Shown here: one piece after another, positions 1-64,000 of the stretch | How positions within the stretch are numbered: position 1 is the stretch's first letter | Layout of the letters: every line of letters starts with the position of its first letter | DNA from: Mesorhizobium waimense | Lineage (GTDB): Bacteria; Pseudomonadota; Alphaproteobacteria; Rhizobiales; Rhizobiaceae | Assembly (NCBI RefSeq): GCF_003601975.1 | Contig: NZ_QZWZ01000009.1 | Location: 1 to 64,000, forward strand | Direction: 5' to 3' | DNA length: 64,000 nucleotides | Program-made: the position numbers and the translations under genes | Notes under the pieces: generated by a model | The model's input: the letters and a program-made list of their open reading frames with translations, nothing else | The model's database searches: none | What the model was told of the DNA's origin: nothing

Positions 1-67
1 AGCTTTCGCCGGCCTCGATCGCCACAACAACACGCTCACGAAGATCATTCGAAAGAGGTCGCGTCAT
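1..67 (-). mobile_element. IS630-family transposase, N-terminal 22 residues (runs off the left edge)
   Basis: Reading the minus strand from an ATG at 67-65 gives MTRPLSNDLRERVVVAIEAG and then ES before the window edge. This is the typical opening of IS630-family transposases (RPLS-DLRERVV-A---G-S), just before the first helix-turn-helix. Only the first 22 codons are visible, so integrity cannot be judged. It marks the left side of a region rich in broken genes. The family call rests on this short motif alone. Confidence 0.72.
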
Positions 68-69
68 CC

Positions 70-97
70 GATGCTGGCCTCCGATCCAGCCAGCATC
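70..97. repeat. Inverted repeat upstream of the transposase start
   Basis: A perfect 9-bp inverted repeat (gatgctggc at 70-78, gccagcatc at 89-97) with a 10-base loop lies 3 bp upstream of the transposase ATG. It could be a hairpin shielding the transposase from outside transcription, or part of the element's terminal region. No terminal repeat or TA target duplication can be fixed from one end. Bases 98-354 hold no convincing gene. Confidence 0.45.
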
Positions 98-354
98 TTG
101 AATCACAAATCAGCCAAAACGGGAATCCCCTCCGATTCTGTCAATGCCTGAACCGCTCTAGGCCCGGTCAACCCAGGGCACTCAGTCGTAATTGAGCCGA
201 TTCTAATGTGCCTGTAGCCTAATCAGCGCGGGGCTTGGGGCTTCTTCCTATCCCGCAATGGCCGGTGTGGTGCAAATAGACAGCAGCGAGCATACCCAGA
301 CTGCATCGGCCATTTTAATAAGTTTCAATTCCCGTTGAGACACGCTCGGCGCAC

Positions 355-540
355 ATGGACAACGACTGGACCGTCTTCCTCTTCGCGGTGATTGCCTTGG
401 CGGCAATGGTTGTAGCTTGCGCTGCACTACTCGACGGCAAACAGGGTATCAAAGATACTTTCGCCGGCATGGGCTGGATGTGGTTTTACGTGATCGGTTG
501 GGCCGCAGTCTTGATCTGTGTAAGGTATCTGGCGGATTGA
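355..540 (+). CDS. Small two-helix membrane protein, unknown function
   Basis: A 61-residue ORF with two predicted membrane segments, about residues 7-28 and 40-58, separated by a short polar loop (DGKQGIKD). The hydrophobic pattern with Trp at the interfaces argues for a real coding sequence. No strong ribosome binding site precedes the ATG, and I do not recognise the family. It sits alone between the IS remnant and a broken J-domain gene, so no function is inferred. Confidence 0.4.
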   Translation: MDNDWTVFLFAVIALAAMVVACAALLDGKQGIKDTFAGMGWMWFYVIGWAAVLICVRYLAD

Positions 541-579
541 ATTCGAGACAATTTTAAACATCTTCGGACCTAATGCGTA

Positions 580-1015
580 GTGTATTGGGCCTTCGGTCGC
601 CCTTGCGTGCTCGCGAGCAATATAACATCCTGCCCCCGTGTGTTATGGGGAACACCTTTGTTTACAGACTACTACGAGCTTCTAGAGATCAGTCCGCGAG
701 CCAATTTGGAAACGATCGAGCGGATATTCCGCTACTTTGCGATGCGTTACCCATCCCGACAATCAGGACACCGGGGATGAAGTACGCTTCAGCGAACTCG
801 TGGAGGCACACAATACGCTCAAGGATCCGGTCAAGCGGGCGCAATACGACATCGAGTACAAAGAGCATTTGAACATTCGCCTTGATCTGGCTCAGGAAGC
901 CAGCAACTCCAAGGGCATCGAACGAGATAGCGACATCCAAGCGAAACTGCTCTCGCTGCTTTATGTTTCAACGAGGGAGGCAATTCTTTGTTCCCATGCC
1001 GTTCGCATATATTAG
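580..1015 (+). pseudogene. J-domain (DnaJ-like) protein, frameshifted in the HPD motif
   Basis: One frame gives DYYELLEISPRANLETIERI followed by FRYFAMRYP and a stop at 780. The overlapping frame continues HPDNQDTGDEVRFSELVEAH and NTLKDPVKRAQYDIEYKEH. Together they make a J domain: helix II, the HPD loop and the closing DP-KRAQYD signature. One extra C in the run at about 749-752 separates MRY from HPD. The tail after KLLSLLYV (near 965) stops quickly, so the C-terminal part also looks lost or shifted. In the family HPD is needed to stimulate Hsp70 ATPase, so a J-domain product is not made unless the frame is recoded. Confidence 0.75.
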
Positions 1016-1057
1016 CAATCTGTTGACCAAGCCCGCGCTCGCTCCAGAATTGTCTGC

Positions 1058-1366
1058 ATGGCGACGGGAAAAATTGGCGTTGGAGATCTGGTGGCGGTAA
1101 CCGCGACCGTGCGCTGGCGGATCAATCCAGGTCACGTCAGCGTTGCCATCCCCAGCTACAACTTTCCCTATTCGATCCGCGATTCGTCGAAAATGACAAT
1201 GCGCGGCCAGCAGGTCGAGCTTACCGGTGAGGTCACGCGCATCGATAACGAGACTGTGACAATCGCCCTAGGTCCGCTTGTGACCGTTGCACTCGACAAG
1301 GTCAGGCTGGTGGACAAATACCGGCCGCCAAAGCGCAAGAAGCCACTCCGTGACTTGGTCGACTAG
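1058..1366 (+). CDS. Conserved small hypothetical protein, possible SH3-like/beta fold
   Basis: A 102-residue ORF with alternating hydrophobic strands (VGDLVAVTATVRW, VTIALGPLVTVALDKVRLV) and a basic C-terminus (PPKRKKPLRD). The start context is weak; a later start is possible. A decayed second copy of its C-terminal part is visible near 2416-2545, so this was a duplicated small gene family in the island. No enzymatic motif is seen. Function unknown. Confidence 0.5.
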   Translation: MATGKIGVGDLVAVTATVRWRINPGHVSVAIPSYNFPYSIRDSSKMTMRGQQVELTGEVTRIDNETVTIALGPLVTVALDKVRLVDKYRPPKRKKPLRDLVD

Positions 1367-1542
1367 CCTCGGCCTGTAGCCAGCGATTGCAATGAAATTA
1401 GCAAAGTTGCAGATTAGAACTCGCCGGGGCTACCCATCTCCGGCATGGCCCGGTTGTCCTCTCCCCGAAGGTTAAGGCAATCGGGCCGCCCATGATGGCA
1501 AAACTGAATCATTGCGAACGCTCGACCGCGAACTACGGGGCC

Positions 1543-1839
1543 TCAACCATAGTGGAGCTTCGGCTTGGGCTCAGTCCCATTAAACTGGACGCCTACCCGA
1601 TCATTTTTGCGCCAACAAACTGTGGCTCGATAGGCAATTCCATCCACCGGAACATAGAGCAGGAAGCGCTCTGGGACTTTCGCGTCAGGCGCCACACGCA
1701 ATTCAGCCCCGTTCACATGCTGATTTCGGACAGTGCAGCTAACCTCGGAGTTTTGGATTCCGGTAATGATGCTCGCGCCCTTAAGCACGCGTGATCGGCG
1801 CTGGCGACGTACATCGTCTTTGGGCGCGAATTGTTCCAT
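1543..1839 (-). CDS. PilZ-domain protein (putative cyclic-di-GMP receptor)
   Basis: A 98-residue protein. Near the N-terminus it has the arginine cluster RRQRRSRVLKG, where PilZ proteins carry RxxxR, followed by strands around VRNQHVNGAELRV, where the (D/N)xSxxG motif should lie, and ending CWRKNDRVGVQFNG. The second motif is altered (NQHVNG, His for Ser), so ligand binding may be weakened. I chose the ATG at 1839 because GGAG sits nine bases upstream; an in-frame ATG at 1854 has no such site. As a lone PilZ domain it would be a soluble effector of surface or motility functions. The PilZ call is by motif recognition. Confidence 0.68.
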   Translation of the reverse strand: MEQFAPKDDVRRQRRSRVLKGASIITGIQNSEVSCTVRNQHVNGAELRVAPDAKVPERFLLYVPVDGIAYRATVCWRKNDRVGVQFNGTEPKPKLHYG

Positions 1840-1902
1840 GGGGATAAACTCCAAGGGCTCCGCATCGATCCGTACGCTCGGCAGAGCATGGTTAGCGGCA
1901 TG

Positions 1903-2133
1903 CTAACCGAAATCCTCACTCTTCTGACGGTCCTGCTTCCGAAGAGACGCCAGGTCCGCAAACATCGCCTCTCTATCGCCCTGGAACTTTGTGAGCAGCG
2001 CTAAAGCTTGGTCGCGGTTGAGTCGCCCAAGCCTCATGATGTGTTCCAACTCGTGCTTCGGCACGGCGGCACCAGGCTCGTCTGATGACCCGCCCGGCCT
2101 TCGCCATCTCCCAAACTTTTCCCCGAGCGACAT
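1903..2133 (-). CDS. Small hypothetical protein
   Basis: A 76-residue ORF preceded by AAGGGGG about eight bases upstream of ATG at 2133. It starts 3 bp after the stop of the upstream ORF (2137-2337), which suggests a two-gene operon. The C-terminal half (KHELEHIMRLGRLNRDQALA, then LLTKFQGDREAMFADLASLR) looks helical, with a faint resemblance to DUF3606-type small proteins that is too weak to assert. Function unknown. Confidence 0.45.
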   Translation of the reverse strand: MSLGEKFGRWRRPGGSSDEPGAAVPKHELEHIMRLGRLNRDQALALLTKFQGDREAMFADLASLRKQDRQKSEDFG

Positions 2134-2136
2134 CCG

Positions 2137-2337
2137 CTACCCCCTTGAACTCGCCCCAGCAGATCCAGAAGTCGGCCGCCACCTAGAGATTTCCTGTTTG
2201 GCACTTGCGGCGAGACGATCGGCCTCATCCCGCGTCAATCCAATAAGGGATCGGCCGGCTAATTCGGCTGGCAGATCGAAAATCTGATCAAAAACCGCCC
2301 ACGTCCCAGACGGCTCCTGTACCGCAGTAAACCTCAT
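2137..2337 (-). CDS. Small conserved rhizobial hypothetical protein
   Basis: A 66-residue protein starting MRFTAVQEPSGTWAVFDQIF and continuing DLPAELAGRSLIGLTRDEAD. It looks like a family of very short proteins common in Rhizobiales accessory DNA, with a TWAVFD strand pair and an LTRDEAD helix. The start at 2337 is chosen over upstream in-frame codons because GGGAG lies nine bases before it. It is probably co-transcribed with the ORF at 1903-2133. Function unknown. Confidence 0.6.
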   Translation of the reverse strand: MRFTAVQEPSGTWAVFDQIFDLPAELAGRSLIGLTRDEADRLAASAKQEISRWRPTSGSAGASSRG

Positions 2338-2415
2338 AGGTCGCTCCCTAATGTTGAAGGCGCCAAGAAACTGGCGAGCAAGAACTTTGTTCCCAAGATC
2401 CAAGGAGAAATTTCG

Positions 2416-2545
2416 ACATCGACACGATACGCGACGATCATTCCTGCCGAGATCGACGAAAATGGCGTTACGATCGCTCTGGGACCGCTGTCGCACTCGA
2501 CAAGGTCAGACTGGTCGAGAAATACCGCGCCCCAAGGCGTAGGAC
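2416..2545 (+). pseudogene. Decayed second copy of the 1058-1366 gene
   Basis: One frame reads EIDENGVTIALGPL up to about 2490; a different frame then reads VALDKVRLVEKYRAP. These match in order the end of the intact ORF at 1058-1366 (IDNETVTIALGPL, VALDKVRLVDKYRPP). By alignment about 7 bp are missing at the junction, which breaks the frame. No N-terminal half with a start is visible. Confidence 0.65.
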
Positions 2546-2763
2546 GCCCACGATACGGTGGATTAGCTCATCGGTAGGGGGCGGCGCTCACGTTCGGGTA
2601 CGAATCCGTACAGTTTTTTGAATTGAACGCTGGCGCAGCGCATCATAATCTTGTTGCCCGGCCTTCCCGTGTGCCCGGTGCATAGCCCGGTCTGCGAAAT
2701 CCTGTGTCCACCGACAAGCAGGCCGGGCCACCCCGGTGGTCCCATTGCTTCTAGGGTGCAGCG

Positions 2764-2958
2764 ATGGATAGAACGGTATCGGACCGCAAGCGCCTATCGG
2801 CCTTTGACCTCGACGCGCTGCGGGAGGCCTTCAAAAAGTCGACCCGGGAGAATGACATTGGCCCTGCCGACTGGGCTGAACATGCCAGATTGTTCGTTGA
2901 ACAAGCGATCCAAGGCGAGCCCAGCGAAGAACCTGGCGGGCAAAGCACCCAGCAATAG
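2764..2958 (+). CDS. Small hypothetical helical protein
   Basis: A 64-residue ORF with AGGG eight bases before ATG. The core (FDLDALREAFKKSTRENDIG, then PADWAEHARLFVEQ) is amphipathic and resembles small rhizobial proteins with a LR-AFK---EN-I---W--HA pattern. No enzymatic motif. The 247 bases that follow (2959-3205) contain no gene I can support. Confidence 0.5.
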   Translation: MDRTVSDRKRLSAFDLDALREAFKKSTRENDIGPADWAEHARLFVEQAIQGEPSEEPGGQSTQQ

Positions 2959-3205
2959 AAATGGCCGGTGCATTTTGGGAACTGGCTTTGGGCAAAGCCT
3001 ACACCGGCTAATTACGGATTTGTGCGAACCGCGTTAGGACCTCACGCCCATACTAGCGGCCGCTCGAAGACAGCTCATTGGCTAGATGCAGGCGCTTTGC
3101 AGCCGGTCCCTACTTCCTTTTCGGCCAGCCTCTAAACCTATTGGCCTTGTAGCGGCCAATGCTTCGAATGGTAACATAACATGTTGCATTGGGAGGCCTG
3201 ATGAC

Positions 3206-3459
3206 ATGTCGACCGAAAACACAAACCATTCGGAAAACACGCCCGAGAGGCTCGTCTGAGAGTCTCAAGCACGTCGCGATTTTCTCAAGAAGGCGGGACG
3301 TTTCGCAGCGGTGACGCCACCGGCGATGACGGTTCTGCTCGGCACAAGCTTGAACTCCAGAGCGATTGCCAAATCGGCCGGTTCAAAACCGGGCCATGGC
3401 TGGGGGATAAGAACCACGTTCGCACCGGCCCGCCCGGCCGTGGTCCGAAGAAGAAATAA
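3206..3459 (+). pseudogene. Small Tat-signal-like protein (RRDFLKKAGRFAA type), nonsense and frameshift mutated
   Basis: ATG at 3206 follows GGGAGG at a usable distance and reads MSTENTNHSEN...PERLV, then TGA at 3257-3259. The same frame continues ESQARRDFLKKAGRFAAVTP, a twin-arginine-like signal followed by a hydrophobic stretch, to GHGWG near 3410. One G appears to be missing from the G run there: shifting one base gives DKNHVRTGPPGRGPKKK and a proper stop at 3457-3459. The two lesions mean the full protein cannot be made. Intact relatives are short proteins of unknown role found in rhizobia, recalled from general knowledge and not searched. Confidence 0.72.
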
Positions 3460-3878
3460 TCACACCTTCGTCGACGTGTCGCCGGTCTGTTTCGAGTACA
3501 GCGACACTGTCCTAAGGAAAGCCCGTGAAGCGATTTGCTTAGCGAGCACGTCCAAGTCATGGCATTTCCATTCTCGCAATGGCGAAAATCTGTGGCGAGC
3601 GCAGCGGGCGCGGCTGGGGCAACGGGAGGCCGGCGGGGCAGCCGCGCCGCCGCACCCGCGCCCCTAGGCTAGCGGAGGCGCGGGCCAATTGGATCGCCAC
3701 GGCGGGCAAGCGCATCGAGGATCGCGTGACCCTGCATGTCCCGACGGCCACCCGGTGCGTGCCGGCCAATGTTCACAATCCTGCTGGGATGCCAAGCATG
3801 ACGCTTCCGACATCCATTTAAGGCATCGGCAACCTCATCTGGGTTCGAACGTTGACGTCGAACAAGGGGGGCGTCGCC
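3460..3878. other. Stretch without a supported gene
   Basis: Open frames exist here in several directions (for example plus 3579-3821), but none has a ribosome binding site or a recognisable domain. Composition switches to very G/C-rich around 3590-3680, which keeps frames open by chance. I see no gene here that I can support. Confidence 0.5.
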
Positions 3879-4396
3879 ATGGATGACAAAAGATTCGATC
3901 GGCCGGTAAAGGTTCGGCTCGCTGAGGTGCGAAGGTGCTCTCGGTAAGTTCCGCCCATCAGGCGTCGGGGCTACTAGCCGGCACTGATTGGCCAGCTGAG
4001 CGAACCGCGCTGCATCGAGTCGCATTTGAAACAGCCGAAAAGGTACTGGAGGGGAGCCGCTCCACGGTCGACGGCCGCGCCAGTTTCGAAGAGGCCGCTC
4101 GCGAAGCTGGGGTACTGGTTGACCCCGAGCTCGAAGTCCGGCAACGGATGTATTTCGAGAGCGGTGTAAAAATCCGGCCATACGGCAAATCTTCCGTGCG
4201 CGATGTAAAGTCGGTTGACGGCGCCTGCGAAGTGCTCGTTGACTGGCCGCACGCCAAGCGGGGTCCTGACTATCAATCCGCGCGTGAAGTGGTGCAAGCA
4301 GCACTGGACGGCAAAGCAACGCCAGATCAGGCAAGAGAGGCTTTCGCGGTATTAGCAGCGGACGCAGGCATCCTGGTCGGAAGCAGCCCCGCCTAA
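3879..4396 (+). pseudogene. Tandem DUF982 protein, probable frameshift near its start
   Basis: ATG at 3879 follows an AGGGGG site and reads MDDKRFDRPVKVRLAE before running into a stop near 3947. A one-base shift near 3930 continues KVLSVSSAHQASGLLAGTDW and stays open to 4396. The product would hold two DUF982-type units: a first (DWPAERTALHRVAFETAEKV to AAREAGVLV) and a complete second (FESGVKIRPYG through DWPHAKRGPDYQSAREVVQA to AADAGILV). A shorter product from GTG at 3935 is possible. DUF982 is a rhizobial family of unknown function. Confidence 0.6.
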
Positions 4397-4405
4397 GGGA
4401 ATGCC

Positions 4406-5476
4406 ATGTCTTCTGAAGCGACTCGGAGGCAACATGCGACTGGCAGACAGTCGTCGCTAATCGACGACGAAGCGGCTAGCCGCGCGTTGTCAATGACCGA
4501 AGACAGCAAATTAGCCCTAAGGTTGGAGCAAGGGGACCGAGGTCGTGATGCCGTTTGGCCCTCGCAGATCCCCGCGCTCGGTTGGAAGGATATATTCTGG
4601 CGGTTGTGGGAAGAGTTCAACAAGGACCGGGTTCTCCTGGTCGCAGCCGGGGCTACATTCTATCTCCTGCTGGCGCTGTTTCCGGCACTGGCCGCGTTCA
4701 TTTCAATTTATGGTTTTGTCGCGGATCCAGTCTCGGTCGCGGATCATGTCGCATATCTCGGAGGATTGCTTCCAACGGGTGGGCTCGATCTCATTCGCGA
4801 CCAACTCCAAGCTCTGGCAAAACAAAAGCCGGTCTCCCTCGGGACAGGTTTTTTCATTGGTTTGGCCATCGCGCTCTGGAGTGCCAACAGCGGGATGAAG
4901 GCGCTTTTCGATGCAATGAACATCGCTTACGAGGAAAGCGAGAAACGCAGTTTCATTACCCTAAATCTGATGTCGATTCTGTTCACCGTTGGAGCCTTGC
5001 TGATTGGCATCGTGCTCCTCCTCACGGTGGGCGGTGTCCCAGCGCTGTTGCGCTTTTTCTACCTTGATTCGTGGACGGAAGTGCTTATCGCGGTATCCCG
5101 ATGGCCTGTCCTGGTCGTGGCAATTTTGACCGGGATTTCCTTACTCTACCGCTTCGGACCCAGCCGTGAACACGCGAAATGGCGATGGCTAAGTTGGGGG
5201 TCCGTGTCGGCGACGGTGGTGTGGATCGCTGCACCGTGGATCTTCTCGTTCTATCTCCAGCATTTTGCCAACTATAACGCGACGTACGGATCGCTTGGCG
5301 CTGTTGTCGGCTTGATGATGTGGACATGGATTTCTGTCATTATTCTCATCGCAGGCGCCGCCATCAATGCTGAGATGGAACATCAGACGGCCATAGACTC
5401 GACCACAGGTCCGGCGCGACCCATGGGCGAGCGCGGTGCGGTCGTAGCCGACACGTTGGGCAAGACTGCGGATTGA
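4406..5476 (+). CDS. YihY/BrkB-family inner membrane protein (UPF0761)
   Basis: A 356-residue protein with a polar N-terminus of about 65 residues, then roughly six membrane helices between residues 75 and 325. It shows the family's features: GATFYLLLALFPALAAFISI in the first helix, LWSANSGMKALFDAMNIAYE in the middle, and YNATYGSLGAVVGLMMWTWI before the last helix. The family was once called ribonuclease BN, a name now considered wrong; the function is unknown. It follows the DUF982 reading frame by nine bases with AAGGGA upstream, so co-transcription is likely. Convergent with the PLD gene. Confidence 0.88.
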   Translation: MSSEATRRQHATGRQSSLIDDEAASRALSMTEDSKLALRLEQGDRGRDAVWPSQIPALGWKDIFWRLWEEFNKDRVLLVAAGATFYLLLALFPALAAFISIYGFVADPVSVADHVAYLGGLLPTGGLDLIRDQLQALAKQKPVSLGTGFFIGLAIALWSANSGMKALFDAMNIAYEESEKRSFITLNLMSILFTVGALLIGIVLLLTVGGVPALLRFFYLDSWTEVLIAVSRWPVLVVAILTGISLLYRFGPSREHAKWRWLSWGSVSATVVWIAAPWIFSFYLQHFANYNATYGSLGAVVGLMMWTWISVIILIAGAAINAEMEHQTAIDSTTGPARPMGERGAVVADTLGKTAD

Positions 5477-5605
5477 TATTCTACGTTGTGCATTGTCATT
5501 GCCCACGATCCCACGACACGCAAACAGAAGGGTGGCAAAGCGCAGGGCGGCCCATAATTTGTCGCCCTCGCGCACCAGGCACGCCTGCGACGCATTGGGT
5601 CGCGG

Positions 5606-7006
5606 CTAAAGCTGCGACTCGACAGGAAGGTGGCGGACCAAGGCCGCTAGAGCCCGGCGAAATATTCCAGCTTCTGGTTCATGCGTATAGTCCTGAACCT
5701 TGCCCTCGTCGCATCCATGCCAGTGCAAAACATTATTTTTTAGTTCCAGCCGATAGCTGGTTTCGGGTGATATCTCTGTTTGAAAAAACTGCCGCAACTC
5801 GCCGACCAATTGCTCATCCTCAAAGAGCACTCCCATTTCCGAGTTCAAAGACACTGACCTTGGATCAAAATTGAACGAGCCTACGAAACCGGTCGAATCG
5901 TCAACGGTGAAAGCCTTTGTATGCAGACTGGCACCCTTCGAGCCGAACACCGAGATCACCGGCTGGCGACGGAATGGTTGGAGCTCGAAAAGTCTGACGC
6001 CATTCCTCAGCAATCGCTTGCGATAGTTTGCATAAGCGCCGTGCACCGCGGCGACGTCTGTAGCGGCCAAGGAATTGGTCAAAACCGAAACTTCAACCCC
6101 GTTGCTGACGAGGTCTAACAGGATCGCGGACCCCCTTTTGCCTGGGATGAAATAGGGCGATGCAATTTCCACACGGGTTCGCGCCGATTGAATGATGGGA
6201 CGCAACTCTTTCATAAGCCAGCTGCGACGTCTCCAACCGCGCACCTTCTCTGGAGGATCGGAAATCACCCGAGCTCGCTCTACCCAGTGCACGTCGTTGC
6301 TGGCCGCTATGAACTCGGCGATAGACCCTCTGTCACCGATCCCGTTCAAAAGCTTTGACTCGGTCTCGAGATCGCTTCCTGCAAACAAATCGGAATGGTC
6401 GTTATCAGCGACGGAACCAAGTGATTCAATTGGTTTTGCGTCCTCGCAAGCCCAGAATGCCTCAAATATTTCGGCGGTTTGCTGCACGGCAGGACCGAGG
6501 AGCAGCACATCGAGGTCGCGGAAATTGGTTTCCGCTGCGTCGAAATAGGCATCGCCAACGTTCCGCCCGCCGACGATGGCGATGTTGTCGTCAGCGATCC
6601 AAGCCTTGTTGTGCATCCTCCGGGTCAACGCAAAAAGTCGCAACAGAACTTCCACTCCGCGAAAAATGCTGCGTTGCCTGATGCCGCTCGGATTGAAGAG
6701 CTTCAATTCGATGTTTGGATGATTGCTCAGCGCTCGATATGCTGAATCGCTTTTGCGCGGATTGACGTCGTCAAGGAGCATACGGACCCGCACGCCGCGC
6801 TCAGCGGCCCGAATAACTTCCTGCAGAAGCAAGCGGCCCGTGTGATCATCGTGCCAAAGGTAGTACATGAGGTCGAGGGTTCGAACCGAACTTCTTGCCG
6901 CCAGGACGCGCACGGCGAAGGCGTCATAATTGTCTGCAACGAGCAGCAAGCCGCTCTTCCCTGCTTTGATGTGGTCGTCCGCAATTCGCGAAACGGATAC
7001 GTCCAT
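5606..7006 (-). CDS. Phospholipase D-family protein, cardiolipin-synthase-like
   Basis: A 466-residue protein with two complete HKD motifs: His132-Lys134-Asp139 in MHNKAWIADDNIAIVGGRN, and His362-Lys364-Asp369 in LHTKAFTVDDSTGFVGSFNF. Two such half-sites form one active site working through a phospho-histidine intermediate. The spacing, the GGRN and GSFNFDPRS segments and the lack of an N-terminal membrane anchor resemble bacterial ClsC/YmdC-type cardiolipin synthases, which join phosphatidyl groups to make cardiolipin. Substrate cannot be proven from sequence. A relic of an endonuclease/exonuclease/phosphatase-family protein lies just upstream on the same strand. Confidence 0.85.
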   Translation of the reverse strand: MDVSVSRIADDHIKAGKSGLLLVADNYDAFAVRVLAARSSVRTLDLMYYLWHDDHTGRLLLQEVIRAAERGVRVRMLLDDVNPRKSDSAYRALSNHPNIELKLFNPSGIRQRSIFRGVEVLLRLFALTRRMHNKAWIADDNIAIVGGRNVGDAYFDAAETNFRDLDVLLLGPAVQQTAEIFEAFWACEDAKPIESLGSVADNDHSDLFAGSDLETESKLLNGIGDRGSIAEFIAASNDVHWVERARVISDPPEKVRGWRRRSWLMKELRPIIQSARTRVEIASPYFIPGKRGSAILLDLVSNGVEVSVLTNSLAATDVAAVHGAYANYRKRLLRNGVRLFELQPFRRQPVISVFGSKGASLHTKAFTVDDSTGFVGSFNFDPRSVSLNSEMGVLFEDEQLVGELRQFFQTEISPETSYRLELKNNVLHWHGCDEGKVQDYTHEPEAGIFRRALAALVRHLPVESQL

Positions 7007-7110
7007 AAATTGACTACCTTTGGCGGTGATCGAAGCCGGCCTGGCTCAAATTCATAGCAAGAACCTTTCAGGGGTAATCCGGTTGCATATGCAGCTGTAT
7101 AAATCCCCTG

Positions 7111-7262
7111 TAGGTTCAAGCGTGCCTTGATCGGCAGATGATCCGATGCGATCCGAGATAGTGGTGTACAGTGCACTTCTAGGCTGGAGATCAGACGGGG
7201 CGGTCTGGCGAGAATTCGATCCAGCGCAAGCAAGGGAGAGCCACGGTCGATGGTGGCTCATC
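7111..7262 (-). pseudogene. C-terminal remnant of an endonuclease/exonuclease/phosphatase-family protein
   Basis: On the minus strand the frame through 7233 reads ALDRILARPPRLISSLEVHC and then TPLSRIASDHLPIKARLNL. This matches the end of EEP-family proteins, with LDRI and the terminal SDH(L)P motif carrying the catalytic Asp-His. A stop precedes it near 7259 and no upstream catalytic motifs (GTxN, QE, GDFN) are visible, so the first nine-tenths are gone. The rest of 7007-7336 holds nothing else I can identify. Confidence 0.65.
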
Positions 7263-7336
7263 GATAGTGAAGATTATAGCGGAGCGCCGATCGGCGAAGG
7301 GATTACAGCCCTGGGACGAGCATGGGGCATCCTCAG

Positions 7337-8578
7337 TCATGAGCGGGGTGGCCGACCGCGATCCAGCTGTCGCATTACCGGAGTCACCATTACGCCGTGC
7401 ATAACAATTGAACTCAGAACGGCGAAGCAGACAGTCACCCAAAGGATTGTCGCACCCTCAAATTCAGCCTGCCCGAGTGCAAATGCGAGGTAGTAAAACG
7501 AGCCAAGGCCGCGTATTCCAAAAAAGGCAATCACGGCCTTTTCTTTTGATGACGCCGGAAATCCAATTAGCCCAATCCACCCTGAGAGCGGTCGCACCAC
7601 GAACAGCACTAGGGCGGTAGTGACGATCACTTGCCAGCTCAAGGCGCCAAAAATGGACCCCTCTGCGATGGCTGCCCCAAAGCAGACCAGCAGGACCATC
7701 ATCAGCAATCGCTCAATCTGCTCCGCGAAATCGTGCAAACTCTCATGATACTCGTGCTGCCGCTCGACGGACCGTAGTGCCAACGCCGCGACAAACACTG
7801 CAAGGAAGCCATAGCCGTGAAGAAATTCAGTCGAGCCGTACGCAAGGCAGGTGATACCGAGCGCAACAAAGCCGTCTCTCGTCTCTGACAACCCCGACCT
7901 TTTCGGCAGGCGAAACGTTAGGTAGCCCATGACTTTTCCGCCCAGCCATCCAATGCCAACGCCTGCGGCGATCTTCCAGAGAACATCGACGACGAGCCAG
8001 TGTGTGAAGAAGGGCTCGCCGGACGCACGGGACAGCGCAATTGCGATGGCGAGATAGACGAACGGAAAGGCCGCTCCATCATTGAGGCCGGCCTCGGAGG
8101 TAAGGGCAAAACGCACCTCGTCCTCCTTGCCGGATTGGGGTGGACCAACCTGTATGTCACTTGCCAGGACAGGGTCAGTTGGTGCGAGAACAGCGCCAAG
8201 CAGAAGTGCGGCGCCAATGCCAAGCCCGAGAATTGACCAGCCGAGAAACGCAATTCCTGCGATCGTCAGAGGCATGGCGATGCTGAGAAGGCGCCATGAG
8301 GACTCCCAACCCCGCCAACTCACTGCCCGGTCCAGCTTCAGGCCAGCCCCCATAAGGGCGACGATGACAACGAATTCTGTGAGACGCTCGGTTAGTATCC
8401 GGTTCTCAAGTGGATTCACCCCTACGAGCGGAGAGAATGGTGACCAAACCAAAAGAACCCCGATCCCGATGCAAATCATTGGCAACGAAAGCGGAAGCTT
8501 CCTAAGGAGCATGGGTAGCCAGGCTGTAAGGAGCACGATTGCTCCAAAAACTGCCAAGAGGAGGGCATAGGAAGGCAT
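7337..8578 (-). CDS. Cation/proton antiporter, CPA1 (NhaP-like) family
   Basis: A 413-residue integral membrane protein with about 11-12 helices covering almost its whole length. Diagnostic segments are LGAVLAPTDPVLASDIQVGP (about residues 127-146) and ALTSEAGLNDGAAFPFVYLA (about 158-177), which carry the Asp and Asn-Asp residues lining the ion path in NhaP/NHE-type exchangers. Substrate (Na+, K+ or Li+) cannot be read from sequence. The C-terminal regulatory tail common in longer homologues is absent. Likely role: pH and salt homeostasis. Confidence 0.87.
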   Translation of the reverse strand: MPSYALLLAVFGAIVLLTAWLPMLLRKLPLSLPMICIGIGVLLVWSPFSPLVGVNPLENRILTERLTEFVVIVALMGAGLKLDRAVSWRGWESSWRLLSIAMPLTIAGIAFLGWSILGLGIGAALLLGAVLAPTDPVLASDIQVGPPQSGKEDEVRFALTSEAGLNDGAAFPFVYLAIAIALSRASGEPFFTHWLVVDVLWKIAAGVGIGWLGGKVMGYLTFRLPKRSGLSETRDGFVALGITCLAYGSTEFLHGYGFLAVFVAALALRSVERQHEYHESLHDFAEQIERLLMMVLLVCFGAAIAEGSIFGALSWQVIVTTALVLFVVRPLSGWIGLIGFPASSKEKAVIAFFGIRGLGSFYYLAFALGQAEFEGATILWVTVCFAVLSSIVMHGVMVTPVMRQLDRGRPPRS

Positions 8579-8660
8579 GTGGGTTTAGGCCGTTGAACGC
8601 ATGCTCGAAAGACCCTCAAGACCTTTTGACCGTCGGAAACTTGCAGACATCCGTTAGTTT

Positions 8661-9170
8661 TCAAAGGTCGACCTTGGCGTTGTCACCCACATCAGGCTTG
8701 GCTCCGGTGACAGCAGCGAACACCATCTTTGCGGTCGCGACTATCAGCCCCGGGCTGTCCCACAATTCGCCTTCGTCTGGGGTGACTGTTATTAGACGGA
8801 TTTCCGGATCGTTGGCGTCCTTCCACCAAGCCTTGTCAGTCTTCTCCCAGAGTTCTGCAATTTTTTCTCTGTCATTTGTGACCGTAGCCGGACCAGAGAT
8901 CGTGACATATTTGTAGTGGCTGCTGTCGCTCCAGGCCAATGTCACTTTGGGATATTTCGCAATTTGCTCGTTCTTAGCGCTGTCATCATTGACGAGGAAA
9001 TAGATCGCACCTTCGTCACGGTCTACGCGCGCAGAGAGCGGCCGAGCGCGATTGTATTCGCCGTCCCACGTCACAAACATGCAGATGTCGATATTTGTGG
9101 CGAGCTCCCAGATACGGTCTGTGGCCTCGGCTGATGTAAGATCTGTCCTTTGCTCTTTACGCTTGGCCAT
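8661..9170 (-). CDS. Pyridoxamine 5'-phosphate oxidase-like protein (general stress protein 26 type)
   Basis: A 169-residue protein from ATG at 9170, preceded by GAGGAACC. The flavin-binding split-barrel fold of the family is visible: MFVTWDGEYNRARPLSARVD (substrate and flavin strand), AIYFLVNDDSAKNEQIAKYP, VTLAWSDSSHYKYVTISGPA and a C-terminal WWKDANDPEIRLITVTPDEG. This arrangement matches the general stress protein 26 group, which binds FMN or a related cofactor. The upstream in-frame codons to 9272 lack a ribosome binding site and overlap a degraded sequence. Its role is probably oxidative or general stress. Confidence 0.85.
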   Translation of the reverse strand: MAKRKEQRTDLTSAEATDRIWELATNIDICMFVTWDGEYNRARPLSARVDRDEGAIYFLVNDDSAKNEQIAKYPKVTLAWSDSSHYKYVTISGPATVTNDREKIAELWEKTDKAWWKDANDPEIRLITVTPDEGELWDSPGLIVATAKMVFAAVTGAKPDVGDNAKVDL

Positions 9171-9230
9171 AAGGTTCCTCCAGCGAGTGAATTGCGCTTG
9201 TACAACTCGCGTGGGGTTCCGACGTTCCAA

Positions 9231-9395
9231 CTGGGCTCGGCTAAACAAGTCGGCGCGCGCGACGCGCTCCATTCAATTGTCGAAGAATATGAAACGGCGA
9301 TCGAAGAGCTGAAGTCGCCAATGAGGAGCCGCCAGCGTCAACAAGGACTCCAGACGACCAATGAGGAGACTTCAGACGACCAATGAGGAGCTCGA
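9231..9395 (+). pseudogene. Remnant of a CheB/CheR-type or PAS sensor coiled coil
   Basis: The plus strand reads DALHSIVEEYETAIEELKS, the start of the long coiled coil that links the CheR methyltransferase to the PAS part in CheB/CheR hybrids (typically EELKSANEEL, LQSTNEELE). After 9315 the frame is broken, but pieces NEE, LQTTNEE and TTNEELE appear in different frames. The 18-mer cagacgaccaatgaggag occurs at 9351-9368 and 9373-9390. No catalytic domain remains on either side. Confidence 0.6.
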
Positions 9396-10274
9396 ATGAG
9401 ATCAAGGCCTGGCGCGGCGTGTTTTCCCAACGTCGAGATTTGGCCGCTTTGGGCCGAATGCGCCTGTGGCGCCGTCGGTGAGGCCAGCGAAGATCGTCGC
9501 TCGATTGTCATTTTGACCGGCGCCGCCTGACGCGGCAGGTCAGGCGCCACCAACCGGGCCCCAAGCGCTTCCCTGATTTCGGTGCCGAGTTGCTCGGCCG
9601 CGCCCGTATTTCCCGGGTCCAACGGGAAGCTGCGGGCCGGAAACTCCAGCGCCAGCAAGTCCGCATCGAGGCGGACGATCTCGACGGGTTCGTCGCCAAA
9701 GATCATTGCTAGCCGCCGCGCCGCCTCCGCCGCCCGCAATCTGGTAAGGGCCAACGCAACAAAAAGAGAATCTATCGCGCTGCCACGCCGAGCATGCCTG
9801 CCTGCTCGGCGCGTCCCGGAGCCTATGCTCCCGGAGGACCGCATGCTTTGAATTCAATCCGAGCCAAATACCCCTGCTAGAGCTGACGCTGTCTTCACCG
9901 TCGAGTGGCCACCACAGGCGCAATCGGTGGCAACTGTCCGGCATGGCATTTCCTCATCGAATCCCTCGCGCAGGCCTATGCGGAAGTAGTTCAAGTCCCC
10001 GACAGCGAAGAAAGCGAGGGCCTTCGAGCATTTTGAGACAGTAGTCGAGGGTCACGATCCGCCTAATTGCACGTCGTTGCCGCCGATTACCGCACGCATT
10101 GCTGAAAGGTCTTTTGAAACCGGGAATGTTGAGCTACGTACGACGGGTGCCATCAACGAGACGGAGAAATTTGACAAACGGCCCAAAACCATTCAGCCAA
10201 AAGACAGAGATTTACACGATAACGCTCAATTCAAACCAGAAGAATTAAGCGTAAGCCACTGATTTGCAACAAGT
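9396..10274. other. Gene-poor stretch between the relics and the tRNA
   Basis: About 880 bases without a gene I can name. A minus-strand frame (9338-9844) stays open through a G/C-rich segment, with a coherent piece FGDEPVEIVRLDADLLALEF, and may be part of a decayed gene. A plus-strand 61-residue ORF (10077-10262, starting MPPITARIAERSFETGNVEL) has no clear ribosome binding site or known domain. The last 200 bases before the tRNA are A/T-rich. Confidence 0.4.
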
Positions 10275-10350
10275 TGGTGGGCCCGGAGGGACTCGAACCC
10301 CCAACCAAGCGGTTATGAGCCGCCGGCTCTAACCATTGAGCTACAGGCCC
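10275..10350 (-). tRNA. tRNA with CAT anticodon (tRNA-Ile2 or elongator tRNA-Met)
   Basis: The minus strand folds into a 76-base tRNA including an encoded CCA. The acceptor stem is GGGCCTG with CGGGCCC, the D arm contains TAGCTCAATGGTTAGAGC, the anticodon loop is CTCATAA (anticodon CAT), and the T arm has GGGTTCGAGTCCC. The anticodon arm and variable region (GGCGGCTCATAACCGCTTGG) are much closer to the E. coli ileX type tRNA-Ile2, whose C34 becomes lysidine, than to elongator tRNA-Met. That is a comparison from memory. The 3' end faces the accessory region, which makes it a plausible integration site. Confidence 0.95.
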
Positions 10351-10483
10351 CACGCGGCTGGATTAGTGTTTTTCCCCGGCCGGCACAAGGCTTTCCGGAC
10401 GGGCTGGCCGCGATCGCCCAAATCGCCCATATTTGCGCCCTAGTTGCCAGATGCGACTGGATCGCAGACCGAGGAGATTTTTG

Positions 10484-11209
10484 ATGACCAGACATCTTTT
10501 GCCGCTGACACTCATGCCCTTGGCGCTCGCCGCCGCGCTTGCTTTTCCGGCGATGGCCGGCGCTACCGATTCGCAGCCCCCGCCCCGCATCATCGTTTCG
10601 GGCGAAGGCCAGGCGACCGCGGCTCCCGATCTGGCGCTGCTGACGCTGAGCGTTATGCGCGAGGCCAAGACGGCGCGCGCAGCACTCGATGCCAACAACG
10701 ATGCCATGGCCGCCGTGATCGCGGCGATGAAATCGGCCGGTATCAAGGATCGCGACCTGCAGACGGCAGGCATCCAGATCAACCCGCGCTACAACTACAC
10801 CAACAAGCCGGACGGCAGCCAGGAGGCCGAGCTCGTCGCCTATCAGGTGACCAACACGCTTTCGGTGCGTATCCGCGACATCGACAAGACAGGCGATATC
10901 CTCGACAAGGCGGTGTCGCTCGGCGTCAACCAGGGCGGCGGCATCGCCTTCTCCAACGAGGATCCGTCCGCTGCGGTGACCGAGGCCCGCAAGAAGGCGG
11001 TCGCCAACGCCATGGCCAAGGCCAAGACCCTGGCCGAAGCCGCGGGCGTCGGCATCGGGCGTGTGCTCGAGATCACCGATCAGAACATCGCCCCGCCACC
11101 GATGCCGATCAATGCCAAGGCCTTCGATGCCGCGGGCGCGGCAGTTCCGGTGCAAGCCGGCGAGAATTCCTACGCGGTGCAGGTCACCGTCACCTTCGAG
11201 CTGAAGTAA
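10484..11209 (+). CDS. SIMPL-domain (DUF541) periplasmic protein, BP26/Omp28-like
   Basis: A 241-residue protein starting at ATG 10484 after GAGGAG. Residues 1-28 are a signal peptide ending AMAGA. The rest is the SIMPL domain: RIIVSGEGQATAAPDLALLT near the mature N-terminus, a central helix (ARAALDANNDAMAAVIAAMK), NPRYNYTNKPDG, and a late AVTEARKKAVANAMAKAKTL helix. Related proteins are abundant periplasmic antigens in Brucella that form ring-like oligomers; their role is unclear. An in-frame ATG at 10433 lacks a ribosome site. A strong terminator follows. Confidence 0.9.
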   Translation: MTRHLLPLTLMPLALAAALAFPAMAGATDSQPPPRIIVSGEGQATAAPDLALLTLSVMREAKTARAALDANNDAMAAVIAAMKSAGIKDRDLQTAGIQINPRYNYTNKPDGSQEAELVAYQVTNTLSVRIRDIDKTGDILDKAVSLGVNQGGGIAFSNEDPSAAVTEARKKAVANAMAKAKTLAEAAGVGIGRVLEITDQNIAPPPMPINAKAFDAAGAAVPVQAGENSYAVQVTVTFELK

Positions 11210-11270
11210 GCACCGTCAACCGCCATCGACGGGACGAAAACTGATCGGTTCGGATCGGCACAAGACCATG

Positions 11271-11306
11271 AAAAACCCCGGAGGACTGGTCCTCCGGGGT
11301 TTTTTG
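11271..11306 (+). terminator. Rho-independent terminator after the SIMPL gene
   Basis: The arms accccggagga and tcctccggggt form a long GC-rich stem with a very short loop, followed by TTTTTTG. The stem is flanked by A and T runs, so it may work in both directions. Confidence 0.9.
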
Positions 11307-11409
11307 AGCCGCACGCTTCCGTCCTGGCGAAAAAGGGGCTCTGCTACTCATAGCCGATCTTCAAGGCTGATCTTCGCTAGAAGATCATGCCCAGATACTC
11401 GGCCGGAAC

Positions 11410-11763
11410 CTAGCGATAGATGACCGGGCAACCGCGCTCGTTGGCGAACACGACCACCACGCGGTCGCCATACTGGCGGCCCGCAACTTTCACGGTGCGC
11501 CGGCTGACGTCGACGATGCGGGCGCGGCGCAGGCCCATGCGCTCGGCCTTGTCGAGGGCGCGGTCCGGCGAACAGCCACGGCGGCGCCAGTCGCGTTCAC
11601 GGCGGTAGCCATCATCATCGCCGCTGTAGACACCGATGCGCGGTTCATTGTTGTTGCCGAAGCCGAGATAGATGCTATCGGCATGAGCAGTGGTGACCGG
11701 GATGGTGGCCAGCGTGCCGAGACCGACCAAGGCCGAAAGGGCTGCCGTCTTGATGTTGAACAT
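11410..11763 (-). CDS. Secreted small arginine-rich hypothetical protein
   Basis: A 117-residue protein from ATG 11763, preceded by GGAGAG. Residues 1-28 form a signal peptide (MFNIKTAALSALVGLGTLAT to AHA). The mature part has an acidic/basic linker, then a compact C-terminal module: CSPDRALDKAERMGLRRARI, a VDVSRRTVKVAGRQYGDRVV strand pair and a terminal GCPVIYR. The two cysteines bracketing the module could form a disulfide in the periplasm. I have seen similar short rhizobial secreted proteins but know no function. Confidence 0.75.
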   Translation of the reverse strand: MFNIKTAALSALVGLGTLATIPVTTAHADSIYLGFGNNNEPRIGVYSGDDDGYRRERDWRRRGCSPDRALDKAERMGLRRARIVDVSRRTVKVAGRQYGDRVVVVFANERGCPVIYR

Positions 11764-11984
11764 GTCTTCTCTCCTTGTTGCGGGCTCTCGCCCGTCCTCG
11801 TGAACCGATGGGGGAACAATGCGCTTGCCAGTCTGAACTCTTTGCGAACCGTCCATTCATCTTCGGTTCATGTGGCAAATCATCGGTTGTGCGATCGGAA
11901 CTCAAACGCCCGATCGCCTCCCCGGTTCCGGACGAAGCCGGGTCGGCGCGTGGTATTTGCTACCGCTTTGCGGCGAAAATCGAG

Positions 11985-12440
11985 TCAGGGTTCGTCATCG
12001 AGCATATAGTCGAAATAATCGTCCGGATCGGCCAGGTCTGTCTCCGTGGCCTTGACCCGGCCGCGGATCGAGATGCCGGCTTCGTGCACGGTCTCGGCAC
12101 TTCCCGAAACCAGCCTGTGCCACCAGTAGAGGTCATGCCCCTCCGCCACCAGCCGATAGGCGCAGGTTCTTGGCAGCCAGGTGATCGTGCGCACATTCTG
12201 CGGCGTCAGCCCGACACAATCGGGAACGCGCGCCAGCCGGTTGGCATAGTCGGCACAGCGGCAGCTTTCGGCGTCGAACAGCCTGCAGCCGACGCTTGTC
12301 CAGTAGATTTCGCCGGTGTCCTCGTCCTCGAGCTTCGACAGGCAGCATTTGCCGCAGCCGTCGCAGAGCGATTCCCACTCGGCGGGCGTCATCGCCTCGA
12401 GCGTCTTGGTTTTCCAGAACGGCGCGTCCATTGCCGGCAT
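11985..12440 (-). CDS. YcgN/UPF0260-family cysteine cluster protein
   Basis: A 151-residue protein. Conserved cysteines occur as [13 protein letters not shown] near residue 25 and later as VGCRLFD, CRCADY and PDCVGL, the pattern of the zinc/iron-chelating CxxCxxCC family. [20 protein letters not shown] is also typical. The start may be ATG 12440 ([12 protein letters not shown]) or ATG 12431. The function of the family is unknown; metal binding is inferred from the cysteines. It is divergent from the OmpA gene. Confidence 0.87.
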
Positions 12441-12659
12441 GTGGCCCCAGCTGGCGCCAAGGTCAAGCGCCGTCATCGCAGCAGAGGCGGCTTGTGCCAT
12501 CCGATCGCCGCAAATGCGGCCGGCACCATACGAAAAACACGAAGTTGCCTTCAAAAGGCCGGTCAATCGTCCTTCGTTGCCAGTAATGCCCGCAAGCCGG
12601 AACCAAATCCGGATGATGAAAGTTTGGGCAGGGATGGGACCCCACAAGGAGAATTTGAG

Positions 12660-14837
12660 ATGAAACGCCAACCACGGATTCTGGCAGGCACAGCAATTGG
12701 CCTGCTGATGGCATCCGCGCCGTTGGGCGCGTACCCGCTGCAGGGCAGTGCCGCTTTCGGCCCTCTGCAGCACACCGCCGCGCCGCTGATCCTGGCGCAA
12801 GCAGCCTGTGCCGAGGGCGAATCGGCAGAGGCCTGCGCGCAGAAACAGCAGGGGGAGCCGGAGCAGCCCAAGAGAAAGAAGCGCGACCAGCAGCAGCAAA
12901 CAGAATCCGCGCCAGCGGAGCAGGCCGCGCCGGCACAGGGCGAGCAGGAGCAGCAGCCGCGCAGGAAGAAGCGTGATCAACAGCAGCAAACCGAACAGGC
13001 TCCGGCCGAACAGGCCGCGCCTGCCGCTGAGCAGCAGTTGCCGCGCAGGAAGAAGCGAGACCAGCAACAGCAGATCGAGGCCGCACCTGCCGAACAGCCC
13101 GCCGAGCAGGCCGCTCCAGCAAACGAAGAGCAGCCGATCAAGCCGCGCAAGAAGAAGCGCGACCAGCAGCAGCAGATCGAGGCCGCACCTGCCGAACAGC
13201 CCGCCGAGCAGGCCGCTCCGGCAAACGAAGAGCAACCGATAAAGCCGCGCAAGAAGAAGCGCGACCAGCAGCAGCAGATCGAGGCCGCACCTGCCGAACA
13301 GCCAGCCGAGCAGGCGGCCCCGGCAAACGACAACAACCCACAGCCCCTGCGCAAGAAGCGCAAGCAGGATCAGCAGATCGAAGCCGCGCCCGCCGAACAG
13401 GCGCCGGCCAAGAAGGAAGCGCCCGCCGGCGAGCCGGTCCCGCAGGCCGAACCGCTTCAGCCTGAGCAGCAGGCGGCGCCCGCCGAGGGCGAACAGCCTC
13501 AGGACAAGAAGAAGCGCGGCAAGAAGCCTGTCGGCGAACAGCCGGTGACGGGAGAGCAGCCGGCCACCGGAGAACAGCCTTCGACGGCCGAACAACCCGC
13601 CAATGGCCAGCAGCCCGTGACCGGCGAACAGCCGGCCCAGGGTGAGAATGCGGCCCAGGGCGAAGCTCCGGCCGACAAGAACGCAGCCCCTATCCTCGAC
13701 AGCCAGAAGGATGTCCTGCGCAAGCGCAAGGGCAAGAACGGCCAGCAGGGAGGCGAGAATGCGAGCGGCGAACAGGCCAACCAGCCCGCCCAGCAGAATG
13801 GCGAACAGGTGCAAGCCCCGAAGCCGGCTCCGGTCGACCAGGGACCGCCGCCCACCGACGACAAGTCGGCTCAGCAGGCAATCCAGCCTGAAAAGATCGC
13901 CCCGGTGACGGAGGAAAAGGGCAAGCGCGTCGAGCGTGCGCCTGATGAGAACGTGCGCGACCGCCGGCGTCCGAAAGGCGTCGACGTCGTCAGGGAACTC
14001 GGTGACCGCGTCATCCTGCAGTTCAACAACCAGACGATCGTGGAAAGCAATGATTCACCGCGCATGCACCGCGGCGCCAGGAACGTCTATTATGAAGATC
14101 TGTCGGGCAATCGCACCCGGGAAATCGTCGAGCGTGACAACGGCGTCCAGATCGTCACCATCCGCAACCGCTACGGCGACGTCATCCAGCGTTCGCGCAT
14201 TGCGCCGGATGGTCGCGAATATGTGCTGAGCTATGTCGACGAGCGTCACTATGAGGATGATGGCGACTGGCGCGATCCCGGCGACGACCTGCCGCCGATG
14301 CAGCTCACCATTCCGCGCGATGAGTACATCCTGGACTCCGAGGATGTCGAGGATCCCGACGACTACTACACCTTCCTCGAACAGCCGCCGGTAGAGCGGG
14401 TGCAGCGCCTCTACTCGATCGACGAGGTCAAACGTTCGGCCCGGGTGCGCGACATTGCCCGCCGCGTCGATCTCGACACGCTGAACTTCGAGTTCGGTTC
14501 GGCCTCCATCTCCGATACCGAGGTGCAGAAGCTCGACGGCGTCGCCAGTGCCATGGAGAAGTTGTTGAAGAAGAACCCCGCGGAGACCTTCCTGATCGAA
14601 GGCCATACCGACGCCGTCGGCACGCCGGAGGCGAACCTTGCTCTGTCCGACCGACGCGCTGAAGCGGTCGCCGAGGCGCTCACCAATGCCTTCGGCATCC
14701 CGCCGGAGAACCTGACGACGCAGGGCTATGGCGAAGAGTATCTCAAGGTCGACACGTCGGGCCCCAACCGTGAGAACCGCCGCGTTGGCATTCGCCGCAT
14801 CACCTCGCTGGTGGCGCCGGTGGCCAGCGCGAATTAG
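12660..14837 (+). CDS. OmpA-family outer membrane protein with a long Gln/Pro/Lys repeat region
   Basis: A 725-residue protein from ATG 12660, preceded by AAGGAG. Residues 1-25 are a signal peptide. Residues about 60-430 are low complexity: repeated KKRDQQQQ blocks with [10 protein letters not shown] spacers, then [16 protein letters not shown] units. A middle segment ([20 protein letters not shown] to [16 protein letters not shown]) is probably beta-rich. The C-terminal OmpA domain starts near residue 595 and carries [20 protein letters not shown] and [15 protein letters not shown], which bind peptidoglycan. The repeats likely span the periplasm or extend outward. The longer open frame back to 11775 lacks a signal and a ribosome site. 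Confidence 0.9.
13071..13337 (+). repeat. 102-bp in-frame tandem repeat inside the OmpA-family gene
   Basis: The unit starting cagatcgaggccgcacctgc begins at 13071, 13173 and 13275, a period of 102 bp or 34 codons. The first two units are complete and nearly identical, and the third is partial. The encoded unit is [20 protein letters not shown] plus [14 protein letters not shown]. Older, more diverged KKRDQQQQ units lie upstream to about 12880. Near identity at DNA level suggests recent duplication and possible length variation between strains. Confidence 0.92.
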
Positions 14838-14884
14838 TGCATGATTCCAGAAGCCTGAGCGGGTTTCCGGAATCGCGAAAGCAA

Positions 14885-14922
14885 GAGCAGACCCATCCCG
14901 TTTTGCTGGGATGGGCCTGCTC
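14885..14922. repeat. Strong intergenic hairpin after the OmpA gene
   Basis: gagcagacccatccc at 14885-14899 pairs with gggatgggcctgctc at 14908-14922 (one mismatch, 8-base loop). There is no T tract, so it is not a canonical rho-independent terminator. It may protect the 3' end of the mRNA or be a REP-like element. Confidence 0.65.
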
Positions 14923-15049
14923 GCGAAGGAGCACACTCAAGAAGAATTGTAGCCGGCGATTCGGTGGAGATCATTGAATAGCCGCATTGACAACCCCAGA
15001 TTTCGAAAGGGCGTTCCCTGCCCTGTCCCGACTCCAGCGGGACACATGA

Positions 15050-15079
15050 GCCCCGCCGGTCCCCTCCGGCGGGGTTTTT
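15050..15079 (+). terminator. Rho-independent terminator without an obvious upstream gene
   Basis: gccccgccgg pairs with ccggcggggt around a tcccct loop and is followed by TTTTTG. It lies 213 bp after the OmpA stop and 78 bp before the UPF0114 start. The interval 14923-15049 has no ORF but holds another small stem (gtcccg with cgggac), so this terminator may end a small RNA or be a second terminator for the OmpA transcript. Confidence 0.75.
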
Positions 15080-15157
15080 GTTTCCCTCGACAACCGCCCT
15101 TGCAAACCGTGGCGGCCTGCCCGAAATACGACAGTGCCAAATAGACCGGAACCAAAT

Positions 15158-15676
15158 ATGAAACGTCTCGAACTCGCCATCGAATCGATCATTTCTCGCC
15201 ACGCGCTGGCTGCTGGTCGTGTTCTATATCGGGCTAGGCCTGGCACTTGCCATCTATGCCCTGTCCTTCGGCAAGAAACTCTACGAGTTCGTCACCGTGG
15301 CGTTCACGCTTGGTGACACCGACACCATCCTCAAGATGCTCGGCCTGATCGACGCAGCACTTGTCGCTTCGCTGTTGGTGATGGTGATCATCTCGGGCTA
15401 CGAGAACTTCGTCAGCCGTTTCGACGAGAATGACGGCGAGGTGCACTGGCTGGGCACGATCGATTCGGTTCGCTGAAGGTCAAGGTCGCCTCGACCATCG
15501 TCGCCATCTCGTCCATCCACTTGCTGCAGGTCTTCCTGAACTCGGTCTCCTATACGACCGATCAGTTGATGTGGCTGACGATCATCCACCTCGCCTTCGT
15601 GCTGTCGGCCTTCATGCTGGCCTACATCGACCGGCTGATGGGTCTGGGCAAGGCTGCGAAGGGCGGGGCGGATTGA
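15158..15676 (+). pseudogene. UPF0114 (YqhA-like) membrane protein gene with two single-base frameshifts
   Basis: Three frames join into one protein: MKRLELAIESII, then WLLVVFYIGLGLALAIYALS through [20 protein letters not shown], then [20 protein letters not shown] through [19 protein letters not shown]. The first break is a one-base insertion at about 15191-15196 (tctc where ttc is expected). The second is one missing G at about 15468-15473 (GTIDS to GSLKVK). The shifts cancel, so the last part returns to the first frame. An intact gene would encode a four-helix inner membrane protein of unknown function. Everything else is well conserved, so a recent mutation or sequencing errors are both possible. 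Confidence 0.75.
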
Positions 15677-15710
15677 CGCCTATAGGCAAAGCGACAGCAG
15701 CGCCGTCCCG

Positions 15711-16577
<867 letters not shown>

Positions 16578-16701
16578 TTTTCCACCTCCCTTTTAGCACG
16601 ACAGGTGCGAACCTTTGCGCGGCAGGCAACCGCAGCGCAAGAGCCGAAAGCATGCAAAGCTGGTTACGCTGCGTAGGGTCGGAAACTGGTGAAGCCGGAC
16701 C

Positions 16702-16843
16702 AGGGTCTGTTGCGATTCAGGTCAGGCCGAGTCGAAACAACGGGTTCCGAGTACCGGAGCGGAGCGTACTTTTGGGTACGCGAGCACCGGAAGCGCGAAG
16801 CTGCTGTTTGCAGACCGGCGTCACCTGAATATCGATAGACCCT
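16702..16843. repeat. Nested intergenic inverted repeat (REP-like)
   Basis: Outer arms at 16702-16722 and 16823-16843 match as inverted repeats at 17 of 21 positions. Near the centre a perfect hairpin gcgtac (16764-16769) and gtacgc (16776-16781) is flanked by ccgagtaccgg and gcgagcaccgg, which also pair imperfectly. The element ends on the stop codon of the LuxR-type gene (minus strand). It may act as transcript end signal and be a repeated genomic element. Confidence 0.6.
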
Positions 16844-17492
16844 AAACGAGCACCAAGCCCTGCCGCATGGCGATAGCGATCGCATCGGTACGGTTGGCAG
16901 CGCCGAGCTTGATCAGGATCGCGGCGACGTGGAACTTCGCCGTGTGCACGGAAATATTCAGCCGCCTGGCAATCACCTTGTTGGGCGCGCCTTCGGCGAG
17001 CAGCGCCAACACTTCCGCCTCGCGCGGCGACAGCGCCGGCCGGCCGACTTTGTCATCTGCCGGTTCCTCGTCGAACAGATCGCCGTCATGGAAAGCGAAA
17101 TCGTCGTGCCGGTCGGGCAAGGCACGGCCTCCCCCCGAAATCCGGTAGCCCGCCGCCACCAGCCGCACGGCAGCGGCAATCAGCAGGTCGTCGGCCATCA
17201 CCGGCAGCACGGCAAGCAGGTTGTCGGTCAGCGGCCTTTGGGTGGTCCCGCGGGACAGCAGCACCCGAGGTGTCGCGAGGTCGATACCTTCCAGACCGCC
17301 CTCATCGACGATGGCCATATCCGCCGCCTGGCTGGAGTTGCTGCCGGCCATGACCGGCTGCAGGTCACCGGCAGCGGCAAGGGTCGCGCACAGCCGTTCG
17401 GCGCGCGCGGCATCGCCAAGCGCGATCAGCACCGTCAACCGGTGGCCCGCCAGTTCGCTCCTCGCGATGATATGGCTTGCGCTGTCCGCCAT
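16842..17492 (-). CDS. LuxR-type response regulator-like transcription factor
   Basis: A 216-residue protein from ATG 17492, preceded by GAGAGGACGG. Residues 15-115 resemble a degenerate receiver domain (LTVLIALGDAARAERLCATL, MAIVDEGG with a possible phospho-acceptor Asp). Residues 150-216 are a LuxR-type helix-turn-helix: LSPREAEVLALLAEGAPNKV and IARRLNISVHTAKFHVAAIL. It begins 8 bp after the stop of the inactive protease gene, so the two form an operon, and it probably regulates that operon or the divergent HtrA gene. A kinase partner is not visible nearby. Confidence 0.85.
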   Translation of the reverse strand: MADSASHIIARSELAGHRLTVLIALGDAARAERLCATLAAAGDLQPVMAGSNSSQAADMAIVDEGGLEGIDLATPRVLLSRGTTQRPLTDNLLAVLPVMADDLLIAAAVRLVAAGYRISGGGRALPDRHDDFAFHDGDLFDEEPADDKVGRPALSPREAEVLALLAEGAPNKVIARRLNISVHTAKFHVAAILIKLGAANRTDAIAIAMRQGLVLV

Positions 17493-17500
17493 CCGTCCTC

Positions 17501-18373
17501 TCAGCTCAGCGGCTTCTCGCCGATGGTCACGGCGACATCGCGCTGCTCGCCGCCGCGCACGACGCCGAGCGTCACCGAGGCGCCGGCGCTGTCCGGCCCG
17601 AGCTTGCGGATCAGATCGCGCGGCCCATGCACGGCCTCGCCGTTCCACGCCACGATGATGTCACCAACATAGAGGCCGGCGGCCTTGGCCGGACCGCTGT
17701 CGTCGAGGCTCATCACCATCGCGCCATGCGTGTCGCTGTTGTGAACCGGATGTAGGCCCGCGCCGAGATAGCCGCGCGCGACATGGCCTTTTTCGCGCAG
17801 CGTCACAACTGCCCGTTCGATCGTCTCGTAGGGCATGACCAGCGCCCGCCGTCGCGGCCCGAACAGAAGCATGCCGATCAGCCCGCCCTTGGCGTCGAGC
17901 ACCGGGCCGCCCTCGAAGCGGCCGCCGGCATTGACGGCGAGATTGATGCGCCGGTCGATCGCGCCGCCGCGCATCGAGCGCCAGGCCGGGCCGACCTCGC
18001 CGACCGTTCCGAACACGGCAAGCGCCCCGCCGTCGCTGTTGCCGACGGTGATGGCCAGATTGCCCGGCCGCACGCCATCGGCCTTGGTCAGCGGCGCGGT
18101 GTTGACCGCTTCGGCCGGTTTCAGCAGGGCGACGCCGGTCGAAGGGTCGCGGCCGACCAGTTCGGCCTTCACCGTCTCGCCCGAAGCCAGCGTCAGCTCG
18201 ATCTCCTCACCCGCCTCCACGGCCTCCTCGGCGGTAACGAAATAGCCGTCACGCCAGTGGAAGGCGCTCACCGTGCGATGGTGATGCGTGGCAAGGCTCG
18301 CCATGGCCGGCGCCGCAGTGGCCGCGACATCGGCGACGGCGTCGGAAAACGCGCTCAGATTGAAGTCGCTCAT
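17501..18373 (-). CDS. Catalytically dead HtrA-like (S1C) pseudoprotease with PDZ domain
   Basis: A 290-residue protein from ATG 18373 with GGAGACC upstream. It aligns along its length with the active protease encoded divergently at 18517-19494, but the triad is gone. The His position (FHVV in the partner) is Glu50 in FVTAEEAV, the Asp (PDTDIALV) is Gly80 in PSTGVALL, and the Ser (PGNSGGP) is Glu154 in GGRFEGGP. The PDZ part (YLGAGLHPVHNSDTHGAMVM, SGPAKAAGLYVGDIIVAWNG) is well kept. No signal peptide, so it should be cytoplasmic. Conserved folding with a lost active site suggests a scaffold, sensor or regulator of the partner protease. Confidence 0.85.
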   Translation of the reverse strand: MSDFNLSAFSDAVADVAATAAPAMASLATHHHRTVSAFHWRDGYFVTAEEAVEAGEEIELTLASGETVKAELVGRDPSTGVALLKPAEAVNTAPLTKADGVRPGNLAITVGNSDGGALAVFGTVGEVGPAWRSMRGGAIDRRINLAVNAGGRFEGGPVLDAKGGLIGMLLFGPRRRALVMPYETIERAVVTLREKGHVARGYLGAGLHPVHNSDTHGAMVMSLDDSGPAKAAGLYVGDIIVAWNGEAVHGPRDLIRKLGPDSAGASVTLGVVRGGEQRDVAVTIGEKPLS

Positions 18374-18516
18374 GATTGGTCTCCTGGGTTTCTCATGTCC
18401 CAGATATCGCTGCCTTGTGCGAAGGTTGGTACTCGCCTGACGGCTAGTTGCCGGTGTGACTGGCCATCTGGTCAGGTCGCGGCCGAACAGGCCGCTCCGC
18501 ACATATAGTCATCCTT

Positions 18517-19494
18517 ATGCCTTATGACACGGAGCCCCAGAAAATGGCCCTACCCGCCCAGAAACTGCAACCCGACGACACGCTACTCGATGCCTACTCG
18601 GCGACCGTTGCCGACGCTGTCGACCGCATCGGTCCGGCCGTCTGCCGCATCGAGCGCATCGCTGGCGCCGGCGGCCATGGCTCCGGCTTCGTCATCGCGC
18701 AGGACGGGCTGGTCGTCACCAATTTCCATGTCGTCGGCGACGCGAAAACAGTGCGCGTGTCGATGCCGGACGGCGCCTCGCGCGAAGGCCGCGTGCTCGG
18801 CCGCGACCCTGACACCGACATCGCGCTGGTGCGCTCCGACGGCAGCTTTGCCGATGTCGCGCCACTTGGCGATTCCAAGCGTCTGCGACGCGGCCAGATC
18901 GCCATTGCCATCGGCAATCCGCTCGGCTTCGAATGGACCGTCACGTCAGGCGTCGTCTCGGCGCTCGGCCGCTCGATGCGCGCCTCCACCGGCCGGCTGA
19001 TCGACGACGTCATCCAGACCGACGCGGCATTGAACCCCGGCAATTCCGGCGGACCGCTGGTGTCGTCGGCCGGCGAGGTGATCGGCGTCAACACCGCCAT
19101 GATCCACGGCGCACAGGGCATCGCCTTCGCGGTTGCCTCCAATACCGCCAATTTCGTCATCTCCGAACTCATCCGCTTCGGCCGCGTGCGCCGCGCCTTC
19201 ATCGGCGTCTCCGCCGACACCACCAATCTGCCGCGCCGGGCAGCCCTTCTGTCGCAAGTGTCGAGCAATACGGCCGTACGCCTGCGCAGCGTCGAGAAGA
19301 ACGGCCCGGCGGCGAAGGCCGGCCTGAAGGAAGGTGACATCATCGCCGCCATCGACGGCCGTCCGATCACCGGCGTCGACGATCTCGTGCGCATGCTCGA
19401 CGCCGAGCGCATCGGCCGCGAGACGCTATGCACCTTGGTGCGGCGGACCGGCATCAGCCAGGTGACGGTGACACCGGTGGCAAGGGCAAGTTGA
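18517..19494 (+). CDS. HtrA-type S1C serine protease with PDZ domain, no signal peptide
   Basis: A 325-residue protease with an intact triad: His71 in VTNFHVVGD, Asp101 in DPDTDIALV and Ser177 in NPGNSGGPLV. A single PDZ domain follows (RRAFIGVSAD at about residue 226, GPAAKAGLKEGDIIAAIDGR near 265-284). Unlike DegP or DegQ it starts with a polar segment (MPYDTEPQKMALPAQKLQPD) and has no signal sequence or membrane helix, so it should act in the cytoplasm. A second start at 18544 is possible. It is divergent from the pseudoprotease/LuxR operon, with 143 bp between starts. Confidence 0.9.
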   Translation: MPYDTEPQKMALPAQKLQPDDTLLDAYSATVADAVDRIGPAVCRIERIAGAGGHGSGFVIAQDGLVVTNFHVVGDAKTVRVSMPDGASREGRVLGRDPDTDIALVRSDGSFADVAPLGDSKRLRRGQIAIAIGNPLGFEWTVTSGVVSALGRSMRASTGRLIDDVIQTDAALNPGNSGGPLVSSAGEVIGVNTAMIHGAQGIAFAVASNTANFVISELIRFGRVRRAFIGVSADTTNLPRRAALLSQVSSNTAVRLRSVEKNGPAAKAGLKEGDIIAAIDGRPITGVDDLVRMLDAERIGRETLCTLVRRTGISQVTVTPVARAS

Positions 19495-19512
19495 GGCCCT
19501 TCGTTTCTCCGC

Positions 19513-19935
19513 CTAGGCTGCCGGCCCTTCGACAAATTGTGCCTGAAACTCCGGGCTGAGCGGGATCGGCTTGATCACGTCGATCAGCACGCCGTTGGGG
19601 TCCTTGGTGATGAAATGGCGCTGGCCGAAGGGCTCGTCGCGCAGGCTGCACAGGATCGGCAGGCCGGCGGCAAGGATCCGCTCATAGACCGCGTCCGGGT
19701 CCCTGACCTCGAAATTGATCAGCAGGCCCGACGTCCGCCCCCGCCCCTCCTCGGGGATCGTCTCGTGGTCGCCCTGGACGATTCCGAGATTGACGCGGCG
19801 ATCTTCGGCCGACTGCAGATGCACATACCAGTCACTTTCGAACAATGGTTTGAAGCTGAAGTGCTTCATATAGAAGGCTTTCGTGCCAGCCACGTCGCCC
19901 GTCATCAGCACCGGATAATAGCTCGTCGTCTTCAT
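19513..19935 (-). CDS. VOC-superfamily (glyoxalase/bleomycin resistance-like) protein
   Basis: A 140-residue protein from ATG 19935, preceded by GGGAGAAGG. It has paired beta-alpha-beta-beta-beta modules: [20 protein letters not shown] at the start, and [20 protein letters not shown] with [20 protein letters not shown] in the second half. The last segment has the DPNG(V) and a metal-ligand-like strand typical of VOC proteins. Substrate unknown. It is divergently arranged with a TetR regulator, with two operator-like palindromes between, so it probably answers a small-molecule signal. Confidence 0.85.
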
Positions 19936-19953
19936 CTTTCCTTCTCCCGTCAG

Positions 19954-20002
19954 ATAACATACAGTCTGCATGTAAATTTCAATAACATACAGGCTGCATG
20001 TA
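19954..20002. promoter_or_regulatory. Duplicated TetR-type operator between the VOC and TetR genes
   Basis: Two copies of a 21-bp sequence at 19954-19974 and 19982-20002 differ at one base. The core catacag-N-ctgcatg is a near-perfect dyad. The copies are 28 bp apart and fill the divergent promoter region; the second touches the TetR start codon. This is a typical layout for autoregulation and joint control of both genes. Confidence 0.78.
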
Positions 20003-20628
20003 TGCAACGTGAAACCGCGCGCCGCTCCAATCGTGATCGCACCGAAACGACGCGCGCCGATCTGATCGCCGCGGCGCGAAAACTGTTCATTGAAAAGCCC
20101 TATGCCGAGACCGGTACGCCCGAGATCGTTGCGGCCGCCGGTGTCACCCGCGGCGCGCTCTACCACCATTTTGCCGACAAGCAGGCGCTGTTCGCCGCCG
20201 TGGTCGAGCAGGAGGCGGAGGCCGTCGCGGCAGAGGTAGATCGCGCTTCACCGCCCTCGCTGTTTGCCCGCGACGCGCTGATCGCCGGGTCGGACGCCTA
20301 TCTCGCCGCCATGCGCACGCCTGGCCGCACGCGGCTGCTGCTGCTCGACGGGCCGGCCGTGCTCGGCCGCGCCGGCATGGACGAGATCGACAACCGGCAT
20401 GGCAACCGCTCGCTGCGCGAAGGCCTTGTCGCGGCAATGCGTGCGCAGACGATGACGAAATTACCCGCGGACGCGCTGACCGCGCTGCTTGCCGCCGCCT
20501 TCGACCGTGCGGCTCTTGCCATCGAGGCCGGGGGCTCGATCGAAGACCATCGTGGCGTGCTTGTAGCGCTTATCGATGGATTGTCTCCCGCTCGTCGTCC
20601 GGCACCTGGCCCGGCTCGAACTCGTTGA
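20002..20628 (+). CDS. TetR-family transcriptional regulator
   Basis: A 208-residue regulator from ATG 20002. The DNA-binding domain is clear: [20 protein letters not shown], then [20 protein letters not shown] and [19 protein letters not shown] (helix-turn-helix at about residues 35-60). The C-terminal ligand-binding part is variable, ending in a Pro/Arg-rich tail. It probably represses itself and the divergent VOC gene through the operators at 19954-20002. The 3' end overlaps the convergent LysR gene by 59 bp. Confidence 0.88.
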
Positions 20629-21517
20629 AGCAGCCGAGCTGGCGTTTGAACTGGTCGATCAGCCAAGCCGCCGCCGGTTTCGGACTGCGGTCGGCCCGGT
20701 GCATAGCATAGAGTGGCGAACGCACCTCGCTGAACGGCTCCAGATCGATTTCCACCAGCCGTCCGCTCGCCAGATCGTCGGCAATCAGCCAGCGCGGCAG
20801 CCCGCCCCAGCCCAGCCCCTCGCGCATCAGCATATGCTTGGTGCGCAAGTCCGTCAGCCGCCAGGTGCGGTAGGCAAAGACGCCAAAGTCGCGCCCCTTG
20901 GTGCGCTCGGACTGGTCGGTGACGACGAGCTGGATGTGTTCGCGCGCATCCTCGATCGCCACCGGCTTCGGCAGCAGCGCCAGCGGGTGGCTGGGCGCGG
21001 CAGCCAGCACTATCGACATGAAGCCGATGCGCACAAGGTGGACGTCGACCTCGCCCAGCAGGCCGCCAACACCGAGATCGGCCTGCCCGCTGACGACATG
21101 ATCGGGGATCAGGCCGAGCGTGCCGATATGCAGGCGCAGCATCACGGTCGGAAACTGCGCCTCGAACGCCTTCAGCACCCGCACCAGCACCGGTGAGGGC
21201 AGCGCCGCATCGACCGACAGCGCGACTTCCGCCTCCAGCCCCTGATGGTGGCCGTCGACGCGCGAGCGGATGCGCTCTAGCACACCGGTCATGCGCCGCG
21301 CATCCTCCAGCATCGCCCGGCCGATCTCGGTCAGTTGCGGCTCGCGCGTACCCTCGCGCTCGAACAGTTTCAGACCGAGCTGCGCCTCGAGATTGGCGAT
21401 GCCATAGCTGATGACGGACTGCGCCCGGTTGAGCTTGCGGCCGGCGGCCGAGAAACTGCCGGTTTCGGCGACCGTCACAAAAATCTGAAGTTGGTCGAGT
21501 GTCGGATTGGGCTGCAT
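20570..21517 (-). CDS. LysR-family transcriptional regulator
   Basis: A 315-residue protein with an N-terminal winged helix-turn-helix (LDQLQIFVTVAETGSFSAAG, RKLNRAQSVISYGIANLEAQ, LGLKLFEREG) and a periplasmic-binding-protein-like effector domain from about residue 95. It is divergent from an AzoR gene with 111 bp between starts; LysR regulators commonly control such neighbours. The intergenic region contains an A/T-rich dyad-like stretch (tttatagatggatcatatag, 21532-21551) that could be its site. Inducer unknown. Confidence 0.9.
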   Translation of the reverse strand: MQPNPTLDQLQIFVTVAETGSFSAAGRKLNRAQSVISYGIANLEAQLGLKLFEREGTREPQLTEIGRAMLEDARRMTGVLERIRSRVDGHHQGLEAEVALSVDAALPSPVLVRVLKAFEAQFPTVMLRLHIGTLGLIPDHVVSGQADLGVGGLLGEVDVHLVRIGFMSIVLAAAPSHPLALLPKPVAIEDAREHIQLVVTDQSERTKGRDFGVFAYRTWRLTDLRTKHMLMREGLGWGGLPRWLIADDLASGRLVEIDLEPFSEVRSPLYAMHRADRSPKPAAAWLIDQFKRQLGCFNEFEPGQVPDDERETIHR

Positions 21518-21628
21518 CGCGCCATATCCAATTTATAGATGGATCATATAGAAAATATACCAGTTTTTCGAATGGGTCGATAGTCCCATATCTGGCGGGA
21601 CAAGTTCACTTCAACTGGAGACACCGCC

Positions 21629-22264
21629 ATGTCCATTCTTCTTGTTACGTCTAGCCCGCGCGGCGCCGCCTCGCACTCGACCCGCATCGCCACCGAATTC
21701 GCCGAGAAGCTCGTCGCCGCCGATCCGTCGAACACGCTGGTGGTGCGCGACCTCGTCGCCAACCCGCTGCCGCACATCGATGCCGACTACTCGACCGGCA
21801 TCTATACGCCGGTTGAATCCCGCACCCCGCGCCAGGCCGAAGTCGTCGGCGTTTCCGACGCCGTGCTAGACGAGCTGTTTGCCGCCGACACGGTGATCCT
21901 GGCCACCGGCTTCATCAACTTCAACATCTCCTCGACGCTGAAGTCCTGGGTCGATCACGTCGCCCGCTCCGGCAAGAGCTTTGCCTATGGCGAGAACGGC
22001 CCCAAGGGTCTCGTTACCGGCAAGAAGGTCTATATCGTGCTGGCTTCGGGCGGCATCTATTCCGAGGGTGCGGCCGTACAGTTCGACCACGCCATCCCCT
22101 ATCTGCGCAGCGTGCTCGGCTTCATCGGTATGACCGATGTCGACGTCATCCGCATCGAAGGCGTCGCCATGGGCGCCGATGCGGCGACCGCGGCTCTCGC
22201 CAAGGCAACCGCCAAGGTCGACGCGGTGGTGGCCGCGACCGCAGGCGAGCGCGTCGCCGCGTAA
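21629..22264 (+). CDS. azoR: FMN-dependent NADH-azoreductase / quinone reductase
   Basis: A 211-residue flavodoxin-fold protein. The FMN phosphate loop is SPRGAASHSTRIA near residues 9-21, GFINFNISSTLKSWVDHVAR (about 97-116) covers the second flavin segment and the usual PMYNF position, and VLASGGIY (about 143-150) the third. Length matches AzoR (about 200). The family reduces azo dyes and quinones using NAD(P)H and likely protects from electrophile stress. It is preceded by a weak GGAG and probably controlled by the divergent LysR protein. A terminator follows. Confidence 0.88.
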   Translation: MSILLVTSSPRGAASHSTRIATEFAEKLVAADPSNTLVVRDLVANPLPHIDADYSTGIYTPVESRTPRQAEVVGVSDAVLDELFAADTVILATGFINFNISSTLKSWVDHVARSGKSFAYGENGPKGLVTGKKVYIVLASGGIYSEGAAVQFDHAIPYLRSVLGFIGMTDVDVIRIEGVAMGADAATAALAKATAKVDAVVAATAGERVAA

Positions 22265-22290
22265 CCCACGCGCCATCCTTGGTCGAAAAC

Positions 22291-22323
22291 AAAAGGCAGA
22301 CGCCAGCACGGCGCCTGCCTTTT
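22291..22323 (+). terminator. Rho-independent terminator after azoR
   Basis: aaaaggcag and ctgcctttt form the outer stem, extended by gcc and ggc around a small loop, with T residues in the 3' arm. The Hen1 relic begins within its 3' arm. Confidence 0.8.
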
Positions 22324-22801
22324 GGCCACAGATCTCGGCTTCCTGCTGCACAAGCATCCCGATCGTCTGCATGAGACCGACCTGGCCTTCGGCAAGGCGT
22401 GGCTGCTCTATCCCGAGGCGACGGAAGAGCGTTGCGAGGCTGCACTTCTCCTCGATGTCGACCCGATCGGGCTCGTCCGGGGCAAGGGTCAGGCAGAAGG
22501 CCTGCTGGACCAGTATGTAAACGACCGGCCCTATGCGGCATCGTCCTTCCTCTAGGTTGCCCTCAACAAAACACTGCGGACCGCGATGACCGGCATATCG
22601 AAGGAGCGCCAGGAACTGGCCTCCAGCGACCTGCCGCTGGAGGCCGTGGTAACGCCGCTGCCGATGCGTGGCGGTGAGGTTCTGGTTCGCAGCCTCGAGG
22701 CGCTGAAGCGGTTTGTCGCAAAGGAACCGCTGCGGCGGATACACGAATGTGTCTTCGGCGTGCTGGCACTGGAGAGCGAGCCGATCGACCCAAGGCTGTA
22801 G
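22322..22801 (+). pseudogene. Fragment of RNA 3'-terminal 2'-O-methyltransferase Hen1, nonsense mutated
   Basis: From 22322 the frame reads ATDLGFLLHKHPDRLHETDL, AFGKAWLLYPEATEERCEAA and QYVNDRPYAASSFL, then TAG at 22553-22555, and in the same frame VALNKTLRTAMTGI and LEAVVTPLPMRGGEVLVRSL. This matches the N-terminal domain of bacterial Hen1, where SSFLSVA is expected; TCG to TAG explains the stop. The first ten or so residues are missing, and the whole C-terminal methyltransferase domain and the partner Pnkp are absent. In intact systems Hen1 methylates RNA ends before Pnkp ligates them. Confidence 0.75.
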
Positions 22802-22808
22802 CGACGGT

Positions 22809-23102
22809 CTACCCGAACATCCTCTCGCCCTGTTCGTCGACCAGTTGGATGCCCTTCTTGATCGAGATGTCGACGGCGTCGTCGAGCCCGGCGAAGCGGT
22901 CGGCACGGATGAATTTGTGCTCCTTCATGACGCCGTCGACTTCCTTCGAAACCACGCCGCAGGTCTGGTACTGGCCTTCAGCCTTGTAGGGCGTGGCGCT
23001 GATCAGGAAGCCCTTGTGCTCGATCTGCTTTGCCGGCGCAGCGCTCTTTGGCTCGTCCGCCTCACCGCCGCCACCGCCGAAAAGTCGTTTTAGAAAAGAC
23101 AT
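22809..23102 (-). CDS. HlyU-family protein
   Basis: A 97-residue protein: MSFLKRLFGGGGGEADEPKS, then IEHKGFLISATPYKAEGQYQ, TCGVVSKEVDGVMKEHKFIR and a final IKKGIQLVDEQGERMFG. This is the compact HlyU fold common in alphaproteobacteria. HlyU was described in Vibrio as an activator of hemolysin, but these short members lack a DNA-binding domain and their role is unclear. Separate from the TetR gene by 59 bp in the same direction. Confidence 0.88.
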   Translation of the reverse strand: MSFLKRLFGGGGGEADEPKSAAPAKQIEHKGFLISATPYKAEGQYQTCGVVSKEVDGVMKEHKFIRADRFAGLDDAVDISIKKGIQLVDEQGERMFG

Positions 23103-23161
23103 GGTTCAAATCTCCACTTTCACCCCGGCGCCATGGCATCGCCGGCGCCGACCGTCACGAT

Positions 23162-23803
23162 TCACGACGGTGCTGTCCCAGCATGATCGAATGTCCCGCC
23201 GCGTTCCAGCCCCTTGATGAAGACGGCGACCAGCAGCTCGACCTGCTCCCAGGTTTCATCGGCCTGCCTGCCGGCGGAATTGGCTGCATAGCCGCTGGTG
23301 ACGATGCCATGCACGCTTGACCACAAGGTCCGGGCGGCGATCCGCAGCCGGGTTTCGTCGAGGCCGAAGCTGCCGTCGGCAAGCACCCTTGCGATGATCT
23401 GCAGCAAGGCGCTGAGCCGCGCCTCATAGGCATCCGGCTCAGCATGCGGCAGCTGACGCCGATTGAAGGCGAGCAAGGCCGGCCAGCTCGCTGGATGCGC
23501 TGCCACGAACCCAGCATAGGCGCGCGCCAGCGCCAGCAGGCGTTGGCGCGTATCGGTCACGCCGGCTTTCTGCAGCTCTGCCATTGCCGAGGCGCCGGCT
23601 TCGCCCAGCCGACCGAGCAACCGCATGTTCACCGCGCGGTGCAGATCGTCGATGTCGCGGAACAGATTGTAGATGGAGCCGACCGCGATCCCGGCCTGCG
23701 TGGCGATGGTCCTGGCCTTGAGGTTCTCCGCCCCGCCCGCCTCGATCAGATCCTCAGCGATGGCTATGACACGCTCGCTCATCTCTTCCTTGTCCAGTGC
23801 CAA
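23162..23803 (-). CDS. TetR-family regulator of the PspA-like operon
   Basis: A 213-residue protein. The DNA-binding domain is SERVIAIAEDLIEAGGAENL, KARTIATQAGIAVGSIYNLF and RDIDDLHRAVNMRLL. The ligand domain includes ALARAYAGFVAAHPASWPAL and a C-terminal ARTLWSSVHGIVTSGYAANS helix, as in the WHG-type TetR C-terminal family. It is divergent from a pspA-like gene with three repeats of TGAACA-N-N-TTCA-type palindromes between, its probable operators. Confidence 0.88.
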   Translation of the reverse strand: MALDKEEMSERVIAIAEDLIEAGGAENLKARTIATQAGIAVGSIYNLFRDIDDLHRAVNMRLLGRLGEAGASAMAELQKAGVTDTRQRLLALARAYAGFVAAHPASWPALLAFNRRQLPHAEPDAYEARLSALLQIIARVLADGSFGLDETRLRIAARTLWSSVHGIVTSGYAANSAGRQADETWEQVELLVAVFIKGLERGGTFDHAGTAPS

Positions 23804-23872
23804 ACCCGTTCTCCGTAAAACCCGTCAACCCGCGCGCCAAGGCTGCTCTTGTTTACCATGATCCGGCATCCA

Positions 23873-23942
23873 TGAACAGCGTTCAAAATTCTCCTTGAAC
23901 ACTGTTCATTTTCTGTTATGGTGCATTTGTGAACACCGTTCA
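23873..23942. promoter_or_regulatory. Three-copy palindromic operator between tetR and pspA-like gene
   Basis: The 13-mer tgaacaNNgttca type occurs as tgaacagcgttca (23873-23885), tgaacactgttca (23896-23908) and tgaacaccgttca (23930-23942). The outer five bases on each side are constant palindromic arms, while the centre varies. Centre-to-centre distances are 23 and 34 bp. They cover the divergent promoters; the last lies 20 bp before the pspA-like start codon. Confidence 0.82.
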
Positions 23943-23961
23943 TAACCGGAGGAACGAAAAA

Positions 23962-24639
23962 ATGCTTAGTCTTATCAGGACATTGCTGGACGGCGCGAGC
24001 GCCAAGGCCGAGGACAGGCTGAAAGACCAGTTCGCTGTCGATCTTCTCGCCCAGCGCATCCGCGATGCCGAAGCCGGCCTCGCTTCGGCCAAGCAGACAC
24101 TCGCCTCGCTGATCGTGCGTCAGCGGGCCGAACAGGCCAGCCTCGACCAGCTCGACCGCCGCATCGCCGATCTGGAGGAGCGCACCCGCAGCGCCCTTGC
24201 CGCTGGCAACGAGCCCCTCGCCCGCGATGGCGCCGGCGCCATCGCCGAATTGGAGAACGAACGCGAGGTCCGCCGCGCCACCGTGCGCAGCCTGGTGGAA
24301 AAGACCTTGCGCATGCGCATGTCGCTGGAACAGGCGCACCGGCGCATCGTCGACCTCAACCAGGGCATGATCTCGGCCCGCGCCATCGACGCGGAACAGA
24401 AGGCGCAGCGCCGGCTGAACCGGTCCATCGGTCGGACGGCAAGCCTCAACGAGGCCGAGGCGCTGCTGGCGCGCATCAGGGAGCGCAGCGATCCGTTCGA
24501 GGAAGCGAGCATTCTCGATGAGATCGACGCCGGTCTCAGCCAGGAAGCCATTCGCAGCAGGCTGGAGGATGCCGGTCACGGCCCCTCGACCAAGGTGCGC
24601 GCACAAGATGTGCTCGACCGTCTGAAATCCACCCACTGA
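23962..24639 (+). CDS. PspA/IM30-family protein
   Basis: A 225-residue, almost entirely helical protein with long coiled coils (RIRDAEAGLASAKQTLASLI, LDQLDRRIADLEERTRSALA, TVRSLVEKTLRMRMSLEQAH). Such proteins form ESCRT-III-like assemblies on the inner face of the membrane and support it under stress. ATG 23962 is chosen because GGAGGA precedes it; an upstream in-frame ATG at 23929 lies within the operator. Followed by a YiaAB-like gene 60 bp later. Regulation by the divergent TetR is likely, unlike the sigma-54/PspF control of enterobacteria. Confidence 0.82.
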   Translation: MLSLIRTLLDGASAKAEDRLKDQFAVDLLAQRIRDAEAGLASAKQTLASLIVRQRAEQASLDQLDRRIADLEERTRSALAAGNEPLARDGAGAIAELENEREVRRATVRSLVEKTLRMRMSLEQAHRRIVDLNQGMISARAIDAEQKAQRRLNRSIGRTASLNEAEALLARIRERSDPFEEASILDEIDAGLSQEAIRSRLEDAGHGPSTKVRAQDVLDRLKSTH

Positions 24640-24699
24640 TCCACGAAAACCGATTCCTCAACAACACCCGATTCCTCACCAACCAAACGGAGAAAGATT

Positions 24700-24960
24700 A
24701 TGAACGCCAATCAGACCTACATCATGTTCAACAGCATATCGGTCGGCGCCGCCTACTTCATGCTCGGCCTGTCGTTGTGGCTGGCCCCAGTCGACCTGTC
24801 GACCAAAGGCTACTGGGGCATGGGCATCCTGCTCCTCACCGGCAGCCTGGTGAACCTGGTCAAATACCGCACCGACGAGCGCCTTTCGGCCGAAATGACC
24901 GCCAAGATCGAAAAGGCGCGCAATGAAAAGCTGATCAGCGAATATGTCGGCAAGGAATAG
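24700..24960 (+). CDS. YiaA/YiaB-like two-helix inner membrane protein
   Basis: An 86-residue protein with two membrane helices (SVGAAYFMLGLSLWLAP and GYWGMGILLLTGSLVNLV) and a cytoplasmic charged tail. The GYWGMGILLL segment in the second helix resembles the YiaAB two-helix domain. It is probably co-transcribed with the pspA-like gene, which fits a membrane-stress role. A strong terminator closes the unit. Confidence 0.72.
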   Translation: MNANQTYIMFNSISVGAAYFMLGLSLWLAPVDLSTKGYWGMGILLLTGSLVNLVKYRTDERLSAEMTAKIEKARNEKLISEYVGKE

Positions 24961-24982
24961 CGACCGGTATTGCCCAGTAACG

Positions 24983-25012
24983 AAAAAAGCCCGGATCGTC
25001 CGGGCTTTTTTG
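24983..25012 (+). terminator. Bidirectional rho-independent terminator
   Basis: aaaaaagcccgga and tccgggcttttttg form a stem with a minimal loop and a run of T on one side and A on the other. It ends the pspA-yiaAB unit and may also end the convergent padR transcript. Confidence 0.9.
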
Positions 25013-25031
25013 TCTGGAGTGCGAAGCGGCT

Positions 25032-25700
25032 TCAGCGGCGCGACAGCGCTTCCAGTGCTTCGGCGGTGTTTTCCAGGATGCTCATCGCCTGGGCCTGCTT
25101 CTCTTCAGGCGCATCGACAATGTCGCTGAGCGCGGCGCGCAGTCGGTGGCGTACGGCGCGGAACGCATCGCGCTTTTCGTGGCGGCCACGCCGGCCGCCC
25201 TCCTCGCCGTCGTCGTTCCAGCCGAACCAGTCGCGCGCCTTGGCCATCTTGCGGCCGAAACGCTCGAGATGGTCGAGCACATGGTCGATCATCTCGCGGT
25301 TCTCCTCGAGATGCGCCTGCCCGGCCTCGGTGATCGAAAACACCTTCTTGTTGCCTTCCGCCGATGAGGTGGCATAGCCGGCCTCTTCCAGGAAGGTCAG
25401 CGTCGGATAGACCACACCCGGGCTCGGGCTATAGACGCCGCTGGTGCGCTCTTCCAGCGCCTTGATGATGTCGTAGCCGTGGCGCGGCGCCTCGGCCAGT
25501 AGCGACAGCGTGATCAGCTTGAGATCGCCGTCGGCCAGCATGCGCCCGGCGCGGAACATGTCCCCCGGTCCGCCGCGGCCGCCGCCACGACCACCGTGGC
25601 CGAATGGGCCGAAGCCGCCGCCACGACCACCACCGAATTTGCCGGCCATATGCATGAATGCGCGCAAGGGATGCTCGCCAAATTGATGATGTCTGGGCAT
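25032..25700 (-). CDS. PadR-family transcriptional regulator
   Basis: A 222-residue protein. After a Gly-rich basic N-terminus (about residues 20-47) comes the PadR winged helix: LADGDLKLITLSLLAEAPRH, GYDIIKALEERTSGVYSPSP, GVVYPTLTFLEEAGYATSSA. The C-terminal half is helical and charged. The Gly/Arg-rich N-terminal extension, with GFGPFGHGG and GGRGG, is common in alphaproteobacterial PadR proteins. It probably represses itself via the palindromes at 25721-25786; no obvious target gene is divergent except the DUF2798 gene 188 bp beyond the sites. Confidence 0.88.
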   Translation of the reverse strand: MPRHHQFGEHPLRAFMHMAGKFGGGRGGGFGPFGHGGRGGGRGGPGDMFRAGRMLADGDLKLITLSLLAEAPRHGYDIIKALEERTSGVYSPSPGVVYPTLTFLEEAGYATSSAEGNKKVFSITEAGQAHLEENREMIDHVLDHLERFGRKMAKARDWFGWNDDGEEGGRRGRHEKRDAFRAVRHRLRAALSDIVDAPEEKQAQAMSILENTAEALEALSRR

Positions 25701-25720
25701 AATTTACTCCTTGAGTTATG

Positions 25721-25786
25721 TCTTACGATATATCTTAATTAAGTGCACGCCTCCACCGAGTCAAGATATATCTTACGATGTATCTG
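25721..25786. promoter_or_regulatory. PadR operator-like palindromes
   Basis: tcttacgatatatcttaa at 25721-25738 and caagatatatcttacgatg at 25762-25780 (continuing tatctg) share the A/T-rich motif gatatatctta. The second contains the perfect palindrome aagatatatctt. They lie 21-86 bp upstream of the padR start, a usual place for autoregulation. Confidence 0.72.
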
Positions 25787-25973
25787 AAAACGGCACCAGC
25801 CGGATTGATTTCACCGGGAGCGGCGGCTAGAAGGCGGTCGAGGGTCGACGACCGCTCCGTAAGCGTCTGACGTCAAGCAACGCATCCATCCCCGGTCTTT
25901 CCGGGCAGTTGCGCCGAAAACCGGCGAACGGATGCCAATGCGACGGACCGGACACTTCAAGGAAAATCCAGAA

Positions 25974-26231
25974 ATGACCATGAAAATCCCGCGCAGGAAG
26001 CTGCCTGCGCGCTACGCCGCTGTCGTCAGCCCGCTGGTGCTGTCGCTGCTGATGACCTTCATCGTCTCGCTGATTTCGACGCTGAAGAGCCTTGGCTTCC
26101 ATCCCGACCTGCCGGCCATCTGGCTGACGGCGTGGGGTCTGTCCTGGCTGGTGGCGTTTCCGACACTGCTGCTGGTGCTGCCGGTGGTGCGCCGCATCGT
26201 CGGCTGGCTGTGCGAGCCCGCGGCCAGATAA
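25974..26231 (+). CDS. DUF2798-family two-helix membrane protein
   Basis: An 85-residue protein with start at 25974 (AAGGAAA upstream) or 25980. Two membrane helices: VVSPLVLSLLMTFIVSLIST and LTAWGLSWLVAFPTLLLVLP, then VRRIVGWL. The pattern, with FIVSLIST and the AFP-LLLV-P-VRR ending, is that of DUF2798. Function unknown. It may respond to the upstream PadR system. Confidence 0.78.
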   Translation: MTMKIPRRKLPARYAAVVSPLVLSLLMTFIVSLISTLKSLGFHPDLPAIWLTAWGLSWLVAFPTLLLVLPVVRRIVGWLCEPAAR

Positions 26232-26309
26232 CCGACAGCGGCAAGGCCGGGAGACAATCCGGGCCGTTCCTCCTACGCAAGTATGCCGACCTTGTCGGCA
26301 AGGCGCAGG

Positions 26310-26678
26310 CTACCAGCGGCCCTTGCGCCGGTTCCAGGCATAGAGGAGGTCGGCGAAACGGTCATAGGCGAACCGCGTCAGCGGCAGGAGAACCGGATTG
26401 CCGAACAGAGCCGCCAGCCAGCCCTCGCCCGGCGTCGCCTGCCAGACGGCAATCGCGACATCGGCGCCGACCAGCAATCTACCGTCGGCGTCGGTAGCAT
26501 GCAGCCGACGGCGGATATCTTCCAGCGACGCCCCATACCCGGCAAGCGCCGCCGGCTCGAGATTGATGTCGCGGAATTCGATCCGGCCTGACTTGACCGC
26601 TTCGATCAGCCGCCGTTTCTGCCTGGCAATGCCGGCATCGCAGACAGGGCAGCGTGTGTTGTACCAGACGGTGAGCAT
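26310..26678 (-). CDS. DCC-family (DUF393) thiol-disulfide oxidoreductase-like protein
   Basis: A 122-residue protein starting [20 protein letters not shown], with a CPVC pair in the DxxCPxC position of DUF393, here with Asn in place of the usual Asp. The rest ([40 protein letters not shown]) matches the family's length and ending. Members are thought to be thiol redox proteins on the inner membrane face. The N-terminal extension to 26717 is not needed. Confidence 0.82.
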
Positions 26679-26810
26679 GGCCCCGGCATTCGGTTGGTAA
26701 CGCAAGCGAAGGACCACGGACGAACAGGCGCCGTCAAGACGGCGCCCGTTTGGCTGCGCGCGAAAGAAAATGTTCCGGACTTGTCGGTCCGAACCCTTCC
26801 GCCATGGCGC

Positions 26811-27104
26811 CTATCCGAGCGAGGAGATGATCTCGCGATAGGCGAATTCCGGGAAGGCCTTCAGTGTCCGCGTCTTGACGTTGCCGCCGGTCGCCAGCAT
26901 CAGCGCGAAACGGGCGAGCACCGCGTCATCGGGGGCTTCGACCACCGCCACCATGTCGCACTCACCCATGGTAAGATAAAACGACTTGAACGATCCGCCC
27001 ATGTCTCCCAACAGCTTCTTGGCGGCGTCGAGCCGCTTCGGCGAGTCGCGCACATTCTTTGCGCCCTGCTCCGTCCAGTTGATAAGCACGATGTAAGTCG
27101 TCAT
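26811..27104 (-). CDS. GYD-domain protein
   Basis: A 97-residue protein from ATG 27104, with GGAGG upstream. It begins [20 protein letters not shown] and has the core [40 protein letters not shown] and [14 protein letters not shown]. This is the small ferredoxin-like GYD family (the name motif is degenerate: GECD). Function unknown. It is in the same direction as rpoD, downstream of the rpoD terminator. Confidence 0.85.
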
Positions 27105-27250
27105 GGCACACCTCCCTCCGGGCCACGGAGCACGGCGGCAGGTCGTGACCTCCGCCGGGGCGGGCATCCGGGTTATCGCCCAGAACATGCATCCGACCTG
27201 GGAAGTATCCTCCCGACGGAGATGGGCGACAAGAGCCGTCACGCCGGCAA

Positions 27251-27275
27251 CAAAAAGGGCGCCATCGGCGCCCTT
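27251..27275 (-). terminator. Rho-independent terminator of rpoD
   Basis: Read on the minus strand, aagggcgcc and ggcgccctt pair around a three-base loop, followed by TTTTTG. It lies about 27 bp after the rpoD stop codon. Confidence 0.88.
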
Positions 27276-27301
27276 CGAGAAATATGTCGTTGCTGCCGGT
27301 G

Positions 27302-29329
<2,028 letters not shown>

Positions 29330-29691
29330 TCTTTATCGTCTCCAAGCGGCTCTGCATCGAGCCGCGTAAGCTGCCGGGCCGGTCAAATCGGATGCGCTCG
29401 CTTCAAACGCACGTCACCGGGCCAGTAACCGCATCTCTCGTTAAGTCCAGATTAACCCTGGTATCTGTGGCAGGCGTGCCGCCTGTCCAGTGACCAGTAC
29501 CTCACATCGCTCGTTTCCCGTCGACGCCGGGCACGGGTTAACGTTTCGAATCGTCCTGATTCCGCCATTCTGCCAGAAGGTCAAGCGCCTCTCGCATGAT
29601 TCGCATGAAAAAAGCGAATCAATTACCCGACTTAGGGGCGTCGAAACGACGCGCGACGCATTTCCACTTCATTCTTGGCGCAGGTTTCCAC
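29330..29691. promoter_or_regulatory. rpoD-dnaG intergenic control region with CtrA-type box and GANTC cluster
   Basis: This 362-bp gap holds no ORF of note. A full CtrA consensus TTAA-N7-TTAAC is at 29441-29456 (ttaagtccagattaac), about 110 bp before the rpoD start. A further ttaacg half-site lies at 29538-29543. Four GANTC sites occur within 73 bp: 29548-29552, 29558-29562, 29598-29602 and 29616-29620. GANTC is the target of the cell-cycle methylase CcrM. Both are expected only once per several hundred bases or more by chance. Confidence 0.6.
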
Positions 29692-31632
29692 CTATGCGCG
29701 ACCAGCCCTGCCCGAGGACACGCCGAACCCTTCGATCAGCGCTTCCGTTGCTTGCACATCGTTGAATTGCGCCTGAATCTCGATCAGATGCCGGAAGTTT
29801 TCGTCCGAAGGATCCTGATCGAGCGCTGCCTGCGCCTGTTTCAGCTCTCTATGTAAGGTGCGCGCGCTGCGCTGCAAGTGCAGCGCTTGGTTGAAGGCGT
29901 CGCGGGCATCCTCAAGGGCGGCGGTTTCCAGCGCCGGCCATTGCCGCGCGCGCTTGATCAGCGCAACCGCGCGTTCCCAGATATCGCCGCAGCCAGCCCG
30001 TTCGACGGTGGCGATCACCGCCTTGCGGTCGTTGGCCATGTCATGCGCCATCGCGTCGAGGATGGCGGCGTGCAGCCGCTTCAGGTCGGTGTTGGCGAGA
30101 TCGAGGAATTCGACATGGGCAAAATTCTCATCGATCAGCGCCGGATGGTTGATCAGCGCCACGATGATCGTCGCCTCGCGCACCGACATGCCCTCGGCAC
30201 CGCGCTTGACCAGCGCCGAACGTCCCAGGCTTTCGGTGATCGCGGTGCGTCCGCCGGCATTGCCGCCGCGCGCGAACTGCCCGCCGGGTGCGGGCGTCTT
30301 GCCCTGCCCCGGTTTCCAGTCCTGACGACCTTGCCGGGCACTGCGCTGCGAGCCGAAGAAACTCAGCACCCGCTCGCGCATTTCCTGTTGGTAGTGATAG
30401 CGCAGGCTCTCGTCGCGGATGCGGCTGGTCAGTTCGCGCAGCGTCTTTTCCAGTTCCGCCCGCCGTTCCGGCGTGTCGAAGACGCCGCCCGACGTCTCGC
30501 GCATCCACAACAGGTCGGCAAGCGGCCGCGCGTCAGCCAGCACGGCACGGAACGCATCCGGCCCCTCGGCCTTGACCAGATCGTCGGGATCCTTGCCTTC
30601 GGGCAACAGCGCAAAACGCGCCGAGCGCCCCGGCTGGACCGCCGGCAGCGCCAGGTCGGCGGCGCGCCATGCCGCCTTCAGCCCGGCCTGGTCACCGTCA
30701 AAGCACAGCACCGGCTCGCCGGCCATGCGCCACAGAAGCTCGAGCTGGTTTTCGGTGAGCGCCGTGCCGAGCGGCGCCACGGCATTCTCGAAGCCGGCCT
30801 GCGCCAGCGCGATCACGTCCATATAGCCTTCGACGGCAATGACCGTGCCGCCCTTGGCCAGCGCCTTGCGGGCCCGGGCGAAATTGTAGAGCACATTGCC
30901 CTTGTGGAAGAGCTCCGTGTCGGGCGAATTCATGTATTTGGCCAGCGCATCCGGCGCCAGCGCCCGCCCGCCAAACGCGATGATCTTGCCGCGCGAGTCC
31001 GGGATCGGGAACATGATGCGGTCACGGAACCAGTCGTAGGAGACCGGGATGTCATCGCCATGGCGCACCAGCCCGCAGGCCTCGATATCGGCTTTTGGAA
31101 CGCCCCTGGCGGCAAGATGCTCCTTCAACGCGTTGCGGCTGTCCGGCGCATAGCCGAGGCGGAACGACTGCTGTGTCGCCGATGTCAGCCCGCGCTCGCG
31201 CAGATAGGCGCGGGCTTTTGCGCCTTCCGGTCCCTGCAGCCGCTCCTGGAAGAAGGTGGTCGCCATCTCCATGACGTCGGTCAGGCTGGCGCGTTCCTTT
31301 TCGCGCCGTTCTTCCTGTTCGTCGCGCACCGGCATCGGCACGCCGGCCATGTCGGCGATCTTCTCGACCGCTTCGGGAAAGCTTATCCCGTCGAGTTCGG
31401 TCAGGAACTTGAAGTGATCGCCCGAAACCGAACAGCCGAAACAATGGTAGCGGCCCTTCTTGTCCTCGCAGTGGAAGGACGGGCTCTTCTCACCATGGAA
31501 CGGGCAGCAGGCCCAGTAGTCGCCGCGCGACGCGTTGGTCTTCTTCCTGTCCCACGCGACGCGCTGGCCGATCACCGAGGAAATCGGCACGCGGTCGCGG
31601 ATCTCGTCGAGAAAGGCGGGCGGAAAGCGCAT
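29692..31632 (-). CDS. dnaG: DNA primase
   Basis: A 646-residue primase. The N-terminal zinc-binding domain has CPFHGEKSPSFHCEDKKGRY and HCFGCSVSG (C-x2-H, C-x2-C, about residues 42-70). The polymerase core carries LGYAPDSRNALKEHL and FPIPDSRGKIIAFGGRAL. The Toprim part holds VIAVEGYMDVIALAQAGFEN and VLCFDGDQAGLKAAWRAADL, with the metal-binding Glu and Asp residues. The C-terminal region for DnaB binding starts near residue 450. It makes RNA primers for Okazaki fragments. It lies upstream of rpoD in the same direction, part of the classical dnaG-rpoD pair. Confidence 0.97.
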   Translation of the reverse strand: MRFPPAFLDEIRDRVPISSVIGQRVAWDRKKTNASRGDYWACCPFHGEKSPSFHCEDKKGRYHCFGCSVSGDHFKFLTELDGISFPEAVEKIADMAGVPMPVRDEQEERREKERASLTDVMEMATTFFQERLQGPEGAKARAYLRERGLTSATQQSFRLGYAPDSRNALKEHLAARGVPKADIEACGLVRHGDDIPVSYDWFRDRIMFPIPDSRGKIIAFGGRALAPDALAKYMNSPDTELFHKGNVLYNFARARKALAKGGTVIAVEGYMDVIALAQAGFENAVAPLGTALTENQLELLWRMAGEPVLCFDGDQAGLKAAWRAADLALPAVQPGRSARFALLPEGKDPDDLVKAEGPDAFRAVLADARPLADLLWMRETSGGVFDTPERRAELEKTLRELTSRIRDESLRYHYQQEMRERVLSFFGSQRSARQGRQDWKPGQGKTPAPGGQFARGGNAGGRTAITESLGRSALVKRGAEGMSVREATIIVALINHPALIDENFAHVEFLDLANTDLKRLHAAILDAMAHDMANDRKAVIATVERAGCGDIWERAVALIKRARQWPALETAALEDARDAFNQALHLQRSARTLHRELKQAQAALDQDPSDENFRHLIEIQAQFNDVQATEALIEGFGVSSGRAGRA

Positions 31633-31718
31633 CAGGCAACGGCTCGTTTGTTCTCCATATAATCACGCAGGCGGAACACGACGACTCCTAATGCCGACCG
31701 TACCCGGTTTTCACAGGG

Positions 31719-31750
31719 CAAAAAAGAAGGCGGCCTTGGCGGCCGCCTTC
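31719..31750 (-). terminator. Rho-independent terminator of the RcnB-like gene
   Basis: On the minus strand gaaggcggccgcc pairs with ggccgccttc around a short loop, followed by TTTTTTG. It begins about 23 bp after the stop codon at 31773. Confidence 0.88.
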
Positions 31751-31772
31751 CTGCGATACTATTCGAGATAGA

Positions 31773-32141
31773 TCAGTGCGCGGCGATGGCGCCGAAAATG
31801 ATGCCGGAGAGGATACTGACCAGCACATAGTCGTTGCCGACGCGGATCCACTCCTGGCCGGGGCCTGGACGACGCAGGCCATAGCGGCCGTAGTCGCGGA
31901 TCGGCTGGTGGCGCTTCCAGCTGGAATACCTCTGGCCGTTGCGCCAATGGTTCCGCTTCACCACGACCTTCTTCCTCACCACGACCTTCTTCTTCACGAC
32001 ATGCCTGTCGGGCTTCTGCCAGTCGACCTGGCTGTAGTTCGACTGCGGCGCGACAGGCGCGTTGAGCGGCGCGGCCTGGCCCGAGAAGGACGTGGCCGCC
32101 AGCATCGAGGCGGCGACAGCGGAAAGAACGAGACGTTTCAT
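31773..32141 (-). CDS. RcnB-family periplasmic protein
   Basis: A 122-residue protein from ATG 32141, with AAGGAG upstream. Residues 1-23 are a signal peptide (MKRLVLSAVAASMLAATSFS to GQA). A Lys/Val-rich segment (VVKKKVVVRKKVVVKRNHWR) follows. The C-terminal half is the RcnB motif: YSSWKRHQPIRDYGRYGLRR and PGPGQEWIRVGNDYVLVSIL. RcnB in E. coli limits nickel and cobalt loss through RcnA, but this widespread rhizobial subfamily may have another role. No rcnA is near. Confidence 0.85.
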   Translation of the reverse strand: MKRLVLSAVAASMLAATSFSGQAAPLNAPVAPQSNYSQVDWQKPDRHVVKKKVVVRKKVVVKRNHWRNGQRYSSWKRHQPIRDYGRYGLRRPGPGQEWIRVGNDYVLVSILSGIIFGAIAAH

Positions 32142-32530
32142 GACGGGTACTCCTTGGTTGTCGATGCCCAAGCAATAGGGCGCCAAGGATGAACTGAAAC
32201 TGAACGTCGAGATTACGTTTCTGTAATGATTTCCAATATTTACATGATCTAATTCAACGCCACTCTTAGACTTGAATGGAAGCGGATGCGGGAGCCGGGC
32301 GGCACCGCTGTCCTGACGGCGTCCGGCCATGCAACCAATTTGCCGTCCATCCATTTCCGACACGCCCTGTCGCGCGCCAGCAGCCGGCTCAGTCAGGCGA
32401 AATTTATTATCCGGCTAAAAGCAATGAGAGTATGCTCGACCCTTACAATGCCCATGATTCGCGCCCTTCTTGACCTCATCGATGGCATGGCCCCCGCGCC
32501 GCGCGCGTCTCTTGGATTGCGAGCCCAGGC

Positions 32531-34192
32531 ATGAGCGGTTCGATCGTCCTTTTGCACCTTGCCGGCGCGGTGGCGCTGATGCTGTTTGCCACCCGCCTGG
32601 TCAAGACGGGTGTCGAGCGCGCTTATGGCGACGTGCTGCGCCATCGGCTGCGCGCCACCATGCGCAATCCACTGATGGCGGTGCTTGCCGGCTGCGGCCT
32701 GTCGATCGCACTGCAGAGCTCCACCGCGGTCACCTTGCTTGTCGGCTCCTTCGCCGGCGCCGGCATCGTCTCCGGCATGTCCGGCCAATTGGCAGTGCGC
32801 GGCGCCGAAATCGGCTCGGCGCTGGTGGTCAAACTGCTCACCTTCGACCTGTCGCTGCTGGTACCTGTCTGCCTTGTCGCCGGCACCGTCATGTTCATGG
32901 CTACCGAGCGGCGGGACTGGCGCCAGTTCGGCCGCATCCTGATCGGCATCGGCCTCCTGATCCTGTCGCTGGAAATGATCGGCCAGGCATCGGAACCGCT
33001 GCGCCAAAGCACGCTGATGCCGGTCATCGTCAACTACTTCTCCGGCGACCTGGTGACCGCCTATCTGCTGGCGGCGCTGATCACCTGGCTATTCCATTCC
33101 TCGATCGCCGCCGTGCTTTTGATGGTCACGCTCGCCGGCCGCGGCTTCATCCCACCGGAGCTTGGCATCGTGCTGGTGCTCGGCGTCAATCTCGGCTCCT
33201 CGATCATTGCGCCGTTACTCACCCGCAACGCCGAGCCCGGCGTTCGTGTCGTGCCGATCGGCAATCTCCTGATGCGCGGCATGGGCTCGCTGGTCATGCT
33301 GATCCTGTTACTGACCTTCAAGCCAACGGTCGCCTTCCTCGGCACCAGCGTGCCCGACCAGATCGTCAACGCCCATATCCTGTTCAATGTTCTGATCCTG
33401 CTCGCCGGCCTGCCGCTCGCCGGGCTCGTCTACCGCGCGTCGGAGAAGATCGTGGCGCTTGGCGCCAAGTCGGAACCGGCCGCGCTCGACGTCATCGAAT
33501 TGTCCGCTCTGAACGAGAGCGCTCTCGACACACCGAGCCAGGCGCTGGCCAATGCCACGCGCGAGGTGGTGCGGGTCTGCGAGACGGTCGAGATCATGCT
33601 GAAGCGCATCATCGAGCTCTATGAGAGCGCCGACGCCGACAAGATCAAGGCGCTGGCGGCACTCGACGATCGCGTCGACAAGAAGCATGCGGCGATAAAA
33701 CTCTATCTGGCCAAGGTGACCAAGAACCCGCTCTCCGAAGACGAAGCGCTGCGCTGCCAGGAACTGATCGGCGCCTGCGTCAAACTGGAGCAGGTCGGCG
33801 ACATCATCGTGCGCAACATGCTGGTGCATGTCAGGAAGAAGCTCGAGCGCGGCCTGGAGTTCACGCCCGAAGGCTGGCGCGAGCTTTGCGCCTTCCACGC
33901 CTCGGTGCTTGCCAATGCCAGGCTTGCCTTCAACGTGCTGGTGTCGCGCGATGCCGAGACAGCGCGCCAGCTTGTGCTGGAAAAGGACCGCCTGCGCGAC
34001 CGCGAGAAGGAAACCAGCGCCAGCCATTTCCTGCGGCTGCGCGACGGCACCGCCAAGAGCGTCGAGACCAGTTCCATCCACCTCGACACCATCCGCGACC
34101 TCAAGCAGATCAACTCGCTGCTCGCCTCCATGGCCTACCCGGTGCTGGAGGAACGCGGCCTGCTCGGCGGCTCGCGGCTCAAGGCCGGTTAG
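32531..34192 (+). CDS. Na/Pi-cotransporter-family protein with PhoU-like C-terminal domain
   Basis: A 553-residue protein. The first 330 residues form about eight membrane helices with two inverted repeats, each having a QSS-type motif: GLSIALQSSTAVTLLVGSFA near residue 58 and LITWLFHSSIAAVLLMVTLA near 190. The second carries HSS in place of QSS. Residues 345-540 are helical and PhoU-like (ATREVVRVCETVEIMLKRII, LEQVGDIIVRNML). Homologues import phosphate with sodium (NptA/YjbB group); YjbB in E. coli is linked to phosphate export. Direction of transport cannot be read. ATG at 32531 follows GCGAG only weakly. Confidence 0.88.
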   Translation: MSGSIVLLHLAGAVALMLFATRLVKTGVERAYGDVLRHRLRATMRNPLMAVLAGCGLSIALQSSTAVTLLVGSFAGAGIVSGMSGQLAVRGAEIGSALVVKLLTFDLSLLVPVCLVAGTVMFMATERRDWRQFGRILIGIGLLILSLEMIGQASEPLRQSTLMPVIVNYFSGDLVTAYLLAALITWLFHSSIAAVLLMVTLAGRGFIPPELGIVLVLGVNLGSSIIAPLLTRNAEPGVRVVPIGNLLMRGMGSLVMLILLLTFKPTVAFLGTSVPDQIVNAHILFNVLILLAGLPLAGLVYRASEKIVALGAKSEPAALDVIELSALNESALDTPSQALANATREVVRVCETVEIMLKRIIELYESADADKIKALAALDDRVDKKHAAIKLYLAKVTKNPLSEDEALRCQELIGACVKLEQVGDIIVRNMLVHVRKKLERGLEFTPEGWRELCAFHASVLANARLAFNVLVSRDAETARQLVLEKDRLRDREKETSASHFLRLRDGTAKSVETSSIHLDTIRDLKQINSLLASMAYPVLEERGLLGGSRLKAG

Positions 34193-34328
34193 CAAGCCGA
34201 AAAATTGCTGCCCCGATATCAACTTGGGAACAAGCTTCCGCAATCGGCGCCAAAGCGGGAAAATTAGTCTTTGCTCCTCCAGCCATCCGTCGGCTAAGCA
34301 TCGGACCAGGTCCATCGGGAGGATAGGT

Positions 34329-34538
34329 TTGGATACCCATTCGCGCAGCTTCGCCAAGGCGCTTTCGTGGCGCGCCACCGGCACCATCGACACCATGATC
34401 ATCTCGCTCGTCATCACCGGCAGCATCAAGCTTGCCGCGGCCATCGGTGCCACCGAGGTCGTCACCAAGTCGCTGCTCTATTACCTTCACGAGCGGGCAT
34501 GGCTGAAGATTCCCTACGGAAGGAAGACGCCAGCTTAG
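34329..34538 (+). CDS. DUF2061-family small membrane protein, TTG start
   Basis: A 69-residue protein starting at TTG 34329, with GGGAGGAT just upstream: MDTHSRSFAKALSWRATGTI then DTMIISLVITGSIKLAAAIG and EVVTKSLLYYLHERAWLKI. These segments match DUF2061, a two-helix membrane family with the SWR-TGTIDT and YYLHER signatures. No in-frame ATG fits the domain start, so TTG is the best choice. Function unknown. Upstream bases 34193-34328 hold no gene. Confidence 0.87.
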   Translation: MDTHSRSFAKALSWRATGTIDTMIISLVITGSIKLAAAIGATEVVTKSLLYYLHERAWLKIPYGRKTPA

Positions 34539-34655
34539 CCGTCCTGCCGGCGCGTCCGGTCAAGAAAAGCTAAAGCGGCGTCGACAATTTCTGCATTGCC
34601 GGCAGCGTCCATCCGTGGTTTGAGGCCAACTCATCTTGGGGCCGCTTGCTGCGTC

Positions 34656-35837
34656 ATGCTTCCTTTATTCGCACTGTTCATTGCCGCCTTCGCCTTCGGC
34701 ACCACGGAATTTGTTATCGCCGGCGTGCTGCCGCAGGTGGCGGATGGCCTCGGCGTCTCCATTCCCACCTCGGGCTACCTCATCTCCGGCTACGCCTGCG
34801 GCATAGCGATTGGCGGCCCGCTGCTGACGCTCGCCACCAAAGGCTTTTCGCGAAAAGCCCTGCTGCTCGGCCTTTCGATAGCGTTCACCATCGGCCAGGC
34901 CGCCTGCGCGCTGGCGCCCGACTTTGCCTCGATGCTGCTTTTGCGCATTGCAGTGGCCGTGGCGCATGGCGCCTATTTCGGTGTCGCGATGGTGGTCGCG
35001 GTCGGCCTTGTCGCCGAGGACAAGCGCGGCATGGCGGTGGCGGTCATCCTGTCCGGCCTCACCGTCTCCAACGTCATCGGTGTGCCGGCCGGCACCGCGA
35101 TCGGCACTCTATGGGGCTGGCGCACCACCTTCTGGGTGATGTGCGCGCTGGGCGTGGTGGCGACCTTGGCCATGCTGGCGCTTTTGCCGCGCACAGCAGG
35201 TGCATCGAACCAGCAGGCAGACTTTGCCCGCGAGGTGCGCGTGTTGGCCCGTCAGCAGGTCTGGACCTCGCTCATCCTTATGCTGATGCTGATGATCGGC
35301 CAGTTCACCCTGTTTACCTACATCACCCCGACGCTGCTTGAAGTTACCGGCCTCGACAAGAGCCTGGTGCCCTGGGTGCTTCTGCTCAATGGCGTCGGCG
35401 CCACGATCGGCGTCTTCGTCGGCGGCAAGCTCTCCGACTGGAAGCTGATGCCGTCGCTCATCACCTTGCTCTGCCTGCAAGCGGTCACGCTTGCGGTGAT
35501 CTATGTCGTCAGCCCCTATCCCCTGCCGATGATCGTTGCGATCGTCATCTGGGGCGGCCTCAACTTCTCCATCGGCACACCGATCCAGACCCGCATCCTG
35601 GCCTGGACGGCGGATGCATCGAACCTCGCCTCCTCGCTCATCCCCTCCGGCTTCAATGTCGGCATTGCGCTCGCCGCGTCGCTCGGCGCCGCTATGCTCA
35701 ACGCCGGTTACGGCTATCGCGCCTTGCCGGTAGTTGGCGCCATGGCCATGCTGGTGGCAGTAGCGGTGGCGCTAGCCTCCTATGTCTGGGAAGGACGCAG
35801 CCGCGCCACGCCGCCGCTGCCGGCCGCCGCCGAATAG
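34656..35837 (+). CDS. MFS transporter, DHA1 (sugar efflux/drug) type
   Basis: A 393-residue protein from ATG 34656 with 12 predicted helices; an in-frame ATG at 34596 would add 20 residues of no clear role. Family features: FGTTEFVIAGVLPQVADGLG in helix 1, GYACGIAIGGPLLTLATKGF with FSRKALLLG between helices 2 and 3, and SGLTVSNVIGVPAGTAIGTL in helix 5 (motif C-like). It resembles the AraJ/YdhP group of exporters. Substrate unknown. There is no regulator beside it. Confidence 0.87.
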   Translation: MLPLFALFIAAFAFGTTEFVIAGVLPQVADGLGVSIPTSGYLISGYACGIAIGGPLLTLATKGFSRKALLLGLSIAFTIGQAACALAPDFASMLLLRIAVAVAHGAYFGVAMVVAVGLVAEDKRGMAVAVILSGLTVSNVIGVPAGTAIGTLWGWRTTFWVMCALGVVATLAMLALLPRTAGASNQQADFAREVRVLARQQVWTSLILMLMLMIGQFTLFTYITPTLLEVTGLDKSLVPWVLLLNGVGATIGVFVGGKLSDWKLMPSLITLLCLQAVTLAVIYVVSPYPLPMIVAIVIWGGLNFSIGTPIQTRILAWTADASNLASSLIPSGFNVGIALAASLGAAMLNAGYGYRALPVVGAMAMLVAVAVALASYVWEGRSRATPPLPAAAE

Positions 35838-35844
35838 GGCCTGC

Positions 35845-36402
35845 CTACAAATCGATCCGGAACCGCAGGCTTTCGGCGCCGCCATAGGCGGCATCCTCGA
35901 CGAAGCGGCCGACGAGCTTGCCGCCATTGGCCAGGATCACCTTGTGCGACGCCGGATTGTGCGACTTCGCAGTGATCTCGACGAACTCAAGACCCACCGC
36001 CCTCGCCTCGTCCAGCATCAGCCGCACCGCTTCGGTCGCATAACCGCGCCGCCGCTTCCACGGCACCACGGCAAAGCCGATATGGCCAAGCACATGCGGC
36101 GGCAGCGCCGCTGTGCCGGTCTGCCAGCGAAAGCCGATCGAGCCGGCGACTTGGCCGTCCCAGATCCAGCGCCGGAAACCCGGCAGCCGCGGCACTGTCC
36201 TGCCGTCGGGCAAAGTGATCGGCGGCCCCTTGCCCTCGGGGTCATCGAGGTCGGCAAGGAAGGCCACAGGATCCTGCTCGATGGCCGCAAGCTGCTCGCG
36301 CGTGGCTTCCTCAAGCCGCACATTGTCCGGCGACCAGCCGCGTTCGAGCGCCGCCTTGTAGGACGATAGATGCTCGAGCGCGGGTTTGACGATTTCGATC
36401 AT
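35845..36402 (-). CDS. GNAT-family N-acetyltransferase
   Basis: A 185-residue protein. The acetyl-CoA-binding core is VLGHIGFAVVPWKRRRGYAT, with the RRGYAT loop in the place of Q/RxxGxG/A, followed by EAVRLMLDEARAVGLEFVEI and TAKSHNPASHKVILANGGKL, typical of RimJ-like and YjdJ-like members. It converges with the MFS gene with only 7 bp between stops. Substrate unknown. Confidence 0.87.
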   Translation of the reverse strand: MIEIVKPALEHLSSYKAALERGWSPDNVRLEEATREQLAAIEQDPVAFLADLDDPEGKGPPITLPDGRTVPRLPGFRRWIWDGQVAGSIGFRWQTGTAALPPHVLGHIGFAVVPWKRRRGYATEAVRLMLDEARAVGLEFVEITAKSHNPASHKVILANGGKLVGRFVEDAAYGGAESLRFRIDL

Positions 36403-36443
36403 GACGACAGACTACAAACCGGGCGTCGTGTGCGGAGAACCTC

Positions 36444-36893
36444 CTATTGCAGCAGGCCTTTGACGATGCCGCTCGCCTTGCCGAAGTCCATCTGGCCGGC
36501 GTATTTCTGCTTGAGCGCGGCGATCACCTTGCCCATGTCCTTCTGGCTCGCCGCGCCGGTCGCCGCGATCGCTTCGCGCGCCGCCGCCGTCACCGCGGCA
36601 TCGTCCAGCTGCCTCGGCAGGAAGCTGCGGATGATCTCCATCTCGCCACGCTCCTGAGCGGCAAGCTCGGGCCGCTTGCCATCTTCGAAGGCCTTGGCCG
36701 ACTCTTCGCGCTGCTTCACCATCTTGGCCAGGATCTGCAGGATCTCCTCGTCGCTCGCCGGCTCCTTGCCGGTACCGCGATTGGCGATGTCGCGGTCGTG
36801 GATGGCGGCCTGGATCAGCCGCAGCGTCGGCAGCCGGTGCTTGTCCTGCGCCTTCATCGCGCTCTTCAGGGATTCGGCGATTTTTGCGCGCAT
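36444..36893 (-). CDS. GatB/YqeY-domain protein
   Basis: A 149-residue protein from ATG 36893, with GAAGGAG upstream. It opens MRAKIAESLKSAMKAQDKHR and has LPTLRLIQAAIHDRDIANRG, EEILQILAKMVKQREESAKA, IIRSFLPRQLDDAAVTAAA and a final KYAGQMDFGKASGIVKGLLQ. This is the complete YqeY fold, related to the tail domain of GatB and thought to bind tRNA. Function not settled. It is divergent from carA, an arrangement common in Rhizobiales. Confidence 0.93.
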   Translation of the reverse strand: MRAKIAESLKSAMKAQDKHRLPTLRLIQAAIHDRDIANRGTGKEPASDEEILQILAKMVKQREESAKAFEDGKRPELAAQERGEMEIIRSFLPRQLDDAAVTAAAREAIAATGAASQKDMGKVIAALKQKYAGQMDFGKASGIVKGLLQ

Positions 36894-37171
36894 GGTGCTT
36901 TCTCCTTCGAACGCGGCGGACCATAGCCCCGCCAAATGCGCAAGGCAAATCCCCGCTGGGCGGAAATCACTGATTTTGTTGGGCGAAATAATTCACTGCC
37001 GTTCGCCGAGCGGCAACATTGACCGTTTTGGCACCTTCCCCTATGTACTCGGTCCTGCATGAGACAATGAGTTGACGCTCGGAAGCCGGAGAGATCACCG
37101 CTTCGCGTCGTTTGCTGCGCCAAAAGGTCCGCCAGGCCGTTTGAGGCGCGCAGCCTGATAGGAGTGCCGCC

Positions 37172-38377
37172 ATGGCGACGATGACCGCCCCCTGGGCCAC
37201 CGAGAAGCCGACCGCCCTTTTGGTGCTGGCCGACGGCACTGTCATCGAGGGCCGCGGCCTCGGCGCCACCGGATCGGCTGTCGCCGAAGTCTGCTTCAAC
37301 ACGGCGCTGACCGGTTATCAAGAAATCCTCACCGACCCGTCCTATGCCGGCCAGATCGTCACCTTCACCTTCCCGCATATCGGCAATATCGGCACCAATG
37401 ACGAGGACATCGAGGACCTCAACCCGGTCGCCCGCGCCGGCGCCGTCGGTGCCGTGTTCAAGGCCGATGTCACCAACCCGTCCAACTACCGCGCCGCCGG
37501 CCATCTCGACCAGTGGCTGAAGAAGCGCGGCATCGTCGCCCTGTCGGGCATCGACACGCGGGCACTCACCGCGCTGATCCGCGAGAAGGGCATGCCCAAC
37601 GCCGTTATCGCGCACGCGCCCGACGGCGTCTTCGACCTCGACGATTTGAAGCGCCGCGCCGCTGCCTGGTCGGGCCTGATCGGGCTCGACCTTGCCAAGG
37701 AGGTCACGTCAGGCCAATCCTCGGTCTGGCGCGAGACGTCATGGGTCTGGAACGAAGGCTTTGGCGAACAGATCGAGCCGTCGCTGCATGTCGTCGCCAT
37801 CGACTATGGCGTCAAGCGCAACATCCTGCGGCTGCTTGCGGGCCTCGGCGCCAAGGTCACCGTGGTGCCGGCCAAAACCGGCGCCGAGGAAATCCTCGCC
37901 ATGCAGCCGGACGGCATCTTCCTCTCCAACGGCCCCGGCGACCCGGAAGCCACCGGCGACTACGCCGTGCCGGTGATCCAGAACCTGCTCAAGACCGACA
38001 TCCCGGTGTTCGGCATCTGCCTTGGCCACCAGATGCTGGCGCTGGCGCTTGGCGGCAAGACCGCCAAGATGCATCAGGGCCATCACGGGGCCAACCATCC
38101 GGTCAAGGACCACACCACCGGCAAGGTCGAGATCGTCTCGATGAACCACGGCTTTGCCGTCGATGCCGACTCGCTGCCCGAGGGCGTCGAGGAGACCCAC
38201 GTCTCGCTGTTCGACGGCTCCAACTGCGGCATCGCGCTGACCGGCCGTCCCGTGTTCTCGGTCCAGCACCACCCCGAGGCCTCGCCCGGCCCGCAGGACT
38301 CGCACTATCTGTTCCGCCGCTTCGTCAATCTGATCCGCGAAAAGCGCGGCGAGGAGCTGCTGGCCGAAAGCGCTTAA
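37172..38377 (+). CDS. carA: Carbamoyl-phosphate synthase small subunit
   Basis: A 401-residue glutaminase subunit. The N-terminal CPSase_sm domain has EVCFNTALTGYQEILTDPSY and FTFPHIGNIGTNDEDIE. The C-terminal class I amidotransferase has the nucleophile Cys283 in PVFGICLGHQMLALALGG, and His-Glu in VFSVQHHPEASPGPQDSHYL. It hydrolyses glutamine and passes ammonia to CarB for arginine and pyrimidine synthesis. carB lies 15.5 kb downstream, so the two are not in an operon. ATG 37172 is followed by a second in-frame ATG at 37181. Confidence 0.97.
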   Translation: MATMTAPWATEKPTALLVLADGTVIEGRGLGATGSAVAEVCFNTALTGYQEILTDPSYAGQIVTFTFPHIGNIGTNDEDIEDLNPVARAGAVGAVFKADVTNPSNYRAAGHLDQWLKKRGIVALSGIDTRALTALIREKGMPNAVIAHAPDGVFDLDDLKRRAAAWSGLIGLDLAKEVTSGQSSVWRETSWVWNEGFGEQIEPSLHVVAIDYGVKRNILRLLAGLGAKVTVVPAKTGAEEILAMQPDGIFLSNGPGDPEATGDYAVPVIQNLLKTDIPVFGICLGHQMLALALGGKTAKMHQGHHGANHPVKDHTTGKVEIVSMNHGFAVDADSLPEGVEETHVSLFDGSNCGIALTGRPVFSVQHHPEASPGPQDSHYLFRRFVNLIREKRGEELLAESA

Positions 38378-38418
38378 AGCCGGACGCGCCGCCTTCACTT
38401 CTCTGCGCTTCGCGAATC

Positions 38419-39687
38419 TCAAACCGTGTCGGTCACTGTGTCCTGCGCATGCATGCGCTCGACTTCCTTCGGCGTCGGCCTGGCCACTTTGGTGACGAAC
38501 ACGATGAGCGCCAGCGTGAGGAAAATCGCGCCGAGCAGATAAGGCGCGCCACCGAAGGTCACCGGTGCGTTCGACCCCGTGAACCAGGAAAAGATCCCCG
38601 TATAAAGCAGCGGCGTGATGATCGACGTGATCGAGAAGATCGAAGTCATCGCGCCCTGGAGCTCGCCTTGCGCCGAAGGCGGCACCTTGGCGGCGGCGAG
38701 GCTCCTGAGCGGCGGATCGGCCAACGCTTCGAGGCAGCCGGCGACGATCACCGCATAGATCATCCAGCCCTGCCATGCGAAGGCGTAGCCGAAGGCGCTG
38801 AGCGCGGTGAACGCAAGGCCGATGACCGCCGTCCTCCACTCGCCAAGCCTCGGGATCACGCGCGGCAGGACAGTCGCCATGATGAGCGCCCCGCACAGGC
38901 CGAAGGCGCCGAGCGAGAAGCCGATCTGCTGCTCGCTCCAGCCATAGCGGTAATTGGAGACGAACGACCACACCGCCGGGTACATCATGTGGCCGAGCGT
39001 CATCAGGAAGAAGACGAGCCCGATCCAGCCGATGCCCTGGTAGTTGCGCATCTGGATGAGCGTGCCGACCGGGTTCGCGCGTTTCCAGTCGAAGCGGCGG
39101 CGGTGCTTGTCATCGAGCGTCTCCGGCAAGAAAAACAGCGCAATCAGGAAGTTCACGAAAGCCAGCCCGGCAGCGAAGTAGAACGGCACGCGCGGCCCGA
39201 ACGTGCCGAGCAATCCGCCCAGAACCGGCCCGATGACAAAGCCGACGCCGAAGGCGATGCCGAGCAGGCCGAAATTCTTCGCCCGGTTCTCATCGTTCGA
39301 GATGTCGGCGATGAAGGCGGAGGTCGTCGAATAGCTCGCGCCGGAAATACCGGCCAGCACGCGCCCGATGAACAGCATCGGGTACGACCAGGCGACGGCG
39401 CAGATCAGATTGTCGATGGAGAAGGTGAGAACTGAGGCGAGCAGGATCGGCCGCCGCCCGAACCGGTCGCTCAAGCCTCCCATGACGGGCGCGAAAACGA
39501 ACTGCATCGCCGCATAGGCGAAGAGCAGCCAGCCACCCTCGATCGCGGCCTCGCTGACGCCGACGCCGGTGAGTTCCTGCAGATAGGCGGGGAGTACCGG
39601 CATGATCATGCCGAAGCCGATGATGTCGAGCAGCAGCGTGGTGAAAACGAGCGCAAGGCCCCGCTTGGCGGTTTTGGGATCGATCAT
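38419..39687 (-). CDS. MFS transporter, TetA-like (tetracycline resistance family)
   Basis: A 422-residue protein from ATG 39687 (TCGTTGGTAGCCCCG is not upstream; a GGAGATGCC run is). It begins MIDPKTAKRGLALVFTTLLL and has LDIIGFGMIMPVLPAYLQEL, then PVMGGLSDRFGRRPILLASV (motif A) and GRVLAGISGASYSTTSAFIA (motif C region). These are the signatures of TetA(B/C)-like proteins. Many chromosomal relatives in Rhizobiales do not give tetracycline resistance. No TetR regulator is adjacent. It converges with carA. Confidence 0.87.
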   Translation of the reverse strand: MIDPKTAKRGLALVFTTLLLDIIGFGMIMPVLPAYLQELTGVGVSEAAIEGGWLLFAYAAMQFVFAPVMGGLSDRFGRRPILLASVLTFSIDNLICAVAWSYPMLFIGRVLAGISGASYSTTSAFIADISNDENRAKNFGLLGIAFGVGFVIGPVLGGLLGTFGPRVPFYFAAGLAFVNFLIALFFLPETLDDKHRRRFDWKRANPVGTLIQMRNYQGIGWIGLVFFLMTLGHMMYPAVWSFVSNYRYGWSEQQIGFSLGAFGLCGALIMATVLPRVIPRLGEWRTAVIGLAFTALSAFGYAFAWQGWMIYAVIVAGCLEALADPPLRSLAAAKVPPSAQGELQGAMTSIFSITSIITPLLYTGIFSWFTGSNAPVTFGGAPYLLGAIFLTLALIVFVTKVARPTPKEVERMHAQDTVTDTV

Positions 39688-39840
39688 GATGGCATCTCCT
39701 CGGACCGCCCCGGGGCAAAGGCGGACGCACTTTATAGGCGAGCGCCCGGCCGGGAACAATAAGGGAACAAGCCGGATGCTTCCATCCTGACATCCCCTGA
39801 CGGCAATGCCGCGGTCAGATCAGCGAGAAACCCGGGCGCT

Positions 39841-40767
39841 TCAGATCGGATTGTTGAAGGTGTCGCAATCCGAAAGCTTGCCGCTCTTGTAGCCGCGCGC
39901 CAGCCAGGTCTGCCGCTGCTGCGAGGTGCCATGGTTGAAGCTTTCCGGCACGACATAGCCCTGCATCTTCTTCTGCAGCGTGTCGTCGCCGATCTGCTTG
40001 GCGGCGTTCAACGCCGATTCCATGTCGCCCTGTTCGAGAATGCCCTTTTGCGCGGTGAAATGCGCCCAGACGCCGGCGAAGCAGTCGGCCTGGAGTTCGA
40101 CCTGCATCGACATGTGGTTGGCCTCGGCCTCACCCATGCTCTGCCGCATCTGGTTGAACTTGGGCAGGATGCCGGTGAGGTTCTGCACATGATGGCCAAC
40201 CTCATGCGCGATCACATAGGCTCTGGCAAACTCTCCAGACGCGCCGAACTGCTGGTCAAGCTGCTGGAAGAAGGTCATGTCGAGATAGACCTTGTGGTCG
40301 CTGGGGCAATAGAACGGCCCGGCTGCGGACGAAGCAAAGCCGCAGGCCGAGCGGATCTGGCCGCTGAACAGGACCAGCTTGGGATCCTCGTATTTCAGGC
40401 CCTCGGCCTGGAAAATGCCGGTCCAGGTGTCTTCGGTCTCGGCCAGCACGGTCGAAACGAACTGCTTCATCTCGTCGGAAGCCGGCGCACCCGTGCCGCC
40501 GCCCTGGTCGCCGCTGTTGTCGGTGATCTGGCCGCCGCCACCCGGCGCGCCGCTGTCGCCTTCGCCCAGTATCTGCGACGGATCGAAGCCGAAATACCAT
40601 CCGGCAAGGACGACCAGGATGACAATGAAGATGCTCGAACCGCCGCCGGCGCGTCCGCCGATCGGGATCCGGAACTGGCCGGGGCTGCCGCCGCCGCCCA
40701 ATCCACCGCCGCCGCCGCTGCGCTGGTCCTCGACATTGTCACTCTGACGACGGCCTCTCCAGAGCAT
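39841..40767 (-). CDS. Neutral zinc metallopeptidase (YpfJ/KPN_02809 family)
   Basis: A 308-residue protein from ATG 40767. It starts with a Gly/Arg-rich cytoplasmic part, has one membrane anchor at about residues 46-62 (IFIVILVVLAGWYFGF), a Gly-rich linker, then the peptidase domain. The zinc site is His188-Glu189-x-x-His192 in YVIAHEVGHHVQN, with the conserved QVELQADCFAGVWAHF downstream providing a further ligand. Conserved CGFASSAAGPFYCPSD also fits. Substrate unknown. The start is 174 bp from the start of the divergent CXXCH protein. Confidence 0.92.
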   Translation of the reverse strand: MLWRGRRQSDNVEDQRSGGGGGLGGGGSPGQFRIPIGGRAGGGSSIFIVILVVLAGWYFGFDPSQILGEGDSGAPGGGGQITDNSGDQGGGTGAPASDEMKQFVSTVLAETEDTWTGIFQAEGLKYEDPKLVLFSGQIRSACGFASSAAGPFYCPSDHKVYLDMTFFQQLDQQFGASGEFARAYVIAHEVGHHVQNLTGILPKFNQMRQSMGEAEANHMSMQVELQADCFAGVWAHFTAQKGILEQGDMESALNAAKQIGDDTLQKKMQGYVVPESFNHGTSQQRQTWLARGYKSGKLSDCDTFNNPI

Positions 40768-40940
40768 TGGCAACTCCCCGCAATGCGAATTTCCAAGGGT
40801 CAAGACGGCATCCCGACGCCAGCCTAACCCAACAAACAATTATCCCAATGGTTGCAGCAAGTCACAGCATTTTTCGCGCCGGATGGCGTGCCGGCCTGGC
40901 GGCTTCACCGCTCTGGCCGAGACGGCACAAGGCCTGTAGC

Positions 40941-43025
40941 ATGAGTGTCAACAAGGGGTTGCGAGGGCGCTTGCGGACGATTGGCCGGTTCCTGCTGTTG
41001 CTGGCGGCATTGATGGGTCTCGGCATCGGGACGGGCCGCGCCGTCGCACTCGATTCCAGCGTCGCCGTCACTGACCCCGAGACGCTGAAGGCGCTCGAGC
41101 GCGGCGGCTTGTCGATCAGCCGCCTGCTCGGACCGGCGCTTGGGCTGACGCGCGACGTCGACAATCGCGGCCTGTTTTCGGTGCGCGCGCTGACCCCGGT
41201 CCGCAACGCCGTCAAACAGCAAATCGCCGACGAGCCCGGCAACAGCCCCGATCCCTATGTCGCGGCATTGGCAAAGTCGAAGGACAGCAGCCAGAAATTC
41301 AACCCGAAATACATCGACGACGACGGCTCGACGCTGGACCTGACCGGAGTCGTCAACCGTATGGATCGCGGCTATCTCGGTCACACCGAATGCGGCGAGA
41401 TCCGGCTGATCTACCGCTTCCACTATTCGGTCGAGGAAAAGCCCGGACAGCGCATCTCGTCCCGCCTGCCTCTGACCATGAGCCTGGTCTTCAACGCCAA
41501 GCCCACGGCTGCCGCGGATCGCGCTTCGAAGGACCGGCCGCGCTCGACCAGGGTCTCCTGCGCGGATGTGGCAAAGCGCTGGCTGGCTGCCGGACAAAAG
41601 GACCTTCCGCCCGACCAACTGGCGGCCTGGCTGCGCTCCGACGAAGGTCCGCTGGCCGGTGCCATGCTGAATTCCTCGCAGATGATGCGGCTCGAGCTCA
41701 ACATGCAGGTGCTGCGCCTGTCGGCCTCGACCCGCCGCGATTTCGGCGGCCATGCCGAATACCTCCTGAAAATATTCAAATGGGATCCGGCGACCGCCAC
41801 TTTCCAGGAATCGAAGATGGAGAACCAGATCGACCGCAAGCAGGTTTTGGCCGACAGGCAGGCTTTCTCGAAATGGCTGCTCACCGACCGCAACATCTAC
41901 GATCTCGATCGCGGCCGGCTGATCATCGACGAAAAATTCCTGGCGACCAGCGCCGTTTCGGTGGCGCCGGGCGGCATGAGCCGTTCCCAGAACAACATCG
42001 CCTACGGATTGCTTGATGACGATGCTGTCGAAAAGGCGTTGAAGGACTATCTCGCCAGGGGCAATCAGCTTCACGCTGTGAAATCGGTGGCCGGCTTCAA
42101 TTTGCGTCTCAATGAGATGACCTGCACCGGCTGCCACCAGACGCACGGCATTGCCGGCTTCCACTATACAGGCGCCGATCCGGCCAGTGAACCGCGCCGC
42201 AATGCCGTCTTCGTGCCGGGCTCGGCCGTCTTCTTCGCCGACCTGCCGCGTCGCCTCGCTATCGTCGAGGAATTCGCCGCCGGCAGGCGTCCCGATTTCA
42301 GCCGGGGCTTCGCCGCCCGTCCGGACGCGAAATACGCCGAAGCGCTGAAAGGCACCGACCTCTACAATGGCTGGGGCTCGATCTGCTATCGCGGCACGGA
42401 TGCAAGTTTTTCCGACTGGAGCTGCGGCGAAGGCCTGCTTTGCGCCGGCGTCCATGAAGGCGCCATCCATCCAGGCTTCGGCACCTGCGTCAGCGAGGCG
42501 GGAACCGCGGTCGGAGACCCGGTCGAATTCGGCGAGATAAAAATGTCGAAATGGGGCAGCGACCAGTATTGCCGTCTGTCGCCGACCACCGCGAAAGCCT
42601 GCGCCATCGACCCGGCCAGGGACAAGAAGCCGCTGGTGAAAATCGCCGGCTATGGCGCGGCGCGCCAGCGCTACGACAATCCCGGACAGAAGACCGGCGG
42701 TTTTCCAGGCGGCATGCTGCGCAAGGCAAGCTGTGACAAGCTACCCGACGAAGCAACCTGCGGCCGGCTTGCCAAGACCGGCTTCAACGACTGCATCGGT
42801 TCCGGCAAGGATCACAAATTCTGCACCAGGGAATTCACCAAGACCGCCGGCCTGCGCGCCTGCGACAAGGCCCATCCCTGCCGCGAGGACTATATTTGCA
42901 CCGCCGGCTATGACGATCTGGCGGAGGCAAAACCCGGCAAGGGCACCTGCATCCCGCCCTATTTCATCTTCCAGTTCCGCGTCGACGGCCATCCGCGCAG
43001 CTGGGTGCAGGACACGCAGGACTGA
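40941..43025 (+). CDS. Large secreted protein with a single CXXCH motif, unknown family
   Basis: A 694-residue protein from ATG 40941. Residues about 1-33 form a signal peptide (LLLLAALMGLGIGTGRAVA). A domain of about 300 residues follows (LTGVVNRMDRGYLGHTECGE, IRLIYRFHYSVEEKPGQRIS). Then comes MTCTGCHQTHGIAGFHYTG with Cys395, Cys398 and His399 in haem c-type spacing. The last 200 residues are cysteine-rich (ICYRGTDASFSDWSCGEGLL and others), suggesting disulfides in the periplasm. I do not recognise the family. A lone CXXCH may bind haem c or be a coincidence. Confidence 0.7.
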   Translation: MSVNKGLRGRLRTIGRFLLLLAALMGLGIGTGRAVALDSSVAVTDPETLKALERGGLSISRLLGPALGLTRDVDNRGLFSVRALTPVRNAVKQQIADEPGNSPDPYVAALAKSKDSSQKFNPKYIDDDGSTLDLTGVVNRMDRGYLGHTECGEIRLIYRFHYSVEEKPGQRISSRLPLTMSLVFNAKPTAAADRASKDRPRSTRVSCADVAKRWLAAGQKDLPPDQLAAWLRSDEGPLAGAMLNSSQMMRLELNMQVLRLSASTRRDFGGHAEYLLKIFKWDPATATFQESKMENQIDRKQVLADRQAFSKWLLTDRNIYDLDRGRLIIDEKFLATSAVSVAPGGMSRSQNNIAYGLLDDDAVEKALKDYLARGNQLHAVKSVAGFNLRLNEMTCTGCHQTHGIAGFHYTGADPASEPRRNAVFVPGSAVFFADLPRRLAIVEEFAAGRRPDFSRGFAARPDAKYAEALKGTDLYNGWGSICYRGTDASFSDWSCGEGLLCAGVHEGAIHPGFGTCVSEAGTAVGDPVEFGEIKMSKWGSDQYCRLSPTTAKACAIDPARDKKPLVKIAGYGAARQRYDNPGQKTGGFPGGMLRKASCDKLPDEATCGRLAKTGFNDCIGSGKDHKFCTREFTKTAGLRACDKAHPCREDYICTAGYDDLAEAKPGKGTCIPPYFIFQFRVDGHPRSWVQDTQD

Positions 43026-43052
43026 AACGTGATTTGGCGCGAGCGGAGAGCC

Positions 43053-43241
43053 CTAGCTCTTCTGCTTGGTGCCGGCGCTCTTGCCGTCGGAACTTTTCGA
43101 ACGCTCCTCGAAGCGCGCCGCGCCCTTCTTCAGCGGCCGGCCGGTTTCGGCTTCGGTCTTGCGCTCATCCTTCGCCGCGGCTTGCTTCAATCCTCGGGCA
43201 GCCTGCTTGCCTTTTGCGGTCGGTGCCTGTTCCACGCCCAT
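43053..43241 (-). CDS. Small highly charged hypothetical protein
   Basis: A 62-residue ORF from ATG 43241 with GGAGG upstream. Lys, Ala and Glu make up most of it (GKQAARGLKQAAAKDERKTE, ending KSAGTKQKS). It is probably disordered and basic. A nucleic-acid role is only a guess. It follows the CXXCH gene in convergent orientation. Confidence 0.5.
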   Translation of the reverse strand: MGVEQAPTAKGKQAARGLKQAAAKDERKTEAETGRPLKKGAARFEERSKSSDGKSAGTKQKS

Positions 43242-43324
43242 GATGTCCTCCTCGCTGCGCGCCAATCGCGCGGCATGACATCAAACGCACCGGGGATGTG
43301 TCCGTTCCGGCAGGTCGAACAAGA

Positions 43325-43825
43325 TCAGCGCGCCGCCGTCATTGCCTTGCGAAACGCCTCGAGCGTCTCGGCGCTGACATGGTGCTCGATGCCCTCGGCA
43401 TCGATGCGCGCCGTCTCGGCGCTGACGCCGAGCGAGCGCAAAAACGCTTCCACGGTCTGGTGGCGGATGCGGCTCTCTTCGGCAACCTTGCGGCCGGCCT
43501 CGGTCAGGAACACGCCGCGATAGGGTTTTCTGGAAACCAATCCCTCGGTGCACAGCCTGGTGAGCATTTTGGCCACGGTCGGTTGGGCGACGCCCAGCCT
43601 GGCCGCTATGTCGACCTGCCGTGCCTCGTTACCATCCTCGATCAGGTCGGCGATCAGCTCGACATAGTCTTCGACGAGCGCGCTGCGGCGTGCTTCACGC
43701 GTCTGCCGAAACCCTTGCGAATGAACGTCGGCATCGGGAAGCGGCTTTTCGCGTCGAACCGGTCTGTTCCTCAGCGCCAATACGCGCTCCTCCTTGGCAG
43801 CTTGAAGTCTGAATCGGCTTCGCAC
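43325..43825 (-). CDS. mntR: Manganese-responsive regulator MntR (DtxR family)
   Basis: A 166-residue protein. The winged helix is [60 protein letters not shown]. The dimer and metal domain has [19 protein letters not shown] and [17 protein letters not shown], with His residues in the expected metal sites. Sensing Mn(II), the family represses mntH. The gene is divergent from mntH with 191 bp between, strongly supporting the assignment. Confidence 0.92.
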
Positions 43826-43943
43826 TCATAGCACGGACCCGGATGGTCTGGCCGTTTATTTGCATTCCAGGGCAGGCGCAACCGGCGTTTGCGGTTACCC
43901 GTCTGGGGCACCGATCGGCACATCACAAAAGCATGATCAATGA

Positions 43944-43966
43944 AACATAGCATATTGCATAATGTT
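43944..43966. promoter_or_regulatory. Candidate MntR-binding dyad upstream of mntH
   Basis: An A/T-rich 23-bp stretch with ends aacat and atgtt, and a gcatattgc centre, forms an imperfect palindrome 50-73 bp before the mntH start. It is the best dyad in the mntR-mntH gap. Placement supports the call more than the sequence does. Confidence 0.4.
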
Positions 43967-44016
43967 GAGCCTCGGCATAGGTAGGAAGCACAGCCATCCA
44001 TTCAAGCGGACCCTCC

Positions 44017-45384
44017 ATGTCAGACGCCGAAGCCACCGTAGAACTCCGATCCGCGTGGCGATTTGCCAGGCCGGACGAAGACGACCAGCCCAGCCTGCGC
44101 GAGGTCAACGCCTCGATCGCCGTGCCGCAGTCCGGCTTCTGGCTGCGCCGGCTGTTCGCCTTCATGGGGCCGGGATACATGGTTTCGGTCGGCTATATGG
44201 ATCCCGGCAATTGGGCGACCGATCTCGCCGGTGGCGCCCAGTTCGGCTACACGCTGCTGTTCATCATCATGCTATCAAACTTGATGGCGATCCTGCTGCA
44301 AGCGCTTGCCGCCAGGCTCGGCATCGCCACCGGCCGCGACCTTGCCCAGGCCTGCCGCGCCTACTATCCGCGCCCTGTCAATTTCATGCTTTGGATCGCC
44401 TGTGAACTGGCCATTATCGCCTGCGACCTCGCCGAAGTCATCGGCACGGCGATCGCCCTGCAGCTCCTGTTCGGCATTCCGCTGATCGGCGGCGCCATCA
44501 TCACCGCGCTTGACGCCTTCCTGCTGCTTCTCTTGATGAACAAGGGCTTCCGCTTCCTCGAAGCCTTCATCATTGCGCTGTTGATCATCATCTTCGGCTG
44601 CTTCGCCATACAGATTTTTGCCGCCGCCCCGCCGGTCGGCTCGATCCTGCATTCGATGTTCGTGCCGTCGTCCGCAATCGTCACCAACCCGGAGATGCTC
44701 TACATCGCCATCGGCATCATCGGCGCCACGGTGATGCCGCATAACCTCTATCTGCACTCCTCGATCGTGCAGACCCGCGCCTATGAGCGTACCGAAGCCG
44801 GCAAGCGCGACGCCATCAAATGGGCGACCACGGACTCGACCATCGCCTTGATCCTGGCGCTGTTCGTCAACGCCTCCATCCTGATCGTCGCCGCGGTGGC
44901 CTTCCACAACACCGGCCACCAGGACGTTGCTGAGATCGGCCAGGCCTTCGAGCTTCTGTCGCCGCTGCTCGGCCTCGGCATCGCCTCGATCCTCTTCGCC
45001 GTGGCGCTGCTTGCCTCGGGCCTGAACTCGACGGTCACCGCGACGCTCGCCGGCCAGATCGTCATGGAAGGGTTCCTGCGCCTGCGCATCCCGCAATGGG
45101 CGCGCCGCCTCTTGACGCGCGGCATCGCCATCATCCCGGTGGTGATCGTCACTGCACTCTACGGCGAAAAGGGAACCGGCCAGCTTCTGGTTCTCAGCCA
45201 GGTGATCCTGTCGATGCAGTTGCCTTTCGCGGTTGTGCCGCTGGTGCAGTTCGTGTCCGACAAGAAGAAGATGGGTAATCTCGCCATTCCTCGCAGCGTT
45301 GCGGCCCTTGCCTGGGTGGTCGCCGCCGTCATCCTGGTGCTCAACTTCAAGCTGCTCTACGACACCGTCGTCGGCTTCGGCTGA
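44017..45384 (+). CDS. mntH: Nramp-family Mn(II) transporter
   Basis: A 455-residue Nramp protein with about 11 membrane helices. Helix 1 has the metal-binding DPGN motif in [20 protein letters not shown], and helix 6 has the MPH motif in [20 protein letters not shown]. The length and the MntH-type N-terminus (polar 45 residues, then [19 protein letters not shown]) fit. It brings in Mn(II) with protons, important for oxidative stress and for free-living and symbiotic growth. Its divergent neighbour is MntR. Confidence 0.96.
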
Positions 45385-45438
45385 GTTTCATCCTGCCATC
45401 GCGACAAAGCCGCGGCCTGCGCTATCTTCTGCAGCGCC

Positions 45439-46284
45439 ATGAACAGGATCGAGGACGCCAGGAGATTCTACGCACGGCTGATGGCGGCCCATGCCGCATC
45501 GGCCGATCCGCGTCTCGAAGAGGTGATTGCCGCAGTGCCGCGCGAGGCCTTTCTCGGTCCCGGGCCATGGACCATCATTGCCGGCAACGGCAGGGTCGAA
45601 ACGCCGAGCGCCGATCCGATTCACATCTACCAGAACGTGCTGGTGGTGCTCGACGCCGACAAGGGCATCAACAACGGCGAACCGTTCCTGCACGCCATGT
45701 GGATCGGCAGGATCGCGCCGAAGCCTGGCGAGGCCGTCACCCATGTCGGTGCCGGTACCGGCTACTACACCGCCTTGCTGTCCAAGCTGGTTTCACCAGG
45801 CGACGTCACCGCATTCGAGCTGAATGCCGGCCTCGCCGCCCGGGCGAGGAAAAACCTCGAACCCTATGGAAATGTTTCGGTTGTCCATGGCAACGCCGTC
45901 GAAAGCGAACTGCCGCCTTCCGACATCATCTATGTCAATGCCGGTGTCGTGGCGCCGCCTCCCGCCTGGCTGAAGGCGCTCAAGCCCGGCGGCCGCCTGA
46001 TCTTTCCTTGGCGTCCCGCCGATCGCGTTGGCCTGGCAATGGTGGTGACCCGCACCGCGCAGGGTTTGGCCTGCGATCCGTTCATGGGCTCATGGTTCAT
46101 CCCTTGCGTCGGCGCCTCGCTCGCCGGTCCGGCGGCGAAAATCCCCGACCGCCAACAAGCCGCGAGCAGCCGCTCGGTCTGGCTGACGGCCGACAAGAAG
46201 CCGGACCGCACCGCCACTGCCATCGTCGGTGATATCTGGTTCTCGTCGCGGAAAATTCGCACTGGCACTGGCAGCAAGCGTTAG
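45439..46284 (+). CDS. Protein-L-isoaspartate methyltransferase-like SAM methyltransferase
   Basis: A 281-residue protein. SAM-binding motif I is AVTHVGAGTGYYTALLSKLV near residues 98-117, motif II VTAFELNAGLAARARKNLEP, and LKPGGRLIFPWRP corresponds to motif III. The order and the IPREAFLG-like AAVPREAFLGPGPWTIIAG fit the PCMT superfamily. The typical VRVGGDG or other isoaspartyl-site residues are not certain, so the methyl acceptor is unknown. It follows mntH by 54 bp. Confidence 0.78.
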   Translation: MNRIEDARRFYARLMAAHAASADPRLEEVIAAVPREAFLGPGPWTIIAGNGRVETPSADPIHIYQNVLVVLDADKGINNGEPFLHAMWIGRIAPKPGEAVTHVGAGTGYYTALLSKLVSPGDVTAFELNAGLAARARKNLEPYGNVSVVHGNAVESELPPSDIIYVNAGVVAPPPAWLKALKPGGRLIFPWRPADRVGLAMVVTRTAQGLACDPFMGSWFIPCVGASLAGPAAKIPDRQQAASSRSVWLTADKKPDRTATAIVGDIWFSSRKIRTGTGSKR

Positions 46285-46377
46285 AAAATTTGTGCCGTGT
46301 CGGAAAGGAGCCTTGTCGCTCGTCCTTAGACTGAAATCCCGCCCTGACGGCGCGGATCATCGAAAGGGAGAAGTCCA

Positions 46378-47028
46378 ATGAGAAAGATCATCGCCGCCAC
46401 GTTCGTCAGCCTGGACGGCGTCATGCAGGCGCCCGGTGGACCGGACGAAGACCCGGTCGGCGGCTTCAAGTTCGGCGGCTGGACCTTTCATTACTTTGAC
46501 GAGGTGGCGGGCGCGGCCATGGATGAAATATTCTCCAAACCGTTCGCCCTGCTGCTCGGCCGCAGAACCTACGACATCTTCGCCGCGTACTGGCCGTATC
46601 AGAAAGATCCGATCGCCGATGCCTTCAACCCTGCGACCAAGTATGTGGCGACGCATCGGCCGGATAGCCTGACCTGGCAGAACACGAAATCGCTTGGACC
46701 TGATATCGTCGCGACGTTGCGCCGCCTCAAGCAGGAAGATGGACCTGACCTGCTTATCCAGGGATCGGGCAATCTGATCCAGACCCTACTCGCCAACGGG
46801 CTGATCGACGAGATTCGGCTGATGATCTTCCCGTTGGTGCTGGGCAAGGGCAAACGGCTGTTCGGCGATGATGCGATGCCGGCCGCCTTCAAGCTCATCA
46901 AATCACAGGCCTCGACCACCGGCGTCATCATGGCCACCTATGAGCGCGGCGGCGAGATCAAGACCGGGTCGTTTGCCACCGAGAAGCCTTCGGAAGCCGA
47001 GCTCGAACGGCGCAAGAAGTGGAAGTAG
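46378..47028 (+). CDS. Dihydrofolate reductase-family protein (RibD C-terminal domain)
   Basis: A 216-residue protein with GGGAGAAG before ATG. MRKIIAATFVSLDGVMQAPG opens the family; EIFSKPFALLLGRRTYDIFA, then DGPDLLIQGSGNLIQTLLAN and LIDEIRLMIFPLVLGKGKRL cover the NADPH-binding core. These stand-alone RibD_C proteins (YyaP/YwjB type) have no proven substrate; true folate reduction is unlikely. Confidence 0.9.
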   Translation: MRKIIAATFVSLDGVMQAPGGPDEDPVGGFKFGGWTFHYFDEVAGAAMDEIFSKPFALLLGRRTYDIFAAYWPYQKDPIADAFNPATKYVATHRPDSLTWQNTKSLGPDIVATLRRLKQEDGPDLLIQGSGNLIQTLLANGLIDEIRLMIFPLVLGKGKRLFGDDAMPAAFKLIKSQASTTGVIMATYERGGEIKTGSFATEKPSEAELERRKKWK

Positions 47029-47038
47029 CATTGGAGGG

Positions 47039-47080
47039 TTGGGTTCCTCGCCCCTTCGAATGCGAGGGCGAGGAACCCAA
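47039..47080. repeat. Intergenic palindrome, copy 1 of a shared repeat
   Basis: ttgggttcctcgcccc at 47039-47054 pairs with gggcgaggaacccaa at 47066-47080 around an 11-base loop that includes gaatg. It lies between the stop of the DHFR-like gene and the stop of a LysR gene, so it can end both transcripts. A related element is at 51872-51910. Confidence 0.72.
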
Positions 47081-47091
47081 GTTCCGCTTGG

Positions 47092-47961
47092 TCACGCCGC
47101 CTGCTGCCGCCGCGCCAGCCCGTCGCGGATATGAGCCGCGAATTCTCGCGCGGCCGGTTCGATGCCATGCTTGGGCAGATGCAAATTGATCGCGAAATTG
47201 GACAAGGCCGGCAGGTCGGCATCGGCAGACAAAATCTCGAGGTCCGCCGGCACTGTCGAAGCCAGCCAGGTGGTGACGGCGAGGTCCGAGCGCACCGTCG
47301 CTGTCGTCGCGTCGATGTTGCCATTCTCGAACACGGTACGCCATTCCAGCCCATGCTCGTCGAGCGCCGAAATCACCGCCGGGCGGAAGGCGCAGGTGTC
47401 AGCGACCATCGACACCGGCAAGGGACGCTTTTGGCGGGCGACACCGCCTCTGGCACCGACCCAGACCAGCCGATCGATGAGAAGGCATTCGCCGACGGAC
47501 GGACCGACCCGCTCCTCGATGATGGCGAGATCGATCGCCCCGGCTGCGAGCGCCGCAGCGAGTTCAGGTGACGAAGCGCAAAGCAGCGAAATCTCGATCT
47601 GCGGATAAGTCCCGGCATAGGCCTTCAGTACCGGCGCCAAAAGCGTGCCGACAAGGTCGTAGGGCACGCCGAGCCGCACCTGCCCGGCAACCGCATTTCC
47701 CACCATCTCCGTCCATATCTCGTCATTGAGCGACAGCAGGCGCTTGCCCTTGCCGAGCAGCCGCTCGCCGGCGCGGGTGAGTTTTAGACCGCGCCGGTCG
47801 CGTTCGAACAGGCTGGAGCCCAAAAGATCCTCCAGCCGCTTGACCTGCTGGCTGACGGCGCCTTGCGTCAGATGCAGCGCATTCGCCGCCGCCGTCATGC
47901 TGGCCTTGTCGGCGACGGTGACGAAGGTGCGGATCAGGGCGGTGTCGAGATTGCGGATCAT
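47092..47961 (-). CDS. LysR-family transcriptional regulator
   Basis: A 289-residue protein from ATG 47961 (MIRNLDTALIRTFVTVADKA). The DNA-binding domain includes SMTAAANALHLTQGAVSQQV and KRLEDLLGSSLFERDRRGLK; the rest is the effector domain. It is divergent from a LysE-type exporter with 95 bp between starts. That layout matches ArgP/LysG regulators of amino-acid exporters, so it probably activates the exporter when a substrate accumulates. Further in-frame starts up to 48000 are possible. Confidence 0.9.
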   Translation of the reverse strand: MIRNLDTALIRTFVTVADKASMTAAANALHLTQGAVSQQVKRLEDLLGSSLFERDRRGLKLTRAGERLLGKGKRLLSLNDEIWTEMVGNAVAGQVRLGVPYDLVGTLLAPVLKAYAGTYPQIEISLLCASSPELAAALAAGAIDLAIIEERVGPSVGECLLIDRLVWVGARGGVARQKRPLPVSMVADTCAFRPAVISALDEHGLEWRTVFENGNIDATTATVRSDLAVTTWLASTVPADLEILSADADLPALSNFAINLHLPKHGIEPAAREFAAHIRDGLARRQQAA

Positions 47962-48056
47962 TGTTGCATTATGAACGCTAATGATATCCATGGCAAACAT
48001 TGCATTTACTGATGTCAGGCAATCCCTAGAAATGCTGGTTCCACACAGGAAACGGC

Positions 48057-48656
48057 ATGCCCGAGACCATCCTTCCCCTTATTCTGTTCGCGCTGGTCTC
48101 CACCTCGACGCCGGGCATTGCCACGACCTTGTCGACAGCCTCAGGCGCGCAGTTCGGCTTTCGCCGTTCCATTCCGCTGATGGCCGGCAGCGCAGCCGGC
48201 CTGGCTTCGGTCGCGGCTGCCGGTGCCGCCGGGCTTGCCGGCCTTCTCGCCGCCGTGCCGTCGCTGCAGCTGGCGATGAAGATCGCGGGATCGGCCTATC
48301 TTGTCTGGCTTGCCTTCAAGATCGGCCGCAGCGGCCCGCCCAATCTCGACGTGTCGATGGCAAAACCCAACAGCTTCTTCGGCGGTGCCAGCGTGCAATG
48401 GATGAACCCGAAAGGCTGGGCCATGGGGCTGGGCGCCGCCGCATCCTTTGCGGCGCTCGCCGAGGGCCCGCTGCAACTCGCGCTGCTGCTCGGCGCCGTC
48501 TTCGGCCTGGCTGCCGCGTTGTCGCTTTCGTTGTGGTGCGTGGCCGGCACGCTGCTTGCGCGGCTGCTTAAGACGGAGCGGCAGTGGCGGGCGCTCAACA
48601 TAGTGCTTGGCTTGGTGCTCGCCGCCTCGATCGTGCCGATGTGGCGGCCGGCCTGA
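48057..48656 (+). CDS. LysE-family amino-acid/metabolite exporter
   Basis: A 199-residue, six-helix membrane protein. It starts LPLILFALVSTSTPGIATTL, where the family's TPGP motif is TPGI, has GAQFGFRRSIPLMAGSAAGL, AYLVWLAFKIGRSG and a mid-protein QWMNPKGWAMGLGAAASF, matching the family's NPK motif. Exporters of this group handle threonine, homoserine lactones or lysine; substrate unknown. The divergent LysR protein is the likely regulator. Confidence 0.9.
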   Translation: MPETILPLILFALVSTSTPGIATTLSTASGAQFGFRRSIPLMAGSAAGLASVAAAGAAGLAGLLAAVPSLQLAMKIAGSAYLVWLAFKIGRSGPPNLDVSMAKPNSFFGGASVQWMNPKGWAMGLGAAASFAALAEGPLQLALLLGAVFGLAAALSLSLWCVAGTLLARLLKTERQWRALNIVLGLVLAASIVPMWRPA

Positions 48657-48675
48657 GACCGGCAGCCACAATACC

Positions 48676-49470
48676 TCAAGCTGCGTAGCGCGCCGCCGGC
48701 TTGCCGGCGATCAGGCTGACGTAGAAACTGTCCCTGGCGCCGATGAACGCATCGAGCTTGGCCGGATCGGCGAGCCCCGGCGCGGTGACCGTCTCGCCCT
48801 GGGCAAAGCCGGCAAGCGCCGCATCGACCAGATCGTCAACGGTCATCACCCAGTCCTGGTTGAGAGAGTTGAGATCGGCGCCGGCCAATTCCCAGAAGTC
48901 GGTGCGGATCGGTCCGGGCAGCACGACCTGCACCTTCACCCCGGTGTCGGCGACCTCACGCTGCAGCGCCTCGGTGAAGTTGACGACATAGGCCTTGGTG
49001 CCGCTGTAGATGCCGCCGATCGCCGTGCCATAGGCGGCCACCGAGGCAATGTTGACGATGGCGCCGCGATTGCGCGCGAGCAGCCCCGGCAGCGCCGCGC
49101 GTGTGAGCCTGGTCAGCGCCACGACATTGACCTTGATCATGCGCTCGGTCGCATCGGCATCGGCGTCTGCTACGACCTGCTGGCCGCCGAGGCCGGCATT
49201 GTTGACGAGCAGCGTCACGCTCTCATCGGTGGCGATGGCCTGCTCGACCCGGCGAACATCGCCATCATCGGAAAGATCGGCGCCGATCACCTTGGCCTTG
49301 CGGCCATAGGCATAGCTCAGCCTGTCCGCCAGTTCCTGCAGCCGGTCGGCGCGCCGCGCTACCAGCACCAGATCGTAGCCCTGTGCGGCCAGCCGATCCG
49401 CATAGACCGCGCCGATGCCCGATGAAGCACCGGTGATGACGGCCGTGCCCTTGTTGTCCTTCGTGCTCAT
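48676..49470 (-). CDS. Short-chain dehydrogenase/reductase
   Basis: A 264-residue SDR from ATG 49470. GASSGIG near residues 14-20 binds NAD(P), NNAG is near 91, the catalytic Ser is in NIASVAAYGTA and the Tyr-Lys pair in YSGTK. The RR motif in LVLVARRADRLQ after strand 2 suggests NADP preference. Substrate unknown. It is divergent from a MarR regulator with palindromic sites between. Confidence 0.9.
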   Translation of the reverse strand: MSTKDNKGTAVITGASSGIGAVYADRLAAQGYDLVLVARRADRLQELADRLSYAYGRKAKVIGADLSDDGDVRRVEQAIATDESVTLLVNNAGLGGQQVVADADADATERMIKVNVVALTRLTRAALPGLLARNRGAIVNIASVAAYGTAIGGIYSGTKAYVVNFTEALQREVADTGVKVQVVLPGPIRTDFWELAGADLNSLNQDWVMTVDDLVDAALAGFAQGETVTAPGLADPAKLDAFIGARDSFYVSLIAGKPAARYAA

Positions 49471-49536
49471 TGTCCTGTTCCTTTTGCGACAAAGCAAGAC
49501 GAGCCCTAAGGCGCTCGTCCGCGTCAGATTTGATTA

Positions 49537-49576
49537 GTGGCATATGCCACCTTTGCGGAAGTAGGTATATGCCACT
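49537..49576. promoter_or_regulatory. MarR-type operators between the SDR and MarR genes
   Basis: gtggcatatgccac at 49537-49550 is a perfect 14-bp palindrome. A second, imperfect copy taggtatatgccacta lies at 49562-49576. They are about 70-110 bp from either start codon and likely bind the MarR protein, which would control both genes. Confidence 0.78.
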
Positions 49577-49649
49577 ATCTTGTCAACGGCGGCGACAAAA
49601 ACTATTTCTGCGGCAGGTCGGCGGATCCATCCGCCGGCATGGAGTTGTC

Positions 49650-50105
49650 ATGACCAAAGCCGCACTTCCGGGACTTAGCCTTTGCAACAACGCCACGCTG
49701 CGGCGCGCCGGGCGCAAGCTCGGCCGGTTCTACGACGATGTGTTGGCCCCTTCGGGCCTGAAGGGCACGCAATATGGCCTGCTCTATCAGATCCATATCG
49801 GCAGCGAGCCGGCGATGGGCGCCATAGCCGAGGCGCTGATCATGGACCTGTCGGCGCTCGGCCATACGTTGAAGCCGCTGATCCGTGACGGTTATGTCGA
49901 GACCTTCGCCGACAAGGACGACCGCCGCGTCAAGCGCGTGCGGTTGATGCCGCAAGGCCGAGCCAAGCTCGACGAAGCGATGAAGCTGTGGAGTGTCGCC
50001 CAGCAGCGCTTCGAAGCGATGGTCGGCAAGGACGAGGCGGCGAAGCTGCGCGCGGCGCTTGATGCAGTCGCCGCGCTGGATTTCGATATGCCGCCGGCCA
50101 GATAG
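49650..50105 (+). CDS. MarR-family transcriptional regulator
   Basis: A 151-residue protein from ATG 49650, with GGAG upstream; the longer frame back to 49470 crosses the operators. Winged-helix parts: LKGTQYGLLYQIHIGSEPAM, GAIAEALIMDLSALGHTLKP and LIRDGYVETFADKDDRRVKR, where DRR-KR is the wing. An N-terminal CNNATLRRAGR segment fits a group of thiol-bearing MarR proteins (Cys11), so redox sensing is possible. Probably represses the divergent SDR gene. Confidence 0.9.
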   Translation: MTKAALPGLSLCNNATLRRAGRKLGRFYDDVLAPSGLKGTQYGLLYQIHIGSEPAMGAIAEALIMDLSALGHTLKPLIRDGYVETFADKDDRRVKRVRLMPQGRAKLDEAMKLWSVAQQRFEAMVGKDEAAKLRAALDAVAALDFDMPPAR

Positions 50106-50128
50106 GCGGCCGGCGACTTCGTATAAGA

Positions 50129-51307
50129 CTACTCCGCCGGAACCGCGACCGGCCGCGCCAGCATCCGCCCGGCCAACACGACGCCGAGCCCGATCAACGG
50201 GAACGCCGCGGCGATCAGGCCGAGATCGGCCGGCGCGCCGTAGCGCAGCACGGCACCGCCGACCACCGCGCCCAGCGCCACACCGAGATAGAGCGCCGAA
50301 GCGTTGAGCGACAGCACGATCGGAGCAGCGTCGGGCGCCAGCTTGATGATGCGGCTGGCCTGCGCCGGCGGGAAGGCCCAGCCGACGATGCCCCACGGCA
50401 CCATCATCGCCATCAGCGCCGGCCCTGCAATATGGTGCGGCAGGAAGGTCGGGATGACCGACAACATGACCAGCATGGCCGCGCTCAGCGCCAGCGACCA
50501 GCCGACGGTGCGCGTCGCGCCGAAGCGGTCTGCGGCCTGCCCGCCGGCAATGTTGCCGATGACGGCCCCGACACCGAAGGCGAGCAGCATGCCGGGCAGC
50601 GCCAGCGGGCTCAGGCCGCCACCTTCGATGGCCAGCGGCGCGACATAGGAAAAGACGGTGAAGGCGCCGATCAGTGCCAACATCGTCGTCAGCAGGATCG
50701 GCATCACGCCGGGACGCAGCGCTGCCGCCAGCCGGCGCTTCAGCGGCAGCCTGGTGCCGACGATGCCGCGCGGCAGCCGGTACCACAGGATCGCGCCGGC
50801 GAGAGCACCGAGCCCGGCAATGGCAAAGAAGGTGCCGCGCCAGCCGGCGACGGTCGCGACAAGCGCACCGAGCGGCGCGCCAAGGGCAACGGCCACCGTG
50901 GTGCCGCCGACGACGACGGCAATGGCGCGGGCCCGGTGATGGTCATCGACCAGGGCCACCGCCGTGCCTTGCGCGGTGGCCGCGAACAGGCCCGACGACA
51001 GCGCCATGATGATACGGGCAATGAGCAGCAATTCGAAGGATGAGCTCAGCGCCGCCACCAGATTGCCGAGCACGAAGAACACCAGCGTCCACAGGATGAC
51101 GCGGCGCCGGTCCCATTCGCCGGTCAGCGTCGCCAGGATCGGCGTGCCGACGGCATAGGCAAGCGCGAAGGCGGTGATCAGCGTGCCGGCGAGTGGAATG
51201 GAGATTCCGGCATCGGTTGCGATGTCGGGCAGAAGGCTGGAGATGACGAAGCCTTCGGTCGAGATCGTGAACGATCCGAGCGCAAGCCAGAAGAGGCGCT
51301 TGTCCAT
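50129..51307 (-). CDS. MFS transporter, DHA1 family
   Basis: A 392-residue, 12-helix protein from ATG 51307, preceded by AAGGACA. Features: FTISTEGFVISSLLPDIATD in helix 1, TGEWDRRRVILWTLVFFVLG (motif A position) and VVGGTTVAVALGAPLGALVA in helix 5. It resembles drug and arabinose effluxers such as YdhP and NepI. It is divergent from an ArsR-type regulator, the likely controller. Substrate unknown. Confidence 0.88.
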   Translation of the reverse strand: MDKRLFWLALGSFTISTEGFVISSLLPDIATDAGISIPLAGTLITAFALAYAVGTPILATLTGEWDRRRVILWTLVFFVLGNLVAALSSSFELLLIARIIMALSSGLFAATAQGTAVALVDDHHRARAIAVVVGGTTVAVALGAPLGALVATVAGWRGTFFAIAGLGALAGAILWYRLPRGIVGTRLPLKRRLAAALRPGVMPILLTTMLALIGAFTVFSYVAPLAIEGGGLSPLALPGMLLAFGVGAVIGNIAGGQAADRFGATRTVGWSLALSAAMLVMLSVIPTFLPHHIAGPALMAMMVPWGIVGWAFPPAQASRIIKLAPDAAPIVLSLNASALYLGVALGAVVGGAVLRYGAPADLGLIAAAFPLIGLGVVLAGRMLARPVAVPAE

Positions 51308-51501
51308 GGCGGGTGTCCTTAGTTCAAAAGTTATTGAACAATTGGACATAACAGGGCATGATGTCAATGAAGCCACGGAAAAATAGCTGAAGCCTGCTGA
51401 CAGCCCTGTGTCAGGACAGGGCATGAAACGAAAAGACTGCGTGCACGCACCGAAGGAGGAGATACGTTGAAATCGGTATCGTTTGCGCCTAATTCTCGGG
51501 C

Positions 51502-51861
51502 ATGACACTGCCCCACCCCAACGCTGACCAGATCAGCCTGCCGATCGTGCTCGCCGTGCTCGGCGATCCGACCAGGCTCGCCATTGTGCGCTATCTCGCC
51601 AGCAAGGAAGGCGTGCCGCTGAGCTGCAGCCAGTTCCTCGATCTCGCGTCGAAGACAAATCTCAGCTATCACCTGGCCAAGCTGCGCGAGGCCGGCGTGA
51701 CCCGCGCCGAAGTGGTCGGCACCAACCGGATGATCACGCTGCGCCGCGCCGATCTCGACGCCCGCTTCCCCGGCCTGCTCGACAGCGTCATCGCGGCCGC
51801 CGGCGAAGACAAGGCGCTGCCGATGGTCGGTGGCGCCGACGAGATCGAAATCCCCGCCTAA
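51502..51861 (+). CDS. ArsR-type helix-turn-helix regulator
   Basis: A 119-residue protein with a winged helix: LPIVLAVLGDPTRLAIVRYL, CSQFLDLASKTNLSYHLAKL and REAGVTRAEVVGTNRMITLR. Two Cys-containing metal motifs typical of metal-sensing members (ELCVCDL) are lacking, so it is not an arsenic or zinc sensor of the classic type. The 194-bp gap to the MFS start contains an A/T-rich dyad gttcaaaagttattgaac (51322-51339), which may be its operator. Probably represses the MFS gene. Confidence 0.87.
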   Translation: MTLPHPNADQISLPIVLAVLGDPTRLAIVRYLASKEGVPLSCSQFLDLASKTNLSYHLAKLREAGVTRAEVVGTNRMITLRRADLDARFPGLLDSVIAAAGEDKALPMVGGADEIEIPA

Positions 51862-51871
51862 CCTCCAGAAC

Positions 51872-51910
51872 TTGGGTTCCTCGCCCCCGGAATGCGGGGG
51901 AGAGGAACGC
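51872..51910. repeat. Intergenic palindrome, copy 2 of a shared repeat
   Basis: ttgggttcctcgcccc followed by gaatg and then gggggagaggaacgc makes a stem like that at 47039-47080, with the left arm identical over 16 bases and the right arm partly decayed. It separates the ArsR gene from the phosphoesterase gene. Confidence 0.68.
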
Positions 51911-51933
51911 CACCTCATCACCGGAGCTCCCTC

Positions 51934-52692
51934 ATGCGCATCGCCGTCCTCGCCGATATCCACGGCAACGTCCTGGCATTGGATGCCGTGCTCGACGATC
52001 TCAAGCGCCGCGGCGGTGCTGATCTCACCGTCAATCTCGGCGACTGCGTCTCAGGCCCGCTGTGGCCGCGCGAGACCATGGAACGGCTCGAGGCGCTTGG
52101 CCTGCCGACGGTGCGCGGCAACCACGACCGCCGCGTCGCCGTCGACCCGGCCGACGACAACATGTGGCCGTCCGACCGCTATGCGCAGGAGCGGCTGACA
52201 CCAACGCAGCGCGAGGCGCTGCTTGCCTTGCCTTTCACGCTGGAGATCGTGCCCGGCGTGATCGCCTTCCACGCAAGGCCCGACCATGACGAGAAATACC
52301 TCGCCGACGCGATTAGCGACGGTCAGCTGGTGCGCGCGCCGCTCGCCGCCATAAGGCGAAGGCTGAAGCCGCTCGACCCAGCGTGCCGCATCGTGCTCTG
52401 CGGCCACAGCCACCGCAGCGAGCTAATCCGCATTCCCGGCGGCCCGGTCATCTTCAATCCGGGCAGCGTCGGCTGCCCCGCCTATGACGATTCGACGCCG
52501 CCGGCGCATGTCTCCGAGCAGGGCTCGCCGCATGCGCGCTTCGGCATTGTCGAGCTGGATATACCCGGCCGTCCCGACCGCTTCGAGGCCTTTGCCGTCG
52601 ACTACGACCATGAGGCGGCCGCACGGCAGGCCGAACGGGCGGAACGACCGGAATGGGCGCACGCGCTCAGGACAGGGTTCATGTCAGACTGA
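51934..52692 (+). CDS. Metallophosphoesterase (YfcE/MJ0936-like)
   Basis: A 252-residue protein from ATG 51934, preceded by GGAG. All metal motifs of the calcineurin-like fold are present: ADIHGN at residues 8-13, GDCV near 36-39, GNHDRR near 64-69, and GHSHRS with a later NPGSVG. It probably hydrolyses phosphodiesters; substrate unknown. The gene's stop lies in the first palindrome of the array that follows, which may end its transcript. Confidence 0.9.
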   Translation: MRIAVLADIHGNVLALDAVLDDLKRRGGADLTVNLGDCVSGPLWPRETMERLEALGLPTVRGNHDRRVAVDPADDNMWPSDRYAQERLTPTQREALLALPFTLEIVPGVIAFHARPDHDEKYLADAISDGQLVRAPLAAIRRRLKPLDPACRIVLCGHSHRSELIRIPGGPVIFNPGSVGCPAYDDSTPPAHVSEQGSPHARFGIVELDIPGRPDRFEAFAVDYDHEAAARQAERAERPEWAHALRTGFMSD

Positions 52693-52790
52693 ACGCAGAA
52701 TGCGTTCATGTCAGACTGAACCTACTGGTTCATGCCTCAGGCTGAACGCGGTACGCGTTCATGCCTCAGGCTGAACGCGGTACGCGTTCA
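52677..52790. repeat. Palindromic tandem array after the phosphoesterase gene
   Basis: Units beginning gttcatg start at 52677, 52704, 52728, 52757 and (partial) 52786, with lengths 27, 24, 29 and 29. Between units are four perfect palindromes: tgaacgcagaatgcgttca (52690-52708), tgaacctactggttca (52717-52732), and tgaacgcggtacgcgttca twice (52743-52761, 52772-52790). Outer arms tgaac/gttca are constant; inner arms differ but stay self-complementary. The spacers are tcatgtcagac or tcatgcctcaggc. Units 3 and 4 are identical. Confidence 0.9.
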
Positions 52791-52921
52791 TGCCCCCGCT
52801 GAATAAGCAGCTGCGTCTTTTCGGGATGACATGGCATCGCGTCGTCCCTTATAAAACGCTCCGGCAAGCGGCGGCGACTTCTGAGTCGGGCCGCGCTTTA
52901 ACGCACGCCCACGGCCAGGTG

Positions 52922-53722
52922 ATGAGGCGCACGATTACGCTCCCGAAGACGCTGCACCTCATGATTGCCGCTCCGTTTCTGCTGGCGGCACTGCCGGTCA
53001 GCGCCGAAGAGCCGGCACCTGTCGTCTCCTATGTCAGCGGCCTCGCGCCCGACGATCTCCTCAACATACGCGCTTCGCCGTCGGCGATCGGCAAGACCGA
53101 GGCGCGCCTGCCGGTCGGCTCACCCCTCAAGAACTTCGGCTGCGCCGACGTCAACGGCAATCCGTGGTGCAAGGTCGAAGAGGTCGACAACCCGCAGATC
53201 CGCGGGTGGGCTCCGGCGCGCTACCTCAACCCCGCCAGCGCGGTGGTGCTGACGGAAGCGAATATGGCATTTTCCGCCCAACCGAACTCTGCGGCCACGA
53301 CGCCGCCGCCCGACCTGACAGCACGCCTGGGCGCGGACCAGACGACCGAGCCCCACGGCGCGCCGAAATCCGCCGAGGCAATCGGCAGGACCGCCATGCA
53401 GGATGCCTATGGCCTGGCCTTCGCGACCGTTGAAACCGCCTCGACTGGAGACGGCACCGCTTCCGGCATTCCCTGTGCGCGCAATGTCGGCCAGCCAATG
53501 ACCCGCTGCGAGATAAGCGTCGCGCATACGGGTGGCGACAGCGCGGTGACCGTGACATGGCCGGATGGCGGCACCCGCATCATCAGCTTTCACGGCGGCC
53601 TGCCGACCGGCTCGGACTCGTCAGACGAGTTCCGCTTCACCCGCGAGGGCAGCCTCAACATGATCCGTGTTGGCGTTTCCGAGCGCTTCGAGATCACCGA
53701 CGCTTTGGCGACCGGCGGCTAG
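52922..53722 (+). CDS. Secreted protein with an SH3-type domain
   Basis: A 266-residue protein from ATG 52922. The signal peptide is about residues 1-28 (LMIAAPFLLAALPVSA). An SH3b-like domain follows at about 35-100: LAPDDLLNIRASPSAIGKTE, LPVGSPLKNFGCADVNGNPW, CKVEEV, RGWAPARYLNP. The C-terminal part has a DAYGLAFATVET segment and paired strands with two cysteines (IPCARNVGQPMTRCEI), and a VTVTWPDGGTRIISFHGG region. Such SH3b proteins often bind cell-wall or surface ligands. No catalytic domain is seen. Confidence 0.85.
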   Translation: MRRTITLPKTLHLMIAAPFLLAALPVSAEEPAPVVSYVSGLAPDDLLNIRASPSAIGKTEARLPVGSPLKNFGCADVNGNPWCKVEEVDNPQIRGWAPARYLNPASAVVLTEANMAFSAQPNSAATTPPPDLTARLGADQTTEPHGAPKSAEAIGRTAMQDAYGLAFATVETASTGDGTASGIPCARNVGQPMTRCEISVAHTGGDSAVTVTWPDGGTRIISFHGGLPTGSDSSDEFRFTREGSLNMIRVGVSERFEITDALATGG

Positions 53723-53851
53723 GGGGCGGGCGTCGAGGGACAGCGAGGTGCTTGTTGGGGGCAGTCCCTACAACCCGCATTTTCGGGGTTACATCCAGCA
53801 AAACTCTTCCCTATAAGGCCCTCCTAGCCTGATACCAGAATCGCAAGCACA

Positions 53852-53879
53852 ACCGGCCGGGTCTTCCCGCCCGGTTTTT
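53852..53879 (+). terminator. Terminator-like hairpin just upstream of carB (possible attenuator)
   Basis: accggccggg and cccgcccggt pair around a four-base loop with one C-C mismatch, followed by TTTTTC. It ends only 35 bp before the carB ATG, while the upstream gene stops 130 bp before it. It is either a late terminator for that gene or a leader hairpin in the carB transcript. Confidence 0.72.
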
Positions 53880-53914
53880 CGTGCAAGCCGCTCGCCGAAC
53901 GGAACGCCTCGACC

Positions 53915-57418
<3,504 letters not shown>

Positions 57419-57468
57419 CGCGCGTACCCGCAAAGCGAGCCGGCAGCGAAGCGCGAATAGAAAACCGA

Positions 57469-57760
57469 TCAGAGCGAAGCGGCGGCTGTCTCGGCTTCGG
57501 CATAGGCGTCGTAGTTCCAGACCCAGGCGCGTTCCTGCCGCTGAGCGTCAAGTTTGCGGTCGCGGGTATGCATGTCGCCGCTGGATGCGTCATAGCGAGC
57601 ACCACTCGCGCGCGACATGCGCTGGACGCCGGCAGTCCGCTGGCGCCGCAGCTGCTCGTAGATCAGCAGTGCCCGTGGGGCTGACTTGCGGTCTGCGTGG
57701 CTCAGCACCGTCGCCAAAGCTACGGCGTCTTCGATAGCCTGATTGGCGTTCGAAGCTCGA
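57469..57760 (-). pseudogene. C-terminal remnant of a FAD-dependent monooxygenase
   Basis: The minus strand reads NANQAIEDAVALATVLSHAD, RKSAPRALLIYEQLRRQRTA, GVQRMSRASGARYDASSG and WVWNYDAYAEAE to a stop at 57469. This matches the end of salicylate or 3-hydroxybenzoate hydroxylase-like enzymes, whose NQAIEDA segment follows the GDAAH FAD motif. That motif and everything before it are missing. The open frame upstream (to 58008) is the antisense shadow of the RidA gene. Confidence 0.72.
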
Positions 57761-57809
57761 AAAGCCAAGCAATTGGCTTTTCGTCCGCTGTGCGGACCGC
57801 TTCTCACCC

Positions 57810-58202
57810 TCACGCCACCGCGACACACTCGATCTCGATATCGAACTCCATCGGCCAAGACGCCACCGGCACGAAGCTGCGCGCCGGCGGGTTCGTCGAA
57901 AAATACTTTGCGTAGACCCGGTTGATGGCGTTGTAGAAGCCGGAATTGACGGCATAGATGCGCACCATCACCACATTGTCCAGCGAGGTGCCCGCCGCTT
58001 CCAGGCAATGTTTCAGCGCCTTCAGCGACGCCTCGGTCTGCGTTTCGATGTCACCGCGCACCATCTCGCCGGTCGCCATGTCCACCGGGGGCGCGGCCGA
58101 GATGAACACGAAGCCGTTGGCCTTCACCGCCGTCGAACACGGCAGGCCGAGTGCCCGCACCTTGGCCGACATGACAGGCACCTCGATGACTTCCTTCTTC
58201 AT
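57810..58202 (-). CDS. RidA-family (YjgF/UK114-like) protein
   Basis: A 130-residue protein. It contains VKANGFVFISAAPPVDMATG, MVRGDIETQTEASLKALKHC, LEAAGTSLDNVVMVRIYAVN and NRVYAKYFSTNPPARSFVPV, the last with the conserved P-AR motif at the active-site loop. Glu in the usual C-terminal position is present (IEIECVAVA). Archetypal RidA hydrolyses reactive enamine/imine intermediates; this divergent subfamily may have another substrate. Confidence 0.88.
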   Translation of the reverse strand: MKKEVIEVPVMSAKVRALGLPCSTAVKANGFVFISAAPPVDMATGEMVRGDIETQTEASLKALKHCLEAAGTSLDNVVMVRIYAVNSGFYNAINRVYAKYFSTNPPARSFVPVASWPMEFDIEIECVAVA

Positions 58203-58274
58203 GGCAATCCTCCCTTTGTTTGCAGCGAGCTTATCCGCCCGCCTTGGGAAGGCCAGCGCCGACGCCCCGTTTGG

Positions 58275-58742
58275 TCAGAGAAAACCGATGAACCGTCCGG
58301 CGAAAAGCACGGAAGTCCACAGCACCATCGAGAGCACGGCCAAGACGGCGGTGGTCCCGCCGGCCGGTACGTCACTGCCTGTTGCGCGGCCCAAGCGCAT
58401 GAAGGCGAAAAAATTGAAGCCGGCGAGCAGGATGAGTGCCATCTTGGCGAGGAAAATCGGCATCGCCGCATAGGTGCTCGCCTTGACCGAAAAGAGCAGC
58501 GAACCGGTGACCAAAGCGCCGGCGAACGCGCCCAACGCGGTGCGACGCAGCAGCGCGACGAACGCCGCGTAGGGCAACGAGCGGAAGGCGCCGCAGATCC
58601 TGAGGTCCATGAGCATGATGCTGGTCAGCAGCGCGCCGATCGCCATGATGTGGAGCGCGTTGACGATCGGGTAGGCGATGAAGGAGGCCTTTAGTCCCCG
58701 CACGAAGGCGAGTTCCTCGATGCCGGCGAGGAACTCGGCCAT
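58275..58742 (-). CDS. Four-helix inner membrane protein, unknown function
   Basis: A 155-residue protein with four hydrophobic segments: ASFIAYPIVNALHIMAIGAL, LRRTALGAFAGALVTGSLLF, MPIFLAKMALILLAGFNFFA and VLAVLSMVLWTSVLFAGRFI. The His in NALHI and the YPIVNALH pattern resemble b-type-cytochrome-like or DUF2214/DUF6644 membrane proteins; I cannot fix the family. It begins directly after the stop of the secreted protein gene upstream (TAAATG), so the two are translated together. Confidence 0.75.
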   Translation of the reverse strand: MAEFLAGIEELAFVRGLKASFIAYPIVNALHIMAIGALLTSIMLMDLRICGAFRSLPYAAFVALLRRTALGAFAGALVTGSLLFSVKASTYAAMPIFLAKMALILLAGFNFFAFMRLGRATGSDVPAGGTTAVLAVLSMVLWTSVLFAGRFIGFL

Positions 58743-59132
58743 TTACGCCGGTGGCACGCGGTCGGGATAGACATCGTACGTCTTGCCGGCGACGATGACG
58801 CGGACCGCCTTCATGCGCTTTTCGGTCTCGTCGAGCGAGCGGTTGCCGATCGCGGTCACCTCGTCGCCAACCTTGGCGACCTCCTCCGTGAAGCCGGCGG
58901 CGATCGTGCGCGACGGCGGCGCCATCTCCACCCGCCACGCCTCGCCCTCCGCATCGACATCCAGGGTGGCGTGCGGATTGCCGATATAGATGGCCGTGAT
59001 CTTGCCCCTGAGTTCGAAGAACCCGTCCTTCGTCCACGACCAGCCGTGATGGGCATAGACCGCGGTGCCGGCGGCAAGGATCACCGCCGCTGTCAGCGCG
59101 ACACTGCGTATCTGGTTGAAAGGTGACTGCAT
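58743..59132 (-). CDS. DUF6152-like secreted protein
   Basis: A 129-residue protein with a signal peptide (SVALTAAVILAAGTAVYA) and then HHGWSWTKDGFFELRGKITA and IYIGNPHATLDVDAEGEAWR, a small beta barrel reminiscent of OB folds. The leading HHGW and the NPH motif fit DUF6152 as I know it, and His residues may bind metal or haem. Its stop abuts the start of the four-helix membrane protein; together they may form a membrane redox pair. Confidence 0.78.
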   Translation of the reverse strand: MQSPFNQIRSVALTAAVILAAGTAVYAHHGWSWTKDGFFELRGKITAIYIGNPHATLDVDAEGEAWRVEMAPPSRTIAAGFTEEVAKVGDEVTAIGNRSLDETEKRMKAVRVIVAGKTYDVYPDRVPPA

Positions 59133-59406
59133 CGCTCGTCTCCTCTGTTCATCCAGCAGGCATTCGAGAGTAGGACACGGCGCGGCAACGTCAACTCACA
59201 TCGGAACGAAAGCCTCTGGCATTGCGAGAATTTGCAACGGAATCCGATCAGGATCGGTGCGCTACCGTTCGTCGGGCGCCGGCTCGATCGCCGGCATGAA
59301 CGATCCTGCCTTGCTAATGACATCCATGCGCGCCACTCTCACGTCTTCTGGCCGCTCTTCCGCGACATCGGGTTAAGGTCGGTCTCACATCTGAACGAGG
59401 CAAACC

Positions 59407-59727
59407 ATGAGCAGCATGAGAGACCGTCAGGAAGGCTTCGAAAAGAAGTTTGCGATGGACGAGGAAACGAAGTTCAAGGCCATGGCGCGCCGCAACAAGC
59501 TGCTCGGCCTGTGGGCCGCCGAAAAGCTCGGCAAATCCGGTGAGGATGCCGACGCCTATGCCAAAGAGGTGGTGCGCGCGGACTTCGAAGAGGCAGGCGA
59601 CAACGACGTGTTCCGCAAGGTACGCGCAGATTTCGACGCGGCAGGCGTCGCCCAGTCGGATCCTCAGATTCGCCAAGCCATGGACGAACTGCTGGTGACC
59701 GCGGTCGAGCAGATCAGAACGATCTGA
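59407..59727 (+). CDS. DUF1476 protein, F1F0-ATPase inhibitory zeta subunit
   Basis: A 106-residue helical protein: MSSMRDRQEGFEKKFAMDEE, TKFKAMARRNKLLGLWAAEK, then a helix bundle with LVTAVEQIRTI at the end. This is the alphaproteobacterial zeta subunit, which blocks reverse rotation (ATP hydrolysis) by the F1F0-ATPase through its N-terminus, as shown in Paracoccus denitrificans. In alphaproteobacteria with intact respiration the inhibitory strength varies. It stands apart from the atp operons. It converges with the cupin gene by 7 bp. Confidence 0.93.
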   Translation: MSSMRDRQEGFEKKFAMDEETKFKAMARRNKLLGLWAAEKLGKSGEDADAYAKEVVRADFEEAGDNDVFRKVRADFDAAGVAQSDPQIRQAMDELLVTAVEQIRTI

Positions 59728-59734
59728 GCACCGC

Positions 59735-60199
59735 TCAGCGCTGACCTGGATAGGGCGTCCCATCCTTGTGCACGAACCGTCCGTCGGCGTTGGAACTCAT
59801 CATGTCGATGTCGGAGCAGGTGGTGAGGTCTTGCGGGTTGCGCGAGCCGACCTCCAGGTAGAGCGCCGTCGCGGCGGACCTGTTGATCAGGTGATGGCCA
59901 TTGCCGCTGTTCTTGGCGAAAGTCGCGCAATCGCCGGCGCGCAGCACTGTCTCGCCGCCGTCCTCGACCAGCGTCACTTCGCCTTCGAGCACATAGACGA
60001 ACTCGTCCTCATGGCTGTGCCAGTGGCGCTGGCTGGACCAGCCGCCGGGCGGCAAGGTCATCAAATTGACGCCGAAATCGCTGAGGCCACCCGCATCGCC
60101 CAGACGCCGCCTGACGCGGGTAGCACAAGGCTCATCGAAAGGTGGCGGATAGGGCGAACCCTTGCGGGCGGGAACGGCTGACAGGTCGATCTTGGGCAT
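59735..60199 (-). CDS. Cupin-domain protein
   Basis: A 154-residue protein with a cupin barrel. Motif 1 is RHWHSHEDEFVYVLEGEVTL, with His, His and Glu metal ligands at residues about 59-64; motif 2 is GNGHHLINRSAATALYLEVG. C-terminal DIDMMSSNADGRFVHKDGTP YPGQR resembles a group of rhizobial cupins. It probably binds a transition metal; substrate unknown. Confidence 0.88.
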   Translation of the reverse strand: MPKIDLSAVPARKGSPYPPPFDEPCATRVRRRLGDAGGLSDFGVNLMTLPPGGWSSQRHWHSHEDEFVYVLEGEVTLVEDGGETVLRAGDCATFAKNSGNGHHLINRSAATALYLEVGSRNPQDLTTCSDIDMMSSNADGRFVHKDGTPYPGQR

Positions 60200-60373
60200 G
60201 AAGTTCTCCCTCGGATTGATGCCCGCAGTCTAGTTCATGGCGGGCGCAGGCAAAGAGCCACCTTGCGACGGTTCGCCAAGGGGCTGGCGGAGATTGGCCG
60301 AAATGCCCTCAAGCTCCTTGCTACGCCCCAGGATGACGAAGTGATGGGCGGCTCAGCCAATCTCGCAGGTAAA

Positions 60374-61117
60374 TCAATGACAACACCCCTCGCCATACTG
60401 CAGCTGTTCATTCCAGTTCGGTCGGCCCGCCGGGGTAAAATCCATCAGGTTCCACAGGATCTCGCAGGTGCCGATGGCACGCGGATCCTGGCCGGGTTCG
60501 GGCGGCGCGAAGCCGAGCTCCGACGACCAGAAATGCCTGACACCATCGCCGTCGCGGTGGAACACCGACAGCACGGGCAGCTGCGCGCCGTCTTCGGCCT
60601 CGGCCTGATAGTCGCGCTTGAAGCTGTTGCCGGCCGAGGAGATGAGCCGCATGTTCTTCCACCCACGGTCGCGGCCGAGCGTCAGCAGATTGTCGAGCGC
60701 GGTCTTGGCCACCACCACGAAGTTGAAGCCGGCGGCCTCGAGATGCCCGACGGCGCCGTCGAACTGGTCGAGCAGCGCCGTGCAGGACGGGCATGGCTGG
60801 TCCACCCGGGCGAGCTTTGCCGTGCCGCCACTCGTCGCCACCTCGCGCGTCTCCTGCGGATGACGCGGGAACATCATGCTGTAGAGGATCAGCGTGTCCT
60901 TGCCGGGCGCAAACAGCTCCGACAGCTTTATTTGCGCCGGCTTGCCGACCGCTCCAAGTCCGTCGAACACATAGTCCTGCGGCACCAGCCCGCCGTTGGG
61001 CAGCGCGCGCCGGGCGACCGCCACGTCCTCCATGGCGCGGCGCAACTCGATTTCCTTCTGCAGCAGTTTTTCGCGGGCGGCGCGGTATTCGCTGGATTCG
61101 TTGGGAAAGCTGATCAT
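60374..61117 (-). CDS. DUF899-family thioredoxin-fold protein
   Basis: A 247-residue protein. I chose ATG 61117 because GGAG lies six bases before it; ATG codons at 61129 and 61123 are too close to the site. It has the family's REKLLQKEIELRRAMEDVAV helix, LYSMMFPRHPQETREVATSG, a CPSC pair in VDQPCPSCTALLDQFDGAV in the thioredoxin-like position, and RDYQAEAEDGAQLPVLSVFH and NLMDFTPAGRPNW. Function of DUF899 is unknown; the CPSC pair suggests a redox role. Confidence 0.9.
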   Translation of the reverse strand: MISFPNESSEYRAAREKLLQKEIELRRAMEDVAVARRALPNGGLVPQDYVFDGLGAVGKPAQIKLSELFAPGKDTLILYSMMFPRHPQETREVATSGGTAKLARVDQPCPSCTALLDQFDGAVGHLEAAGFNFVVVAKTALDNLLTLGRDRGWKNMRLISSAGNSFKRDYQAEAEDGAQLPVLSVFHRDGDGVRHFWSSELGFAPPEPGQDPRAIGTCEILWNLMDFTPAGRPNWNEQLQYGEGCCH

Positions 61118-61255
61118 CGTCATCTCCATCTCCTGGCGACGCGTGCCGTTGCCGGCGACGCGCCTTGCCCTTCAAGGACGCACGGCGTGGGACAGTTCCG
61201 ACATTTTGCGCCCGGAGCGGCAATGAAATGCGATGCCTTGCCAGGGTAGCGAAAG

Positions 61256-61672
61256 CTACGGCGCCGGCACCGGGCAATTCAGCTCGCCTTCGGGGCAATT
61301 GAGATAGGTCTGGAAATCCTTCAGCCGGTCGTTGGTAAGCGACGTCTGGCAATTGGCGACGACCATCGAATAGATGGTTCCCGCGGTGGCGGGCGGCCCG
61401 CCCTGGAATTTGCATTCGGCATCGCGGAAGGCGACCCAGGCGCGCTGCGCATCGATGAGCAGCTTCTTGCCCGCCGCGTCGTCCTTCAGCCGGCCCTCGA
61501 TCTGCTTGTAGGCGTCGTTGAGCTTCTTGTCGGCCGCGTGGAAATCTTTCCCGGCGCATTCGTTCATGGTCGCCTGGTCCTGTGCGTTGGCGCAGTCGTC
61601 GGCACGTGCTGCGCCGCCAGAAAGCGGAACGGCGAGGGTCAAGGTGGCGATAGTGGAAAGCAGAAGCCGCAT
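61256..61672 (-). CDS. LprI-like (DUF1311) lysozyme inhibitor-family periplasmic protein
   Basis: A 138-residue protein from ATG 61672. Signal peptide residues 1-24 (MRLLLSTIATLTLAVPLSGG). The DUF1311 domain follows: CANAQDQATMNECAGKDFHA, ADKKLNDAYKQIEGRLKD and LLIDAQRAWVAFRDAECKFQ, with paired cysteines and the AQRAW-FRD-EC motif. Relatives inhibit host lysozymes, so it may help survival against animal or plant lysozyme-like enzymes. The tail CPEGELNCPVPAP adds two cysteines. Confidence 0.9.
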   Translation of the reverse strand: MRLLLSTIATLTLAVPLSGGAARADDCANAQDQATMNECAGKDFHAADKKLNDAYKQIEGRLKDDAAGKKLLIDAQRAWVAFRDAECKFQGGPPATAGTIYSMVVANCQTSLTNDRLKDFQTYLNCPEGELNCPVPAP

Positions 61673-61876
61673 CGTGTTTCCTCCGGTTTCGGTCGAGCCC
61701 CGCTCGCGGCGCAAGCGCCGCACGACCAAACTTAACCACCCACAGGTTGTGGGCAAGATGCGGATTGCCACCTTGGTGGACGGTTTCTTTCTGAACTGAA
61801 CTCTTTCTTAGCGCCCTCCGGCGGAACCCGTCCGGCTTTCCGGCCTTCTAGATCTCTTGGGGATTGGGGAGAAACA

Positions 61877-62221
61877 ATGCACGACGCCGACAAGGACGAG
61901 ATCGACCTGCGCTGCCCGCAGATCGTCGCCGACAATGCCGCCAAGGGGCTCGAACTGCGCAAGCAGTTCGGCCGCGGCGGCACCGAGGTCGGCGTGGCCC
62001 GCGCTACCGAACTGAAGAACCGGGAAAAGCTCGCGCCGTCGACCATAAGGCGCATGGTCAGTTACTTCGCCCGCCACGAGGTCGACCAGCGCGGCAAGAA
62101 CTACGGCAATTCGAAAAACCCGTCGGCCGGTTACATCGCCTGGCTGCTGTGGGGCGGCGACGAGGGCCGCGCCTGGGCGCTCGAGCTCAAGAAGAACATC
62201 GGCAACGCGCCGGACATCTGA
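61877..62221 (+). CDS. Phage- and plasmid-associated small hypothetical protein
   Basis: A 114-residue protein: LRCPQIVADNAAKGLELRKQ, then the main motif LAPSTIRRMVSYFARHEVDQ, KNYGNSKNPSAGYIAWLLWG and GDEGRAWALELKKNIG. The same motif occurs in phage-related proteins in Proteobacteria, as I recall. Its function is unknown. GGGGAG lies upstream of ATG. The following 278 bases to the peroxidase gene hold no supported gene. Confidence 0.7.
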   Translation: MHDADKDEIDLRCPQIVADNAAKGLELRKQFGRGGTEVGVARATELKNREKLAPSTIRRMVSYFARHEVDQRGKNYGNSKNPSAGYIAWLLWGGDEGRAWALELKKNIGNAPDI

Positions 62222-62459
62222 AGGTGAAGTACACGCAAGCAAGCGGGCCCCGAACCCGCCCCGGGACCCGCCGTGGAGTGGCTGACACATGCCGGCGCAG
62301 CCGCCTCCGATGCCTTGCAAGCCCTCGATCCCCCGATCGGCGCCCCGCGTGGCATGACGCAGGGGTAGCATCTGGGCGCGGCCGCCTATGTGAAGCAGTT
62401 CACAAAGCCGGAGGATTCCACGCCAGGGCCGAAAATTCGTGACCGCGGGCCGAAATCTC

Positions 62460-62488
62460 GTGCCCCGATTGAAACACAACCGGGGCAC
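62460..62488 (-). terminator. Hairpin beyond the peroxidase gene, possible transcript end
   Basis: gtgccccg (62460-62467) pairs with cggggcac (62481-62488). It lies 12 bp after the peroxidase stop on the minus strand. There is no T tract on either side, so termination is only suggested by position. Confidence 0.5.
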
Positions 62489-62499
62489 AAACACGCTGA

Positions 62500-64000
62500 T
62501 CAGTCGCCGATCGGATTGAGCTCCTTGTCGGGATTGGCCGGATCGGCCGCCTTGGCGACGAACTTCAACAGGTCGGTCATGAAGAACGTGCCGGGCGTCG
62601 CCGCGGGCAGGTCTGGCTTCCAGCCTGGCTTCGACAGGAAGGACTCCTCGTCACCCTGGACGAGGCCGACAAAGACCTCGCCGACGATGCGCGCGCCCAC
62701 CGGTCCGAGCCGCTCGCCGCCGCCCTTCACCTGCGCTTCCTTCAGGATGTAGTACCAGAGCGGCGTGTTGGTGTGGAAACCAAGCGACTTCGCCACCAAA
62801 CCGTCGGGTCCGGACGCGATCTCGTCCGGAGTGATCGGCGTGAAGGTGATCTTCTTGCGCATCTCCTTGGCCACCGCCTGGCCCGAAGGCAGGCCGAGGC
62901 GCACGCCGCGCTTCAGGTTGCGGAAGGCGAGGCTCGCCTCCGGTCCGGTGGCGCCGGGCAGCTTGTGCAGGGCATCGGTCAGCAACGGGTCGAGCTGGTG
63001 CGAGAAATTGAACTCGAACTGCGAGGTGTTGGCCGGCGGCGGTAGTTCGAAGAAGCGCCGCCAGTCGATCACCCAGTTGCTCGGCAAGGTGCCTTGACCG
63101 GGCACGCTGCTGGACAGAGCGCCGGAAAGGTTGCTGAAGCGGAAAAGGGTCGCGAGCCTGGCTTCCGCAATATGCGGATTGGGTGTCCTGAAAATGCGGT
63201 TGTGGCTGTATTTCTCGCGCACCATCGAATGCCCCATGCGATAGGCTGCGGCCGAGAACTCCCACGGCATGAACGGCTTGGTCTTGAAGCGGTAGAACTT
63301 GCGGCCCTCCTGCAGGATCTTCGCCACGAAGCCCTTCTCGGTCAGCCGCTCGACCCAGTCGTGCAGCACCAGCCATTGATAGTGCCAGCGCACGGTGCGC
63401 GCCGCATCCTCGAACAGCGTGTCATCGGGCACCCCCTTGGCCTTCAGGTGATCGATCACCGCATTGTGGAATTTCAGGAACGCCAGGTGGATCTGCGCCA
63501 CCAGCAGGTTCTCGTCATTGCGATGATCGCCGATCAGCGCGACGCCTTGCATGTTGCGCGGCAGATCGTTGGGCAATTCCGGTACTTGCGGCGTCTGGGC
63601 CACCCGGTCGCTGTTTTCTTGCGAAGCCTGCGCGGTGCCGATCAGCAGCTTCGGCGAATCCACCGCGCCACTGCCGCCAGGGGCCGGTTCGCGCGCGAAC
63701 AGGAAGCGATGCGGACCGGGGCCGGCACCGTAGACACAATCGAGGTCGAGGCTCGGCGAGCGGAAGTTCTTCACCATCCCCGGATCGGCCAGCGCAAGGC
63801 TGAGCGGCGTCATGTCGAGCGTTATGTCGTGATCGACGAACTGGCCGAGATAGGTGAACCCGGACGGGATCTTCTTGTTGTCGTGTGGATCGGGGTTGGG
63901 CTGGTCGACCGGCGCCGGATCCTTCATGGCTTTTGCCAGCGTATCAAGGTCGGCATCGCTGGCGGTAAAGGGGGGCAAATCCTTGAACATGAAGTCGAAG
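62500..64000 (-). CDS. Animal-type haem peroxidase (5' end beyond the window)
   Basis: About 500 residues are visible. GFTYLGQFVDHDITLDMTPL has the distal His (about residue 54 counted from the Met at 63990) and the D-H-D pattern by which animal peroxidases bind haem and calcium. FSAAAYRMGHSMVREKYSHN holds the proximal-His segment. Length and order fit the bacterial peroxidase/cyclooxygenase-like superfamily. The frame continues upstream of that Met to the edge (FDFMF), so the start is probably outside. These enzymes oxidise halides or organic substrates with peroxide and are often secreted; a signal would be in the missing part. Confidence 0.88.
   Translation of the reverse strand, partial: FDFMFKDLPPFTASDADLDTLAKAMKDPAPVDQPNPDPHDNKKIPSGFTYLGQFVDHDITLDMTPLSLALADPGMVKNFRSPSLDLDCVYGAGPGPHRFLFAREPAPGGSGAVDSPKLLIGTAQASQENSDRVAQTPQVPELPNDLPRNMQGVALIGDHRNDENLLVAQIHLAFLKFHNAVIDHLKAKGVPDDTLFEDAARTVRWHYQWLVLHDWVERLTEKGFVAKILQEGRKFYRFKTKPFMPWEFSAAAYRMGHSMVREKYSHNRIFRTPNPHIAEARLATLFRFSNLSGALSSSVPGQGTLPSNWVIDWRRFFELPPPANTSQFEFNFSHQLDPLLTDALHKLPGATGPEASLAFRNLKRGVRLGLPSGQAVAKEMRKKITFTPITPDEIASGPDGLVAKSLGFHTNTPLWYYILKEAQVKGGGERLGPVGARIVGEVFVGLVQGDEESFLSKPGWKPDLPAATPGTFFMTDLLKFVAKAADPANPDKELNPIGD

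Follow-up and report, generated by a model that had tools for sequence, protein, structure and literature searches.

A fast-evolving tandem palindrome array behind a phosphoesterase gene in Mesorhizobium

The window, a stretch of 64,000 nucleotides from Mesorhizobium waimense, contains a calcineurin-like phosphoesterase gene that is followed by a row of palindromes, a promoter-like stretch and a gene with a weak SH3-domain match (Table 1). The phosphoesterase reading frame opens at 51892; its start was taken by us as 51934, and relatives align over the whole query from this position. The closest named relatives at the locus are two Mesorhizobium amorphae records, whose phosphoesterases are 97% and 95% identical. 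The promoter-like stretch was recognized by eye and was not called by a consensus promoter scan. On the other side of the phosphoesterase gene, a GTTCAAAAGTTATTGAAC dyad (51322-51339) is possibly an operator: it lies close to where a minus-strand ORF, transporter-like by eye (50129-51508), begins, and an ArsR-like gene (51502 on) has the dyad upstream of it.

Table 1. Genes, palindromes and spacer dyads at the locus (window coordinates)
Feature	Position	Strand	Details
Calcineurin-like phosphoesterase gene	51934..52692	+	PF12850 E 8e-16, PF00149 E 2e-13
Spacer-type dyad 1	52677-52694	.	GTTCA-T-GTC-A-GAC-TGAAC; the phosphoesterase's own final codons (F M S D stop)
Palindrome 1	52690-52708	.	TGAACGCA-GAA-TGCGTTCA
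Spacer dyad 2	52704-52721	.	Identical to dyad 1
Palindrome 2	52717-52732	.	TGAACC-TACT-GGTTCA
Spacer dyad 3	52728-52747	.	GTTCA-T-GCCTCAGGC-TGAAC
Palindrome 3	52743-52761	.	TGAACGCG-GTA-CGCGTTCA
Spacer dyad 4	52757-52776	.	Copy of dyad 3
Palindrome 4	52772-52790	.	TGAACGCG-GTA-CGCGTTCA; exact copy of palindrome 3, offset 29 bp
Promoter-like stretch (by eye)	52826..52855	+	ATGACA ... TATAAA here; also present in many relatives, where it separates the array from the gene that follows
Downstream gene, weak SH3-domain match	52922..53722	+	PF08239 E 2e-5, 25.0 bits, below the 27-bit cut-off; start chosen by us

The array spans 52677-52790 as alternating palindromes, and the four perfect TGAAC..GTTCA palindromes that a preliminary description had claimed behind the phosphoesterase gene are all found within 52690-52790. 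The inner arms change together under the constant outer arms (GCA/TGC, C/G and GCG/CGC), and the stop codon of the gene overlaps the first palindrome, the TGA at 52690-52692 forming its bases 1-3, both as described there. The picture of four differing palindromes stands in part: all four are perfect, but two are identical, and therefore the window array holds only three distinct inner-arm types. The small dyads reported in the spacers (GTTCATGTCAGACTGAAC twice and GTTCATGCCTCAGGCTGAAC twice) are present as well, each with a one-base bulge; dyads are expected there, since a row of tandem palindromes is palindromic across its joints too. Compared with the sister M. amorphae locus L044 (L numbers denote loci), where the palindrome 3 type occurs once, the window array contains one extra 29-bp copy. 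The motif TGAAC(N2-14)GTTCA was observed seven times in the window versus 0.43 expected, and none of 100 shuffles reached seven (maximum three).

Four of these seven sites form the array, and the other three are 13-bp TGAACANNGTTCA sites at 23873-23942, upstream of a TetR gene (23162-23803, minus strand). Their other side is occupied by a PspA-like gene (23929-24639, plus strand, by eye), and the cluster is probably an ordinary TetR operator cluster. The link drawn in the preliminary description between the outer arms of the array and these operators is not supported: only the 5-bp outer arm is shared, and the arms of the array differ from one species to another (TGAAC, TGAGC, TAAGC, TAAAC and TGAAGC). 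The array was likewise considered as a set of TetR operators itself and rejected, on account of its unfixed arms, its position after a stop codon and the separate location of the TetR sites. The five-base resemblance looks accidental.

Relatives of the array were collected across the genus. The phosphoesterase gene is present in 107 of 146 genus genomes, and the gap behind it, referred to as site A, was fetched as 187 loci (80 from named records and 107 others). A script read 178 of them, and merging of sequences equal over 200 nt left 109 distinct sequences, 105 of them in the genus; the nine loci that were not anchored (L076, L079, L084, L091, L122, L301, L317, L345 and L359) include at least two, L084 and L091, that do show units. 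The four distinct sequences from other genera, assigned by their titles, contain no unit. Within the genus, 197 units by the script rule occur in 74 of the 105 distinct sequences, at 1-10 each: 50 sequences carry at least two units, 24 carry a single one, of which at least that of L099 looks like chance, and 31 carry none. Unit number, which the preliminary description proposed to compare between strains, is variable across these sequences. Site A comprises about 100 distinct units and 63 different unit sets overall. The row behind the phosphoesterase gene is a genuine tandem array of palindromes, situated at the end of a gene and evolving fast.

One genus-wide unit pattern matches 62 of 146 genomes (3 match the reversed control) and a second matches 70 of 146 (9 match the control), with single sites inside genes among these matches. 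A sequence search listed 108 of 146 genus genomes at E up to 1, many through short weak matches, and this count was not used. In a family sample, used to look beyond the genus, 12 of 386 genomes match the arm-spacer pattern, never more than once, and 3 match the reversed control, all of them pattern matches only. The most units counted, ten by the script rule, occur in L143 (G074:C1:72500-74500, 788-1053), which displays nine near-identical 30-bp units, with TGAGC/GCTCA arms in units 1-5 and TGAAC/GTTCA arms in units 6-9; units 1-8 differ solely by this compensated pair, and the ninth differs in its loop and flank as well.

The common unit in relatives has the form GGC-TGARC-(inner arm)-loop-(inner arm)-GYTCA-T-GCC, with the T bulged, and the spacing of units varies from about 20 to 30 bp. 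Arms include TGAAC/GTTCA, TGAGC/GCTCA, TAAGC/GCTTA, TAAACGC/GCGTTTA, TGAAGC/GCTTCA, TGAATGC/GCATTCA and TGAGG/CCTCA, and the flanks GGC/GCC, GAT/ATC, GGT/ACC and GAC/GTC co-change as well. Units were scored in three length classes, and in every class the covariation score exceeds that of all 500 shuffles, for units that were preselected with at most one outer-stem mismatch and against shuffles that do not allow for relatedness; because of this choice of units the share of paired cells is inflated. Further pair types show no excess over the shuffles, 128, 384 and 454 of 500 of which are as high. A further comparison used pairs 4 and 5, for which units were picked regardless of those pairs, with the outer letters fixed and the listed flanks accepted. 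At pair 4, 92 of 104 units are Watson-Crick versus 57% expected if the arms were independent, and at pair 5 the figures are 77 of 91 units versus 67%, indicating that the covariation is real. Compensated arm changes are a frequent feature of relatives across Mesorhizobium.

Such covariation could reflect selected RNA hairpins in the 3' UTR, for which pairing would be needed to shield the phosphoesterase mRNA from 3' exonucleases or to stop transcription ahead of the downstream gene. This reading agrees with the strong folding of the 135-nt array stretch as sense RNA (z-score -7.25 against shuffled sequences), with the covariation score just described, with the frequent GAA and CUUG loops and with the position of the array between the stop codon and the promoter-like stretch. 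The antisense strand, however, folds equally well (-8.81), and the terminator scan of 52500-53000 called nothing on the plus strand, where no hairpin is directly followed by a T run; its one call, on the minus strand at 52870-52857, lies outside the array. A search of the region 50000-56000 with Rfam models, reporting matches with E values as high as 5, gave none that covers the array.

Intermediates also bear on this reading. If pairing of the transcript were needed, G.U intermediates should be tolerated and A.C intermediates should not. Pairs 2, 4 and 5 show 23 transition mismatches confined to one side, nine of G.U type and 14 of A.C type (p=0.40 against equality). For rRNA, G-U pairs are reported to have been involved in 78.5% of the two-step compensations (PMC8794818); against this share, from a data set not strictly alike, p=5e-5. 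Removal of four A.C rows that are apparently mis-registered leaves 9 versus 10 (p=1.0 for equality and 0.003 for 78.5%), and both versions of the test comprise 19-23 cells that are not fully independent. Looser counts agree, with 8 G.U-type versus 11 A.C-type mismatches in the outer stem and 20 versus 27 when flanks are included. A selected RNA hairpin should leave more G.U than A.C intermediates on the transcribed strand, and no such surplus is seen. A count over all hairpins of the region (G.T+T.G 9, A.C+C.A 15, with 10-12 loci excluded by hand) was discarded, being swamped by chance hairpins outside the array.

Units were also compared within single arrays. Stem differences consist of compensated pairs alone in 15 unit pairs, of a single one-sided change in 12 and of several such changes in 4, and the one-sided differences indicate that uncorrected intermediates exist. 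L070 contains both TGAGG-GAA-CCTCA and TGAGC-GCA-GCTCA, which differ by a compensated C-G/G-C transversion that one wobble step could not produce. Furthermore, one array, L292, combines TGAACGC-AAGT-GCGTTCA with TGAACGC-ACTT-GCGTTCA, a single case of loop inversion for which the controls gave no pair ('complement') and one 3-nt pair ('reversed'). Homogenisation of arms and inversion of the spacer are the template-switch marks reported for yeast genes in the cited part of one study (PMC8604942), and template switching has been argued, in the corresponding part of another, to be able to create and maintain stems (PMC8794818). Arms made identical by compensated changes free of wobble bias are consistent with this mechanism and do not amount to proof of it.

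Turnover of the array was followed on a phosphoesterase gene tree of 77 rows (52 with units, 21 without and 4 not read), a quick tree in which 19 of 74 inner branches are well supported. Unit presence changes at least 12 times (18.5 for shuffled labels), and the well-supported, starred branches alone force 6 changes; the exact array content changes at least 51 times over 73 labelled rows. L089, for instance, carries three units, and L082 and L085, within the same starred set, carry none. An element needed for phosphoesterase expression would hardly behave in this way. Taken with the missing G.U excess and the 31 of 105 sequences that lack a unit, this makes selected RNA hairpins a rather unlikely source of the covariation.

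Symmetry may instead be selected in the DNA, through cruciform extrusion or protein binding. The symmetry is strand-neutral, in agreement with the lack of a G.U excess, and the stretch folds well as DNA (z-score -7.60); GNA-type loops, moreover, form stable DNA hairpins. Freely varying arm sequences are, however, ill-suited to a sequence-specific dimer, unit spacing is not constant and many species lack the unit, so that we consider a function of this kind very unlikely.

Units related to those of site A are found elsewhere in the genus. In other Mesorhizobium genomes a 21-bp unit, GGCATGAGC-NNN-GCTCAGCC-T in gene direction, lies at four further stop/start junctions, which often overlap (ATGA); outside its loop it equals the reverse complement of a common site-A unit. 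Named by reading of their translations, the junction genes are CoxM/CoxS-like, YebC/SelT-like (site C), an ABC-transporter ATPase (site D) and ADP-ribosylglycohydrolase-like/PfkB-like. At the ABC-transporter site, where 22 of 31 loci were read and 9 left unread, 18 loci show the junction without any unit, as GCATGAGC-GAACC or closely similar, and one or two 21-bp additions are present in 4. The unit sits there as a clean 21-bp insertion. At the YebC site, at least one copied unit occurs by a loose rule in 26 of 69 loci read (1 of 70 left unread), and the M. waimense genome itself (L198) has no unit there. The junction units are in frame (7 codons, e.g. MSGAQPG) and add repeated ATG start codons to the downstream gene. 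These in-frame 21-bp palindromic repeats were seen in loci L124-L142 and L190-L259, which belong to other Mesorhizobium genomes and not to the window.

These junctions raise the possibility that a dispersed palindromic element enters at gene ends and multiplies afterwards, in which case the phosphoesterase array would be one of its landing sites. Besides the clean insertion, matches of up to 100% over 51 bp between units of different sites and different genomes point in this direction; part of the likeness in reverse complement is to be expected anyway, however, because near-palindromes resemble their own reverse complements. No association is visible within genomes between the flank types of site A and those of the YebC site, as judged in 17 genomes with units at both by a loose rule, among 55 with both loci fetched. 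The M. waimense genome offers no second array either: a 151-bp query matches only the array site below E=1, and two pattern searches gave only single or chance matches outside the array (6 + 1). The GTTCATG..CTGAAC pattern has 10 matches, 4 at the array and 6 single elsewhere (reversed control 1), and the arm-spacer pattern has 3, 2 at the array and one single 17-bp site. In addition, the genome contains no match to the RAYT transposase (Y1_Tnp, PF01797), for which the same search was positive in 5 of 14 control genomes. Arrival as such an element is therefore, in our estimate, quite improbable. Uniqueness to this site, which the preliminary description would have counted against its reading, holds for the M. 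waimense genome as covered by these searches, but other genomes carry relatives of the unit at a small number of further gene junctions.

The covariation of the array probably stems from copying of arms at the DNA level, by template switching in duplicated palindromes, rather than from selection on RNA hairpins. We prefer this explanation because A.C intermediates are as frequent as G.U ones, uncompensated units exist, one unit has an inverted loop and 31 of 105 sequences have no unit. In many relatives the phosphoesterase gene ends in TTY ATG CCN GGC TGA (..FMPG-stop), itself an imperfect palindrome, although the form TTYAT(N3-9)GGYTRA fits no more than 47 of 109 gene ends. Tandem palindromes would have grown at this 3' end, presumably with a local origin from the gene end, whose final codons the spacer part of each unit resembles. 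Slippage would add and remove units, and the replication machinery, switching template within a folded strand, may occasionally rewrite one arm, or an adjacent unit, to match the other. An alteration of either arm would soon be copied to its partner, so that the arms would remain complementary, and the array would be tolerated because it lies beyond the stop codon, presumably free of any needed function. The gene's own TTY-codon letter shows no association with the arms of its array (5/38 vs 2/33), and copying between gene end and array is thus not seen there. Some selection for hairpins may act in addition, as the arms pair more often than random sequences would and most of the genus has units. 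The preliminary description left a choice between selected structure and the copying of a palindromic element; copying is the better fit, and selected structure fares worse in view of the balanced intermediates, the frequent absence and the fast turnover.

A broader scheme can be outlined for the genus, which we regard as conceivable though doubtful. Stop codons lying in chance palindromes might seed transposase-free repeats: template switching would make a 21-30 bp hairpin unit at a stop/start junction, slippage would multiply it, and shared short ends (GGC-TGAGC / GGCATGAGC) would let copies spread to other junctions of the genus, there in frame and adding start codons. Stem covariation is usually read as proof of functional RNA, and the array pairs strong covariation with strand-neutral intermediates and frequent absence. 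It warns against labelling such loci structured RNAs, and the site-A series provides a test bed for how often compensatory change comes from DNA copying rather than from selection.

No published description of such an array was found in the searches made among open-licence PubMed Central papers, and several known systems invite comparison. Intrinsic terminators are GC-rich hairpins after a stop codon; the array likewise consists of hairpins after a stop codon, but has several in tandem and no T run called. RIMEs are rhizobial intergenic repeats of about 100 bp that are dispersed. The array is also an intergenic repeat of rhizobia, and RIME, considered here by its description, differs in that length and dispersal. 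REPs are placed at gene ends. Like the REP and REPIN sequences in the cited part of their description (PMC3733652), the array palindromes are short, extragenic and clustered; unlike them, they occur at one site in their own genome, with no Y1_Tnp gene found and no GTAG tag ending a unit. By eye, neither GTAG nor CGTC ends a palindrome unit in the window, and a GTAG on the minus strand lies inside palindrome 2, over the loop. Quasipalindrome template-switch mutation differs in setting, as the cases in the cited parts of the two papers are rRNA genes and yeast genes, whereas the array consists of tandem palindromes at one gene end, genus-wide. The homogenised arms, compensated changes and stable short loops described there are nevertheless shared by the array, and the loop inversion has a possible counterpart in the one case in L292 (PMC8794818, PMC8604942).
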